Source of the DNA: Cyanodermella asteris
Taxonomy: Eukaryota > Ascomycota > Lecanoromycetes > Ostropales > Stictidaceae
Assembly (NCBI GenBank): GCA_900618795.1
Contig: UYJD01000002.1
Coordinates: forward strand, 231,586 to 295,585
DNA length: 64,000 nucleotides
Reading direction: 5' to 3'
Translations under genes and position numbers: made by a program
In this document: positions 1-64,000 of the stretch, piece after piece
Layout: every line of letters begins with the position of its first letter
Position numbering within the stretch: the first letter of the stretch is position 1
Notes under the pieces: generated by a model
Database searches by the model: none
The model's input: only the letters and a program-made list of their open reading frames with translations
What the model was told of the DNA's origin: nothing

Positions 1-1886
1 CAAGCGACCAGCCGCGCATCAAAGCACCTGTATACGACCCAGCGTCACTCCCGAAGCTACCACCTAAGCGAGAAAAGAAGGATGAGCAAGAAGCGCCAGC
101 ACCAGCTCTTCCAACAAGGGGCAAGTCGGCAACTGGGCTGAACAAGGCGATCCACAATGAACCATCTGCGCCATCGCTTCCCACAAGACCAGACAGCGCA
201 GCTCCAGCTCAGCCACCGAGACGTCTTCCGCCAACAACAGTCCCACCCGCTCGTCCGCGACCCGAAAGATCACAAGAACAGAGTAACGGCACAAACGGCG
301 CGAATGGGCATGCGTCTTCCCCCAGTGCAACTGGAGTCGTAACCTTGAATGCGCAGAATTTTGACGCGGTTGTGCTTCATTCTGGAAAGCCGGCTCTTGT
401 GGACTTTTCTGCAAACTTCTGTCACGTTTGCAAAAAGCTGGATCCCACTTATGACGAACTCGGAAACGACTTTGCACACGCGAGCGACCGTCTGGTGATT
501 GGAAGAGTTGACTGCGCTGTGGAGAAGTCTCTGGGGTCTAGGTACAATATTGAGGCCTGGCCTACAATATACTGGTTCGACGGCAAAGGCAGCCCGCCCG
601 AACAATATCCGTACAACTGGGAATACGAGTGGCTTGCGAGGTTTATCGAAGAGAAGACGGGCCTGAAACCGATAAAAGGTTCTTCAGGACAGGGCGCACC
701 ACCCCCAGTACCTCTCGGAACTAGGCCTGATCTATCAGCAATTATGCATTCTAAGCCAAATGCATCCTCAGGAAGACCAGCTGCTTCAGGCCGTTTGCCG
801 ATGATGGGTTGCCTACAGTGTCGCGACTTCTCCGCTGCCGACAACCACGCTGCAAAGTTTCCGAGGCAGAACGTGCGGTCCCTTAGCTCGCTTGCGCGGG
901 AGCTCACGGCACCTTTCGATAATGCTACCGACAAAGCGAGGGTGATATTCACCTGGATGCATCACAACGTAGCATATGACTGTGCTTCGTTCTTCGGCAA
1001 CTGTGTCCGGGGTGTAACACCTGATGAAGTCCTCAGATCTGGTCTCGCCGTTTGTTCAGGGTATGCGGGTCTCTATTCCGATCTCGCGTTGAAGGCCGGG
1101 CTTGAATGTGTCGTTATAGGCGGGCACGGCAAAGGCTACGGGCACAAAGAACTCCAACCTGGTCAAGCCTGTCCTCCTGAGTCTCAAGGCCACGCGTGGA
1201 ATGCGGTCAAGATCGATTTTGGAGGCCCGAACGGCAACGGCCAGTTTTACTGGAAGTTGATAGATCCCTGCTGGGGTGCTGGCCATCTGGCTAATGATAA
1301 ATATGAGAAATCTTTCCATCCCGGTCAATTCACCAACAGCAACATCGACTTTGGCCGCACTCACTTTCCGGAAAATCGCAAACACCAACATCGGGCGGAC
1401 GGCCGTACGATTTCCTGGCAGGAGTATTTCATTGGTGACACAGGCGGCGAGCCTGCCTTCGTGTTTGGCAACATCGCTCCCCGCGAGGGCATCGACCGGG
1501 CTCATATGCTGCCTGCGCTGAAGCGCATTCCCCTGGACCCAGGTGCGCATGCAGCCACTGGTGGGATCGTTCGTTTCCAATTTCAGCGAATATGCGATCA
1601 TTGGAATCCGGAGGTCAACGGTCCGGGCAAGGATCTACTGTACGTGCTGCCAACACAAGACAATGGTAGGAGGGTGCAAATGCCTTTCGAAACTAACGGT
1701 ACATATTGGTGGTGCGACGTGCATGTCAGCAAGCTGGGTAAAAGAGGAGACAAGATCAACATCTGGACAGTCGACTCGATGGCCGGGAAAAGCAGTCGTG
1801 GAATGTCTCGGGACGAATATCTGAGACTGCAACGACAGGGCAATGGCTCAGGAGGAAGTGGACTTGCTAGCTGGGAATTGGTCTAA
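1..1886 (+). CDS. Thioredoxin-like plus transglutaminase-like (kyphoscoliosis-peptidase type) protein, 5' truncated by window edge
   Basis: The reading frame is open from position 3 to the stop at 1886, so the start lies outside the window; the first in-frame codon often taken as a start, at 345, is TTG and not convincing. The visible protein begins with about 110 Pro/Ala/Arg-rich, probably disordered residues. A thioredoxin-like domain follows, with the redox motif CHVC (near 420-431) and a conserved Trp-Pro-Thr (AWPTIYWF). The second half is a transglutaminase-like core: nucleophile Cys in GLAVCSGYAG (near 1052), His in GHAWNAV (near 1191) and Asp in LIDPCWGAG (near 1261), the usual Cys-His-Asp order. 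The C-terminal module is like the fungal kyphoscoliosis-peptidase/Cyk3 type, which acts in cytokinesis or cytoskeletal organisation in known members. Activity here is inferred. No signal peptide can be judged because the N-terminus is missing. The thioredoxin fusion is unusual. Confidence 0.85.
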   Translation, partial: SDQPRIKAPVYDPASLPKLPPKREKKDEQEAPAPALPTRGKSATGLNKAIHNEPSAPSLPTRPDSAAPAQPPRRLPPTTVPPARPRPERSQEQSNGTNGANGHASSPSATGVVTLNAQNFDAVVLHSGKPALVDFSANFCHVCKKLDPTYDELGNDFAHASDRLVIGRVDCAVEKSLGSRYNIEAWPTIYWFDGKGSPPEQYPYNWEYEWLARFIEEKTGLKPIKGSSGQGAPPPVPLGTRPDLSAIMHSKPNASSGRPAASGRLPMMGCLQCRDFSAADNHAAKFPRQNVRSLSSLARELTAPFDNATDKARVIFTWMHHNVAYDCASFFGNCVRGVTPDEVLRSGLAVCSGYAGLYSDLALKAGLECVVIGGHGKGYGHKELQPGQACPPESQGHAWNAVKIDFGGPNGNGQFYWKLIDPCWGAGHLANDKYEKSFHPGQFTNSNIDFGRTHFPENRKHQHRADGRTISWQEYFIGDTGGEPAFVFGNIAPREGIDRAHMLPALKRIPLDPGAHAATGGIVRFQFQRICDHWNPEVNGPGKDLLYVLPTQDNGRRVQMPFETNGTYWWCDVHVSKLGKRGDKINIWTVDSMAGKSSRGMSRDEYLRLQRQGNGSGGSGLASWELV

Positions 1887-3194
1887 TTGCTTGCTAGCTG
1901 GGATTTGCTTTGTGGCAGTTTGCATTGATGCATGCTTATGGGCAGGTAATGCCAAAGAATCTCCTCTCAGGTCCGATTTTACCCTGGGCTACGAAATTAC
2001 GATGAACAGTGAGACGCCCGCTTTTCCTATTGCTCTTGATCGAATTGTGATTGCATATCTCCAATAATTGTCTTCTCCCAATTGAAGTGCCATTGTGCTC
2101 CTCAGAAATCATTCATGTTTGCCACCGACGGACAAGGCTCCTCAATGACACGACGTCAGTGCTCGATAAACACTTCGACTCTAGACTTGCTGCCTTGAGA
2201 AGGCAGCTGCATTTTTGTCAGCTACGATTCGTCTCATTGCCTTTCAAGATTAGATTATACAAATCTGCTCAAGCACATCGTCAGGTAGACGTCAAGCCCT
2301 TCCAGGTCTCGGGTAGCATAACCTTCGACAGAACGTCTCGAACTGCAAATCGCGCACAACCAACAACCGTACAAGAAAAGCATGTAGCGAGATGGATCCT
2401 GGAACCCATCGCGAGGATACGGCGACGTCTGGCTCATTCTTTGACCGAGAAGCGCGATCTTTATTTGTATGTTTTGGCGAAAGGGGGGAGAGATGACTTT
2501 CAACGCTGTTCTGGAAAGACTATGTATTATGTTGCGCGGGCAATGCAGTCGATACGCGTTGCTATCCCTCTGTGTGAAGATCAAAACCGGAACTGTGGGT
2601 ATATATTTGATATTCGGATCTTTAGTTCTCACGTCTTACGGGCTTCCAGCAAATACAGGGCGGTAGAGGCCTGGCTGTAATTGACACTCATTGGCGTAGC
2701 GCTTCGCTCAGCGGTTTAGTGGCTGGCAAATGTGTACCTCTACATTCGGCGGTTGAATTTTTGTTTGGTCTCCTTATCACCTGGGACACTGGTTCGATTC
2801 TCGATCTGCTCTTGCTTTTTGTCATCCTTTTGCTGCATGTTGGTTTCGCGCGCAGGTGGAAAGCGTGCTAGGTGGGGGATGTTGTGGCCAGTAAATCCTT
2901 TGGCCGTCTTGATGCGACCTGTGTGAGTCAGGGAACAGTAAATGGGCAAGTGAAGCGGTAGGTGAATGGAGCAGAGCTTGCACACGCTGCTGCATCTGTC
3001 CAGCTTGATTTTGTTCGCTTGCATCTTTCGTGGCACGCTGCTTGCCTGGTCTACAACACAACGTTTGAATATCCTGAGGTGACCAAATCTGTCTTTCACA
3101 TTTTTCAATCTTCTTGAAAGATTACGTCTTTGACAGTAGCATCCTAACAAGCACGAGAAATGCAATCAGCTCATCCACATCTCAGGAGAATGAT
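1887..3194. other. Intergenic, no supported gene
   Basis: A 209-codon open frame at 2051-2680 on the plus strand has no recognisable motif, and an equally long one lies opposite to it. I treat both as chance. Nothing else is visible. Confidence 0.5.
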
Positions 3195-4042
3195 ATGGAG
3201 GCGCACTTCAAGTCTGCGATAACCACCAAAGCTCGTCTGCGTCGTAGATTTGTTCACGAAGCGTGGGCACATTCGCTGAGCATGATGAAGACCGCATTTA
3301 TCCACACAAGCAGATCGTGGAACAAGTTACGGGCGATCGAGTTCGAGAACGAGCTCCGTGAGATCGTTTCAGTATTTCTTGACGATCTAATTAGCGATGC
3401 CGGAGACCTCATACAGCGGGGCGAGGAGCGCCTGGTGTCAATGCCACGAGTACAGGCTGATGTTGTCATGGCTGGACAAACCCCGGGTCCTGGACAGCAT
3501 CAATTGGCTCTGCCCATCCGGTCGACTACCGGCAATTCTTCAAGCCCCAGCAGTCATTCCAAGAGCATTCCTGAGGCTGATAGCCAAGCTCAACAGATCA
3601 ATCGGATTGTAGCTTTCCAAAATGACATCTGGGACAATTTTGAGCTCGGTTGACAGTTGCTCCTACAACTCATAGCGCTTCTGTCGCATCTTGCGATGTG
3701 CAGGTAAGATAGCTGGCCGCGTCCGGTGCAAGTCAGCGGTCTCGGGACGACATTGGAGAAAGCCAAGCGAACACCTGATTGCAAGGACATCCAGAGTATT
3801 TCCGATGTTGTGTGCGTATGGGCAATTGAGCGAAGAGTCACCCCGGCAAACCCGGAGCTCTCGACGTTTGAACACCTCCTGAAATACCTCAAAGAGACGC
3901 CAGAGTTTGCAGACTCCAAGAGCGCACGTAAAGGTGAGCATCGGTAATTTTACGGCTTGAAGTACTGATGATAATGTGGAAACTCTCATTGGTCGGGTCA
4001 GTGCATTGGTGGTCGCGGATGGCACTGAAGATGCTTCGGTAG
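3195..4042 (+). CDS. Candidate three-exon gene of unknown function
   Basis: I do not recognise this gene and the model is tentative. Exon 1 starts at ATG 3195 and encodes about 150 residues, first helical and basic (KARLRRRFVHEAWAHSL), then a Ser/Pro/Gln-rich tail ending near FQNDIWDNFEL. A possible intron runs from GTTGAC at about 3648 to AG at 3732. Exon 2 (3733-3933) has coding-like composition (STFEHLLKYLKETPEF). It ends at a good donor GGTGAGC, and a 68-nt intron (3934-4001) contains TACTGAT and ends in CAG. The last exon is very short and stops at 4042. The exon 2 donor and branch site are the best evidence; the first acceptor is weak. It could also be a decayed gene. RNA-seq reads across 3648-3732 would settle it. 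Confidence 0.35.
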
Positions 4043-4758
4043 CACCTTGTCCAAGAGGCGAGTGTCATAAAGGCTTCTGAACCGGATGTTTCTGGACCAA
4101 CGGCAACGCCATTTATGACGGATATGAAGAAGTTTCTGCAAATAAATTGTTGTCGTCTCAAACCAGGCCCTTTGCCGCCCATACAAAGTGAGCATGGAAC
4201 AGCCAGCATGTTCGGTCCTGCACGTCTCTTTGCGGTGCTCTCGTGATTCTGTGTGTATTCCATGATAAGTAGATACTTCGTGAAACGCGAAGTCAACAGG
4301 TCGTCGGCGTTGTTAGAAGGCGCGTTGCTTGCGGGCACGTGACCTCGTAGTATTTAGCTCTTTACGAGCTCAGTTTTACTCTTTTTGAATTTATCATCCT
4401 TGAAATCGCCTACGATAAGGCTTGTTTGATCACTTATTTGTTCTCTCGATTGGCTGTTTGAGCCTCACCGAAGTGCCTTGCCCAGACCTTACGGTCTGCG
4501 ACCCTCCGACCAGCCGAGGCTTATTAGCGTCCCGAGCCGAGGCATCCTAACCTCATGCCGCTTTGTTTGTAGATGTAGCTTTGTACACTGAACGAGATAC
4601 GCCAACATCGACTTCGAGGGTTTAATTCCAATGTGTTCTTTTGTTTGATACCACAAGAAAATCCATAAATCTAGATTGCGTCGTAATATTATTCCTCGCA
4701 GAGTCGGACACACCGTTGATCCATATCGGCCATTTTCCGACGATCCATCAGCTCAGCC
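4043..4758. other. Intergenic, upstream of the thioesterase gene
   Basis: No open frame with coding character is visible. The segment is the presumed promoter and 5' leader of the thioesterase gene that starts at 4759. Confidence 0.5.
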
Positions 4759-5919
4759 ATGCCTCATCCCACAGTTGCAGCTTCCACAGCTCTCAAACCT
4801 CTCTCGTCCAATGTTTTCGAGTCCCTCTACGCCATTGAAGGCCAAGGTGGTGGTAGGACACTAGGCTTCGGCGGCTGGACCATGGCCTTCGGCCTCCACG
4901 CCGCCTGGTCCTCCCTGTCCGACACTCAACACCATCTACGGCTGTACTCCTGCCTGGGCACCTTCCTGGGTCCCTCAAACATGACTCAGAAACTCATCGC
5001 CACGACGAACACGCTACGGGATACCCGGACGTTTGCAACCAGACATGTGCTCGTCTCCCAGCCTCAAGCCGATGGATCGTCGCGAATCGTTATGAGTTTG
5101 ACGGCAGACTTTATGAAGCCGGAGCCAGGAGCATTCTTGAAGTATGCTGCCAAGCCGCTGAGAGACTATAGCCTGCCGGAGAGTGAGGGAGTATTGACGT
5201 GGGAGCAGATTGAGAAGAAAGCTAGGAAGGCGGGGGTGGAAGAGGATCGGATCACGATTGACAGGGAGGGTAGGAAGCACTTCTTTGCCAAGTACGATCA
5301 GAGAACCCCGATCGAAGGGTTTGGAGGGCAAAGTGCGAAAAGCTTGATCGCGACTGATGTGAGGTTGCCGATGGATGCGGAGGAGCCCACGGCGAAGAGC
5401 CAAGCGGAATGGTACAGGCCGAAGGTCAGAATGAGCTCGTACAGTAAGTCTGGGTCTCACTGTCCTCGAGGTATCAGAGCGCTCCTCGGTGTCTGCTACT
5501 AGCTGCGCTCGCTCTCGGACACCTGCCTTCATCTCATGTCGCTGTCATGCATTCTTGATCGCACCGAGCCTGTGCGACGCCATATGTAATTATATAACCT
5601 TGCTGACTTCCTTCCAGTCGAAACTCTACTCAACATTCCCTACATCTTGGACTCCCAAATCGCCGCCGACGCAGGTGACTTGAATCGCATCGACTGGCGG
5701 AACGAAGCAGCAGCCTGTAGCAGCCTCGAATTTGCCCTCAGGGTCTTTGTCAACGAGCTCGACTTCAACGATTGGATCTTGAATGAGAACAAATCTGTGG
5801 CTGCCGGCGTGGGCAGGACTTTCCAAGAATCATGCTTATTCGACCGAAGCGGCAACATGCTTGTCATGCTAAGCGAGCAATGCGTACTGAGACCGAAGAA
5901 GGAATTTGCCAGGATATGA
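4759..5919 (+). CDS. Acyl-CoA thioesterase, TesB-like double-hotdog type
   Basis: Two exons, 4759-5443 and 5618-5919, flank a 174-nt intron with donor GTAAGT, branch TGCTGAC and acceptor TTCCAG; the joined protein has 328 residues. The first hotdog shows the family pattern GGWTMAFGLHAAW followed by RDTRTFATRHVLVSQ. The second shows SSLEFALRVFV, DWILNENKS and FDRSGNMLVMLSEQCVLR. Known members hydrolyse acyl-CoA to free fatty acid and CoA, often in peroxisomes or mitochondria. The Gln of the TesB Asp-Gln-Thr triad appears kept (SEQ), but the Asp of the usual SLDHA is Glu here (SLEFA) and the next His is Phe. This is therefore a divergent paralog whose activity is uncertain. No PTS1 ends the protein. 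It lies a few kb from an acyl-CoA oxidase gene, which fits fatty-acid metabolism but may be chance. Confidence 0.85.
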
Positions 5920-6571
5920 GCCGCTGCTCTTGGCTGGGGAAAAGCTGATCGAGTGAATGCTTGATCCCACTGGCCTGACAGGATGGATTCGAGCAGCTTT
6001 CATGTATGTGCCAGGCGACAGAGGGCCTGTCACAGTATGACGCGGCTGGACGTGCTCGCGTCCAGTTGGACAGGATGAATGCGAGGGTCATGATCCTTTG
6101 CTTGAGAATATGAGGGGGCCTGACTTGGCAAGTAAGCATCAGCGATTCAACATCCTGCGGAGAGCTGAGATGCAACACACCCCGGAGGTGTATACAACAG
6201 CTGACCGTGTTCACGTCAGAATCATTCCAAACGGAGCACCAAGTCGCTTCTCGCGATGATTTCCAGATAGAAACATTTACGTCAGACCTCCAGCTTGGCG
6301 ATGACTCCAAGTCGCGACTCAACCACTGACAATCGAGCGGCTCCACGGGATAAATGGCCAAGAGTAAGCCTCATCAGCTACCCCGGCTCCAAACGTGAGC
6401 AGTCAGCCTCACACCATGTCCGTCGCGTATGCCTAACTCGAGTGCCCCATTCCGGTCTCAGTACTGTGTTTCTGACCATAAATACCGACCTCCTCCCTTC
6501 GAGCCTGCTGCCATGCCACCGAAACATTCCTCTCGCAGCATTGCTCCAAGTCCAATACAAGTCCGGCCATT
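5920..6571. other. Intergenic, no supported gene
   Basis: No coding-like frame is seen. The last 200 bases presumably hold the promoter of the small secreted protein gene. Confidence 0.5.
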
Positions 6572-6825
6572 ATGAAGTTCAGCCTCGCATCTGCCCTCAC
6601 CTTCCTCCTGGTGGCTTCTGTCCAGGCACAAAACTGCGCTCTTTTCAACACGCCCTGCTCGCCCGAAGGCAAAGAATTGTGCTCGTGTGATCGACGTGGA
6701 ATCGTAAGTGCGATTGGTCGACATGATCGAAAAAACGAAGCTGACATCGAGTCTCAAAGAACGTGTGCAAGAAGGGAGGCGATGGGCAATTGAGATGGGC
6801 CACTACTGGCAGGCTCTGCCAATAA
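6572..6825 (+). CDS. Small secreted cysteine-rich protein (65 aa), effector-like
   Basis: Two exons, 6572-6703 and 6760-6825, are separated by a 56-nt intron (GTAAGT donor, GCTGAC branch, AAAG acceptor). The second exon is too short to be found as an open frame alone. The first 20 residues form a clear signal peptide (MKFSLASALTFLLVASVQAQ) with an AQA-like cleavage context. The mature part is about 45 residues with six cysteines, arranged as NC, PCS, CSC, VC and LC, enough for three disulfides. Length, leader and cysteine content are those of fungal secreted effectors or antimicrobial-type small proteins. No known family is recognised, so the role is inferred only from architecture. It stands alone, with no paralog in the window. 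Confidence 0.75.
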
Positions 6826-7314
6826 AGTGGTTCGGCAACTAGTCTCGCTTCAATTACGGGATTGGGTGTGACATGAGACGGCAACGCAAGCAGTCTAGAG
6901 ATGGAGAAGAGCAATATCAAAAAGCTGAGATCCGAGTCTCTTCAGGGCATCGATATATGGGTCCAAGACCAATACCATCGTATCTGAGTGCTCGTAGCTG
7001 ACCAGGACCTTCTTCTTGTGACTGCACTGCGACAATAAAACCCCCCAGAACATGTCCATTGCATCATGGGACACTTTTACCGGAAGTGAGACGTAGTCAC
7101 GTCCAGATGCACCAGATCCAAGTCACGTAGTCGACAAAGGTGAAAAACATGGGCTCCAAACAGTTGGAGCTGGGATCGGCCGTCGCATGATTGATACTCC
7201 GGACTGCATGCACCTTGTAAAGATCTCGCGCTTCTTCCCCCGTTTGCTTGATCCTGATGCGAAAAAGTCATCAAGGACGGGCTAAAAAGAGAAAGTCAAA
7301 AGAGCAAAATTTTT
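6826..7314. other. Intergenic between the secreted protein gene and the tRNA locus
   Basis: No coding frame is supported. On the minus strand, just beyond the tRNA locus, the first T-runs appear (A-runs on the plus strand around 7300-7314), which would serve as RNA polymerase III terminator for the tRNA unit. Confidence 0.5.
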
Positions 7315-7361
7315 GGTCGACGTCAGGAATTGAACCTGCATGTGTGATTTTGTGTGGAATC
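7315..7361 (-). pseudogene. tRNA 3'-half remnant directly behind tRNA-Lys
   Basis: On the minus strand the sequence holds a perfect 5-bp TGATT/AATCA stem. A T-arm-like hairpin CAGG/CCTG follows, around the loop TTCAATT, and then CGTCGACC as a 3' acceptor strand. GGTTCAATTCC matches the B-box pattern of tRNA genes with one change. No D-arm or matching 5' acceptor strand precedes it, because tRNA-Lys begins immediately upstream. It therefore looks like the 3' half of a second tRNA. There is no TTTT between it and tRNA-Lys, so both could be in one Pol III transcript. Confidence 0.5.
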
Positions 7362-7362
7362 A

Positions 7363-7447
7363 GCCCAACGCGGGAGTCGAACACGCAACCTTTCGATTGT
7401 CCTCTCGTGTAAGAGTCGAATGCTCTAGCCGATTGAGCTAGCCGGGC
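7363..7447 (-). tRNA. tRNA-Lys (anticodon CTT) with 12-nt intron
   Basis: Read on the minus strand, the cloverleaf is complete: acceptor GCCCGGC/GTTGGGC (two G-U pairs), D stem GCTC/GAGC and anticodon stem TTCGA/TCGAA. The T arm is GCGTG/CCCGC around TTCGACT with one mismatch. The anticodon loop reads C-T-CTT-A, and a 12-nt intron (CACGAGAGGACA) follows the base 3' to the anticodon, the canonical position. AGAG in the intron can pair with the anticodon loop as expected for the splicing endonuclease substrate. The codon read is AAG. Confidence 0.92.
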
Positions 7448-7775
7448 CATGCGACCAATTTGCAATGAACCTTTCAGTGCTTACAAACAAATATATTCCC
7501 AACAAAATCAAGCCTACGCTTTTTCGTCTCGCTCCGGACACAGCTGATGAGATCCGGGCATAGCAGGCGATCAAGTCACATCCAGAAATTCGCGGAGTGC
7601 CTTACATTGCAAGCTTCAATTCGCAAGAATATCCTTAGCACATACGCACACAACTTGAAACGCCGACATAGATTTTCGGATCAAATTAATTTAAGATCTC
7701 GTCAGCATATCCCTCCCAATTCTAATCTAGAAGTCTACATCTATATACAAGAATGAACGAAAGGACGTCGGCCGT
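7448..7775. other. Short intergenic stretch, AT-rich
   Basis: It lies between tRNA-Lys and the 3' end of the acyl-CoA oxidase gene. It contains an AT-rich part near 7680-7760, probably the 3' untranslated region of the oxidase. No gene is seen. Confidence 0.5.
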
Positions 7776-9934
7776 TTACAATTTCGCACCAAACTTTTGT
7801 CGCTCATCCTTCTTGACGAGGACCTCAGAGTCGGGGTAAGGGTCAATCGTCAACGCGTTCAACGGGTTCAGCTGGCTGGCGCGGTGGAACATGTCCTCGT
7901 ACACCTTGCCGTCTTCGCGGCCCAAACTGCTGTCGAGCTGCCAATCGGGGAACGCCCAGGCATCGACCAAGCGCACGGCGTGGGGTCGGATCTCCTTGAG
8001 CAAAGTCATGACGGCCTTTGTGCGCGCAAGCTGGATCTGTCTGACGGTTGTGGCGGAGGATGTGAAGAACTCGCTTGCCTCCTTCTCTAGCGTGTGCAGG
8101 GAGTAGAGGCGGAAGAGCTTGTGCATGAGTGTTCGTGTCTCCTGGTCAAGCGTGTCGGCGCGTCCGCCCGGCTGCAGTGCCTCGTAGAAGTTCTTGACGA
8201 CGAGGTACTGGCTGTGTGCGGTGGAGAGTCTCCAGAAGTCGACGAGCAGACTGTTCCAAGATTGCTTCTCCTCGTCACGGTGCTTCAAGGCTTCGAAGGT
8301 TAGGAAAGCTGCTCGCCAGGCGAATGCTTCAACAATGTCCTCGTCCTTGCCGAGAACATCGAATGCGGCACCCATATCCCGTCGGTCGAGGAAGTTCTTC
8401 AGGATACGAGAAGTGTCATTGTCGGTGGCCTTGCCGGACAGTACAGCACGGGCAGACTTCAACAAATATCGGGCAACCTGCTGGGTAAGCATATAGTTGT
8501 CGCCCTCCCAAGTAATGGTCGGCAGATAGTCCGCGTACCAACTGCCGATACCAGAGAAAGACGAATAACCGTGACCACCGCATGTCTTGCGGCACATCTC
8601 AAGACCTTCAGCTGCGATAGTGGACGAGAGAGCCTTGAGACCACACGATGTAGCGTGGAGATCGGCTAGGACATCAGCGCCTGGGTTCAGCTCCTCGGGT
8701 CCAGCTCCACGCTTCTTGCTTCCCGACGAGGCTTTGCCAGCGTCCGACTTCATCTGTCGCTGATTGGCAGCGTACAGATCCATCATACCCTGTCCGGTGA
8801 AGTGAAGAGCGAAAGTGGCAGCCAAAAGCGGGAACAGCCGCTGCTGGACCATTGTGTAGTTGAGAACCTGGTTCTCGCCAGTCTCCCACTCTTTAGCATC
8901 GCGATCCTGGAATTGACGACGGACGCTGCAATATCTTGTAGCGATAGTGACACCACGAGCCAGGACCGATCCAGATTCCAAGACAATGTGTGATCGCACC
9001 CACGTCAGAGTACCGTAGACGAGCGAGGCGTTGCGAGGGCGAATGTACTTGTTGGTGTTGGGGTCGACACCTGAGAAGCGGGCAAGCATGTTGACGTGAG
9101 GGACCTTGACGTGGTTGAGGAGGAGGAAACCATTGTCCATGGTGCTGCATCCATTAGCACTCTCTCACATAGGCGTGGCAAACCTGACAACACTCACTTG
9201 TAACCGAACTTGGGACCGATATCGCCGACGTGGATGTTCTCCAGCGGCTCATGTGTCTTGAGATCTCTGATGTGCACGACGAAAGGATGAGGACCATAGT
9301 TCTTGCCCTCGATGAACAGTTGGGCCATAACCACGGCGTGGTTTGCCGTTCGTCCCAAACTTCCAATCCACCACTTGGCAGCGGTCAAACTGGGTGAGTG
9401 GATAGTGAAGGTCTTGTCGTCCGGGTTCCACGTCGCCGTCGTCTCCAAACCTCTGACGTTGCTACCGTGACCAAGCTCAGTCTGAGCATAGCAACCAATG
9501 TATTCGTACTTTTCCGCCTTCTCCAAGAACAACTTGTGCTGCTCAGGCGTACCCTGATCCCTCAAAGTGATCAAAAACATACTGGCGTGGAGACCGTATG
9601 GACCAGGCTCGCTGATCAAGCCTGTGGCTGTCTCGTAGTCGTCCAGATTCCAGCCATGCTTGACGGACAGCTGCCTGAGCCTCTTTGCGCGGGCCAGTGC
9701 ACGTTGGAAGCGCTCAACACGGCCATCGAAGTAGTTGTTGCTCTTGTCGAAGACTGGATCGGCCTGCAGGACCTTCAAGATCTCATCTCGCTTGTTGATG
9801 ACCTCTTTTGTGAATAGGAATTCGGACAGCTTCTCAACATTGAGATTGCTCTGACCGCGCTCTTGGGCGAGTAGCTGGGATCCCTGCGGACCGGCGGGGA
9901 TCAAGTTCTTGACCCAGGAAGGAGTGGGGGCCAT
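7776..9934 (-). CDS. POX1: Peroxisomal acyl-CoA oxidase
   Basis: Exons 9934-9198 and 9144-7776 join across a 53-nt intron (GTGAGT donor, TGCAG acceptor) to give 701 residues, normal for the family. The N-terminal half carries the FAD and substrate dehydrogenase fold, with GCYAQTELGHGSNV and the conserved segment KFGYNTMDNGF restored exactly at the splice. The C-terminal half has KTCGGHGYS and the catalytic glutamate in the segment ITWEGDN. The last residues are GAKL, whose AKL end is a peroxisomal PTS1. The enzyme makes trans-2-enoyl-CoA and hydrogen peroxide in the first step of peroxisomal beta-oxidation. The symbol follows the yeast enzyme; fungi often have several paralogs, so orthology to POX1 is not proven. 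Confidence 0.95.
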
Positions 9935-10972
9935 GGTGGAGAAGTCGAAGTCGAGACGGCACGATCGGCTTCGTATAGTACAATTGAGAAACGAAAGATG
10001 GAGGCTACAGAGCGAGGCAAGGGCACGCTGTGGCAGCCGCAGTGGCAGGCCTTATGATGGACGAGCGATGATGGCATGAAGCCTTACCTCGGCCTGCAAA
10101 CCGCAGCGCTTTGCCGCTTGCAGTCTAGTCTCCCACGACGGTTGTTTCCGGATCGGCCATGCTGCTGTCATCCCTGCGTTTTCCGAATCTTTATCTGATC
10201 CTGCTTGTCACCTCCAAGAATTTACGCTCTTGTACGGCCGTACTTGCTATTTTGCTTCAGCGAGGCCGTGCCGAGGTCCACTTCAGCGCGACTGCTTGCG
10301 ATACCGGCTGCATATTACAGCTACGATTTCAAAACCCTGGCAGGCGGAAATCGGGAACAGACATTGCTCTTCAGGAGGCATCTGGAAGGACCTGTCGAGC
10401 ACAAGAGGCTCGCCATGGGTTTTGCCTCATTGTGATGAGACCATCTCCTTCGTTCGCAACTTTGGACTTGTGTAAGTGGCATGCAGCGTTTCTGTTCTTG
10501 AGAGACATGAGCAACCGTCTTCCGACCGAGGAAGCTACGAGCAAAGCGAGAAAAGATGCGATCCGTCGCCTTTTGGATGAATCACTACCTATGGCGACAC
10601 TTGATAAATCACTCAGCTGGTAGTCCGTTTTGCTTTTCGTTGCTGCTGTCGGTCACCTCGGCATTTCGAAGGTCAGGCAGCTTCGTTTGCTCGAGATCCA
10701 GCGATGGCGTGGTCAGATGGCTGGTGTCTTGCTCGCACTCGAAAAAGGTACGTACTTTACTTGTGACAGTTGTGTTTCACAATAGCCGAGATCGGCAATA
10801 CAAAGTAGGCTAAATCAAAACCTAAACCTTCTTAAAACGCTTGCTTAATCTTATCTCCAGATACCTCCGCGACGATGTAGATCAGAAGCATGGAAACCTT
10901 GCAATCGCAGCACATGCAAATACGCTAATCGACTCTAGCACATGCTTTTGTGACTCGACATGCTTTCCTTAA
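9935..10972. other. Intergenic, no supported gene
   Basis: About 1 kb between the starts of the oxidase and the end of the monooxygenase gene. Open frames on the plus strand near 10159-10813 have no motif and overlap one another in different frames; I regard them as chance. Confidence 0.5.
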
Positions 10973-12302
10973 TCAGCACACTTGCACCATCTGACCATTT
11001 ATCTTGCCTTGCGCATGCGATAATGGCATTTGTGTCGGCATTTCGAGATGGATTGGAGCCTTCATGGGAACGAGCGTGGCGTTCCTGTCGGCATTCTCTT
11101 CCTCGAATTGCTTTTTGTTGATAGGGCCGCCCAGTCCACTTGATCTACTCGCCAGGACCGTCTTGCGGCCGCGAGGCAACATGATCTGTTCGTACTTGAA
11201 AAGCACCGTCTCGACCTCTCCAAAACTTTCCCATTTCTCGTCAACGAGCAGCTTGCCCAAGTCGCAAGCATCAAGAATGCCGATGTTGGCACCCAGACCT
11301 TTGAAGGGCGTTGTGTTATGGGCCGCATCTCCAAGCAAAGTGACCCTGCCACGAGGTAGCTTTTCGGGTGGCACATACTCAGAGAATCGAATTTGAGGGT
11401 GCCACGGGCTCGAAGGGCCAGCGCCTCGAACAATGTCTGACAATAGTTTGGGCATATGGCTGATGGCACTCGTCGCTTTCGCAAAGAGTGCTTCCTTGCT
11501 CGCTGACCGGACCCACGCCGTATCAGCCGTGGGGTCATCAGACTTGAAGGATATCAGATACCACCATTTTGCTTCGTCCTTTTCGCGATCCGCTTCGATT
11601 TGTATCAGAGTCAGGTGCGATTGCAACCCATGAGCGACGATGGCCGAATTAGCAATCTCGTGGAGTTGACGCAGCTTTTCACCGGAGACTGTGACATCGC
11701 CATTGATTGGGACGAAGTTGTGCAGCTCAGGCTCGGGATGATCGAGCATTTGGTTTCGAACGACGCTGCCAGCGCCGTCGGCACCGACAAGGATTGATCC
11801 GCGCGCACTCGTGCCATCCATGAAGTGGACTGTGACCCCATCGACGTCTTGCTCATAGCTCTTCAAGCGTTTACCAGTTTGTACGTCGAGCTTCTGCAGT
11901 AGCCAGTTTCGCATGGCTTGTCGTCCAGCAACGATGGCCGTCGGTCGTCCGTTCCTCGGCGCTCCACTCATCTTTGCCTGGAAAATTCCTTTGTCGGCAT
12001 CAAGAAATGTCAGGGTGTCTGTTATCCCGGATACGCCGTTTGACGAAGTGACTTGCCAGTCGCCCATGTCTTTGGGCATAAATTCTTCCAGGCCGAGCAA
12101 CGCGCTGTCGAAATGTTAGAGCCGGAGGCACCGAGGTCACCAAGACTTACTTGTCAAGGACGAAGCCACCTCCCCTCCGAGCCTGCAAGTCGTCCTCCCG
12201 TTCGAAGATCTCGAAAGGGATGTGGTTGCCACGGAGGATCTGTTCTAGACAGGCGCCAGCCGGACCTGCGCCGATGATGAGGACTTTTTGTTCGACGGTC
12301 AT
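10973..12302 (-). CDS. FAD-dependent monooxygenase (PHBH/salicylate-hydroxylase-like fold)
   Basis: Exons 12302-12151 and 12104-10973 join across a 46-nt intron (GTAAGT, CTAAC branch, GACAG) to give 427 residues. The start at 12302 places the dinucleotide-binding motif VLIIGAGPAGACLE at residues 7-20; an upstream in-frame ATG at 12365 would add 21 residues of low-quality leader. The DG motif region reads LVGADGAGSVVR, and the second FAD motif reads VTLLGDAAHNTTPFKGLGAN, both typical of class A flavoprotein monooxygenases. Such enzymes hydroxylate aromatic or polyketide substrates using NAD(P)H. The substrate cannot be told from sequence, and no other secondary-metabolism gene is adjacent, so this is not evidence for a cluster. 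Confidence 0.88.
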
Positions 12303-13077
12303 TGCGATGAGACCTTGAGCTCTGAGCTGAGATGTGGAAGCTCGATCAGGTCGTGTGTGGGTCAAGATCAGAAACGCTCTCTCCTTCTGCTTTGTCTAAA
12401 TTCGAAGTGTGCGATGGCAGCATGTCAACCGAAAACGTGGGCATTTTTTATATCACATCGATGCTGAAGATGACCAAGCAACTTGGCCAAACTCGGTGTC
12501 TGTCACCCAAGATCATCCGCGCTGTCCGTTCCGCGAGCGCAGAGTTTGCCGATGAATCCGGTGCTTAATGTTCCGTGAAAGCGAGGTTGCCGTATTAGAC
12601 CTAACCGGAGAGTCAAACGGAAAGATGGATCGCACTACCGACTCCAGTCTCCTTTCGGCCCTCCACCGTTTGATGGAAACTGTGTCTAGCGAAAATGGAA
12701 GTCGGTTCGGGGTCTGCTGCAGAACCAGGTAAAAACCTTGTTCAACCGGACCGGGAACTCGGCCTGCGGAAAGGTTGACCCACACCGCGTGGTTCGGACT
12801 CAGCAGGGCTACGAAACACCGAACATCGCCATGTCTCTACACTGAGTCTTCCGAATCTTGCGGCGCTGACTAATTTGGAGTAGATCTTTTGCAAACGTCA
12901 GTGCTGTATACTCTGATCGCCAAGTTCATAACTTGAATCTTGGTAACTTTCACACGTTAGTTACACAAACTACTGGTGAGCTTGTATTTTCTCAAACCAT
13001 TTCATTGCAACGTTTCCATTGTAGTCATTGTCTTGATAGTATGACATAGCTCATTGCCCATTCTTGTGTACCATCGT
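12303..13077. other. Intergenic, no supported gene
   Basis: This holds the presumed promoter of the monooxygenase gene and the 3' region of the surface protein gene. No coding-like frame is found. Confidence 0.5.
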
Positions 13078-14199
13078 TCATTGGTGTGTCTGCAGTCCAT
13101 CCGAACCCCGGGCAATCTCTGGCCTGACACCAGGAATGGTCCCCACATTCGTCGTCCCAGCCATGCTCATATAAGCACTCCCTCCCGCCATACTCGATAA
13201 ATCATAATCGCTCCCAGCATCATACCCGCCACCGTTGTGGCCCACGTACGGATGCTCGGAAACGATCGTCGGCTCAACCCTCGTGCGGGCGTCAGTCTTT
13301 GCATCAGTGACCATTGATATTCCTGCAGGTGGCCTCCAGTCACCAACATAGCTCTTCGGCTCACCGATCGCGTCTTGCGGTCTCAGATCATCCTCACGAA
13401 TGCCGTTGCCTCGGTCGTTGATGGAGCGTAGTAGTCGCTGGATGAAGTGTATTCCCACCAGAAGGGCGATCAGGACAGGCACGCCTAATCCGACGCCCAG
13501 TCCGACTCCAAGCTTGCCGGTTGAGTCCAGTCCGCTTGACGCTACAGCTGGAACTGGGCTGGATGAGGGCATCGAGCTTGAGGCAGCGGATTGACCGGCA
13601 AGGGCCGAAGATGCGACGGTGGCTGCAGAGTTCCCATCGCCGGCCGACGTTACCGACGGCGTATTCGAGGGACTTGGGCTTAGGCTCGTTGAGAATGTAG
13701 TCTGCATTGAGCTGGAGCTTGGGCTGGTCGGTCCATTGCTGCTTGGCGATGAGGACGATTGTAGCTGGAGGATTGTTGACGGCGAGCTCGAAGATGACGA
13801 AGGTGGAGCTGACGTTCCTAAGCTAGCAGCAGCGCCAGACCCAGTGATGGAGAACTGTGGGCTGTAATTCACATTGCTGCTGTCCGAATCGCTTTTGATT
13901 TCCAAAGCGTAGTTGGAGCCCTCGGGAAAATCGGAAGGAATGTTCCAGGTGTAGCTTCCCGTGTTCGTATATCCGGTCACAAGGGTTGCAACTGTTCTCA
14001 GATCCGAGCTCGACCCAGACACTACCAATAAAGTTATGGTGCTATTAGAGCGATTGATCCATTCAATTTGTGAGGAAGTCCCAGCTTTGGTGCCTGAGAA
14101 GGGCCCGGAAGTAAAGAAATTGTTGAGCTGAGCAAATGAAACTTTGGACAGGGCGCCTATTAGCAAGGCGCAGGTACGACAAACGCGCCAGGCGACCAT
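13078..14199 (-). CDS. Ser/Thr-rich cell-surface protein with Kre9/Knh1-like N-terminal domain and one membrane span
   Basis: I chose ATG 14199 because it puts a signal peptide (VCRTCALLIGALSKVSFAQL) at the N-terminus; the in-frame upstream extension to 14268 does not look coding. The single-exon product has 373 residues. Residues about 25-120 resemble the fungal Ser-Thr-rich GPI-anchored family domain (SGPFSGTKAG start, IEWINRSNSTITLLVV, YTWNIPSDFPEGSNYALEI). A long Ser/Thr/Pro stalk follows. Then comes a glycine-rich membrane segment (LGVGLGVPVLIALLVGIHFI) and a cytoplasmic tail of about 110 residues. The layout suggests a wall-linked, O-glycosylated plasma-membrane protein, possibly a surface sensor. 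A similar layout occurs in many fungal proteins with no known role. No GPI signal is present because the membrane span is internal. Confidence 0.8.
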   Translation of the reverse strand: MVAWRVCRTCALLIGALSKVSFAQLNNFFTSGPFSGTKAGTSSQIEWINRSNSTITLLVVSGSSSDLRTVATLVTGYTNTGSYTWNIPSDFPEGSNYALEIKSDSDSSNVNYSPQFSITGSGAAASLGTSAPPSSSSSSPSTILQLQSSSSPSSNGPTSPSSSSMQTTFSTSLSPSPSNTPSVTSAGDGNSAATVASSALAGQSAASSSMPSSSPVPAVASSGLDSTGKLGVGLGVGLGVPVLIALLVGIHFIQRLLRSINDRGNGIREDDLRPQDAIGEPKSYVGDWRPPAGISMVTDAKTDARTRVEPTIVSEHPYVGHNGGGYDAGSDYDLSSMAGGSAYMSMAGTTNVGTIPGVRPEIARGSDGLQTHQ

Positions 14200-15024
14200 G
14201 ATAGCCGATCTCACACGCACAGCGAATGTGGGAGACAGCGCAAACAATGAAAGGGAACACTCCCCCACCTATATGTCTATGAAACATAGCCACGGCGATT
14301 CCAGCCCGCTGCTGGAGGACCGAATCGACGGACGACGCGATTCTGGCCAACGTATAGTAAGTGCCATTTCAAGCCCTTGGGCAGTCGGCTTGTGATGGTG
14401 CGAAGCCATCTCTGAGACTGCATATCAGCCTTGTTGGTGTGCACGGCTCGAGGCAATCGCGCGAAGCCGAAAACGGCTAGATCGCAACCCATGGCGTCGA
14501 ATGTTGCTGCCAGACGGCAGAGACTTGGAATCTCTGCAGAGAGACTCGCGAAATAGCTAGCGGATTGGAAGCCGATATGGGATAGCATGATTCGGCGCCC
14601 TGGCGCCTTCATGCCTCCGGCCTTTTTGTCTTTTCAGACATAAAAACCACGAGGCTCAAAAATGCTTGACCCTGAAATAGCATCACATAAACAGACCAGC
14701 GACCAGGCTTGCCCATGGCAAATTTCTTCGCCATGGCATGCGCGTCTCAAGGAAACGCTTCTGAAGGCTTATACAGGTATGGCTCGTGATATTCGGACCA
14801 GACCAGGAATTTTTGGCCGCGAAAGCCTGATCCACCCGCGTGTATAGCGACGCAATTTTTGACCTACTTGCGAGTCTGTGCCCGCGATTCTGTTTAGGTC
14901 AATGTCGATGATAGGCCAGATGGCTCTTGGATTGCTCGTGTCGGGCGTCGGCATCTGCTGGTTGTAGCTCAAGCCACGATTGCAAATCCTCTCCTCTGTC
15001 GGCACTCTCGAAGCCTAACCCAGT
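14200..15024. other. Intergenic, no supported gene
   Basis: No frame with coding character is visible on either strand. Overlapping short frames near 14277-14612 lack motifs. Confidence 0.5.
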
Positions 15025-16068
15025 TCAGTCCTCAATGCCGCTCGCGGCTGCATTTTTCCTGTACAGTCGGAACTGGATAAAGATGATGATGTCTTCGCCC
15101 ACGGTGCCCACAGATCCGATCAACCACGGCAGGTTGGTGATCACGTAACGCTTTTCAACCGAGTGAAAGAGAATCTGAGCGCCATACGTCAGGTTGCCCA
15201 TCATTGAGAGAATGAAGAACAAAAGCGATAGCCCTTCACACGACTGATCTCTGAAGTTCTTGACGATTTGCGGTATTCTGGCACCTAGGTAGGCAACGGC
15301 AGATGCATAACCCAAGACAAGCGCTGCGATGTTGTCCTGCTCATCGACATTGGGGGTGCGATTAGGGGGAGGAGTGGGTTTCCAGGCACCCGCAGCGTAT
15401 GCGATGGCCCATCCTGCAGTACCGACGGCGCAGATGGCGACGATCGCGAAGAGGTTCTTGAAGAATGCCCTCTTGCTGCTGACCTCTTCCTCAATCGGCT
15501 TGAGTCCGTCTGGACCTCGCCTACTGAGCACGCTGCTTCGGCGTCGGCTGCCAGGAACATCGGTACTGCTGCGACGGATCAGTGGTGAGTGCTCGTCTGA
15601 TGGGGCAGCAGTGCCGTCTGCATCGGTCGCCACAGCCGAACCGTTTTGGTTAATGGTAGATCGATCCTTTTGTCCTCTGATGTAGTTGTAGAACAGCACC
15701 TGACCTAGCAAAGCGGCGTCTGCAAACAAGTACCAGATGGATAGTGCAACGACCGTTGGCACCAGACCTGCCAAGATCGCACCGAGGAAATTTGTGAGAT
15801 CACCAAGGAACCAAATGACCAAGAATGCCAAGGATAGGCCAGCTGCTGAGCCAGAGACATAGTTCTCGTAGACTTGAGGAGCCTAGAAAGAGGACATCAG
15901 TCAGTGCTAGTTGTGTGACCTGATGTACGCGGAGCTGCCAACGCCAAAACAGGTCGTGTATGCACTCACCAGCAAGAAAATCCAGCATGCCAACGAGATA
16001 GAGCCGAAGATGCCACTGAGAGCTTCATTCCATTCGAGCGGTATGGACTCGGCAACTTGCGCAGCCAT
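15025..16068 (-). CDS. PQ-loop vacuolar basic amino acid transporter, Ypq1/Rtc2 type
   Basis: Exons 16068-15970 and 15882-15025 join across an 87-nt intron (GTGAGT donor, TTCTAG acceptor) to give 318 residues. The splice restores the first PQ motif as APQVYENY directly after a hydrophobic helix (LACWIFLL). The second PQ repeat is ARIPQIVKNFRDQSCEGLS, followed by three further membrane segments. A long hydrophilic loop with LIRRSS lies between the two halves, which is usual for fungal Ypq/LAAT-1 (SLC66A1) homologs. These proteins export basic amino acids from the vacuole or lysosome. The loop holds Ser-rich basic stretches that could be phosphorylated (inference). Family assignment is firm; the exact yeast ortholog (Ypq1, Ypq2 or Rtc2) is not decided. 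Confidence 0.9.
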
Positions 16069-16978
16069 CGTGAACTTATGGTCCACGATGTCGAGGGTGT
16101 GGAGGTTGAATGACGAAAGTAATGCAGGTCCCACCAGAAGAAGGAACGACAAACCACTCAAATGCTTGAGAACGACCCAGGTGGAACACAATAGCGGAGA
16201 AAAGTCTATGTCAGCTTGTATAACATGCAATGATGCTTGAAAGACGACCCTCAGATGCAGGATGATGTTGATAGGAAAAAATGATGAGAAATTCGGGGGC
16301 TGCAAGTGGCAGCTTCTTTCGGCAGAAAACCCCGATGGCGGCTCAACACGACCGCGCATCCCTGCCTTTTGCAGAACATCGACGACCACCTCTGCTGGCA
16401 GTTCAGCCTCGACCAGCGAGGATCGAAGGTGAAGTCGCGGAGCCTTATAATCCTATACTGTACCTTCATGTCGGTTTGGCCTCGATCCGCTCTACCGGCA
16501 CACAGTATGGAGGTCGTTGCAAATCTCATGGGCACGCCATCTTGATCGTTAAAGTCAAAACTGCTTCGCCGAGTACCAAAGCATCGATTCAGGGGGTACA
16601 TGTCAAGCTACCCAGGAAAGTGATTCCATGTGGAATTCACTGGCTACCAAGGCATCTGCAACAGAGACCATGCACCCAGCCCCCCGCAAAAGTCGTGCTC
16701 CACGCGTTCAGGTCAGTCATTCTCGGCACATTTGATTCAGTCGGTGCTAGTGTACTCTAACAGCGACTTCTGGATGGCGGGTTTGGCCCCAAAAGGAAAA
16801 CGAAGAAGTTCAACCAGAAATAGCACAATCCGCACATTGAGTGAGAGGCTAAGTCTTCGTGGCCTTCTCGTTCCCGGTCTCCCCAGTAAGCTCAGAGTTC
16901 GCACCGTCTTTCCTGCCATTCGACATGGAGAACTCAACCTTCTCCTTCTCCCCTGAGCTCGCTTGATCGCTGTTCTTG
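16069..16978. other. Intergenic, boundary of the paralog array
   Basis: The stretch contains the presumed promoter of the PQ-loop gene. No frame on either strand shows a motif of the neighbouring paralog family or of any other family. Confidence 0.5.
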
Positions 16979-17386
16979 TTAGCCGATCCTCAATGACATC
17001 GCTCCGATCACAAACCAGAAGTCCTTGCAACCAGCTAAATCAACGGCGATCAATAGCGTATCAACGTGTCCTCTTTTCTCATAGGTCCGAAGGATGTCGC
17101 GCCGGTTCCCGCCGTTAATCATCGTGTCCTCTCCCGGGCAGCCCTTCCATTGCATTCTTACCGCTACTATCGTGGGATCGAAGTTGGCTTCGAGCGCCGG
17201 ATGGACCTCGCGGAGAACCTGTATCAGATGGCGCGCCACCTGGGCTTTGATGTGGTGGGAAAAATGCATGTCCGAGCTGTGCGAGTCACAATTACTCGCA
17301 ACCATGATGCCAACCGATTGGTCGCTCCCATTGATGTAGATGCGCTTGCCGTCGGCGGCTCGGATGTGAGCAATGCAGTCGGTCAT
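16979..17386 (-). CDS. N-W family copy A, unknown function (divergent)
   Basis: A single exon from ATG 17386 gives 135 residues. I do not recognise a named family, but the second half aligns by eye with the neighbouring minus-strand genes. It has a helix HHIKAQVARHLIQVLREV, then VAVRMQWKG in the place of V-x-V-x-W, then GNRRDILRTYEKRGHVDTLL in the place of the N-W helix and R-x-x-x-D strand. The Trp of N-W is Arg here, making this one of the most divergent copies. The N-terminal FLIK-like strand is only weakly seen as GIMVAS. No signal peptide or membrane span is evident, so it is probably intracellular. It is the last copy downstream in the array. A hidden upstream exon cannot be excluded. 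Confidence 0.5.
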   Translation of the reverse strand: MTDCIAHIRAADGKRIYINGSDQSVGIMVASNCDSHSSDMHFSHHIKAQVARHLIQVLREVHPALEANFDPTIVAVRMQWKGCPGEDTMINGGNRRDILRTYEKRGHVDTLLIAVDLAGCKDFWFVIGAMSLRIG

Positions 17387-17850
17387 CGTTCTGTTGCGTC
17401 AGTTTCGACCACTTGGCGTCAGTGCTTGAGTTTTGCATTGTTGAATGATTTGTTCTTACGTGGATATTCGACAAGCGAGCTTCACAGGAGGTGTGACCAG
17501 AAACTTCTGGTGATTGGATTACTAGCAAAGAGGCTCTCAGATACAAGCGGATTTCATCAACACCAAAATGGCCAGGGAGAAGATATTTGCCGCACGGACC
17601 ATTGTCGCCATCCAGGTCCAGCAGTGGGCCTATTCACCGCTGCGATCCTCTGACAGATATTCACCTCCCTGCTATGAATGAACAGAATGCCTCTCCCGAA
17701 ACACCACCATCTTCCTTCGGCAAACCACCGATTCGGTATCACCAATCAACTGATTGCGACCTGTCTGAAACAGCTCTGTGTCAAGTATGACCTGTTTTGG
17801 ATTGGCAGAGACGCTTCAACTTTGGTGGAACGCCTTTCTTCGACTAATTA

Positions 17851-18345
17851 TCAAACAAAATCCAGCTCGAGCTCATACGTATCCCCGACTTTACGGTCAA
17901 ACACAGCGTTGTTCACAGCAGTCCAGTTTTTAGCCGTAACGGTAGTCGGATTAATGTTCTCAGCGCCTCCATGAGGCGTCCAATGCACGAGGATCCTCCT
18001 AGTCCTAGGCCTTGCGACCCAGCTTTGCTTGAAATCGGGCGCGCTGGCAACTCGCGCTTGGCAGTAGGCCGGGAGCTCTCTATGCAGTGCGTCCAAGGCG
18101 GCTTTATGGGCTTCTGCGTCGAGCATGATCGGGAAACCGCCGCCGTCAAGACAGATATAGTCTACCCAGCCACGCTGGAGCTGTGACCATGCCCTTCCGT
18201 TGCTGAGCGCCGGTGTCAATTTAAACACAAACCCCCGCTCCTTGGCCATGACGGCAGATGATGGATCGAAGCTCGCAGATCGGGCCGATCGGGTAGTTTC
18301 GGTCAATGTGGAGTAGGAGTTGACAGCTGTTGTGTCGGAATCCAT
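17851..18345 (-). CDS. N-W family copy B, unknown function
   Basis: Starting at ATG 18345, the intronless frame gives 164 residues. Family marks are in order: RGFVFKL strand, a cysteine (YICLDGG), IMLDAEAHKAALDALHREL as the LDM helix, ILVHWTPHGG as V-x-V-x-W, and TVTAKNWTAVNNAVFDRKVG as the N-W helix. The frame ends in a short acidic strand, LELDFV. The first 45 residues are Ser/Thr-rich and not conserved. There is no leader peptide. All family marks are intact, so this copy may be functional. Role unknown. Confidence 0.68.
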   Translation of the reverse strand: MDSDTTAVNSYSTLTETTRSARSASFDPSSAVMAKERGFVFKLTPALSNGRAWSQLQRGWVDYICLDGGGFPIMLDAEAHKAALDALHRELPAYCQARVASAPDFKQSWVARPRTRRILVHWTPHGGAENINPTTVTAKNWTAVNNAVFDRKVGDTYELELDFV

Positions 18346-18858
18346 GTATGTGGCGTACTTGGTGCTAGCACTATTTCCTGTGTGCAAAGGAACATGAAGA
18401 GGGAATTCATGGCTTTCTTATCTTCATAAATGGGGTCGGATAAGGTGGACGCAGCAACGTGTTGGCACTACGTCCTCATGTCTACTTTCACTGAACAGTG
18501 CAGGCTCAAACAGTACACGCGGCGGAGCGCTGTTGGAGCACGAAAGCACTGGCAATCTTCTTGGCGGAATTTGGAAGCTGGCAAGAACTCCTTCGCTGCG
18601 CGGGCCGATGATTCTGACGGGAGTTTGTCATCTGATTCCACTGAGGGCTGTACCTGCAAACCCTGCTATCCGCAACCGCTAAGATATGTTGGGCCCAAAA
18701 TCAAACCGCAACAAACTCTGCCCCAGACGCGCGTGGCGATGATCCTCGCATCACTGACGTAGTCTGATCAAACGAGCAAGAGCGGCCTCTCAGTCTGACC
18801 ACCAGTCAAGTCCGCTCTGGCGAGGCAGGGCAGACGTTCCAGGCTTCTCACGTGGCTA

Positions 18859-19254
18859 CTACTTCTGCGTCGGTCCGACAAAGTCGAGTTCAGCATGATC
18901 AATCTGCACCCCGCGATTGGAGACACCACCAGCAATATCCGGTCAGTTCTACGCAATGGCGATTGATCTGGGATTCTTCTCCCTTGTGGTTTCCGCATCC
19001 ACTACACTACAAAGCTCACAATTCCTTAGTTTCGAAGTGAGCGCACTTGCAAAATGCGGAGTGTCGGAGAAATGCCTCTGAAAGAGATCCTTGACGAGCT
19101 CAAGCAACGCGCCACATGCCCCGTCAAAGTCACCCATATCGAGAGTTGCAGGTAGAGCTTCGGTGGAGCAGAGTCTGTCCATCTCCGCCTTCTCGGTCCT
19201 CGATTACTCGTTCTCATTGCTCAACTTTCGTCTCAACAAAGATACGAATGGTCT
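18859..19254 (-). pseudogene. N-W family copy C, broken by nonsense codons
   Basis: From 19182 downward the frame reads ATLDMGDFDGACGALLEL, a good match to the LDM helix of the other copies. At the N-W site it runs into TAG (18949-18951), Asn, then TGA (18943-18945), and then continues PDIAGGVSNRGVQIDHAEL to a normal-looking end at 18859. The TGA sits exactly where the other copies have Trp, and the TAG one codon before the Asn. Both are one C-to-T or G-to-A change from a sense codon. A further in-frame TAA (19204-19206) lies upstream, where the FLIK-like strand (IFVETKV) is in another frame, so at least one frameshift is also likely. Confidence 0.65.
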
Positions 19255-19701
19255 ACTGTTGGTCAGGAAAGGGTCTCTACCCGGGTGACTGAGTGCGAAG
19301 CAAAGCGGAAGCGAGTCACAGAACTTTTCATGAATCCTTCCATCAACAGTCAGGGGCCAAATATCGATCTGTTGGAAGACTTGAGCTGTCAGTTTGCTGT
19401 TGAAACAAGCACAAACGGCAGACGAGGTGGAACTTTCTCAGAATATGGATGCAATTGACAAGCCAAATTACAACAGTGACAACAGCGCATCTGCAATTGT
19501 TTCGACTGCACATTTTGGCCCGCCCTGGTTATTCGCCTGACAACCCCGACTATCAAATCCGTTCGCATCTTTGGAAGATTGTGTCGCAGCCACGATGTAT
19601 CTCTGACGACTTGAAAAACCTATCCTTGGCCCTCTTACCCATTCGCTAGTGCCACAGTCTCAATCCCGACACAACTCTCATCCTTCCTGGCCTTGTCTGA
19701 C

Positions 19702-20244
19702 CTAATCAAAGTGCCAGTCATCGTCGTCCCCGATAGCCTCATCTTCGCCGCTTCTGTCAATCTCATGTGTCAACTCGGCGATAAACAGATCAACACCATT
19801 CCGGTCGGCGATGGTTCGGCTAATGGCCCTCCAGTTACATGGCGTAATTACAGTGCAGTCAAGCTGAGCCCTCCCGCCCTGATGGACCCATTCGACAGTC
19901 ACAGACCTGATAAGAGGCTGACGCACATGCTGGTGCTCACGTTGGTGGTCATAGTCACGGGAGAGCTGAAATCCGATCTCATTCGTCGCCTCCTCCATCA
20001 CCTGGTCATAATCCTCCATATCGAGGACGGCGCAAAAGGCAGCTGGCTGACGCAATCGGACACCGTTGGGCCAGGTCTTGTCGTGGCACTCGAAGCAGAT
20101 GACCTTGATCAAGAATCCTCTGGTCTCGTTCTCGGGCTCCGGCTCTGACGAGGCTCGAGACATAAAGGCGCAACTGTTTGACTTTTGGCGCAGGCTCAAG
20201 TTCGGCTCTGCTAGAGGTGAGCATTCAGTAGCTACGATGACCAT
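19702..20244 (-). CDS. N-W family copy D, unknown function
   Basis: This intronless 180-residue protein starts at ATG 20244 (an internal ATG at 20163 would also keep the whole domain). It is one of the clearest copies. The marks are RGFLIKVICFECHD, FCAVLDMEDYDQVMEEA, SVTVEWVHQGG, VITPCNWRAISRTIADRNG and VDLFIAEL. An acidic tail (GEDEAIGDDDDW) ends the protein. It is closest in sequence to copy F, with the shared stretch R-T-I-A-D-R, which suggests a recent duplication compared with the other copies. It lacks a signal peptide. Function is unknown. I infer an alpha/beta fold with about three strands and two helices. Confidence 0.72.
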   Translation of the reverse strand: MVIVATECSPLAEPNLSLRQKSNSCAFMSRASSEPEPENETRGFLIKVICFECHDKTWPNGVRLRQPAAFCAVLDMEDYDQVMEEATNEIGFQLSRDYDHQREHQHVRQPLIRSVTVEWVHQGGRAQLDCTVITPCNWRAISRTIADRNGVDLFIAELTHEIDRSGEDEAIGDDDDWHFD

Positions 20245-20617
20245 GGTTTCTTACAAGCAAAATGTATTTCCGGGTCCGACGAATTGCTCGACAGCGTTGC
20301 GTGTCAGGGCCGGCTGTGACACTGAAGTGGAAGAGATCAAGGTCCAGCTGTTGCGAAAACAGTTTTCTGAAGCTTGAGGGAGGGCCACGTGATGCGCTTG
20401 ACCATTACATTTGCAAGATTGCTATTGACACGGGCAGTCCGAGCCTGACGGCTGTTTCGGGGTTGAGTGCGACAAATTCAGGAGCACAGCATCAGTTTCT
20501 ACTTGGGCAGGTAGCTTCAGACATACTTCGCACCAAGCCAAACAGACGGCGACCATGAATGCACAACGAAGTTTGACGATACTACACCATATCAATACCC
20601 AAGCTTTCTCCACTATG

Positions 20618-21364
20618 TCAATCGACAAATACGAGAGCCATTGTATGCATATCCGGCTTTGCCCTCGTCTCGGCATCCCGTGCCAACGCCACCACAATCA
20701 CGGTCGGTCCGTGAAAGTCGCACATCGTGCGGGCCACAAACGGCCAATTCCACCTATTGACTCTTGTAGGCGGAGCCGCAAACCCCGGTCCTCCAGAATG
20801 ACCCCATTCGACCCAAGTTCGCGCAACGTCCACAATCGCCAACTCGTGGTGCATATTTTGAGCATAAATATGGTCCCTTACACCTTGCAATAGCTGTCTG
20901 AACATTGTTGGTCCGTCATCCATGTCCAGAATGATGCAGGCTCCGTCGCAGTAACGTCTTAAATCGCCCCAATCCAGTCTCACGAGGAAGCCTCTATTAC
21001 TGACCGGGGGCTGATGGGGGTCTTCCTCGGGGTCTTCCTCATTAGGAGATTCGTCTTCGTCTTCGAAACGCGGCGAGGTAGGGATTTCCGAGCTTGGAGA
21101 TGTTTTATATGCAGGGGGGCTGGAAAGTCCGCGAAGCTTGGAACTGGATGGCTCCGGATTTCCAATCTCATAGCTCTGAGCTGCAGGGTCTTGATTGGCA
21201 GGACCTGGGTCGATGGACTCTGTCGAGGTGGGTTGCAAGGTGGTAGGTCTGGGAAGAGCGGGCCACGAATTGGTAGGCGACGGAGTCTCGGTTTGTGCAT
21301 TTGAAGATTCCGCTACATCCGACCCTGAAGCGGCAAGCTCTGTACTGGCAGACCCTGCGGTCAT
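20618..21364 (-). CDS. N-W family copy E with long disordered N-terminus
   Basis: ATG 21364 opens an intronless frame of 248 residues. The first 125 residues are Ser/Pro/Thr/Glu-rich and low in hydrophobics, ending in an acidic patch (EDEDESPNEEDPEEDP). The family domain follows with RGFLVRLDWG, CIILDMDDGPTMFRQLLQGV, ARTWVEWGHSGG and NRWNWPFVARTMCDFHG. The N-W pair is present. The domain is shorter between the first strand and the LDM helix than in the other copies. The long variable leader followed by a constant domain also occurs, in shorter form, in copies B and G. No signal peptide is present. Function unknown. Confidence 0.7.
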   Translation of the reverse strand: MTAGSASTELAASGSDVAESSNAQTETPSPTNSWPALPRPTTLQPTSTESIDPGPANQDPAAQSYEIGNPEPSSSKLRGLSSPPAYKTSPSSEIPTSPRFEDEDESPNEEDPEEDPHQPPVSNRGFLVRLDWGDLRRYCDGACIILDMDDGPTMFRQLLQGVRDHIYAQNMHHELAIVDVARTWVEWGHSGGPGFAAPPTRVNRWNWPFVARTMCDFHGPTVIVVALARDAETRAKPDMHTMALVFVD

Positions 21365-21981
21365 GCCATTCCTCGACTTCCGAGGCGGCCGGCTAAGAAT
21401 TTTCTATCAGGCTGTCAGCGTTGAAGCTCCTCAGGGAGCATTAAACTGACCGGAGGCATTTGTGCAATGTATTGACGACTCTCTTCTATATCTTCAGCAG
21501 GCGGAGAACCATCTAATGTCGCCTCAGAACAAGGGCGCGAAGACGTGAATTTATGGGCCGTGAGCAATACTTGCTAGCTGTGTGTCTTTTGTTTGCTGTG
21601 CTTGGAAACTACGCCAGTCCACGCATTTGCAAAAGCTGCAAGCTTTACATCTGATGGTTTTGTCGCCTGCCTGCTGCGGCAGAAGTGAGTCCTTATTTGG
21701 ATATCGCTTAAGGTGTTTACTACTATGTCCGTGACAATATGTTAAGCGGCACGGTACGGACTTTAATTTTCCTGACCTACACGATGACGGAATTGGAAGT
21801 CTGCTTGAAGGGCTGATTATCTGATCTCAATGCCTGATGGTTTTCGCTCCGTCTGACAGATACAGACCACGTGCAGTATTCTCTCACAAACGACTGAGCA
21901 GGCGGGCTATCCCTGGAGCTTTCTATCTTCCTGGACCGACTGAACAGCTCCCACAGCTCGATTGGTTCTCACATGCTGTGG

Positions 21982-22365
21982 TCACGGTGGTGGCGACAGC
22001 CGTGCCACAATCAAGTCGATGCCGCCTCTGTCCGCGATGGTACGAGCAACGCTCAGCCAATTACTGGGGGCGATTATCGTCCCCGAGGGAGGCCCTGCGT
22101 TCTGTTCGTCGCCAGTGTGCATCCAGGCCACCCGCAGAGTTCTAAATTCGCCTGGGAGCTTATGTTGATGATGGTCTCGCCAGTGTTGGTCAAGAGACAG
22201 ATGGTCTTCCAGCTGATTCATCAGTTGGGTTTGCATCATGAAATAGTCATGCATATTGAGCATGGCGCAGAGTCCTGCTGGCTGTTTTTCGCGTTCGTAT
22301 TCGATACAGTCGCACGCAATCTTGATCAGGAATCCCCTCTCCGGTGAGGCGACACTGGCTGTCAT
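21982..22365 (-). CDS. N-W family copy F, unknown function
   Basis: ATG 22365 gives 127 residues without intron. The open frame extends upstream to a TTG, but the ATG sits just before the conserved domain and an upstream exon is possible. The marks are RGFLIKIACDCIEYEREK, LCAMLNMHDYFMMQTQL, LRVAWMHTGDEQ, IIAPSNWLSVARTIADRGG and IDLIVARL. This is the shortest complete version, so it defines the minimal domain of about 120 residues. It is very like copy D in the last 40 residues. Function unknown. Confidence 0.7.
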   Translation of the reverse strand: MTASVASPERGFLIKIACDCIEYEREKQPAGLCAMLNMHDYFMMQTQLMNQLEDHLSLDQHWRDHHQHKLPGEFRTLRVAWMHTGDEQNAGPPSGTIIAPSNWLSVARTIADRGGIDLIVARLSPPP

Positions 22366-23347
22366 GATGGAAGGGGCCGAAGCGATGCTTTGAAAAGAGC
22401 AGAGAAATCTGAACCAAGTCAATAAGTCAGCCGTTAGTAGCTGAAATGTCGTATTTACCTAAGTAAAACGCAACAGCTTTAGTTCCTCACCTCTGGGAAT
22501 CTTGTTCGGACCTTTCTTTTTTCCCGGGCACAACTAGGGCTGCGATCTAAGCCCCCTCTTATCAATGGCTTGTCGGTTCTACAATATCAGGCATTACCTG
22601 TTTGGTAAACCGCATCGGCACTCTGGGCCATGTTTGCGAACACGTCGATGCGGAAAACGACCAGTGACGATTGCTACAGCGAGAGAATGCGTTACACATA
22701 TGAGTAAGCCGGACACGAAGGAGCAACAAATGCTGTTATCCAAAATGAAATTGTGTCAAGGCAGCCATGGCAGATCTAAGCTGGCAATTCAAGCAGACTT
22801 GTCTCGAGCCCTTGTCAAAACGCAGCATATTTCCCAGCTCCGAGAACCTTTGTTTGTGCATGTTCTGTCAGGGACTGTGCCCAAAAGCTCTATCGTCATC
22901 TTGTACAATCATTGTTGGATGCTGATCCCTATATAATGCTCACTACCATGCGACTTGGTATCCAATATTCGATGCTTCCCTTCCTCAAACAGCAAGAGAG
23001 CGAGGTTACAAGCTGCCTTCAATCCGAGACACTGATGCGCACCCATTTCGTTCAGCAGTCCATGAAAGCTGAGGTCACAACCAGGATCGCGTTGCCCTAG
23101 CTATCGGTCATGGTCTTGCAGATGAGCCCTCAATCGTCCTGATCAGCAGATGTGTCAGGTGTTTCGATTCCCGATCGGAGCCACTTGACTTAGTCGGCTC
23201 ACCAATTCGATTCTCCACTTGAAACCCGGTAGCCCCAAGTTGACTTGCTTGCAACTACATCTGAAGCGACAGCTCACCTTAAAATTAGGTTGTGTGGGTT
23301 CGAGGCATATCAGGATGCCAGATTTCCCTCGTGCCACCAACCCCATA
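22366..23347. other. Longest plain gap inside the paralog array
   Basis: About 1 kb without a family copy on the minus strand. A 123-codon plus-strand frame at 22565-22936 shows no motif. I see no repeat or transposon ends. Confidence 0.45.
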
Positions 23348-23872
23348 TCAATCCCTATCCACTGCCGCCAAGTTGACATTCACTGCTAGAACATCGATAC
23401 TGCTGCGAGCAGCAATCATGTTGGACACGGTTGACCAGTTCGAGGCAGTAACCGGCGTTGGCGCAAACCCACACTTCGATTCCCACCAGATGTTCACGGC
23501 AACAACCTCTGCACGACGGAGGTAAGGAAGGCTGTCCTGAAAGCTTTGGTTGGTCTTGATCAACTCGTGAGCGCGGTCGTGCAACGCGGCCAGGACGAGC
23601 CCACGAAGCTGCTCCATCATCGTCGGAAAGTCCTTCGTGTTCAAATCGGCACACATGCCTCGGCCTTCGCAAAGCGTGTTGAAGTTATCTTTGAGCCTGA
23701 AAGCTGGCCCCCGTGCAAGCCAAGTTGGAGTATCCACGAGACAGGAAACCATTCGGATCAAGAAGACTCTTTGCTGGGGAGTTGTTGGACGCGAGCTCTC
23801 GGGTGTGGATGGGCTTTCGACTTCAGCCTGGCGAGGACTCGAGGAAGCGGGCTCGGTCGATGGCGAGACCAT
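23348..23872 (-). CDS. N-W family copy G, unknown function
   Basis: An intronless frame of 174 residues starts at ATG 23872. The leader of 33 residues is Ser/Pro/Thr-rich. Then come QRVFLIRMVSCLVDTP, GMCADLNTKDFPTMMEQL, VVAVNIWWESKCG and VTASNWSTVSNMIAARSSID, the complete set of family marks. The loop between the first strand and the LDN helix is longer than in copies D and F, by about 15 residues. No signal peptide. Probably intact. Function unknown. Confidence 0.7.
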   Translation of the reverse strand: MVSPSTEPASSSPRQAEVESPSTPESSRPTTPQQRVFLIRMVSCLVDTPTWLARGPAFRLKDNFNTLCEGRGMCADLNTKDFPTMMEQLRGLVLAALHDRAHELIKTNQSFQDSLPYLRRAEVVAVNIWWESKCGFAPTPVTASNWSTVSNMIAARSSIDVLAVNVNLAAVDRD

Positions 23873-24613
23873 GTTGAAAAGTCGCTAGGATTTTGCTTGA
23901 ATGGATGCCTAGTCCGAGCGAGTATTGTTGTCGCGACGAAGTCGAAGGGTTTTACTCGCTGACAGATTGCAGCTGCACAGAAGTGATCGGAGCGGGAAAA
24001 GGTTGTTGGGTACATTACGAAAGCGAGACCAAATGACAAAGATCTAAGTGCCTGAGAATCATTGTCGCGTGTTGACTCAAGTGAATGTTGGTAGTTGATT
24101 GTTCCAGCATCTTTCACGCATCAGAGTCAGGCATCTGACTGATGGTACAGGCTGCCGCGCCACAGATGGCGGAGCCTGATACCTACGGAAGGATACAGGG
24201 GAGGACTTGATGGCATGTTCGCGGATACTTTTCTGCGCATTCAATCTGGGGCTGGCTTCACGTCTGGCGAGTCTGTTGTCTAGATCGGCAACTGCCTGTC
24301 TCAATCGCACACCGCAGCAACCTATTGGTACACAATTATCGAGGGTGATCTATACGCCTGCTGTCAACACGTACTACAGAGAAGCCGATCCGGACTCATG
24401 TGGATGTTCAATTGAGGTACTTGGATCTGACTGTCATCTCGAAATAGGGACAATCATCGGAACGCTCAGACGCCGCGGTCATCAACGACTCGGTGACAAT
24501 GCGTCCATCTTCGTAGTCGCTGTCTCAAGAAAGCGTGCTGTTTGACCCTAGGCACTCCAACTGCTCAAACCACATGTATCATGCCGCTGGGCGGTCAAAT
24601 TCGCGATAAGTCA

Positions 24614-25218
24614 TCACAGTTCGACGTAAACCTCCAGCGTGTCTCTCAAATTGCGGGTCTGAATGGCTTGCGCCACAGCACCCCAGTTCTCTGCGTCGAA
24701 AGGAGTGCTCGCCAAGGTGTCCATTCCATCCCAGTGGACATGTATGCCCATGACCCCAACATTGTGGAGGACAGCCCGGTGGGAGGTCAGCGTCGAAACC
24801 ATCACCCCTCTCCGCGTTACAATCGGCAAACGCGCGCGCTCCTGACACAACGCAACAGATCGTTCTGCATATTTGAGTCGGCATACATGTCGAACGGAGC
24901 GCAAATGGTCGTCTGGCGACACACATATTCAAAGTCGGTCTTCTGGTCGTTGGTCAGTCTGCCGGGCTGGTTCCTGGCAGGAATGAGCTTGATGAGGAAT
25001 GCTTTCTTGTTTACATCACAGTGGCTGGGTCTCATGGGGTTGGGAACGTAATGGACTTCCTCTGTCTCCAGGCTGCCTGTGCGAGTGCCCTTGGACTGTG
25101 GGAGGCGTGGGGTGAGTCCTCTGTCGAGCAAAGCGCGCTTCTTCTCGCGAACAGTCGATGCGGGGACGCCGTACTGGTTTAGCAATAACATAGCGTCTAA
25201 TTTTCGCCTGCTATTCAT
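24614..25218 (-). pseudogene. N-W family copy H, split by a one-base frameshift
   Basis: ATG 25218 opens a frame with a basic leader, then KKAFLIKLIPARNQPG and ICAPFDMYADSNMQNDLL. It stops at 24817. The rest of the domain is in the next frame: VMGIHVHWDG, then STPFDAENWGAVAQAIQTRN, ending at the stop at 24614. The two parts together have the normal spacing, so a lost base is more likely than an intron, and no good donor and acceptor fit. The shift falls near a GC-dinucleotide run (about 24830-24840), a place prone to indels or to assembly error. If the base is an error, this is an intact copy of about 200 residues. Confidence 0.6.
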
Positions 25219-25610
25219 TCAACCAGCGCTCAAAAGAAAATGGTTTGCGTCACCCAGTTGTGGTGAAGACTACCTCTCACCTGCGATTCCTAACTCGCAT
25301 CTCGAACTCAGCGTGCTGACTGGTCTTGCAGCATGCTCGATCGCCTTCACATGAGCGTTCCTCATACATAAAAACAGAACCGAACAACAGAGTAACAGAG
25401 TGAATTGATTGAAGACTGTGATACGCGCTCGGCCTTTGTGGCAGTCAATGCTCATGTTGTGCCCCTCGCTTGCCCGCAGGGCCCTCGACACCCATGACTC
25501 CCTTTGGAACCTGTGTAAGCACAAAACAAACAAACCCACGACGCGAGCTTCCCGGTATCGACAAGTTCGAGATATGTGTACGATAGGAAGAGGGAAAGGA
25601 ATGTCGACAG

Positions 25611-26462
25611 TCACTTCTTCGTCCTCGTCCACTTGGGTGTCTTCGGTACCACCACCGTAATCTCCTTCTCTTTACCCTTGCCCTTTGGCTCCACAGTCAC
25701 GACGCCCGCACTTGTCTTTGGCCTTTCGTCGACCGCCTTGCGCTTTCTGCTCGAACTTCTGCTTGGCCCACTGCTCGAACTGCTCGGCTCGCCGGACTCC
25801 ACCGGATCGGATGTGGGGATTTCGTGACATCGTAGAAAGTCCTCTCTCGTGACCTCTTCCAAGTCCGGCTCTCCTGCCGAAGTGATGGCGGGCTGATCCG
25901 GTTTGTCATTGACAAACTTGGACGGCATAAAGAATCTGAGTATGATCCAATCTGAAGTAGCGGTGGTTTTGCTCTTCTTCGAGTATCTCGAGGCCAAGAG
26001 GGGCCAGTTTCCGATGCCGACTATCGTATGTTTACTGCCCGGAAAGCCGATTGGGTAATCCGAGTGATAATAAGCCATTCTCTCAAACTTACACCGTACC
26101 ACCTGCGCAATGTCGAGCTCTGTGCCTGATTTTGAATTGGTCCGGGAAATCAACTGCGCCATGCCGAATCGACAAAGCTCCTCGACCGCGGTGTCGTAGT
26201 CGGTGGTATGGAGAGACGCCACGAATGGACTCCAGTCGGACCAGTAATGCCCCGCTGGTGTATTTTCGACTTGTAAGATGCAGTTAAAAAGGACGTGATC
26301 CGTCACTGACCAAGGGTATGGTACATTGACGTATGGAACTGCGTATATGGCCTTGCGTGTCTCTTTCGTTGCCATTCGATTGCTCTCGTCGTATCTGAAG
26401 CCCTCGGGAAGGTAAATTCCTTGCATATACTGTCGGTGGCCCGTTGTAATTCTGCGGACCAT
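25611..26462 (-). CDS. N-W family copy I with basic C-terminal tail
   Basis: ATG 26462 gives 283 residues; the open frame continues upstream to a TTG, so an unseen first exon is possible. The family domain is diverged but in order. It has VLFNCILQVENTP, then FVASLHTTDYDTAVEELCRF, a CKFERMAYYH strand where others have V-x-V-x-W, and TIVGIGNWPLLASRY with the N-W pair kept. Unlike all other copies it continues for about 110 residues that are Ser/Pro-rich and basic, including SSRKRKAVDERPK and KGKGKEKE. The first of these resembles a nuclear localisation signal. A nuclear role is only an inference. Confidence 0.62.
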   Translation of the reverse strand: MVRRITTGHRQYMQGIYLPEGFRYDESNRMATKETRKAIYAVPYVNVPYPWSVTDHVLFNCILQVENTPAGHYWSDWSPFVASLHTTDYDTAVEELCRFGMAQLISRTNSKSGTELDIAQVVRCKFERMAYYHSDYPIGFPGSKHTIVGIGNWPLLASRYSKKSKTTATSDWIILRFFMPSKFVNDKPDQPAITSAGEPDLEEVTREDFLRCHEIPTSDPVESGEPSSSSSGPSRSSSRKRKAVDERPKTSAGVVTVEPKGKGKEKEITVVVPKTPKWTRTKK

Positions 26463-27252
26463 TATGGAAGACTGCTGGATGAGTTTTGTGATGCGGCTTT
26501 GTTCTGCGGCTGTGAGTTGAAACGGCTTCCGGGAATATCTGCAGGGAAGGAGGTCTGTCGCCCAAAAAAAGGAGAGTGAATGTCTAAATGAGCATGTGAT
26601 TGTTGGAGACAACAAAATGAAAGCTGCTGTATTTCTGTAGAGTCAACGTAGGAGGCTGGGGAGAATGGCAGTCACCGAATACTCAGAACCCATGCCAGGT
26701 GCTATCTCTATCCCACTTGGCTGACGCTTGCTCCCATGGCACGAGAGAGTGCTCGTCTCCGTGTCAACCATTACCGCAATAACCAGCAAAAGACCTCAAT
26801 GGCCAGTCCGTTGACCAGAATCGTCAATCATGTGGTCCGTCAGAAGGTCGGACATCCAGTCACAGCAAGTTTGCTGAAATGTCAATAAGTTCGCCGGTGG
26901 CTGGACTTGAGCCACACACTACATTATGCATTCGGTCTTTCAACATCACATTCGAGATTCAGGGTCAAACAAAGCTCAGACCAGCTGGAAGGTCCGCCGT
27001 CGTCCCGACTGGCCGGAACTCCCGGCTCCAAGCTTCGGAACCGGCGCTAGCCTGCGGTATGTAACGTGGAAGCAAACTCAATTCTGGCCTTCGAAAGGGG
27101 GCAGTTAGGGATTGCTATCGTCCTTCAGTCAGGTTGAAGCTGTGCGCAATACAGAAGTAATCTTTGCCGAAAACTTCGGTTGCCCGGTGGCAGGCCAGAG
27201 ATGCACAGATTGTCACGGACATAGGAAGGGGCCGTCAGTCGGGGACTCACGG
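26463..27252. other. Intergenic with no clear gene, ends at assembly gap
   Basis: No family marks are visible on the minus strand here. Short plus-strand frames near 26879-27108 have no motif. Confidence 0.45.
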
Positions 27253-27324
27253 NNNNNNNNNNNNNNNNNNNNNNNNNNNNNNNNNNNNNNNNNNNNNNNN
27301 NNNNNNNNNNNNNNNNNNNNNNNN
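27253..27324. other. Assembly gap (72 N)
   Basis: A run of 72 unknown bases lies inside the paralog array. The gap size may be an estimate. The sequence on each side shows no confident family copy, so a missing copy or a collapsed repeat is possible. Confidence 0.95.
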
Positions 27325-27737
27325 GTCAACCAACCCGTGCCCGCGTTACACAGATGTTCTCCATCAAGTGCGGTTACACAAATAGTGAAATTCCACGAAG
27401 AGGTAACATCCATTTCAATCGTGGTGATTGCAATTATACGTACCAAGCCCAGTCGCATCGGCAATTGGAAACGCTGTGCAAGAGGCTGGAGCATGTTGCT
27501 ACTCGTATTGGTTCCTGCGTCACTGCCGCGGCCGTCTCTGCGCTGATCATCGTGTGAATCCAGTGGATCTGCCGGGTGCCGACAGATAAGTGCAAGTTCG
27601 AGGATTTGTCGTTGCCGTTGCCGTCGAAATTGGCTCAACCTTTTTCTGACGGTCGAGTTCAACCACAGCAGTCAAGCAGTCCTCGCCGTGTACGTAATAT
27701 TGGTACTCTCGCTGTACAGTCTACTCCTTTAAATTCG

Positions 27738-28290
27738 CTACCATTGGCGGGCTTTCGGCGGGTACCCTTCCCGTGGATATCGCCGGATTCCGACTGAAAG
27801 CACATCCCGGGTGCCGCGCTGGATCATGCAGGCAGCAATAAATCCCCAATTCCTCTCATTGATTTCCGTAGCCGGCATTGATTGAAGATTCCGATAACCG
27901 GCCCATTTGACTCTTCCTACCAATTCGAAAATGAACGCGGTCTGGATTGAGCAAGCTAGCCTCGGCCATGTGCAGTGCGACTTGCACAGCCAACTGCTGT
28001 CGTGCGAGGGTTAGGTCGTAGATGTCGAAGAAAGACAGGAGGCCACCGAGTCGCCTACAGTAGCCCGAATCATCCTGGTCTTGGACCCGGACAAGGAACA
28101 TTCCGAAACTGCGCGGTAGCATAAAGTTAGGTGCCTGTCCTAGTGGAGTTGCCGGTGGCGTCGCTGGCCGTTCCACTGTAGTCTGTAGCTGATGTCGGTA
28201 GCTGCAAATTCTTCCGGCCTCATCCGGGCTCTCTGTAGTGCAATAGATGAAGGCGTGAGTCTCAGTAATCTGGACTGCTCGCAACATCAT
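27738..28290 (-). pseudogene. N-W family copy K, split by a one-base frameshift
   Basis: Starting near ATG 28290, the first frame carries a leader, then RSFGMFLVRVQDQDDSG (first strand) and LLSFFDIYDLTLARQQLAV (LDM helix). It stops at 27856. The remainder is one frame over: VGRVKWAGYRN for V-x-V-x-W and TEINERNWGFIAACMIQRGT for the N-W helix, ending at 27738. Spacing is normal, so a one-base insertion somewhere near 27923-27990 is the simplest reading. The second frame stays open upstream, so the exact place cannot be fixed. It may be a pseudogene or a sequencing error; no intron fits. Confidence 0.55.
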
Positions 28291-28385
28291 TCTCCTAATG
28301 CGTTGAACATCAGAGCAAACATTGCGCAAACGAAAAAGTGCGTGGCAGCTATGTTTATAGCACGTTCAAGCTGCCAGAAAGCGTG

Positions 28386-28697
28386 TTAACAAATACAATA
28401 TGAAGCTATCAGGTCGTGAGCAGGCCTTCTGACATTACCCTCCGTGCTAGCATGTCGCAGATAGAACAGCTCAACATCGTCAAAGCGCATTTCTTGACCG
28501 CTGTGGTAGAGCTGACTTGCTAGCTGCCAAACAAGAGGCGCGGGCCTGTGAACTCCTCGGACTGCAACAGTTCTATTGAACGCATAGGCAATTGAAAAGC
28601 AGCTAATCTTGAACAAGTTTCCAAAGTTAGAAGTGGGCTGCCACTTCAAGAGTTTGTCTAATACTGCATCTTCGTATCCGCCGCATGCGATGTCCAA
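28386..28697 (-). other. Possible heavily diverged or partial array member
   Basis: A 103-codon frame on the same strand as the array contains NLFKISCFSIAYAF, a helix-like LVWQLASQLYHSGQE and a strand VELFYLRHA. These could correspond to the first strand, LDM helix and V-x-V-x-W strand, but no N-W pair follows. The likeness is weak and could be chance. Confidence 0.25.
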
Positions 28698-28906
28698 AAC
28701 GCCACTAAAACAAGAAAGCAGTCAATCAAACTGGCAGAGAGCAAGTTTATGAGTTAGAAGAGTTCCAGTGAACGCCAACTCCATGCAACCTGGGCTCAGT
28801 CGCGGTGCCATCATCACAAATTCTGTCGGATGAGCCGCACATCGGCTGTTGCGGTGAGGACCGTCACTGAGACTCCAAGGCTGTCGAAAGCACACGAAAG
28901 CGTTAC

Positions 28907-31123
28907 TCAGGCCATTCTCTGTGATCTGGATCTTCTTGTCTTGCCGTTCCATGGGCCTGAGATCTTGTCATCCACAGCCATCGTACTAGGCCCAGCTGAG
29001 TCAGCCATGATCTCATCATCGTCCGAATTGATTCTAGCACGCTCAACCTCGGACTTTGGGGTATCATGTTCATCCTCCTCTTCACCGTCTTCATATTCAC
29101 TGCCACTCTGTCCGTCATCAGAAACGAGGCTCGGAGCCTGATTTGTATCTATCGCGTGGTGTGTCCCGGGCGACAATTCCGCCGGTGACACGCTCATGCC
29201 AGAGCTTCGGCGTGCAAAAGGGTTGCCGCTGCTGAGCTTTGGCGTGGTTGGATCGTCGATCATCACGTCAGCCGAGTCATTGTCTTGGAAGCTAGGGTGG
29301 TGGGATTTTGAGTCTGCCCTGGTCAAAATGCGGGTTGGTGGACTTGTCCGGGCCGCATCCGCCCCGGGTCTTCTTTTGTTCCGTCTATTCCCCGGGTCGC
29401 ATAAAAAAGCCGCCTCATCGCGCTCGGCACTACTCCCCCGACTTCGACTGTCATCCCTAGTTGATTGCAGTCCCTTCTTGCTTCCCGGGCGACGTTCCAT
29501 CAATGGCGCACCAAGTCCACCCACCGTTTCGTGTTGTTTAGGTACCCGGGACCGTGAAGGAGCAGCAACCGCCGTTGTTGTTTCCACGTCGGCTTCCGTC
29601 GCATCTTCAGGTACAAAAACATTATCCAAGTCGAATCTATCCTGAGCTTCCTCTACCATGGCTTTGAGATTGCCAGCTTTGCCGGCTTTGCCGGCATGGC
29701 CAAACCGCTCGCTGAGGAAGGGGAGCTGATCACTTGCCACGAAAGCAGGTGAAATGGGAGGTCCCATGTTCGATTGACGCCGTTGCCTTTCGTTGTGAGG
29801 TACATTGGAGCTCGCCGATGGTGGTAGCTTCTCACGTTTCTCTGGCCAATCCCGCGCAGAGGTCAATCCCGGACGATTGTACGGATGTGTCAATACTGGG
29901 GCGGTCCGTAACTTTTGCTCAAATTGGCCCGCAGGCGCTGTCAGGTTGGCTGCACGCATCGTCGTAGGGCTAGGAAGATTCAGCGCATCTATAGAGTTCC
30001 GATGGGTAGAAGAAGCCAACACTAGAGATAAAGCTTGTTGTTCCACATTAGGTGGGCGTTCCGCGGCAGGACCAGAAGGTCGCTCCACAACTGAAGGGAG
30101 CCTTTCTCGTATTGAAGCTTGAACGGCGCCAGCACTCGATGCCGTCCCAATAACCTGGTCCACTCCGTCCGTAGTACCAGCCCGCTGAGCGGCGTCTTCG
30201 TGAGTGGCGAAGTGGATCTGATGCTTTATGCGACAGTGGTTGATGAAGCCTTGAACGCTGTTGAAACGTTCCTCGCCACAGCCAGGGCCAGGACATACGA
30301 GCTTGACGAACATGCCGTCCGACTGTCTCTTTATGACTTGAGCCGAGCGCTCTGGCTTCGGTTGTGCGTACCCAGAAGGTAGTGATTGTAGAACTGTGCC
30401 AGTAGATCCACGTGAGCCACGGGACCGACTAGATGTAAGGACATTGTCAAGGGACCCTTGTGAGCCTCGAGATCGTGCACTCTCTGCATTGGTTTGCATA
30501 GATGTCGCGTTAGGCGCAGTGGAGCCACCCTCAAAGAGAGGGTCGTGCAAAAGCCATTGCGAGTAATGGCGAGTATATGGTCCATCAGCAACGCCCCAAG
30601 GTGCAGGCGACAAGGGCGGGTGTGCTTGGCGGGGATGGACAAGAGCAGGACCGGAGCCGGTGGCCACCTTCACCGCGTCGCTGGAGATGCCAGTCATACT
30701 GGGGTAAGGGATCTCGCTGCAACGTCTTAGCTGTTCCAAAGCCACCTGACATTTAGCGATTTCCTGGTCAATGAGACGTAGCTCATTGTGCTTGTAAAGT
30801 ATCCTTGTCCCAAAGTTCGCGGTGATAGTCTCCCTAAAGCGGTCCAGTGCCTCGGCATCCATCTCACGCCTCCCCGTTACTTGGTCTCGTGAACTGGCAG
30901 TGCCTGGGGCCTGGATCGGAACGCTTGCAGCATCGAATACATCGTGTACGCGTGAGCTTTGAGCTTGAGGTGCAACGCGGCTTTGGCCGGGATCTGTAAT
31001 GTTATATGCTTTGTCGCCGCTGTTCCTTTTCTTGTTCATTGTAGCTATTGACCCCGCTGGAAAATCAGAGTCAGGAGATTTGCGCTTCAAACTCGACCGA
31101 GCAGAATTCGACTGCTCCATCAT
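28907..31123 (-). CDS. AHC1: Ahc1-like C2H2 zinc-finger protein (ADA histone acetyltransferase complex type)
   Basis: One exon from ATG 31123 gives 738 residues. Residues about 90-135 form a helical, probably coiled-coil segment (FRETITANFGTRILYKHNEL). Near residue 270 a single zinc finger appears, CPGPGCGEERFNSVQGFINH followed by CRIKHQIHFATHEDAA, which fits the AHC1-type C2H2 finger (Cys-Cys-His-His, then IH-FA-HEDAA). In yeast Ahc1 is a structural subunit specific to the ADA complex that acetylates histones. The rest is disordered, with Ser/Arg-rich repeats (SRSRGSRGS) and a strongly acidic stretch (EYEDGEEEDEHD) near the C-terminus. Basic runs suggest nuclear location. The finger is the only firm evidence; the symbol is a family-level assignment. 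Confidence 0.7.
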   Translation of the reverse strand: MMEQSNSARSSLKRKSPDSDFPAGSIATMNKKRNSGDKAYNITDPGQSRVAPQAQSSRVHDVFDAASVPIQAPGTASSRDQVTGRREMDAEALDRFRETITANFGTRILYKHNELRLIDQEIAKCQVALEQLRRCSEIPYPSMTGISSDAVKVATGSGPALVHPRQAHPPLSPAPWGVADGPYTRHYSQWLLHDPLFEGGSTAPNATSMQTNAESARSRGSQGSLDNVLTSSRSRGSRGSTGTVLQSLPSGYAQPKPERSAQVIKRQSDGMFVKLVCPGPGCGEERFNSVQGFINHCRIKHQIHFATHEDAAQRAGTTDGVDQVIGTASSAGAVQASIRERLPSVVERPSGPAAERPPNVEQQALSLVLASSTHRNSIDALNLPSPTTMRAANLTAPAGQFEQKLRTAPVLTHPYNRPGLTSARDWPEKREKLPPSASSNVPHNERQRRQSNMGPPISPAFVASDQLPFLSERFGHAGKAGKAGNLKAMVEEAQDRFDLDNVFVPEDATEADVETTTAVAAPSRSRVPKQHETVGGLGAPLMERRPGSKKGLQSTRDDSRSRGSSAERDEAAFLCDPGNRRNKRRPGADAARTSPPTRILTRADSKSHHPSFQDNDSADVMIDDPTTPKLSSGNPFARRSSGMSVSPAELSPGTHHAIDTNQAPSLVSDDGQSGSEYEDGEEEDEHDTPKSEVERARINSDDDEIMADSAGPSTMAVDDKISGPWNGKTRRSRSQRMA

Positions 31124-33048
31124 GTCTGTTGAGCTAAGGGACGTGTACCGGAAAGAGACGTCCGGCAGAGGAAGAGAAAATCTACAACCTCATGAAGTGG
31201 TCGACAACTGCCATGATGAGACGGACACCGATGAGGGCCGTGCAATAATGGCAAGGTAGAAGCTCAAGTCTCTCCAGAGAGGACAACACAAATTGGGCCG
31301 CTATCCTGCGTCCAAGAAGAGTGTTGACACTGCGACGGCGAGGTGTACAACAAGATCCGCCCAGATTATTGCGCCTGCGCAAGGGACCGATGGATCCAGT
31401 GAGGTTACTGTGTTGGTCGAACAAATATCGTTCGTCACAGCTGCGGTTCAATGACGGTATGCGAGTGGCGAAGACCAAATCGCTGGTGGTTTCAACAGTG
31501 GGGGTGACACGAATATATGGGGCCGAAGTTTTACAGATAATTCAGAAGAGCAGTTGGTAGCAATAAGCCCATGGAAGTGAAAGGAGATGAAAGGTGAACC
31601 CTTGGCGGTCGCAAAGAACTTGGGTAGGTACGTACGTACGTAGTTTGGATACAGGAGAAGTCAGGACAGTCGCAATGTACCCGATTAGGCAAGCCCAGTG
31701 ATTAGCAATCGCGACCGGATGTCACTGCCTGGCATGTCCAGCACAGCAAGTAGGTAGGACGGATATAAAGAGGCGAATAGGCGCAAACAGGTCCAGGTGA
31801 GCAACGCGATCGTCAATAACAAAGAGAGACGGGTGGCTGCTTGTGCAGAGGGTGAGAGGAAGGATCTGGTGGAGGAGGGAAAGTCAGGGAGGGAGTCTCA
31901 GTCGGTCGGAGGCGGAGGGCGAGCAGGGCGATAGCGACAATGCGAGCTTAGCTGACGTGTTAGAGGCTTGGGAGAGCGAGTTGGGGTGCGCCGTAATCCA
32001 AAATAAGCACATGGCTGCTCCATTTCTCGGCGGCCGGCCCATCAACCCGACCGCCCCGCTTATCGCCGATGCTAGGCCGTATCGGGACGCTGCATAAAGT
32101 TCCGCCTCTGAATGCTGCAGCCAGCATGTGCCGAATGGCTTGTATAAAGTGCGTGGCCTTGTCAACGCTCAGTCCTGTTGCATGCACGGCCTTGCACGGT
32201 CCTTCGCTATGATCTCTCCCGTTGCGGTGGCGTCCGTATGGCTCTGGCCCGTAGTTTCGCTCACCTCGCTCATTGTCAGCTGTGTTGTATCAGCTGAAGG
32301 CACAACTGTATGAGGTGCCGTCCTGTTCTCAGCATCGATGTCGAATTCCGCGAGCGCGTCGGCGCTGGCCATCTTTCTGGCGAACCGGGGACTTTCATGG
32401 CACTTTGCGGTGAGTCCTTCACCTTCTGCCTGTATCTGGCCTGTGGTGTTGAGTAGTTGAAACCCCTCGCAATGCAGTATATCATGGCTGAGAACAGCCG
32501 GAAGACCTGCCCATGAGACCGGTAAACAAGGACAAACGGGCCTCGGATCCTGGCTGGTAAGCGCTGTTGTTGGTAAGTGAGAACTGACAACTCATCACTG
32601 CAATTCGAGTCGCAAGCACTGTACGCACGAAATAGGGGGAACAAGCAACTAAGGAACCGATGTGTACAAGATTATTGACACAATTTGGCTTCATGCGAAG
32701 GTCAATAACGGGGTCGGTCTCGTTCAGTGAGCGACAATGCAGGTGAAGCTCCTGCGTGCATTCTTCTGCATGCAAATCTCTTACCCCGCGCTTCCTTCGT
32801 ACAGCAATGGATCTTCTTTCTCGCCGGATCGTTCGACGTGCTGCTGATTGCTGAGGTACCGGTGTCGCCTGCCAGGAGCTTGCGAGACCTTCTCTGGGTT
32901 GGCGCTTCGTCTCGGCTCGTTGGCGGCTCGGTAGTGTGTCAATTGTGGACCTTCCTTGCTTTTGTAACTCGGAGCCGGTGTGCAATGCGTTGTCAGTAGG
33001 CAATGTTCGGCCGTCCGGTGTTCCATGTTATATCTCGTCGATGCCCTC
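31124..33048. other. Long intergenic region with simple repeats; one doubtful small frame
   Basis: A TACG/TAGG simple repeat lies at about 31624-31643, and the sequence around 31840-31940 is purine-rich. On the minus strand a 67-codon frame from ATG 32372 to 32169 (start MASADALAEFDIDAEN) is acidic and has coding-like composition but no known motif. It could be a small gene or an exon. Other frames here (32482-33003 minus, 32727-32999 plus) overlap and look random. Confidence 0.4.
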
Positions 33049-33495
33049 TTACCGTCCTCCACGTTGCCCACGCGCACGATTGACGGTTGCGCGACCACGA
33101 GCAAGACCAACACCACGACCCTTGCTCGTTCGCGATCGGAACATAGGCGCATTCCTAGACACATAGACTCAGTATTGCTTACACCGAGCATTGCGCACAA
33201 TCACTCACCGCAACATGTCCGGCACGATGAAGAAGCGGACGTGACTGCCACGAATGTAGACGCGGTCCAAATGGCTGACTCGGCCGTCTCTTGCGGTCAC
33301 GGTGATATCCTGCATCTGAACGTTCATGTTGTCTTCGGCTTCAAGAAGCTTGCCGCGATACGTTTGGCCGGACGTCAACTCCAGGGTGATAACATGGCCC
33401 TGCGCAAAAGTTAGCATTGTAAAGTTGTGGTAGCTGAGACTACGAACCTGAGCCTCGTTAAGGAGCTTGATGGGGATTCCTATTGTGCTCGTCAT
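33049..33495 (-). CDS. SMD3: Small nuclear ribonucleoprotein Sm D3
   Basis: Three exons, 33495-33448, 33399-33209 and 33154-33049, with introns of 48 and 54 nt (GTTCGT...GCTAAC...GCGCAG and GTGAGT...TCTAG), encode 114 residues. The start [12 protein letters not shown] joins to [20 protein letters not shown], the Sm1 motif. Next come [19 protein letters not shown] and [17 protein letters not shown], the Sm2 motif. The third exon adds [14 protein letters not shown] and an Arg-Gly-rich tail, as in other SmD3 proteins. It is a core subunit of the heptameric Sm ring on U1, U2, U4 and U5 snRNAs. It shares a 237-bp divergent promoter region with the Gep4 gene. Confidence 0.97.
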
Positions 33496-33732
33496 AGCGC
33501 CGATGGACGAAGTACAGTCTTGGTGTAGGTGGTGATGGACGCAGGAGCTCGAGTGCGAGGCACATGGGCAAAATCGCGGGCCTGAGGTTGGAGTTGTGAT
33601 TGGCGGAGCTTCATTCCGCGGGCAAGGTGAGCATCATTTTGTGTGAAGTCATCCTCGAAGCTCACCCTCATCCATCCAAACCTTTACGCAAACCAGGGTC
33701 CCTGTCTCCCACTAAAGTCGCTCTCTACGCAG
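33496..33732. promoter_or_regulatory. Shared divergent promoter region of SMD3 and GEP4
   Basis: Only 237 bp separate the two start codons, so both promoters and 5' leaders must be here. No clear TATA box or operator can be named. Confidence 0.6.
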
Positions 33733-34383
33733 ATGAATGTCTCCGGAACTCTGAACGCATTTCGCGTGCTGTACAATCCAGCTCTCATTCTCCCTCACTG
33801 TACCATTCGCACCTTTGACCAGCTTCCTATTCCGCTGTCCAATGCTTTCGTCCATTCATTACGTCCAGAGAAACGTCCAGACATCCGGGCAGTCGTCTTA
33901 GACAAGGACAACTGCTTCGCGGTCCCCCATACGAATGTCGTCCACCCCCCATACTCTGCTACCTTTTCGCGTCTCAAGTCCACGTACCCTAAAACGCTCT
34001 TGATCGTGTCCAATTCCTCTGGCACAAGTACACAGGATCCGCAAGGAACAGCAGCGAAGAGACTGGAACAAGAGACGGGCGTGCCGGTGCTCAGACACTC
34101 TACAAAAAAACCTGGCTGTGGTGAGGAGATTCTCCAATACTTTCGCAATATCGAGGGTTCAGGTGTGGAGCGACCCGATCAGATCGCCGTCGTAGGAGAT
34201 CGTATATTCACAGATGTCATGCTGGCAAACATGATGGGGGCCTGGGCTGTCTGGGTTCGGGATGGTGTAGAAGCACCCAAAGGTTGGACAGGCTTGTGGA
34301 CAAGGACCGAGGGCAGGTTGGCACATTTCCTCTTACAAAGAGGCTGGCAACCTCCAGAGCCGAGAAGTCCATTCGAAACCTGA
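33733..34383 (+). CDS. GEP4: Mitochondrial phosphatidylglycerophosphatase Gep4
   Basis: ATG 33733 opens a single exon of 216 residues. The frame is open further upstream but only from a GTG, and the chosen Met matches the usual N-terminus of the family. The HAD-type active site is VVLDKDNCF (D-x-D with Asn-Cys), the Gep4 hallmark. Motif II is LLIVSNSSGTSTQD, a conserved Lys lies in STKKPGCGEEI, and the final Asp motif is VVGDRIFTDVMLAN. The enzyme dephosphorylates phosphatidylglycerophosphate to phosphatidylglycerol on the cardiolipin route at the inner mitochondrial membrane. Length is normal for fungi. Confidence 0.95.
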   Translation: MNVSGTLNAFRVLYNPALILPHCTIRTFDQLPIPLSNAFVHSLRPEKRPDIRAVVLDKDNCFAVPHTNVVHPPYSATFSRLKSTYPKTLLIVSNSSGTSTQDPQGTAAKRLEQETGVPVLRHSTKKPGCGEEILQYFRNIEGSGVERPDQIAVVGDRIFTDVMLANMMGAWAVWVRDGVEAPKGWTGLWTRTEGRLAHFLLQRGWQPPEPRSPFET

Positions 34384-34611
34384 AAGCCAGCTGCGTTGAC
34401 TTCTGTATCGCTTCAGCTGCTTCTGCGACGGGGAGCATGCTCAAAAGCCACCAACGGAGAAGCGCCCGGTCGACATGAAAAGTGCGTCTATACATCAGGA
34501 AGGGCATACCATTTCTGGCATTCTTCGCCTATCTCGATCGCCCAAAACCTATCTGACTCTGGCTGAAGATCTCCAGTTAGACTCAAGCCAGATCTTCGAC
34601 ACATACTCAGA

Positions 34612-35578
34612 TCATGTGATTGTGAAACCACCGTCGACGCGAATGTCGGCGACGTTGATCATACCGGATTCGTCACGACACAGATGCACGATGGCACTGG
34701 CAACCTCCTCGGGCTCTGCAAACCTCCCGGTCGGGATCTTCTGCTGGAAACTGATACGCGTTAGTCGTCGGTCGAAATCGTGCAAAGTCCTTGGCCGGCT
34801 ACTTACGCTTCACGCACTACGACATCTGCCCAAGCCTTTTTACCAAGCGCAGTCCAGACCACGGTTGGACTTACGCTGTTGGCAGCTAGAAGACGTGTCA
34901 ACGACATCGAACACAATCAGTTCAGTTTCGCTCATACTGATTCCCTTGAGGCCCCATTCGGCAGCCATAGAACGCGTTAGTCCAAGCAACCCAGCTTTAC
35001 TGGCACAATATGCACCATGCAGCGGAAGCGCAACATGACCCGCTTGGCTCGATATATTGACTATCCGTCCTCCCGGCAGCGTTGTTCCCTTCCGCTGTTC
35101 CCGCAAGCGTAGATACAGTCTTGCAAATGCCTGACTGGTAAACATACTTCCAAGAATGTTGATGTTGATGTTCTTTCTCGTCTCCTCCGGAGGCGTTTCC
35201 TCCATCCTGGAGAGTGATACATAACCTGCAGAATTGATGAGCATATTTGGAATCACAGGGCCATCGCGACCTGACGCGAGACCGCTTTCTATCTTCTGAA
35301 AACTTTGCTCGACTGATACTGGGTCTGTAATGTCGCATGGCAACGCCGTGATGTGCTCTTGGTGTCTGTCTTCATAGCTCGATTTCATAAGAGATGGTAC
35401 TTTTGCCTCCTCGAAAGGCGCGTATAGGACAGCCAGCTTTGCTCCTTGATCTATAAGCATGCAGCCCGTGGACGATCCAATGCCGCCTGGCTTCTGATCA
35501 GATTTGGTCCTTGACATATCAGAAGGTCATCTCACCAAAACCGCCCGCCACTATCGCCAGTCTTCCCGCGAACGCCAT
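34612..35578 (-). CDS. Short-chain dehydrogenase/reductase, L-xylulose-reductase/FabG-like
   Basis: Four exons (35578-35536, 35486-34938, 34885-34807, 34750-34612) with introns of 49, 52 and 56 nt encode 269 residues in a consistent frame. The first splice restores the Rossmann motif AGGFGGIGSSTG. Other marks are LINSAGYV (N-S-A-G), NISSQAG with the catalytic Ser, and the Tyr-Lys pair in GAYCASKAGLLG. The tail ANSVSPTVVWTALGKKAW and the end VADIRVDGGFTIT resemble dicarbonyl/L-xylulose reductases. Such enzymes reduce carbonyls with NAD(P)H; the substrate is not known here. The penultimate exon is only 79 nt and is easily missed. No operon-like partner is visible. Confidence 0.88.
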
Positions 35579-36326
35579 TCTGCACGAGAAGAATTATGAG
35601 AACAGAAAATGAAAGTCGCGCAAAGTCGAAGAGCTAAGTACCACTAGATAAGTATATACACAAGAAGGGATGAAATTAACCTCATGGTCATGTACAACCT
35701 GTTCCATACACCCATGAGGTACAGGACCCCACGGCAGCTTTGCCGATCCATCCCTGTCGATATGATGCAAAGAGGGTCTTCTCTCGAGCAAGTCTTTCGC
35801 GTCGTAAGCCTAGTAATGTCGACGAGCTATCGATGACCGACACGCGCTTTGCGCGTCGTTCCAGGCCGCGAGACGCGCGAACGTTTGGGGTGTGTTTATT
35901 TCAATGCAGAAAATAAATTTTGTTGATCATACTATGAGGTACTGACGAGTAGCACGCACTCAGTCTGCATGCTTACCACCATGATCCAATCGAACTTCGC
36001 ACACGTTGGCTTTTGAGTTGACTCACATCTAATGGGATACTTAGCAAGATGATACATATTCGCGTGAATCTGGATTGAATACCAAATATCTCGGGAGTAC
36101 TGCAAGATATAGTCCGTCGTTCCAGGTTCACAAACATATATCCATGCTCAAACGCTGATCTGACACCTGCCAATATTGACCAATACTCTTACAGACTTTT
36201 GTACACTGGCCTGAAACGACCCAAAGAGAAAAGCACCAGGGTAGAGAAACCCATCCCTCCCGGTGGTAAAAACGCCAATATATGCCGTGAAAGTTTCGCG
36301 TCCCAACACCACACAGCACATCCGTC
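35579..36326. other. Intergenic, partly AT-rich
   Basis: AT-rich sequence at about 35880-36170 with no coding frame. No repeat ends or transposon motifs are seen. Confidence 0.5.
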
Positions 36327-36899
36327 CTACGATCCCTCGACGTCCCTCTTCGCCTTCGCCTTCGCATTCACACCCCCCAAAACCCCATGCAACCCACTCC
36401 ACACGCCCCTGACGCTCTCGTTCAAACTCGCCACGTTCCGCCCTCCCTTTATCCGCCTATTCTTCTCCCCGCTCGCGCTCTTGAGCAGCTCCGCCTTCGC
36501 CAGCACCTGCATCGGCTCCAGATTCCGCACACAGACCGCCTTGCTGGGCGCGTTGATGTAGTGTGCCCGTATCACGGGGTGGTGGTTCGGTCGGGGCGAA
36601 ACGTGCATTTCGATGCTGGGGGTGGAGGTTGCGAATTGGGGGAGGCGGGATTTGATGAAGGAGCGCATGCCGCGGGACGAGCCGCCGTGGTCGCAGTAGT
36701 GGAATTCGAGGCGTTTGCATTGCAGCAGGAAGGCGCCGACGCCGTTCTGTAGGGGGGGGGAGAGGGAGAGTTAGCGGAGAGGGCTTTTTGGGAGCACGTC
36801 GTGTGGTCGGGTTGAGATGGGTGTCAAAAGGGTTGGGCATCGGAGAGGATGGTGACTTACTCGGCCGCTTGAGACGGTTTGAATTGCTGACAGAGGCAT
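36327..36899 (-). CDS. MRPL51: Mitochondrial large-subunit ribosomal protein mL43 (yeast Mrpl51)
   Basis: Exons 36899-36861 and 36746-36327, separated by a 114-nt intron, encode 152 residues. The intron starts GTAAGT and ends in a long C-run before TACAG. The L51/S25/CI-B8 thioredoxin-like domain is evident as NGVGAFLLQCKRLEFHYCD, GGSSRGMRSFIKSRLPQF, SPRPNHHPVIRAHYIN and AVCVRNLEPMQVLAKAELL. It ends in the usual basic segment and NESVRGVWSGLHG. It is a structural protein of the mitochondrial large ribosomal subunit. The first exon is only 13 codons. Confidence 0.95.
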
Positions 36900-37754
36900 T
36901 GTGTGGGATAGTTATCGCGAGATCATAATCTTTGCGCCGACTTGGTGTTCGAGATGGAGCTTGCTTTGCGGAGGGCGGAAATTCTGCTTATGTAACCCAC
37001 CGGGGCTCAATTCGTTTCCCGATCCAACTCCTACCATTCAATGCCAATCAGTCGGCCATCCATATCGAGAAATACGCTCAGACGGCCAAACACGGATGGC
37101 TCGATCTGGTCTACGTTCGTATGAAGTTGCTCGTAGAATGCTGTGGCGGTGCCATACTACTAGATAAGTCTCACTGGGCGTGGCCGACTTCACTTATCTC
37201 TCACGATAGCCATATCACTAAGAGTTGCAAGTGAGCACAATGGCGTGTGATAATGGGTCAAGCTTCATTTTCTTGCAGTCTCATACGGTAATATTCACTG
37301 CCTAGACCCATCACAGCGTATGTCCGTTCCACTCTACAATCCGTATGCATAAGCCACCTGGAGAAGCAAGGGTCTTGTTTCCCATTCTTCAGACCCCGAC
37401 TTCCAGCTTTATCTTGCGTTTCCTTCCTGAAACGCCCAAAAACCCAGGCTCCGGCTCCTCCAGAGTGCACAAGCACAACTTTGTCACATCGCAAAGGGGG
37501 GTTACATGATGGTGAATCTCTAAATTCCGTGCTGACCATCGTTATAATGATCATCAAGGGGGGGCTCGTGTCGGGGGAAATACGATCGTGCTCCGGAAAG
37601 GTTGGTGAGGCAGGGGAGGCGGGCGAACACGACTTCTGTGGCGGCACTGCGTCCGGCCCTGGGCATGAACGGCTGCCGATAAACGCCCGTGTCGCTGAAT
37701 TTAGGCGGTCCCGCCTATCAACAACATGTCGAAAACTTCGTCTGAGGATGTCTC
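36900..37754. other. Intergenic, no supported gene
   Basis: This holds the promoter side of the mL43 gene and the 3' region of importin alpha. Open frames are short, overlapping and without motif. Confidence 0.5.
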
Positions 37755-39525
37755 CTACATCTCCATATTAGCGTTCTCTTGGCCGTTGGCAAAGTTGAAG
37801 TTGGCGCTCTGCTGTTGCTGAGCACCGCCAAAGCCAAAGTTCCCACCAGCACCGGCAGACTGATCAATTTCAGCTGCACCCTCCTCTTCGTCAGAGTAGT
37901 ACTTCTCGATAATCGTGTAAGCTTTCATGTAGATCTCCTCGTTGATGTTGTTCTGGCAATCGTGGATCTTCTCCATGCCACCAGCCTCCTCGATGAACAA
38001 GGCGTATCGGTTGACCCCATCCGCAGCATCGGACGTTTCCTTGTCCGCCTCGCCAATCTTTAATATGTTCTCCAGACCATCAAGGGCAACTTGGATGATC
38101 TTGTTGTCGGGGCAGGCAAGTAGGTCGCAAAGCGGCTTGATGCAGCCCTGGTCAACAAGGTAGCGAATCTGCTCGGGCTTCTGGAGACCACCAGACGTAG
38201 CATTGCTGATAGCCCAGCAAGCTTCTTTGCGTGTCTTGAAGTCGCCATTGGACAGAAGGTGGATCAAGGGCGGGATGATGTTGGCGTCGATTACTGCCTG
38301 GATCTGGGTTGAGTTGCCGGCGGTTATGTTGGAGATGGTCCAGCAAGCCTCCTTGCGAATACCATCCTTGCTCGAAGAAAGCAGGTAGTGAAGAGCGGGG
38401 AGGGCGCCCTGGTTGATTACGATCTGAGTCTGGACGTCATCGCCCGTGACAATGTTGCCCACTGAGCGAAGAGCCGGGGTCTGCACAGATGTTGAGCCAT
38501 GCATCAAAAGCTCCACGAGGCGACGGGGAATGCCAGCTTCAATAACTGCCTGGATCTTGTCATTTGAGCCATCGGAGAGATACGAGATGGCCCAGCAAGC
38601 GTCGATCAAGACCTCATCATCCAGAGAGTATACGAGCTTGGCAAGGACGGGCAGAGCAGGCTCGATTTGTTTCCAGTCGGGCTGGGGTGTCTTTCCGCGG
38701 CAGAAGTTGCTCAGTGTCCATGTAGCGTTGCGAAGCATGCTCAACTTGCGGCTGTCGCCAAGCAGAGAAAGCAATGGCTGCAAAGCACCTGCGTTGAGGA
38801 CAAAGTCCCGGCATGCGGGGCTGTCACCAGCAATATTTCCCAAGGCCCAAACCGCCTGTTCACGAACGTCCGCCTCATGGCTACTAAGCAATTCGACGAA
38901 GATTGGGACAGCGCCCGAGTTGATGACAATTTGAGTTTGAGTGGCGCTGCCAGAAGCAATGTTGGTGAGAGCCCAAGCTGCCTCAAACTGGACCAAGGTG
39001 TGTGGTGATCTGAGGAACTCGACGAAGCGGGGAACGACGCCGGCTTCAATGACCTTTTCGATAGGCGGGTTGCGTTCTTTTGACAATAACTTTCGAAACT
39101 TGGTTGTGGCATTGATCTGACGCTCCACCTCGTTCGAAAAGACACCATCTACCATTTGGGGAAGTTCAACGGCAAGCTGCGACGCGTTAGCCCATCGAGC
39201 TCACATGTACGTCGGATCATGCTGCAACTCAGCCGAAAGATAGCAAAGCTATGATCGAGCTTTCAAATTTGGCATGATCACTTACCTGTGTCTCAATGTT
39301 TCCGCCATCGTCATCGTCGCTGTCGGGGGCAGCGCCCAAGGACGCACCAGGGGCGGGGCCATCGGCGGTAGAAATACCTCTTCGCTTTGCCAGGTTCTCC
39401 TCACGCTTGGCTCTTCGGATTTCGACTTGCTGTTCCTCACGACGACGGCGGAGCTCGTCTGGCTTGAATTGCCCCTTTGCTTTAAACTGCGAGCGGCGGT
39501 GCTCGGGAATGAAGCGGTCCGCCAT
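37755..39525 (-). CDS. SRP1: Importin subunit alpha (karyopherin alpha)
   Basis: Exons 39525-39286 and 39176-37755 join across a 109-nt intron (GTAAGT, GCTAAC, CGCAG) to give 553 residues. The importin-beta-binding domain lies in the first 60 residues, Arg/Lys-rich ([20 protein letters not shown]). About ten armadillo repeats follow, with the Trp-Asn ladder typical of NLS binding ([56 protein letters not shown]). The C-terminus carries an acidic stretch and a Gly/Gln/Asn-rich tail. It binds classical NLS cargo and hands it to importin beta for nuclear import. Strongly conserved; the sequence shows nothing odd. Confidence 0.98.
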
Positions 39526-40086
39526 GCTGGCGACTCTGTTAGACTAGATCTGGGGGAGGTGACGGTGCAGGATAGGGGCCAGAAGGTAATGAGCGGTGTC
39601 TGGAGCTGCTTCGAGTCGCGTGCAGCGAGCAGGAAGGGGGTGGATGCGAGGGTGGGGTGTACAAATGAGCTGCGCTGCCGCGAATCTTTGCAAACAATAA
39701 AGGGCCCATGGCCGCCAAGATGAGCAGCGGGCGCCTGCACAATCCGGATGAACGAATCTCCCGCTCCGGGCCGCTTTCGTGCTTTCAACACGTGACTGCG
39801 CTTTATCAACGCGTCAAGCTGATTGTCGACGCGACGAAAGGGGGGAGTGCTGTGATCAATCAGTTGTTCTTTTACGTTACTTCCACTCTGCTTTCATCAC
39901 GACGGCTGGCTTCCGCGAAGATATGCATGATTGCACGGCTGAGCATTCGCTACATCACCCGCAAAGGATCACCTGCGGCTTGCATGTACCGGAAGCGTCG
40001 CGAACCGACAACGGCGGGGTTGGACCCCAGCATTGAAGTCCGGCACTCGTAGCTGCTCTCGCCAAATCGTGGACAGCCAGTTCAGC
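39526..40086. promoter_or_regulatory. Divergent promoter region between importin alpha and POT1
   Basis: 561 bp separate the two start codons. Both promoters are presumably here. No clear binding motif can be named. Confidence 0.5.
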
Positions 40087-42357
40087 ATGGAAGTGCCACT
40101 CCCTGCCGGCTTCAGGGAGCTTCAGCCGGCGGCTGACGAACTGAATCGCGACCACAACCTTATCGGTATCGTCACAGACTGCATGCCCCCTGCGTCGACC
40201 AGGGGAACCGACTGGCAATTTACGTTCTCCATACAAAGCAATGATTTCGGTGCATTCGGAGGCGGCCACCGAGTCAAGATATTCGCACCAAAGGACAAGA
40301 TGCCTCCGATATCGGGCGTCAACGATGTTGTGGTGTTGAACAATATAAAATCCAAAGACTACAGGGGAAGCATCATCTTTCTAGCCAGCTTCAGCACGCA
40401 AGTTACTGTCTTTCAATCAAGGTCGATGCCACAAGAGCAACCCGGGGATGGGTGCAAGCTGGAATACCGTCAGTGCCAACGTGCCAGACAGGCCAAGTTT
40501 GTTCCCAGTGAAGCCGTAATGAAGTATGCGTGGCACTTGTGGGATGTTCAAAAGTTCATCATGCCGGAGGCACCACAGGACCAGCCGGAGTCAAGGGAAG
40601 GCTACGTCGGCAAACAAGGATTCAAATTGATCGAGAAGGTCCAAGCTGGTGGCTTCTACGAGCTTCTCGGGCAGGTCGTGAGTCTTTTCGATAGCAGCAG
40701 TGGAGCAGTGGCAATGAATTTTACAGACTATACCCCCAACCCCTTTTTGCACAATTTCCGGCCGTTCGGAGAGGCTGAAGGTCGAGACGGAGATGAGTTT
40801 GCGTACACCAGTCGTTTCGAAAGCCAATGGAAAGGCCCGCCGGGTCAATTCACCATCTCGATCGATTTGTGGGATAGTCACGCTTCGTGGTGTCGCCAGA
40901 ACGTCAAGGAGAGGGACTATGTGCGACTCAACAATGTCCAGGTCACGTTTGCCAAGGACGTCGGCTCAAAGCTGGAAGGCAAGATGCGGGGAGATAGTAA
41001 CTTCCCTGGCAAAGTCAACATCAGCAAGGCCTCTCACTCGGACATTGCACCCGATGAAGATGTCAAGGAGCTGCTCCAGAGGAAGCGAGACTTCATCGAG
41101 CAGTTTGGCAACTGGGAAAAGGATGAGGCTAAGCGTGGGAAGAAACGCAAGAATCAGCAGGACATGAGAGAGGAAAGGCGCACCAAGCGGCCGGCCGTCG
41201 ATGTAGCCTGTCATGAATCAGATTCCGAACCTCAAGCAAATCACGATGCCAAAATTGCAGACCAGGAGAAGCCATTGAATGGCAACCAGAAGAAGAGGCG
41301 ACGAAAGAAGGAGAAGCAACGAATAGCTGATGAACGGGCTGCAGCGGCTGGAGGCGACATTGACAAGGAGAACGTACCACCCGACGCAAAGAAGTACAAG
41401 CATAACAAGAAGCAGGAGCGGAAACAAGCCGCTGAAGCTGACGACCTCATCCCAAAGCCGCGAGGTCAAATTCGCGCAGAGTACAATGCTCTCAACACAA
41501 ATATTGCGACAAGTCATACAGACGAACGTCTATGGAGTGTGGCCGAGATAACGAAAATTCCAGGAAGTTATGTTCATCGTACGGCCCAAGGTTCCACATT
41601 CCACCTGCCATACCAGAACTACATGTACAGCACACAAGTCCGAGTCGTCGACTTTTGGCCGCCCAACCTCCGAGATTTCAGCCGACGCGAACGAATCTCT
41701 GAATTTGACGTCCTTGACGACAACGACGACTCCGAGCCCAGGCCGGAACAAATCAAAACACAAGACGGCGATGATGATGACTTCAGCGACGACTCATCCG
41801 ACGGCGACGAACCATCCAGCACCCTCCCGCCCGACACCCCACCCAACACGCAACCCCTTCACAATGGCCACCGCTGGATCTGGGATTTCTACCTACTCCT
41901 CGAAGATCGACAGGCCACTGACAACCCCACCGATCCCGACCCCCGACCCTCCCACCTCAAGGTCCGCGTCCTAGGCAACGACGGCTCGTACCTCCTCAAA
42001 GGCCTGGAAGCATGCAACCTGCACAAACGCAAGAACGAGCTGAGGTTCAGAGCCCTCGAAGAGAAACTGTTCATCCTGTGGGGTAATCTGCAGGAGAAGA
42101 AGGAAGAGAAGGAGGAGGTGGTGGCGGCGGGGGGCTCGCAACGTGAGGTGTTGTCGATGGGGCAGGAGGCGCTTGTGGCGAGGCGGCCTTGGATGGCTGG
42201 GTTGACGAATCGGCCGTTTCGGTGTTGTTTGAAGGAGTTTGGCGTGAGGGTGAGGGATGAGGGGATAGGGACAAGGGGGGAAAAGGGGGATAAGGACGGA
42301 TCGGTGTTCAAGTGGAAGCGGCAGTTTGCGATGTTTGATACGGTGATCAAATCTTGA
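40087..42357 (+). CDS. POT1: Protection of telomeres protein Pot1
   Basis: ATG 40087 begins an intronless frame of 756 residues; the open frame extends upstream only from a TTG. The N-terminal Telo_bind OB-fold is recognisable: NLIGIVTDCMPPASTRGTDW, FTFSIQSNDFG, HRVKIFAPKDKMP and VNDVVVLNNIKSKDYRG. A second OB-like segment follows at residues about 175-300 (GGFYELLGQVVSLFD, RDYVRLNNVQVTF). A long basic, Lys-rich linker at about 330-460 (KKRRRKKEKQRIADE) and an acidic patch precede a diverged C-terminal part. Pot1 binds the single-stranded telomeric G-strand and caps chromosome ends. The length and low conservation outside the first OB fold are usual for filamentous ascomycetes. Confidence 0.9.
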   Translation: MEVPLPAGFRELQPAADELNRDHNLIGIVTDCMPPASTRGTDWQFTFSIQSNDFGAFGGGHRVKIFAPKDKMPPISGVNDVVVLNNIKSKDYRGSIIFLASFSTQVTVFQSRSMPQEQPGDGCKLEYRQCQRARQAKFVPSEAVMKYAWHLWDVQKFIMPEAPQDQPESREGYVGKQGFKLIEKVQAGGFYELLGQVVSLFDSSSGAVAMNFTDYTPNPFLHNFRPFGEAEGRDGDEFAYTSRFESQWKGPPGQFTISIDLWDSHASWCRQNVKERDYVRLNNVQVTFAKDVGSKLEGKMRGDSNFPGKVNISKASHSDIAPDEDVKELLQRKRDFIEQFGNWEKDEAKRGKKRKNQQDMREERRTKRPAVDVACHESDSEPQANHDAKIADQEKPLNGNQKKRRRKKEKQRIADERAAAAGGDIDKENVPPDAKKYKHNKKQERKQAAEADDLIPKPRGQIRAEYNALNTNIATSHTDERLWSVAEITKIPGSYVHRTAQGSTFHLPYQNYMYSTQVRVVDFWPPNLRDFSRRERISEFDVLDDNDDSEPRPEQIKTQDGDDDDFSDDSSDGDEPSSTLPPDTPPNTQPLHNGHRWIWDFYLLLEDRQATDNPTDPDPRPSHLKVRVLGNDGSYLLKGLEACNLHKRKNELRFRALEEKLFILWGNLQEKKEEKEEVVAAGGSQREVLSMGQEALVARRPWMAGLTNRPFRCCLKEFGVRVRDEGIGTRGEKGDKDGSVFKWKRQFAMFDTVIKS

Positions 42358-42979
42358 GTGCGTTAATGCGAATCGGGTTGGGAAGCGTGGCATTTTGCGA
42401 ATGGGGGAGTCGCCTGGGTTTGGTCAGTATCGCGGTGCTGGAGTTTAGCGCAGATATCATATTGGAAGAAGTCGCGCTAAGGCACATACAGCGGCTTTCG
42501 CGCAATTGAACTGAATCGCTTCGTTACGCGACGTCGCTCTACAATGCATGAATTCAAAACACGGGGCAGAGTATGCTGACGAACCCCGAACAACAGTTCT
42601 TGTGTCCTTGTTGCCGCAACAGCAAAGGCAGAGTTACTACGGGATGTTTTCTGGCACAGAGCAGCAATGAGGCATGCGTGTTGCGAATTGTAGCTAATTT
42701 TCACACGAAATTGTTCCATTTTAGTCACACTCCCTTCTCATTTTCCTAGGCTGAATCATCATCTCTTATGTGCCTCAAGCTCATGGCTCAGCAAATCCTC
42801 CGCAAAGATACAAACACCCGAGACAGTCCTGCAGCCTTTATTTGTTGTTCTTTTGCTTCTTCGAAAATGGAGACAACTTGCACGCGGGAGTATACAGTGC
42901 AGCCTCCCCAAATATAACACGATAAAAGTTATACCTCCGCCTCACCTTTGTCGCTTCTTACGCTGCTGACAATCTTCGC
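42358..42979. other. Intergenic between convergent POT1 and CCCH gene
   Basis: The 3' ends of two convergent genes lie here. No coding frame is supported. Confidence 0.5.
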
Positions 42980-44555
42980 CTACCTTACGACAGTCGCCTT
43001 CACTTCGGTAAGGTCGCTATGATGCATGTCACGATTGAACTTGCACGTGCCTTGGTTCATAAACCGGCACTCGCCACCGTCCAGGAACGCACAACGGTGA
43101 CCTGCAGTGCACTTGGGATCATCACAGCTGGTGCCACGAACGCACGGAATGCGTCGAGCAATGTACTTCAACACGGCCAGTTCCTTCGCACTCGGTTTGT
43201 AATAGTGGTCGTGCTCGCAAGTACTGTTGGCATTGTGGCAGTAACCCTTGAGGAAGAAATTGTTGCAAAGCTTCATAGATTGCACTTTTTGAAGCAGATG
43301 AATATCGAGATCTTTAGGCTTGGATGGATCAAGTCTTTGTCCCTTGCGGTTGCGTCTGACTGTATTTCCGTCGGCCTTCGTTTCGGTGGTGGATTTGATG
43401 GCGGGCGATGGGAGGGCGGCGGCTGCTTGAACCTTGCCAGCCCAGTTGCTGGCACTGGTATTGCCCGACGGCGGCGGTGAAGTGAGACCAGAATTGAGAG
43501 TGGTGGGTGTCTGGCCCGACTCTGATGTAGATGTAGATGCTGGACGCTGAATGTCGTAAGGAGAGTTGTAGACGCCGTTGAGCGGGGCCTTGACAGGGGT
43601 TCGAAGTGCAGAGGAACTCAAAACAGAGGATTCTTGCCCGTTCAGCTGTGGGCGCCTATAGTAGCTTCCATTCGTCTCGATCTTTGTGTCACGGAGAAGA
43701 CCCTTGAATTTGGTGGAGCCGAATTTGTGGGCCAATGCAGACAACTCCTTAGTAAATGGAACGCCCTCGAGTAACGTAACCTTCTCATAATCATCTGGGT
43801 CGAGCTCTTCCAACATGCGTGCATAACCATTATCGTGGGAGCAGCCAAGAATGATATGTCGACACTGAATCGCGCTAAGGTTGAGGTTGAATGAGGCCCG
43901 GATCTTCGAATCTGCACGCTCCTTGCCCGATCCGCAGTCGATGAAGTCGAATAAGGCTCTAGCCATGGTAAATCCGCGGGCAAACTCGATAATAGTATCT
44001 CCATCGGCAATATTAGCCTGCTGGTATGCTTTTGTGAGGCCTTGCAGGTTGGCGAAGATGCGGACGGCAACCTTAGCGTCATTTGGTATGTTCTTCTCTC
44101 TACGGACATATTTGGTGATATGATCCAGTAACTCGGCGGCAGCCGCAATTCCTCCTTTTTCGCCTTCCTGGACGTAGCTATCCTCGAACAGGAGACCGTC
44201 ACCGTCGATGAGGACCAGGACGGAGGAGTCGCGCTCTCTCCGCTGCTTGTATTCCTCGACTTGGTTCTTTAAGACAATGTTCTCTCGCTGTATGCGGCGT
44301 GTGAAATCCACATCGCGCTCCCTATCGAGACGCTCCGTCTCGTAAAGTTGGGTTATCTTGTCGAGCTCATGCATAAGTTCCTGCCCGCGTGGTCAGCATG
44401 CTTGCAAGTCCATTGCCTTGCATGGGACCGTGGCTGGGAAAGGGGGCACTCACCTCGGTCAATCTAACGACGCTGGCTTCGTTTTCCTGGCGGCTCGCCT
44501 GAAGGCCCTGCCAGAAGGAGCGGACCTTGTCCATATCCAGCTCGGAAGCCGCCAT
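42980..44555 (-). CDS. CCCH zinc-finger protein with N-terminal NYN-like domain
   Basis: Exons 44555-44454 and 44380-42980 (73-nt intron, GTGAGT to GGCAG) encode 500 residues. The start at 44555 is the first in-frame ATG. Residues about 35-95 form a coiled coil (THR-rich then IQRENIVLKNQVEEYKQRRE). Next comes an alpha/beta domain of about 170 residues starting VLVLIDGDGLLFEDSYVQEG, with the acidic D-G-D pattern seen in the fungal NYN/DUF-type domain paired with CCCH fingers. After a Ser/Thr/Pro linker come three C3H-type fingers: LCNNFFLKGYCHNANSTCEH, CVRGTSCDDPKCTAGHRC and ECRFMNQGTCKFNRDMHH. The pairing suggests an RNA-binding, perhaps RNA-processing, protein. Nuclease activity is not shown by the sequence. 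Confidence 0.85.
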
Positions 44556-45968
44556 AATTGCAGCTCCGTTGAGGGTTTCAACGGCGTCGACACGAATCGG
44601 CGTGGGCAATTGCTGCGGGGTCGGCAAGGCGTCAAACTCCAGGCAAGGCTGCAGAATACAGCAAGATGCTCAGATATATTTCGGACGACAATGAAATGTC
44701 GTGAACAGATTATGAGGCTGAGAGCAGCGGCGAGAGTGCGGCGGAGCTCAGATGCAGACTGTGGGCGCTTGGACTGGAGAAGGAAGCTTTGACTTTGAGA
44801 GCCGGGAGCCAAAGCGAACTCAGGCGGCTCGGAGTCGGAACTGCAGTCTTCACTCTCAGCAAATCATCTGATCCAGCAGCTTCTCACGCCTTCTATCAAA
44901 TCGCTCCTATTGACGGCTCTCCACTCGCTGCTGGGAGCCGCTAACGGCCTTTGAAATTGCTTGTGATTGTCACAAGGTGCCCAATTCCGGAGTTGACAGA
45001 TGAGCCTCGCCTTGTACGGAGGTTCAACTCCATATGGCAATTGTCTCGTTGCCTCTATAACCTTATATCAGTCAGTCCATGTCAGCAAGCCGAATTTGCG
45101 CTCTGAGCGCCATTGTCAAAAGCGAACCCATCATTCGCCACCCGTCATCTTTCAATTGCTGGTGTGCGCCAGAATCCTGCTTCGAATGACCGTGAAGGTG
45201 GCCATCGTGCTAGGTTACCACCGTGTCTCTTGCAGAACTCCACGATACAGGCATGGTCATGTTGTGGTTTTCATGAGTCCAATCTGAAACTCGGCTGCAT
45301 CTTTTGACGCGCACGTTCGGAACTCGCGTTGCTGATGGCCCAAGGCGTGTACTTTTCTTGCGGCTTGTTTCTACAACACTTTGAGAATTATCTAGATTTA
45401 GGTAAAGATATTTAGGTAGGCAGAGGTTCTTAGAAGTAGCGAGGGATGGGAAGCCCGCCTGGAAAGAAGGAAGCGGGAAAGCGGCGTGTATATACTACTT
45501 GACAGAGCTACCGGACTAAACCCCTTTCGATGATAATAGTCGTCTATAAATCTGCTGCCTACTATGATATAATAAGTAATACCGATATATTATCACGATC
45601 AAAATCCAGTTTTGAACCTGTCTGGCCTCTAATGAAAAGATAATCTAGTCACGTTCTGGCAATGGATTTCCGGCACGTTTGGTCTCACCGAGCTTCGCCA
45701 CCCAAGGCCCGTCATGATTATGGCCCACGAAGGTAAAGCTTTACTACAACTCACCCATGTCTGCAGAAAGTCTTGCAGAAGTAGCATTCGACAAAGATGG
45801 GTGAATTTGCGCAACCATTTCTATCAGCCCGCCTTGGTATCGAAAGTAACGCAGCTTGTCACGAAATAGTTTGAATTCCATTCTACGAAAAGTGCTTCAA
45901 AGACAATGCGAAGAAGGTGGCAATGTGCATCATCGCCCTCATGTGGTATCATTAAAACAAAATTTGTT
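44556..45968. other. Long intergenic region, AT-rich in its second half
   Basis: Between 45370 and 45620 the sequence is AT-rich with many short A/T tracts, unlike the flanking genes. It could be decayed repeat DNA, but no terminal repeats or transposase remnants are visible. The open frames at 45000-45307 lack motifs. Confidence 0.45.
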
Positions 45969-48653
45969 CTATATCTTCGATCTCACCCCTTCCAGCCGGT
46001 ACTTGACCTCCTTCAACTGCTTCGTAGACGGCCTCCAATCGTCGAATTGTGCCAGCAATTCATTCATCTCATCATGCAAATCGCTCTTGACAAACTGCTC
46101 CTCCAGTACACCGCGCATCGCGAACGGGAGTATGTATGGGTTTTGCGGCCCTCCTGCTGCGGCGGTCCGTCGCACGTTCAAAGCGACATCAGTGACTGGC
46201 GTGGTCTCGAGAGCAAATTCCGTCGCAAGGTCATACAAGGAGCTATCTTCGTAGAGCCTGCTGTGACCGTCACCCGTAAAAGACCCGGCGAGCGAATTGG
46301 AAAGTTCTCGAATTAAGCCGTGGTCGGGTACGCCGAGATTTCGTAGCTTGAGCGCAAAGCCGACCAGATGGACGACGAAGGTAGGTGCGTGAACCTGCCC
46401 GTTGATGAAGACGGCGCGAAAAAGGCCAGGATGATCTGCGCAGCCAAAGGTGGCTGACTCCATGGAGACCAGCTGATCATCAATGCTGCCCACGAAGACG
46501 ACCTTGATGCCGGACCTGAGGGCCGTGGACAGCGCTTCTTCGTAGTCGACAGAGACTTTGCTTTCCGGAGTCGCAAAGTCGAATAGCTCGCCGGCGGAGC
46601 CACCAATCCATCGGCTCTTGTATTCCACGAATGGTCCGAGGTTCACACCAGCCATTGCGCAGATCCCGACTTTGGTGTTCCCGAGAACGCCGAATTTGAT
46701 CAGCTTGGCAACTAGCTGGACGGCGACAGGAACGCCTTGACTGTGGCATGCGACTAAAATGAAGTCGGCTTCCCGGATCAGCTCGACTTGCTTGATGAGT
46801 AGCTGCCACAGCAGTTCCACCCGCTCCTCGATTCTGCCCTCGCCTTCAAGCACGACTTTGTCAACCTTGGCGTCGCCGCAACCGTGCTTTTGACACCAAT
46901 CGCGGATAGCCTCCTCAGCTTTGGTTGCAAACCTGATTGAGGTACCTCTGGGTTGGCCGATGACAGTCCGAATAAAGGGCGTCGGGAAATATCCATGTAC
47001 ACCAATCGCAATTGCTCGCTTGATCTTAGGTGGATCTTTGACGAGACTTGCGTGCTTTGTTACTGGCGTTTTGGAGGAGAAGAAGTACTGGGCTAATCGT
47101 TCAAGCAAACCAGGGTGGGCAGCTGCACGATATGTCTGTTTAAGCGATGGTAGAAGAAGATTTGAAGAATCGTGCTCCCTCTGGACAGGCTTGTCCTTGC
47201 TCTTTGCAGAGCCTTCATCTCGAAGCACATTAACTGCAGCTGTTGCTTTCGTCTTCCCGTCCGCTGACTGTTTGCTAATCTTGTCTTCTCTGGCAGCTTC
47301 AGGCATGTCGGAAGACACAGGCCGTTCGCGCTTGCGCGTTGAGGGCGTCGATTTCGGGGTTTCTGTTCCCGTCATCTCTGTGTCTCGTACGGGAATAATG
47401 TCGCTCATTGATTTGCTTTTCGATCCCTGAGCGGCAGCGGCAGAGGGAGCACTGCTGACGTCCTGTTCAGCGGGTGCTTTTGACCACCAGCTCCACCTTC
47501 CGGACCGGACCGAGCCTGTCGGCTCCTGTTCCTGAACATCAGCAACTGCCGCGGATGTAGCGGCGGCCCTTTCTTCCAGGGTCTGCTCGGACTCCCCCGC
47601 GTCAGCATCTTTGGACTTTTGTGGAGCTGCTGCTCGTATTGCAAGATCTGTGTCGATAATGGGTCTGGATTCGTCGTCCTGTGTTTGGCTGGTCGGGACA
47701 CTCTTAGCAGCTGCTTCTCCGTTCCACAATCCAAACCATGACTTCGGTCGTGCAGGTGTTGAGTTCTCTGCAGGTTTATCCATCGACAGCTCTGTCGAAG
47801 TTGGATTTCGAGCCCTTTTCGCATCCTCCTCTGCTTCTTTTGCTTCCGCAGCCTGTGTCGGTACTATGTTTGACGACTCTGCGCCAGATTTCGAGGCAGG
47901 CATGTGTTTGACCGATTCAGCAGCAGTGCCTTTCACAAGGTCTGGCGCAGATTTGACTGGTGCCTGCTGCCCTCTATTGAATCCTGGAATCCAGCTACTC
48001 ATTCCCCATGCCGATCCATCGTCTGCTGCAGTCTCCCCCTTCGTCCTGGCGGTGGTCAGATCGGGCTTCGCTTGGTCATTGGCTGCGTCAGATGAGGTGC
48101 CGTCCTTCTGCCCGCCGTCGGTCGTGTCCGTGACCTTCTGTGCTTTCCCATCCATTGATTCCTCCTCTGTCCCATCATGACTCTCGGTTTGACCCAGCTT
48201 CGGTGTCGACACGCTGACTTTTGAGGGCGTTCCTGTGCTGGGTAATGATCGTGTCGATATACCTGGAGACATGTATAGCGACGGTGCTCTCGAGACGCTC
48301 CTGAGACTTCCAGCTTTGGTCTTGATACTCTGCGCTGCTCGAGACGCGGCCTCCCCACTGCTTGATATGCTTTCCTTCGCCAGTTGAGTGACAGGGGCTG
48401 CTTTGGTGGGTGTCCTAGGCCAAGTACCACCATACCAACTTTGCTTGGTATTCAAAGCCTTCTGTGCCTCCTCATCTTGGGCCGCTACCGCATTTGAATT
48501 TGTTGTGGATGCCTCACCTTTTGCGTCGGTGGTTTTGCTTGCATCTTGCGCCGCCTGAGACGATCCGGCAGCAGGTGTCTCGGTCTGACTCTGAGGGGCG
48601 TCTGATTCTGTAGGCTGTTTGGTGCTTGTCTTCGCCTTTTTGAACGGCGGCAT
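45969..48653 (-). CDS. Alpha/beta-hydrolase-fold protein of the yeast YML020W type
   Basis: A single exon from ATG 48653 encodes 894 residues. The first 500 are low-complexity, Ser/Thr/Ala/Lys-rich, with recurring Trp-containing patches (QSWYGGTWPRTP, GSAWGMSSWIPGF, KSWFGLWNG, GRWSWWSKAP). The C-terminal 380 residues carry a conserved hydrolase-like domain: AIAIGVHGYFPTPFIRTVIG, then FILVACHSQGVPVAVQLVAK with the nucleophile-elbow pattern H-S-Q-G, KVVFVGSIDDQLVSMES with a candidate Asp, and FINGQVHAPTFVVHLV with a candidate His. This matches uncharacterised fungal proteins related to YML020W. It may be an esterase or lipase-like enzyme, but no substrate is known. The Trp patches recur at similar spacing in the disordered part, which may be a docking feature. 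Confidence 0.85.
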   Translation of the reverse strand: MPPFKKAKTSTKQPTESDAPQSQTETPAAGSSQAAQDASKTTDAKGEASTTNSNAVAAQDEEAQKALNTKQSWYGGTWPRTPTKAAPVTQLAKESISSSGEAASRAAQSIKTKAGSLRSVSRAPSLYMSPGISTRSLPSTGTPSKVSVSTPKLGQTESHDGTEEESMDGKAQKVTDTTDGGQKDGTSSDAANDQAKPDLTTARTKGETAADDGSAWGMSSWIPGFNRGQQAPVKSAPDLVKGTAAESVKHMPASKSGAESSNIVPTQAAEAKEAEEDAKRARNPTSTELSMDKPAENSTPARPKSWFGLWNGEAAAKSVPTSQTQDDESRPIIDTDLAIRAAAPQKSKDADAGESEQTLEERAAATSAAVADVQEQEPTGSVRSGRWSWWSKAPAEQDVSSAPSAAAAQGSKSKSMSDIIPVRDTEMTGTETPKSTPSTRKRERPVSSDMPEAAREDKISKQSADGKTKATAAVNVLRDEGSAKSKDKPVQREHDSSNLLLPSLKQTYRAAAHPGLLERLAQYFFSSKTPVTKHASLVKDPPKIKRAIAIGVHGYFPTPFIRTVIGQPRGTSIRFATKAEEAIRDWCQKHGCGDAKVDKVVLEGEGRIEERVELLWQLLIKQVELIREADFILVACHSQGVPVAVQLVAKLIKFGVLGNTKVGICAMAGVNLGPFVEYKSRWIGGSAGELFDFATPESKVSVDYEEALSTALRSGIKVVFVGSIDDQLVSMESATFGCADHPGLFRAVFINGQVHAPTFVVHLVGFALKLRNLGVPDHGLIRELSNSLAGSFTGDGHSRLYEDSSLYDLATEFALETTPVTDVALNVRRTAAAGGPQNPYILPFAMRGVLEEQFVKSDLHDEMNELLAQFDDWRPSTKQLKEVKYRLEGVRSKI

Positions 48654-49283
48654 GGGAATGGAGTGTACCGGTGAAATTGGGTGCTCTCTATCGGACGGTG
48701 TCAGGGCGAGAATAGGGGCAATTAAGGCGTCAGTTCGTCAAAAAGGGTGCCTGCGAAGGTTACAAGTCGACTGTAGTCGGTCACTAGCGGAGAGACACGT
48801 TGTGAATGGGTTGGGATGCTAAGGCAGTCTGGTCAGAAGCGGCGGCGGGCATGATGTCGAAGCAGGGATTCTTGGTCGGCCATGACGCTGGTCGGCTGTT
48901 CGCTGTGCCCGCCGGAGCTCTCAGGCGGCCAGCGGACCAACCAAGCACGCATCCCGCGGACTGCACGTGCCGAAGAAATTCCGCCAGACCAAAGCGGGCT
49001 GATAGAAGTCGTTGCGAACATACCTATGTGCTTACCTTGGCTACGATTTTCACAATTGCTATCCTCACGAGTACACCTACGGGTCAGAAGCATGTGAAAG
49101 CCAAATTTGACTGCGAGTCTGGTGTTTGCGAGCTAATTTTGTGAACTCATTCCACGTGGACAGTGTGAATATTTCTCCAACGTGCTCCTTTGGGTTCAGA
49201 GTATAGTTTATGTCGATGTTGAAGGGCTCACCAACGGTCGCAGCTGCCATTGCGTGTCAGACAATTCGTCTGACGTCGACCTA
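48654..49283. other. Intergenic; no Met-turn exon for the metalloprotease visible
   Basis: I searched the minus strand here for the S-I-M-x-Y segment expected after the metalloprotease active site and did not find it. No other coding frame is supported. Confidence 0.5.
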
Positions 49284-50441
49284 TCAAAAGGAGTTCAATT
49301 CCTCCGCGTTGTACTTATCGATTCTGACGCGAACAATCAGCACCGTCAAGGAATAAGTGAGAGCATTATCGACTCACAATTGTTGAGCTTCTTCTTCGCT
49401 CCGTTCCTCACGCTTTTGATAAAGTGCTATTGCTGCATCGACGCTTTTCACTGACACACCTCCGTGAGCAGGGCTCTGATGCTCGTGCAGAAGACCTAAT
49501 GTGTGGCCGAACTGGCTTGATCAGCAAAGATTATTCCTGATTCGACGGACAGTGGACTTGTCACGTACTTCGTGGAGGATGATGGCCCTTTCGGCGGCAG
49601 TCATAGGCTTCTGCGGGTCCACAAAGCCTAGGTTCACTGTTGCGGGCCCAGTACCGGCTGGAAGAGTGTCGGGCTGTACTCTGCTCCAAGAACCTTCGTG
49701 TGAAGCCGGATTGAAGTCTATTTGGACATCGGGAGTAGCGGTGGTGGCACCCGGCGGAGCTGCTTTGAAGCTGAGAGCGCCGGGGTTTTCCAATTGCTTG
49801 ATTGCTTCAGCGACTTTGCTTCGTTGCAGTTCAGTGCCTCCATGCTCGTCTGCGAATACGTAGCGGATTTCATTGGATTGAAAAGTCTGTGATTTGTTGT
49901 TCATGGCTGGGATTTCAGAGACAGGGTTAAAGACATGATCATTCGCGGCTTGGGTGGTAGAATTCGGGTCCTTCGGTATGGAGTCTTCTCTGCGATTGTT
50001 CCAGGCTGCATCCTCTTTGGGCAGCGTGACCTCTTCCAGTCTCTTCTCAGAAGGTGATGTTGCCGCCGCGGTGGCCAAACCAGAAGCGCCGTCAGTATCC
50101 GGCTGCATGTTAGGGTTGTCTCTCTATCTGGTAATGTGGTAGCGTCCCGGACAAGCTAAGCGCTTTCACCGTCAAGGCTGCTCAATCGCGATTTGTCACC
50201 AGCATATATACAAACTAAGAAAAATAACCTGCGAGACTTCGTCAATCCAATCGCGAGTTACCTCGTTTGTGGCCGAGCACACGTCGTCGTCGGATGGCTG
50301 AAAGTGCCTAATGACATCTAGAACGAGCCAAACTCTCAAAGGCACAGCGACAGGGATGACAGGGCTCGTTTGATCTCCTTCGTTCGAAATTCCGGCTGAC
50401 CTAGCAAGCGACTTTGTAAATTGCACCGATCCTGCATGCAT
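49284..50441 (-). CDS. Astacin-like zinc metalloprotease (metzincin), C-terminus apparently short
   Basis: My model has four exons: 50441-50229, 50102-49569, 49511-49378 and 49323-49284, with introns of 126, 57 and 54 nt. All phases fit, giving 306 residues. The second splice creates the zinc motif ILHEFGHTLGLLHEHQSPAH, the H-E-x-x-H-x-x-G-x-x-H-E signature of astacin-type metzincins. Upstream segments EIRYVFADEHGGTELQRSKV and WSRVQPDTLPAGTGPATVNL agree with related fungal proteins. No signal peptide is seen. After the zinc motif only about 45 residues remain, and the Met-turn (S-I-M-x-Y) of the family is missing, so the enzyme may be truncated. The last exon is uncertain; without that splice the protein ends two codons after the intron donor. 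Confidence 0.72.
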
Positions 50442-50697
50442 TGGCTTGCCATGCCTTTTGTAGCCAAAAGGGAGACCTCCTCAGATGGCACAAATATATC
50501 AGTTAGCTGCCCCACTGTGTCCGCTGGGCGTTCGGCGGGACCACTACCTAGGGACTCCAGCGGGCACTCGGGGACCCAGCGGAGTGCACGTGCCGGTGAA
50601 ACTCCGCGCGGGTAAAATTTCCCCTCAAGAAATTATTTGCGAACAATTCCTCCACCGTTAAGTGCAAGCGCCCTACTCACGGAGAGCAGCGTGGAAG
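50442..50697. promoter_or_regulatory. Divergent promoter region between the metalloprotease and SPB1
   Basis: 256 bp separate the two start codons. No specific site can be named. Confidence 0.5.
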
Positions 50698-53281
50698 ATG
50701 GCCATCCAGAAGAAGGTATGCTGCGCTATTACTGCAATTCTGCCACAACGCTGACAATCTCTAGCACGGAAAAGGGCGTCTCGATAAATGGTACAAGCTT
50801 GCGAAGGAGAAAGGTTACCGCGCCCGTGCTGCCTTCAAGCTCATCCAACTCAACCGCAAGTATGGCTTCTTGGAAAAGAGCAAGGTCCTGATCGATCTCT
50901 GCGCTGCGCCTGGATCATGGTGTCAGGTCGCAGCAGAGGTCATGCCTCAGGGCTCCCTCATCGTTGGCGTTGATCTTGCGCCCATCAAGGCCATTCCTCG
51001 AGCAATCACCTTCCAGAGCGACATTACCACCCCTCAGTGTCGCGCGACGCTCAGATCACATCTCAAGACCTGGAAAGCCGACACGGTGCTTCACGACGGT
51101 GCGCCAAACGTCGGTACGGCGTGGGTACAGGATGCATTCTCGCAGGCCGAGCTGGTGTTGCAGTCCTTGAAACTCGCCACCGAGTTCTTGTGCGCCGGGG
51201 GAACGTTCGTGACCAAGGTCTTTAGATCAAAGGACTACAACGCATTGCTATGGGTCTTCAACCAACTTTTCACCAAGGTCGAAGCTACGAAACCGCCGTC
51301 ATCGCGAAATGTCTCCGCTGAGATTTTCGTCGTCTGCCGCGGTTTCAAGGCGCCGAAGCGCATCGACCCACGATTTCTCGATCCTCGCAGTGTTTTCGCC
51401 GAGCTTACTGATCCGACACCGAATAACGAAGCCAAGGTGTTCAACCCGGAGCAGAAGAAGCGCAAAAGAGATGGTTATGTCGAGGGTGACTACACGCAGT
51501 ACAAGGAGGTGGCTGCAAGCGAATTCATCGAGACCACGGATCCACTCGCGATTCTTGCGCAGACAAATCGGCTCACTTTCACGCAGCCACCTAACGGGAA
51601 TGTGGCGCTTGCAGCCTTGGACAAGCTACCAGAGACCACGCTTGAGATTAGGCAACTTTGCGAGGACCTTAAAGTCTTGGGACGAAGGGACTTCAGACTC
51701 TTGCTGAAATGGCGATTGAAAGCGCGCGAGATCTTTGGCTTCGCCATCAAGAAGGACAAGAAAGCAGAGACAGAGGAGCAGGAAGAAGTGGCCGAAGTCA
51801 CGCCCATGGATGAGGAGCTCCAGATTCAGGAAGAGTTGCAGGCTATGAACGAGAAGGAAACATCCAGAAAGAAGCGAGAAAAACGGCGAGACAACGAACG
51901 TAAGCAAAAGGAGATCACACGCTTGCAGCTGAACATGGCTATTCCTACAGAGATTGGTCTCGAGCAACATGGCCCGCAAGGCGAAGGCGCGATGTTCAAG
52001 CTAAAACCTGTCAACGAAGTAGGTGGAGTGGAAAAGATCGCGAGAGGGCGTATGGCGACGGTGAAACCCGTCGAGGAATCCGAGTCGGAGGAAGAATACG
52101 AAAGTGACGAGGTTGAAGATCAGCTCGAACAACAGCTTGATGACATGTACAATGACTACACAAACCGGCGGATGGAGATCGATGCCAAGTTCAAAGCAAA
52201 GAAGGCGAGGACGGAGGATCCAGACGGCGAATGGGAGGGCCTTTCCGATGATGCCAAGAACGACTCCGAAGAAATTGAAGAAGACTCCGACTCGCAATAC
52301 GACTCGGATGAAGACAGCAAGACGCAGAGTCAGAGCTTGCTACCCAGATCGAAAAATAGAGAGCTCAGCAACAAGGCTGCACTCTTTTTCGATCAGGACA
52401 TTTTCAAAGACATTGATGGAATCGAGGACGAGGCGGCTGACGACAGCGCAATAGATTTGGCTGCCGACAAGGAGCTCAGTCTACGTCAGAGGGATCGGAA
52501 GTCGGGTTCCAGTACTTCATCCAGCGAAACGCTACTGGGCGACGGCAATGAGGATGATGGTGAGTCGAGTGACGCTGGAGAGGAAGCGGAGGAGGAAGAC
52601 GAAGCCGAGGATGATGATGATGAGGAAGTGAGTGAGGAAGATGAAACATCAGGCGAGTTCGAAGTCGTCAAAAGCAACCTTAGCGACTGGGACAGACAAG
52701 GAGAGGTTGGTCAGGACGGTCGCCTAAACATCGACATTATCACAGCAGAAGCCATGACCCTTGCTCAGCAGATTGCATCAGGGCAAAAGACGCACCAAGA
52801 GCTTGAGGACGAGAATTTCAACAAGTATATGCTACGCGACCGAGACGGTTTGCCCGAATGGTTCATGGACGACGAAGGCAGACACTCAAAACCTCATCGA
52901 CCGATTACAGCCGCAGCAGCCGCAGCAATCAAGGAGAAACTACGCGTACTCAACGCTCGACCTATCAAGAAGGTGCGCGAAGCCAAGGACCGGAAAAAGT
53001 TCAAGGCGGCGCAGAGGCTGGAGAAATTGCGCAAGAAGAGTGCGTTGCTTGCGGAAGAGGAGGGCATGAGTGAGAAGGACAAGGCTTCGAGCATAGCCAA
53101 GCTGATGAGCAAAGCGGCGAAGAAGAAGCCCAAGTCGAAGGTCCAGGTGGTTGTGGCCGGCGGTGCCAATAAGGGCCAGGGCAGACCAAGAGGCGTCAAG
53201 GGTAGATATAAGATGGTGGACTCCCGCGGAAAGAAGGAGGTCAGGGCGGAGAAACGGTTGGCTAAGAAGCGCAAGAGATAG
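50698..53281 (+). CDS. SPB1: 27S pre-rRNA (guanosine-2'-O-) methyltransferase Spb1
   Basis: Exon 1 is only six codons (50698-50715, MAIQKK). After a 49-nt intron (GTATGC...CTCTAG), exon 2 (50765-53281) continues [20 protein letters not shown], giving 844 residues. The FtsJ/RrmJ domain covers about residues 20-200, with the SAM site [39 protein letters not shown] and [17 protein letters not shown] middle Spb1-specific domain follows, then coiled-coil and acidic stretches ([19 protein letters not shown]). The Spb1 C-terminal domain comes last ([20 protein letters not shown]). The protein ends in a very basic tail. In yeast it methylates 25S rRNA in the nucleolus and is needed for 60S maturation. 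Strongly conserved. Confidence 0.97.
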
Positions 53282-54928
53282 TCTAATGAGCTCATGCAAG
53301 CTTGAAATGAATGACTTACGAATTGCCATGCACTAGTCTTGTCCCCCGCGAACATAAGCACGGGATATAATTGATGCTTCGCTTCGTTCTCAAGCACCGT
53401 ATATTGGTTATTTGAAGTCTGCAATATCATCTCACTGCCCTGCTGCAGCTGACGAGAACAGACGACATGGTAACACATGAACAAGACAGGGGATGAGTAC
53501 TATATAGATGTACGTCTCGTTGAAATCCTCCCGGCCGCAACGTTCATCGGGTTTGAAATATTCCGGCCCACGCCGCGTAGAAGAGGCATCAACACATCCG
53601 TACTTCGTCTCCGACATCTAAACACGTCCAAACCCTCTCCAGCTGATGCACAGATCATGCTGCTATACGAATCGCAGTGTCTTTTGCGACCAGGTAATGC
53701 CTCTGAACATGGCCCTCTGGCATAATGGGTATCTTTTGTCTCGACCAAGGGATATTCACTGTCAGTCGCCAAGTGAAACGTTATCAAAGTTGGTCGCAAT
53801 CAGTCAGATGTTTGATCGCCTCATCTTCAGACGACATACGTTTTCGATGCACTCTTTGACGTTGCGCTCGCCAGTCCACGGCCAGGGGAAACCTCGTCTT
53901 GGCTGCTCAGCTAAGGCGAGCCCTACGACACTTGCCGGGATTACCAAAACGCCATGTCCTGAGGTTCCAAGCTGATGTCGCCTTCTCCAGCCATGATTCG
54001 CAGGGTTGCATTTCATAGATCAAGTCGTTACAGAGCCGATGCTCGCCATGATTGGGCGGCGTGGTTGTGCTGACTACTACCACTACACGCGCGCTGGCGA
54101 TGCTGATTCGCCGAGTCGCGGTTTCAGCTTCATCCAACAAGGTTCAGCGCCACCTCTGCCTCCGCTTCATCTCGACAGCGACTGTCAAGTCACGTCGCAG
54201 ATGTCGACAATCGTTCATCAGCACGCTGTTGAGTCTCATCTTGGTTTGTCCGCCGCCTTCAAGACCGTTACTCCCGACCCTACGCCTTCCTCATCCGACT
54301 GCCCCCCATCAGACAAGTCCTGCTGGAGCCTCTCTCCATTCAACTTCTCCCCTGGTCTCAGCTTCAGCGTCTGCTTTCCACATCCCGGCTGCCGCTGACC
54401 ATCCCGGTCCGAGAGCCTTGACTCCGTACCAGATTTGCTGCACATCTTGCTTCTTGAGAGTCCATTCGTAGCCATGTTCGTGGCTGTGAGGTGCCAATCA
54501 CACTCTTCACATCTTCCCCCATACTTGGATCTCGGTGCTTGTCAGCATGTTGCCGCCCGCCTATTGCTTGTTCTTCCAACATGGACTCCTTCCGACTCGA
54601 GCTCTGACATTCCATACTCCGGACGAGGCTTGCAGGTCGCAGATTGACCTCCCTGAATGACCGGCGAATGAGACGCTGGAAATGCCATTCCAATGTATAT
54701 GAACTTGTCAGCTTCATTCTGTTGACTTTTACTCACTCTTTTTCTTTTCCTTATACACTGTCGACTGATCGATTTTTGTGTACATTGCTGTTCTTCAAGT
54801 CTTTTCGGCTTTTTGCCACTCACGCTCTCTACTGACGCTCAGTCGTCGTCCTTGCTATCCAGCTACCAATTGTTCTTTGAATCCGTACATGCGAATTCAA
54901 TCTTTGCAGTCCCATCGATTCTATCGCC
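53282..54928. other. Intergenic plus long CT-rich leader of the secreted thaumatin-like gene
   Basis: About 1.6 kb. From roughly 54230 to 54400 the plus strand is pyrimidine-rich, as in promoters of highly expressed fungal genes. Frames here (for example 54006-54398) are Ser/Pro/His-rich by composition only. No gene is supported. Confidence 0.5.
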
Positions 54929-56494
54929 ATGCAGATCAAGTCTTTGATTGCCGTGGCGGCTTTTGCCTTGACGGCAAATGCCGACCAAGAGATCACCGTC
55001 GGAAAGGGCGGTGCGCTCGACTTCAGCAAGTCCGGCGGCGTGGCCGCTGCTGCTCGTGCTGTTCCCGAAGCCAACCAGGCTGCTCATGGGCCAGTTGCCA
55101 TGGGTGGAGCCATGGACTTTTCCAAGAGCTCCAAGAAGCAGAGCAAGCGTGCCGGTCCTTACGAGCAACCTGACGGGCCTCCCCATACATCCACCTGCAC
55201 CGAAGAGGACATCCCATGGATCCCTGAGTGGACTCCCGGTGCTTCCGTGGTTGGCGAGGAGCCAGAGAAACCATCTCCAACCTCTGCTGCCGCTGCATCA
55301 TCTACATCGGTGCTACAGAAGGGCCAGGTTTTGTCTTCTGACGCCAGCAGCATTCCGGTTGTCCCTACGAAAAAGGTTCTCCCAACGACGATCCCCGTTC
55401 TGCCTACCTCCGTCCCCGTGCTCAGCAGCTCCAGCAGTGTTGCTGATATCAACACCAGCACCATCGCTCATTACAGCTCCACTCACGGTGTGACATACAG
55501 CAGAGTGACGTCCGAGACAGCGATTCCATCCGTTGTCGCTCCCATCACAACTCACCTCCCATCCTCCCTACCCCTGACCACTTCTGCCGTCATCCCCAGC
55601 ATCCCCAGCGTCTCGAGCGTCCCAAGCGTCTCGAGCGTTCCGAGCGTGCCAGCCCCATCCAGCCTGACGACTCCCCTTCCCAAGGCCGCAGGAAGCTCCA
55701 CCCACGGCGTCTCATCCACCTCCGCCCCAGTATCCTCAAGCGCCATCACCACCTCGGCTCCAGCTGCACCCGCAACGACCTCCGGCCCCGCTGCACCTTT
55801 CAAAAACGGGCCGTTGACTTTCAAGATCGTCAACTCCATGCCCGGATCCATCACGATCTCTTACCAACTCGGCACCTACTCTCCCGCTACTGGCGGTCCC
55901 ACGACCGTCGCTAGCTCGTTGATCGGCCCCACTGCCACGACCGGTGTTTTTGCAACTGAGACTACTGTCGTTGCGCCCGTTGGCTGGGCTGGCCGTATGA
56001 CTATTGGTAAAGCTGGCGGCCCTCTGGATTACCGCGGTACCAAGATCGAAGGAAACAATGGTTTCGATGGTGCTGACCCGAATGCCGACCCAGACCCAGA
56101 TGTCGATGTTTCCTACGTCGATGGGTACAGCATTCCAGCAGTCTGCAGCTGCGGTTCCCAGGTCCTTACTGGCTGCAACAAGGAGCTCTTTGACCTCGGA
56201 AATAAGTGCTCTAACCTCGTTGGTGACGGAGAACATAAAGTTTGTGTCAACGACCCTCGAAATATCCATGGTCCTGCCACTCCTTTCTTTGCACCATGCG
56301 CTGCCGCTGCATATACTTTCGACTACGATGACCAAGGGGCGAACTACGAGGGCCCATGCGCAGGTAATACGGTTACTTGCTGTATTGGAACCAATTGCCC
56401 GAACCATCCGAGCCAGCCGAAGCCAGCGACGAAGCGGGAGATGATGGCGTTGATGAGCGCGGAAAAACGGGCAAATGCGGCGCTTGCAGCATAG
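54929..56494 (+). CDS. Secreted thaumatin-like protein with Ser/Thr/Pro linker and Kex2-type sites
   Basis: A single exon of 521 residues. A signal peptide covers residues 1-18 (MQIKSLIAVAAFALTANA). Next comes a short region with two copies of the motif GGA-L/M-DFSKS, followed by the dibasic site KKQSKR. A long Ser/Thr/Pro/Val linker contains the repeat SVSSVPSV. The C-terminal 220 residues resemble the fungal thaumatin-like domain: LTFKIVNSMPGSITISYQLG, VDVSYVDGYSIPAVCSC, LTGCNKELFDL, FFAPCAAAAYTFDYDDQG and NTVTCCIGTNCPNHPSQ, with many paired cysteines. Two more KR sites (TKR, EKR) sit in the last 30 residues. Likely a secreted or wall-associated glycoprotein; thaumatin-like proteins of fungi may bind or cut beta-glucan. 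The strong CT-rich promoter suggests high expression. Confidence 0.82.
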   Translation: MQIKSLIAVAAFALTANADQEITVGKGGALDFSKSGGVAAAARAVPEANQAAHGPVAMGGAMDFSKSSKKQSKRAGPYEQPDGPPHTSTCTEEDIPWIPEWTPGASVVGEEPEKPSPTSAAAASSTSVLQKGQVLSSDASSIPVVPTKKVLPTTIPVLPTSVPVLSSSSSVADINTSTIAHYSSTHGVTYSRVTSETAIPSVVAPITTHLPSSLPLTTSAVIPSIPSVSSVPSVSSVPSVPAPSSLTTPLPKAAGSSTHGVSSTSAPVSSSAITTSAPAAPATTSGPAAPFKNGPLTFKIVNSMPGSITISYQLGTYSPATGGPTTVASSLIGPTATTGVFATETTVVAPVGWAGRMTIGKAGGPLDYRGTKIEGNNGFDGADPNADPDPDVDVSYVDGYSIPAVCSCGSQVLTGCNKELFDLGNKCSNLVGDGEHKVCVNDPRNIHGPATPFFAPCAAAAYTFDYDDQGANYEGPCAGNTVTCCIGTNCPNHPSQPKPATKREMMALMSAEKRANAALAA

Positions 56495-57006
56495 ATATCG
56501 GCCGTGTATACATACCAGAAGATAGAGAAATTCAATACGGTCAGTTTGGTCTACTTACGAGGGAAAATGGCCTTGATTTGGTCGAGTTCAGCGTGGATGA
56601 ACATGTCGTATACAGGTGCCAAGACAAAATGTGTATACATGCTTCCCGTCCGAAGCATGTGCATCCCGTGAAGTGAATAGCAGTGAGTGAGTCAGGGGTC
56701 TGGCATGGTGTCCGATGTTCTCTTCATGCCTACTAAGCGGGACTGTTCTTCTCCTCGATACCATGGCGATGACCAAGGATTTCAAGCTTGGCGGGATGCA
56801 TCCGTGATACACATGCTCGCGTATTGACCACTTCATCAATCCTCCCATCACTGTTGTCATGTACAACAGCGCTGTTCATCCGGAATTTCGCATGCGAGGA
56901 GCCTCGTGCTGCAATAAAGCGTCTCCAGCATTTGGTCTTCAACATTTCCAAAGCCTTTCACAGAGCATCGCGCATGCTCGCTTTCTCCAGGAATTCAGAC
57001 AATGGC
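56495..57006. other. Intergenic between convergent genes
   Basis: The 3' ends of the thaumatin-like and phosphopantetheinyl transferase genes face each other here. No gene is supported. Confidence 0.5.
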
Positions 57007-57978
57007 TTACGAAGCTGATTTCGCCTCTCGAGCTACCAAAGGTTCTACATCACCCTTCAGCGTGATCCTCTCCAATCTCCCAATCTCAACCTCCCTGTTC
57101 GCCACCGCCGCAACCATATACAACCTCCCCACAGCCTGCAACTCCACATGCACACCCTTCACCCTCTCCCCCCTCAACCAAACTTCAATTCCCCTCACCG
57201 TCTCTCTCACCGTCTCTCCCTCCGCCCACTCATCTCCCGCCAACTCCTCCTCACCCGCCGTGCTCGGAACTCTCACGTTTCTAAACTCCAGCTCCCGTAA
57301 CCAGTTCGCCATGAACGCTTCGCTCGTCATCTTGATATACGCTTCCTTCAGCGCCCAATGCGCATAGAAAGTCCGTAACGCCTCGATCAGTCGCCCCTCA
57401 TCGTCGGCAATAGTTTTGTCTTCTAACAGGGGAACCGCAGCGTGGATCCGTGATACTTCCCCTGGACTGAATGCATCTGAGAAGATACTGCTCCACGATC
57501 GCCAACCCGCACCCCTCACGTCCCGTGCATCCTTTTCTAGATTCACATTGACGACGTCGATGCCCACCGAGACGCCGCGTTCCGCACACCCCGCTAAGAC
57601 AGCTAGTTTCCCGTGGTGCGAGACGTTGAAATCGTAGCCTCCGGGCGCATAGAACGGTCGCCCGTTATGCAGATTACGTTCCTGCGTTATCGCAGTTTCG
57701 GACCAAGGGAGGGATAGATGTCGGGCGAGAGCGAGGTGTTTTAGGAGGGTCGAGGCGAGGGAGAGGGCGGCGTCGCGGGGATGGTAATATTTGAGAATCT
57801 TGGTGCGTTCGGAGGCGGAAACGTGGGCTAGGGCGGTGGACACGGGGAGTGTCTGGGACCAGATCGGGGTCGTTTGGCGGGATGCGGAGGGGTCCGGTTG
57901 GGTCGTTGAGGTTTGCGTGTGGTAGGGGAATTCGGAGGAGGCGTCGAGGAGGAGGCGGTGCAGGGGTGGTGGGGTCAT
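57007..57978 (-). CDS. npgA: 4'-phosphopantetheinyl transferase (Sfp/NpgA type)
   Basis: ATG 57978 starts an intronless protein of 323 residues. The family motifs are present: GGYDFNVSHHGKLAVLAG, then GVSVGIDVVNVN with the Mg-binding Asp of G-I-D, and FYAHWALKEAYIKMT, the W-x-x-K-E-A-x-x-K motif. Further N-terminal contacts include LKYYHPRDAALSLASTLL and NLHNGRPFY. The enzyme transfers phosphopantetheine from CoA to carrier-protein domains of polyketide synthases, non-ribosomal peptide synthetases and the lysine-pathway reductase. A single such Sfp-type enzyme usually serves all of these in filamentous fungi; hence the symbol. It lies 250 bp from the divergent Pdx2 gene. Both are cofactor-related, but this is probably coincidence. 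Confidence 0.92.
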   Translation of the reverse strand: MTPPPLHRLLLDASSEFPYHTQTSTTQPDPSASRQTTPIWSQTLPVSTALAHVSASERTKILKYYHPRDAALSLASTLLKHLALARHLSLPWSETAITQERNLHNGRPFYAPGGYDFNVSHHGKLAVLAGCAERGVSVGIDVVNVNLEKDARDVRGAGWRSWSSIFSDAFSPGEVSRIHAAVPLLEDKTIADDEGRLIEALRTFYAHWALKEAYIKMTSEAFMANWLRELEFRNVRVPSTAGEEELAGDEWAEGETVRETVRGIEVWLRGERVKGVHVELQAVGRLYMVAAVANREVEIGRLERITLKGDVEPLVAREAKSAS

Positions 57979-58228
57979 TATTGATGAGAGATGGAAGAGT
58001 ATATGCGAGGGGCTCCAGATGGGGAATGAGAATAAGTAACGAAGGTTATCGATGAAGACGTAAATGGATTTGGTTTTATTTACACGTGTTTTCTATGGTT
58101 TTGGCTCGCGGTTGTGCTTGTCAGAATGCGGGATGACTCAATCGACTGCGAGTTTGAGAGCGGGACAGAAAAAAGTTTCTGCCAACGACAACGAAGGAGG
58201 CTGAACATACCGTCAGACAGTCGGCGAG
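57979..58228. promoter_or_regulatory. Divergent promoter region of the PPTase and PDX2 genes
   Basis: 250 bp separate the two starts. A T/A-rich stretch at about 58065-58095 could be a core promoter element, but no firm motif is visible. Confidence 0.45.
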
Positions 58229-59108
58229 ATGGCACTAAACATAGTCGTTGGAGTACTGGCGTTACAAGGTGCGTTTCATGAACATGTTCAGCTTCTCAAG
58301 ACAGCATCGTCGGCGCCAGGGTTGGACGACATCAGTTGGAGTTTTTCGGAGATCAGAATGGCCGAGGAGCTCTCGAAATGTGATGCATTAGTTATTCCAG
58401 GTGGCGAATCTACGACGATGGCACTCGTTGCAGAAAGATCGGGGATACTTGAGCCGTTGCGAGAGTTTGTCAAGTGGGTATACTGAACATCTTGTTTTAT
58501 ATTCCGATGCTAATCTGACCATCAGAGTCAAGCGACGACCAACTTGGGGCACATGCGCTGGTCTGATTCTACTCTCCGAATCCGCGAATCGCACAAAGAG
58601 AGGCGGCCAGGAGCTCATTGGCGGACTCGACGTGCGAGTAAACCGTAACCACTTCGGTCGCCAGACAGAAAGCTTCGAGACCGACCTTCATCTTCCTTTC
58701 ATCGCTCCTGACGGCACTCATGATACCGATGCACCGTTCCGAACGATCTTCATCCGCGCGCCGGTGGTTGAGAAGGTGCTGCCTGTGATTCATGGAGAGC
58801 AAATAGACGAAGCAAAGCGTGACGACACTGTCATTGCACCATCCCGGGCTGCGGACAAGGGTACTGCATCAAAGTCGATAAACCAGCCGGTGGAGGTACT
58901 GGCGGTGTTGCCCGGGAGACGCCACCGATTGACTGAGCTAAAGGTCGAGACTGAGCCGAGCGAGGAGGGCGACATTGTGGCTGTCAGGCAGGGGAACGTC
59001 TTTGGTTGCAGCTTCCACCCAGAGCTGACAACGGATGCTCGCATTCATGCTTGGTGGTTGCTGCGAGTCAAGGACGCGGTGGTCGGCAGTTCAGCTCCAG
59101 ATGTCTGA
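58229..59108 (+). CDS. PDX2: Pyridoxal 5'-phosphate synthase glutaminase subunit Pdx2 (Sno type)
   Basis: Exons 58229-58473 and 58526-59108 (52-nt intron with GCTAATCTGAC before ATCAG) encode 275 residues. The class I glutaminase motifs are all present: VGVLALQGAFHEHVQLL at the start, IPGGEST, the nucleophile Cys in WGTCAGLILLSES, NHFGRQTESFETDL, APVVEKV, and the His-Glu pair in CSFHPELT. The enzyme releases ammonia from glutamine and channels it to the Pdx1 synthase to make vitamin B6. An insertion of about 40 residues before the final motif (INQPVEVLAVLPGRRHRL) is larger than in bacterial PdxT but not unusual for fungi. Confidence 0.96.
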
Positions 59109-59243
59109 GATATCTAGAAGTGTAATTGTAGATGCATAGAATCATGCTTCCTTGTTTTGTGGTTCCAAGCTCTTAGTGTCTCCTTTGGTTCAGCTCGAAC
59201 GCCCAACGCCGTGCTCAGGAGGATAATTGTCGCGCTCGAGTTT

Positions 59244-59816
59244 CTATCTCAAGCGACTGTACTCATCGCCATCATCTTCGATCCTACCGAATCCACCACG
59301 GCCGGGGTCAAACTCTTGCCTGTACTCGTCTCTGACCTGTCCGCCCGACTTTCCACGCCCGTATTGTCTCCCCTCCTGGAATCCGGGGTCCAAATCCGTT
59401 CGTATGATACGCTCGTCCAGCTTAGTGCCGCCAATGTACTTCATGCAGTCAAGGGCATCCTGGTGCGTGTAATACTCGACGAAGCAGAAGCCGCACGGGG
59501 TCTTCTTGATCCTGTCCAGGCCCATAATCACGCGCTTGATCTCGCCGCACTTGGCGAACAGCTCGTGGATCTGCTCTTCGGTCGTGAAGAAGGACAAGTT
59601 GCCCACATACAAGGTCGCTGCGTCTTTCAATGGGTCCTCGGGTGCCTGATCACGCTCGCGCTCGTCTTCGTCGTCGCGTCCTCCTCGCCGGCGCTTGTTC
59701 TGCAAAGTAGTCAGTATCACCGCATTAGCTTAGAACCGACGGAAGATTACCTTGCCCAGATAGTAGGCACTCGGCCTGTCAAGGCGCTCGACCGTATTCC
59801 TCAAAGGCGCAGGCAT
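59244..59816 (-). CDS. CBC2: Nuclear cap-binding protein subunit 2 (CBP20)
   Basis: Exons 59816-59751 and 59699-59244 (51-nt intron, GTAATC to TTGCAG) encode 173 residues. The N-terminal part supplies cap-stacking tyrosines (PSAYYLGK). The RRM has RNP2 [20 protein letters not shown] and RNP1 [38 protein letters not shown] follows, which is diagnostic for CBP20, then an Arg/Gly/Asp-rich tail. With the large subunit it binds the 7-methylguanosine cap of nuclear RNA. It is convergent with PDX2, 135 bp between the stops. Confidence 0.96.
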
Positions 59817-60566
59817 CGTTGTTGCAGATTATTGCTCCAGAGCTCGGCCAAAGCTTGGGGTAACATGTCCACGGACTTATGCATACATAAAATCCGCCGC
59901 CCATCTTCACATCATGGCGGCAGCAGTTGTGCCCTCTCGGGAGATATTGTTCTCACAAGCACATTATGGATGCCCGAGTCTCGGTCAGATTTGTACATGC
60001 AACGATATTGACCAGCCTTCCGGCTTCTGATCACGTCCATAGCGTGGAAACAACGCCCACATCAAAGGCGACAGCGTCAACGACGCCGCAAACGCTACTG
60101 TCGAGAAACGCAATGTGTTTACCTACTTTCCTACAGTTTTCGAGTCTTGCACAAAGACTGCAGCGACCAAGTCACAAGCCCGTTGCGGAAGCAGGGCGGT
60201 GACTTGCCACGTTCGTAGCTCTTAATGCTATCTTGTCCGGCGTCTCAGCAAGGACTTCATTCAGGCTGTGTGCAGATGGAAGGGTGTGACAGGACTGATT
60301 ATTGCACAATGGTCGTCTTTGTACAGCCCCTTCGATGTATGAATGAGTTTCCTCAGCACGAGCGTCTGCCAGATATTGGTCCGCGACGCTCGAGAAAAGC
60401 TTGACGCAGGCGACCGATGGTTGTGTGCAACGGCTGCATAACCAAATTTCAAAACAGGCCGGCCGCCACGTCTTAACAAGCCAGCTTCCGGAGCGACAAT
60501 TCCTTCTGCTTCACCTCTTTGAGCCCTCATCACCTCTTACACCACAACCCACTTTTACCCGCAAAG
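59817..60566. other. Intergenic, no supported gene
   Basis: Contains the promoters of CBC2 and of the deaminase-like gene (divergent). No coding frame with motifs is seen. Confidence 0.5.
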
Positions 60567-62525
60567 ATGGCACATGGCGGTGCTCAGAGTCCCGAGGACC
60601 CCGTCTTCATGACTCGAGAGCAGCAACTAAAGATAAGGTCCACAACACTGCTGTACGGTCTTACAGAATACTACCGCAACATATCCAACTCTCAATGCGG
60701 GTTTCGTACGTGGTCAAGTTCGGCGAAGACGACCACGCTGTCAGAATTCAGTCGCAATCTCAAGAACATCCTCCAAAATCTCGTCCAAGTTCTCATTCGT
60801 GGTAGCGAGGAAATCCTGGCTTTCCCGACCGGCGACCCAACGATTGAGCCGCGCTTCGTGCTCATTTATGATGACGAAGCGTCACAAACTACCGAGGCCC
60901 TCAAGCTCTCCCTTGTCAATCTGGCTAGTCATGATGTTTCACGAGACCCGGCTGCGTTTCTAAGAGATCTTATCTTCAAGCATCTTGAAACACCTGACGG
61001 GCTGTCCTCAGAAGCACACACCACAGCTGTCAAGACGTTTATCAATACAGCGACGGATCACGATCCAGACAAGACGACTGAGAGTATCAAAGTCGCATTC
61101 ACGCGATATGTTGTCTTTGCATCAGCGCGGAAGACTCAAACAATGTTTCGTCGTGGAATCACAGACGAGGCGAAGGCTGGAAACACGTTGGAGGCCAACA
61201 TCTGGAAGTATTTGACTCTGACATCTGCACAGCTGCGGTCTATGCTGTGTCTCAGACGCGGAAGCTCGGGCGTTCAGAAGCTGTTGTCTTACAGCAGAAA
61301 CAAACTCAGCTTGAGTTCTGACCAAAGACATCATCTCGAATATTTGGGTGCCACGGAGTATGCGACTTTACTCACCTTTGATCAATTCTACACTGCTTCA
61401 ACACTCTTCGCGTTCCAGGACTTGATCTCTGGGCATATCATCCGATTTCAGGTCGCCAACGACGCACTCGTTGACGCGGTCGACGCATTTGCAGCAGGAC
61501 GGATGCCAGGGACACAAGAAGGAGCAAAGAGGCAAATCCTGGAATCCGTTCGCCAAACGACAATAGCCCTCATGGAATTACGGCGTCTCTTCAAGCTCTT
61601 TGGTTCTTTCATAAAGAACCACCTCCGTTGTGTTGGGAAGGCGTTCAAACTGAACGCCGAATGTGATCGACTTCCATTCGTCAGCGATAAAGATGACGGT
61701 CTGAACGTGACCTCCATGCTTGCCGAACTCCAGAGGAAATCACAGCAGGGACAGCCACTTCGCGCGGAATTAACATCTTCTATTCTCCCACAGTCATGCA
61801 CGCCTGTGAAACCAGGCACAAGCTGTCAAGACTCCGATACCATTTCTTTCGAAGACACATGGGAAGATCTTGGCTGGGATGAAGCTGCATTGCAGTTTTG
61901 CGAGAGTATATACAAACACATAGACGCAGCGCACAACCTCATCAGTAAAGCTTCGAACAAGAAGTGGGCTGGGCCAATCAGGAAGAGCCAAATCAGTCTC
62001 ATCAGGATGCGGGGATTGGCACAGGATACCGAGCTTGCCGACCTGTCCGAGACCTTGGAGCAATACATCGACAACCGAAACGTCAACGTCGCCAAACGAA
62101 CGCTGGTGAACCGCTATCCAAAACTTTTTGCCGCGGACTTCTCCGCCCCAAGGACGAAATTACACATCCCAAGCGTCGTTGTCAGTCTTTGCCTCCTCTC
62201 GCGAGAGGTTGGGTGTCTGGAACCCGTGGAGCGTATGGGAAAGGATGGCTTTCAGATTGAGGCAGCTGTGTTGAAAGCTTGCGGAGGAATCAGCGAAGTC
62301 GTCGTATCTTCCAGGTATTGCTGTTTGCCCTGCGCTTGGTTGTTTGAAGGCATTCACTATTGGAACACTGACCGGAATGGTCGCCCAAAGCGTGTCACCA
62401 CCCCAGACTTATGTGTCATGTACACGGCACTAAGTCTCGCGCCTTTCACGTTGAAGCAAAGTGCAGATGAGGTGATTGAGAGGCTTAGATCGCAGGGGGA
62501 CCACCTTGGAATACTTTACTACTGA
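60567..62525 (+). CDS. Unknown protein with C-terminal deaminase-like segment (copy 1 of a tandem pair)
   Basis: ATG 60567 starts an intronless frame of 652 residues. I cannot name most of it. Residues 1-540 are helical and share an N-terminal pattern (TREQQLKIRSTTLLYGLTEY) with the next gene. Near residues 560-590 the segment GFQIEAAVLKACGG, followed by EVVVSSRYCCLPCAWLFEGI, resembles the core of OTT_1508-type cytidine-deaminase-fold domains found in fungi, in which H-A-E and S-x-x-x-C-x-x-C bind zinc. Here the Cys pair is kept but the His of H-A-E reads Gln (QIE), so the zinc site may be incomplete. The assignment is by eye and moderate. A role in nucleic-acid or nucleotide modification is only a possibility. 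Confidence 0.6.
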   Translation: MAHGGAQSPEDPVFMTREQQLKIRSTTLLYGLTEYYRNISNSQCGFRTWSSSAKTTTLSEFSRNLKNILQNLVQVLIRGSEEILAFPTGDPTIEPRFVLIYDDEASQTTEALKLSLVNLASHDVSRDPAAFLRDLIFKHLETPDGLSSEAHTTAVKTFINTATDHDPDKTTESIKVAFTRYVVFASARKTQTMFRRGITDEAKAGNTLEANIWKYLTLTSAQLRSMLCLRRGSSGVQKLLSYSRNKLSLSSDQRHHLEYLGATEYATLLTFDQFYTASTLFAFQDLISGHIIRFQVANDALVDAVDAFAAGRMPGTQEGAKRQILESVRQTTIALMELRRLFKLFGSFIKNHLRCVGKAFKLNAECDRLPFVSDKDDGLNVTSMLAELQRKSQQGQPLRAELTSSILPQSCTPVKPGTSCQDSDTISFEDTWEDLGWDEAALQFCESIYKHIDAAHNLISKASNKKWAGPIRKSQISLIRMRGLAQDTELADLSETLEQYIDNRNVNVAKRTLVNRYPKLFAADFSAPRTKLHIPSVVVSLCLLSREVGCLEPVERMGKDGFQIEAAVLKACGGISEVVVSSRYCCLPCAWLFEGIHYWNTDRNGRPKRVTTPDLCVMYTALSLAPFTLKQSADEVIERLRSQGDHLGILYY

Positions 62526-63254
62526 CCAGCAACATGGCATTTCAGAAGTCTTCCGCCTCACTATAGCTTGACCAGTATCCATATCTTGACAGCCGGGAAT
62601 GTCCTCGTCCTTGCTCGCGTACAAGCGTTTGCTAGCCAAACGCCGGCCAAAGGTTGGAGTTCGTGTCAAGTCCAACAATAGCAGTGAGTCTCGACTGTGC
62701 TCCGCCGACGGATGAATAGATCAGCGCATAGCGACATAGCAGCATTGTATCAATCGACAGACTTGTTCATGACATCTGAGCCGACTTTGAGTTGCTCTCG
62801 TCAATAAATGACGCCGTGGTCGGAGTGTTTGTTGTAGGTATATGCGCTGGCTTCCGACACAGGCCTCAACATCCGACAGCGCATTAATATCCAGATCGTG
62901 TACCCGCCTGATAGTGTCAATTGGTTAGTCCTGGCCGGCTATCGGCATCTTCTCGTCACAGACAACGAGGCCGTACTGCATCTGCTTCTATTATTTAAGA
63001 TCTCCTCCACTGGTGTACTTCCTTTAATTCCTTCTTTCTCCAACACACACTCTTACACATAAGAGAGGACTCACAGGCTAAAAAACAAAAAAAAAAAAAA
63101 AAAAAAAAACCACTGCTAACTCTGAATAGCTGGGTGCCATCACTTTTGAAGTCTTGTCATTGTTGTTTGTGATCAGCGTGACAGCGTGAGTGCCTCATAC
63201 AGTTCCTCTCGGCGGTTTGTGGCTAACATCTGCGATCTAGTTTCTACTTTCAAG
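62526..63254. other. Intergenic with pyrimidine-rich and 23-A tracts
   Basis: Between the two deaminase-like genes. A run of 23 A lies at 63087-63109, preceded by AAAAAC, and pyrimidine-rich sequence lies at about 63000-63060. No coding frame is supported. Confidence 0.55.
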
Positions 63255-64000
63255 ATGTCGTTCCGGCCATCCACAAGGGACCAGCAGACGACATTCCGGA
63301 CGCTGACCTCAATACTTGCCCTAACAGAGGGCTACAGAGTCGATAGACGTTCGGTAAAGGATGAAAGCACCATAAAGAAATGGAAAGAAGACACTACCAA
63401 AGGATCCGACTTCCGAACATATCGTGGTCTCCGGGCCATCGCAGACCTTCTTGTGATGAGGTCAGAAGTTGTTGCGGTCATGCCAGCAACCAAGAACAAT
63501 TTGAAGACCCACAAATTTCCGGGAAAGCTCTTACCCGGAAAGATTCACGATGAAATCAGCCTGGGAGAAGGCATTTCTCATCTCGTCGTTACGCAGAATC
63601 CGAACTCACGGGTTCCAGGTTCCGCCAAACCTGACCCACGATTCTCGAAAGACGCCGATCTGGTACAGATCCCAGTTACTTCCACCACCGTCCTCAAGAA
63701 AGCACCCATCACAGGAGCCCGTCAGCTATTCAAGCAGGCAATTCTCTGTGATGTCTCCACGCCAGGCAATATTCCTTTCGAAGACCACATTGGCTTTGTG
63801 CTTATGTTCATGGAGCGCATAGCCAACGATAATACCACCCTCGTGGACAACGTCCCTGCCAGAAACAAGTGGTTGTTTATGCTACAGGTGTACAGTGTTT
63901 TCTCATCAGTAGGAAAAATGATACGACTGGACAGAGGTTTTCACAGCAGCGCCCCGAACAAGAAATCTCTTCGAAGCAACATGTGGGGGGGGGGGGGGGG
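63255..64000 (+). CDS. Second copy of the deaminase-like family, 3' truncated by window edge
   Basis: ATG 63255 opens a frame with no stop to the end of the window, about 249 codons. Its N-terminus, STRDQQTTFRTLTSILALTE, is alignable with that of the upstream gene, and LRAIADLLVMRSEVVAVMPA matches the upstream ILQNLVQVLIRGSEEILAF. Two genes in the same orientation with the same N-terminal fold suggest a tandem duplication. The segment that would carry the deaminase core lies outside the window. The last codons are only poly-Gly from the terminal G-run and should not be trusted. Confidence 0.6.
   Translation, partial: MSFRPSTRDQQTTFRTLTSILALTEGYRVDRRSVKDESTIKKWKEDTTKGSDFRTYRGLRAIADLLVMRSEVVAVMPATKNNLKTHKFPGKLLPGKIHDEISLGEGISHLVVTQNPNSRVPGSAKPDPRFSKDADLVQIPVTSTTVLKKAPITGARQLFKQAILCDVSTPGNIPFEDHIGFVLMFMERIANDNTTLVDNVPARNKWLFMLQVYSVFSSVGKMIRLDRGFHSSAPNKKSLRSNMWGGGG
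63985..64000. other. Terminal 16-G run, probable contig-end artefact
   Basis: The window ends in an unbroken run of 16 G directly after normal coding sequence. Poly-G at contig ends is a known artefact of two-colour sequencing chemistry, so I do not read it as biology. Confidence 0.7.

Follow-up and report, generated by a model that had tools for sequence, protein, structure and literature searches.

A local tandem family of small proteins with a predicted PB1-like beta-grasp domain in Cyanodermella asteris

The window analysed here is a stretch of 64,000 nucleotides (positions 231586-295585) on contig 6 of the Cyanodermella asteris genome (28.54 Mb, 25 contigs). From about 17.0 to 28.3 kb of the window, the minus strand carries a head-to-tail array of one protein family. 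The flanking genes had been described as ordinary in the first-pass annotation. This holds for six flanking proteins named by Pfam (a Kre9/KNH protein, a PQ-loop protein, an FAD-binding protein, a PGP phosphatase, a short-chain dehydrogenase and an Arm-repeat protein); the two ORFs next upstream of copy K (28386-28697 and 28907-31123) are without a Pfam match up to E 0.01. Judged by sequence, the neighbouring genes are of filamentous-ascomycete type. Among the 120 matches listed for the PGP phosphatase (33643-34383), the named ones have about 51-66% identity, most of them over 87% of its length, and come from lichen fungi, Leotiomycetes, Dothideomycetes and further groups; one metagenome match reaches 84%. 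Thus, the matches listed include no named protein from a close relative. The array members are the following.

Copy A, 16979..17386, minus strand: C-terminal half of the domain, with the N-terminal half unrecognisable (profile E 0.033, genome consensus search E 2.1e-4).
Copy B, 17851..18387, minus strand: intact gene (leave-one-out profile E 2.6e-13).
Copy C, 18901..19191, minus strand: pseudogene with one TGA and one TAG within the matched stretch (genome search E 0.018; N-terminal half, profile E 0.026).
Copy D, 19702..20244, minus strand: intact gene (leave-one-out E 9.8e-25); the modelled domain, 19750-20145, is a predicted beta-grasp.
Copy E, 20618..21364, minus strand: intact gene (leave-one-out E 1.4e-8), extended at the N-terminus by about 120 aa of low complexity.
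Copy F, 21982..22422, minus strand: intact gene, nearest to D (39% identity over 115 aligned codons; leave-one-out E 1.2e-19).
Copy G, 23348..23872, minus strand: intact gene (leave-one-out E 3.3e-15).
Copy H, 24614..25218, minus strand: split between the frames 24820-25218 and 24617-24928 (E 8.9e-6 for the C-terminal half and 0.063 for the N-terminal half).
ORF I, 25611..26615, minus strand: possible very diverged member with a basic RKRK stretch in its tail, placed by a shuffle-tested profile score and otherwise by eye.
Copy K, 27741..28329, minus strand: two frames (C-terminal half, profile E 7.9e-5, genome search 0.67).

The C-terminal half of K lies in the frame 27741-28010 and extends beyond ORF 27856-28329, in which the N-terminal half was placed by eye, with no profile match there. 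In both H and K the frame changes mid-domain, with too little room, by eye, for a usual intron. The split in H is a frameshift or a sequencing error, and the breaks in H and K may likewise be real or due to sequencing. A copy J was sought at 27.2-27.7 kb and rejected, with no profile match; a gap of 72 Ns (27253-27324) is present where it would sit. The ten copies first counted are thereby reduced to five intact genes (B, D, E, F and G), as H and K each run over two frames, C contains stops, A amounts to half a domain and I is unproven. About half of the array is thus intact, which fits birth and death. RIP was also considered and rejected (TA/AT index of 0.46-0.61 over the array in 2-kb bins, against 0.41-0.78 over the window), as were DNA-level repeats between the array units (a single inverted 20-base match, E 0.038).

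To resolve membership, a profile of B, D, E, F and G was run against the 1600 window frames of at least 25 aa. Ten array frames, all on the minus strand, rank first (E 2e-53 to 0.063); the frame ranked after them scores E 1.7, reversed frames reach 0.15 at best, and the best E in each of 20 dinucleotide shuffles of the window was 0.06 to 4.8. Because those five copies built the profile, each was left out in turn, with the underlying alignment still made from all copies, and all five were recovered, from E 1e-24 to 1e-8. Over these five runs the C-terminal halves of H (9e-7 to 3e-3) and K (1e-4 to 8e-3) were also found, and marginal scores were obtained for A (0.017 to 0.44), the N-terminal half of H (0.05 to 0.43) and C (0.012 to 0.56, missing from one run); one non-array frame scored 0.52 in one run. 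Thus, A, C and the N-terminal half of H were accepted on position, strand and register jointly, not on score alone. A and C are strengthened by the genome-wide consensus search, to which both contributed. Pairwise BLAST within the small set compared links D-F (34% identity over 146 aa, E 4e-26), E-F (2e-10), B-D (2e-7), D-G (4e-7), F-G (3e-6) and D-E (3e-6), and connects K, B and G with the C-terminal part of H (3e-5 to 8e-5). These profile and pairwise searches show B, D, E, F and G to be homologous, along with parts of four broken or weak copies. The one-family, head-to-tail, minus-strand array of the first-pass annotation is thereby borne out, and the significant profile similarity between copies on which it had staked that claim is found for the five intact genes. 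For ORF I the score was matched by 1 of 1000 shuffles when a widened, ten-row profile was used, and by 15 of 1000 when the profile had five rows; its best pairwise BLAST E is 0.21, its alignment with the family is poor, it finds only itself as a genome query, and it is absent from the genome consensus search. Its membership is suggested but unproven by sequence, and it is retained as a possible member.

The consensus of the ten-row profile has nine matches in the 28.5-Mb genome (D, G, F, B, E, A, C, H and K), all inside the array. When copies F, D, G, B and H were each used as a genome query, the matches lay in the array apart from three weak ones (E 0.3 to 1.1); these three loci, C12, C3 and C24, were rejected, with no profile match at the matched place and a best E of 0.57 elsewhere in them. 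The array is thus a local expansion, as had been proposed, at the sensitivity of a search that a member as diverged as I would escape. No significant Pfam family was found for ten ORFs or eleven domain pieces (best DUF4469 and RasGEF_N, E 0.14-0.22). A family profile searched against 5.8 billion proteins gave 5892 candidates, none at E <= 1, and the copy D domain alone gave one candidate, with none at E <= 10; this search starts from words, and diverged relatives can escape it. As a control, 803 proteins at E <= 1e-20 were recovered with the neighbouring PGP phosphatase; the 120 listed include many fungi, so fungi are represented in the database. Among viral contigs 63 stretches fit a search pattern, and among prokaryote contigs 17, none of which was confirmed. 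In a PDB sequence search, PER2 fragments matched a 5-row profile (E 0.0034) and were gone with an 11-row profile (best E 1.9), so they were rejected as chance. The family thus remains as unrecognised by Pfam, PDB-sequence and protein-database searches as it was at first reading, and the literature searches turned up no report of small PB1-like proteins forming a tandem family in a fungus.

Ten pairs of intact copies share 22-39% amino-acid identity. The second codon position is the most identical in 10/10 of these pairs and the first exceeds the third in 9/10; the codon alignment followed the protein, a procedure that favours positions one and two. Among the five pairs that include I, outside that count, the second position is highest in four. 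At fourfold sites, in codons with the same first two bases, 36/115 match (31%), near a roughly estimated chance level, and synonymous sites look saturated. Saturated-looking synonymous sites together with a kept protein core point to old duplicates under constraint, and the copies are most simply read from their sequences as old duplicates constrained by their fold. Three trees have long branches with weak support of 44-82%, and D and F are neighbours in all three. Codon bias is 0.02-0.11 bits per codon in A-G and I and below zero in the C-terminal half of K, against 0.05-0.27 in training genes; this scoring discriminates poorly, and a plus-strand frame opposite D reaches 0.12 against 0.11 for D itself. 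Taken together, the array is a real, old and local family of small proteins.

The domain of copy D was modelled with AlphaFold2 (pLDDT 80.6, pTM 0.74) from 11 sequences of one locus, so that an apparent orphan array received a fold from nothing but the diversity among its own members. The confident model predicts strands at 8-18, 37-42, 78-86, 98-99 (two residues only) and 119-126, and helices at 46-63 (with 65-70) and 105-115, which is the strand-strand-helix-strand-strand-helix-strand order of the ubiquitin-like beta-grasp; a Chou-Fasman average agrees roughly. The best 14 rows of its structural matches are all PB1, in a re-ranking of Foldseek's own matches in which the absence of other folds is no evidence. 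The array differs from PB1 (PF00564) in a long insert between strands 1 and 2, which brings the copy D domain to about 120 residues, above the usual PB1 range, and its proteins are small and without any other Pfam domain. No PB1 Pfam match was found for ten ORFs up to E 1 or for eleven pieces up to E 10, where HMMER filters drop most matches above 0.1. A six-row PB1 profile, which finds NBR1, TFG, p62 and p40phox in PDB beyond the PKC and Cdc24 related to its rows, was compared with the family by hhalign, with a probability of 0.15-0.16%; 21/200 shuffles (local) and 57/200 (global) equalled the real family. With a differently aligned set 2/150 shuffles were as good, and the less favourable figure was adopted, as the six-row profile is the better one. 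From the model we infer a PB1 relationship: the predicted domain most resembles the PB1 family, with no sequence-profile support.

PB1 domains have a strand-1 lysine, an acidic OPCA core or both, type 2 having the lysine only (PMC7051960). In the array, 7/7 readable copies have K or R (four K, three R; copy K by eye) at what is taken to be position 4 of strand 1. This basic residue matches the genome's own PB1 domains. The OPCA core D-x-D/E-x-D/E is found in 0/8 copies, and in 2/4 of the genome's own PB1 domains as a strict pattern; the hand-picked OPCA segment has 0-4 acidic residues in the copies against 5-8 in the four own domains. The aligned copies thus show the basic residue conserved and the OPCA core lost. 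Without that core the domain is not type 1 or type 1/2, whereas type 2 needs none, and the array domain most resembles a type-II-like PB1.

Four classical PB1 loci are found elsewhere in the genome, with the architectures CBS-PB1, PH-PB1, PB1 only (in the examined stretch) and SH3-SH3-PX-PB1. A survey of 12 fungal proteomes distinguishes Bem1, Cdc24, Mug70 and NoxR as PB1 families, and sets aside two more single-species cases as of low confidence (PMC7051960). The four loci fit the Mug70, Cdc24, NoxR and Bem1 architectures given there, the third being the NoxR candidate by elimination. Candidate partners with acidic faces occur in the same genome.

The best explanation as a whole, held tentatively at somewhat under an even chance, is that the array encodes tandem PB1-like docking modules that have only the basic face and cap acidic PB1 faces. 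The family would be an old tandem set evolving by birth and death, each protein consisting of a disordered-looking N-terminal tail and one beta-grasp domain. Predicted starts, read by eye for the signal peptide of a secreted effector, run into serine/proline-rich or charged tails, which makes an intracellular location plausible. With a basic residue and no OPCA, such a module would offer a basic face only and could occupy an acidic PB1 face without extending the chain, as a cap. Stand-alone modules may cap or compete for the acidic faces of the Cdc24-like, NoxR-candidate and CBS-PB1 proteins, and so might tune polarity or oxidase complexes (Cdc24 or oxidase assembly), with separate copies perhaps serving separate partners. 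A shared fold proves no function, and docking, partners and biological role are inferred.

Beta-grasp (ubiquitin-like) adaptors other than PB1, of other origin or convergent, with another ligand such as a small GTPase, are a somewhat unlikely alternative, against which stand the PB1 matches in the best 14 structural rows, the strand-1 basic residue shared with the genome's own PB1 domains, and the DW pair in helix 2 of yeast Cdc24, which by eye resembles the family NW. Neutral or weakly selected birth and death of a minor lineage-specific gene, with most copies lacking a distinct role, would account for the broken C, H and K, the half domain of A, the protein database without a relative and the weak coding bias. 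However, five frames are intact, with fold-defining residues kept in spite of apparent saturation at fourfold sites, and all pairs of intact copies agree most at the second codon position, so that this reading is quite improbable. The local expansion and strong divergence of neighbours had led to speculation about roles in recognition, conflict or self/non-self; a family of this kind would be under diversifying selection between its copies. This suggestion found no support and is very unlikely, as the divergence looks old and fold-constrained, with saturated fourfold sites and the best-kept second position, and Pfam shows no known recognition domain. Chance open frames in fungal intergenic DNA, to which the weak codon bias and the level score opposite D might point, can practically be dismissed given the single strand, the confident fold and leave-one-out E values down to 1e-24 against a shuffle best of 0.06, which refute chance for B, D, E, F and G; ORF I might still be such a frame.

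If the capping interpretation is true, a one-faced PB1-like tandem family would represent a conserved docking system expanded and rewired within one lineage, with testable partners named. Its furthest extension, a fifth, lineage-restricted class of fungal PB1-like proteins acting as a diversified set of one-faced plug-in regulators of polarity and oxidase signalling by capping Cdc24, NoxR or the CBS-PB1 protein, is unlikely. Aux/IAA proteins of plants carry degron and repression motifs, and no sequence link is seen between the array and the PB1 domains of Aux/IAA and ARF. Plexin Rho-GTPase-binding and other ubiquitin-like domains have a lower best structural score, again with no sequence link seen. 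With Bem1, Cdc24, NoxR and Mug70 the array has the predicted fold in common. However, Bem1, Cdc24 and Mug70 carry further domains according to PMC7051960, whereas the array consists of tandem small proteins outside all four families.

ORF I (window 25611-26615, minus strand), a possible very diverged member of the array, closes with a Ser-rich tail, in which the basic stretch RKRKAVDERPK is seen by eye; on the same reading of the sequence, this stretch could be a nuclear localisation signal. Between ORF I and copy K, which is split over two frames, the array contains a run of 72 Ns (window 27253-27324), where a further array copy might be hidden. The following features were also found in the window:

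345-1886, plus strand: single-frame ORF that combines PF00085 (thioredoxin domain) with PF01841 (transglutaminase core)
7361-7448, minus strand: tRNA-Lys (CTT) of 88 bases, possibly including an intron
28386-28697, minus strand: 103-aa ORF lying upstream of K

The 103-aa ORF has no Pfam match up to E 0.01, and is not matched by the sequence profile built from array copies.

Four PB1 loci (L029-L032) were identified in the genome with PF00564. Their architectures (CBS-PB1, PH-PB1, PB1 only in the stretch seen, and SH3-SH3-PX-PB1) fit the four known fungal PB1 families, Mug70, Cdc24, NoxR and Bem1, respectively, with NoxR assigned by elimination.
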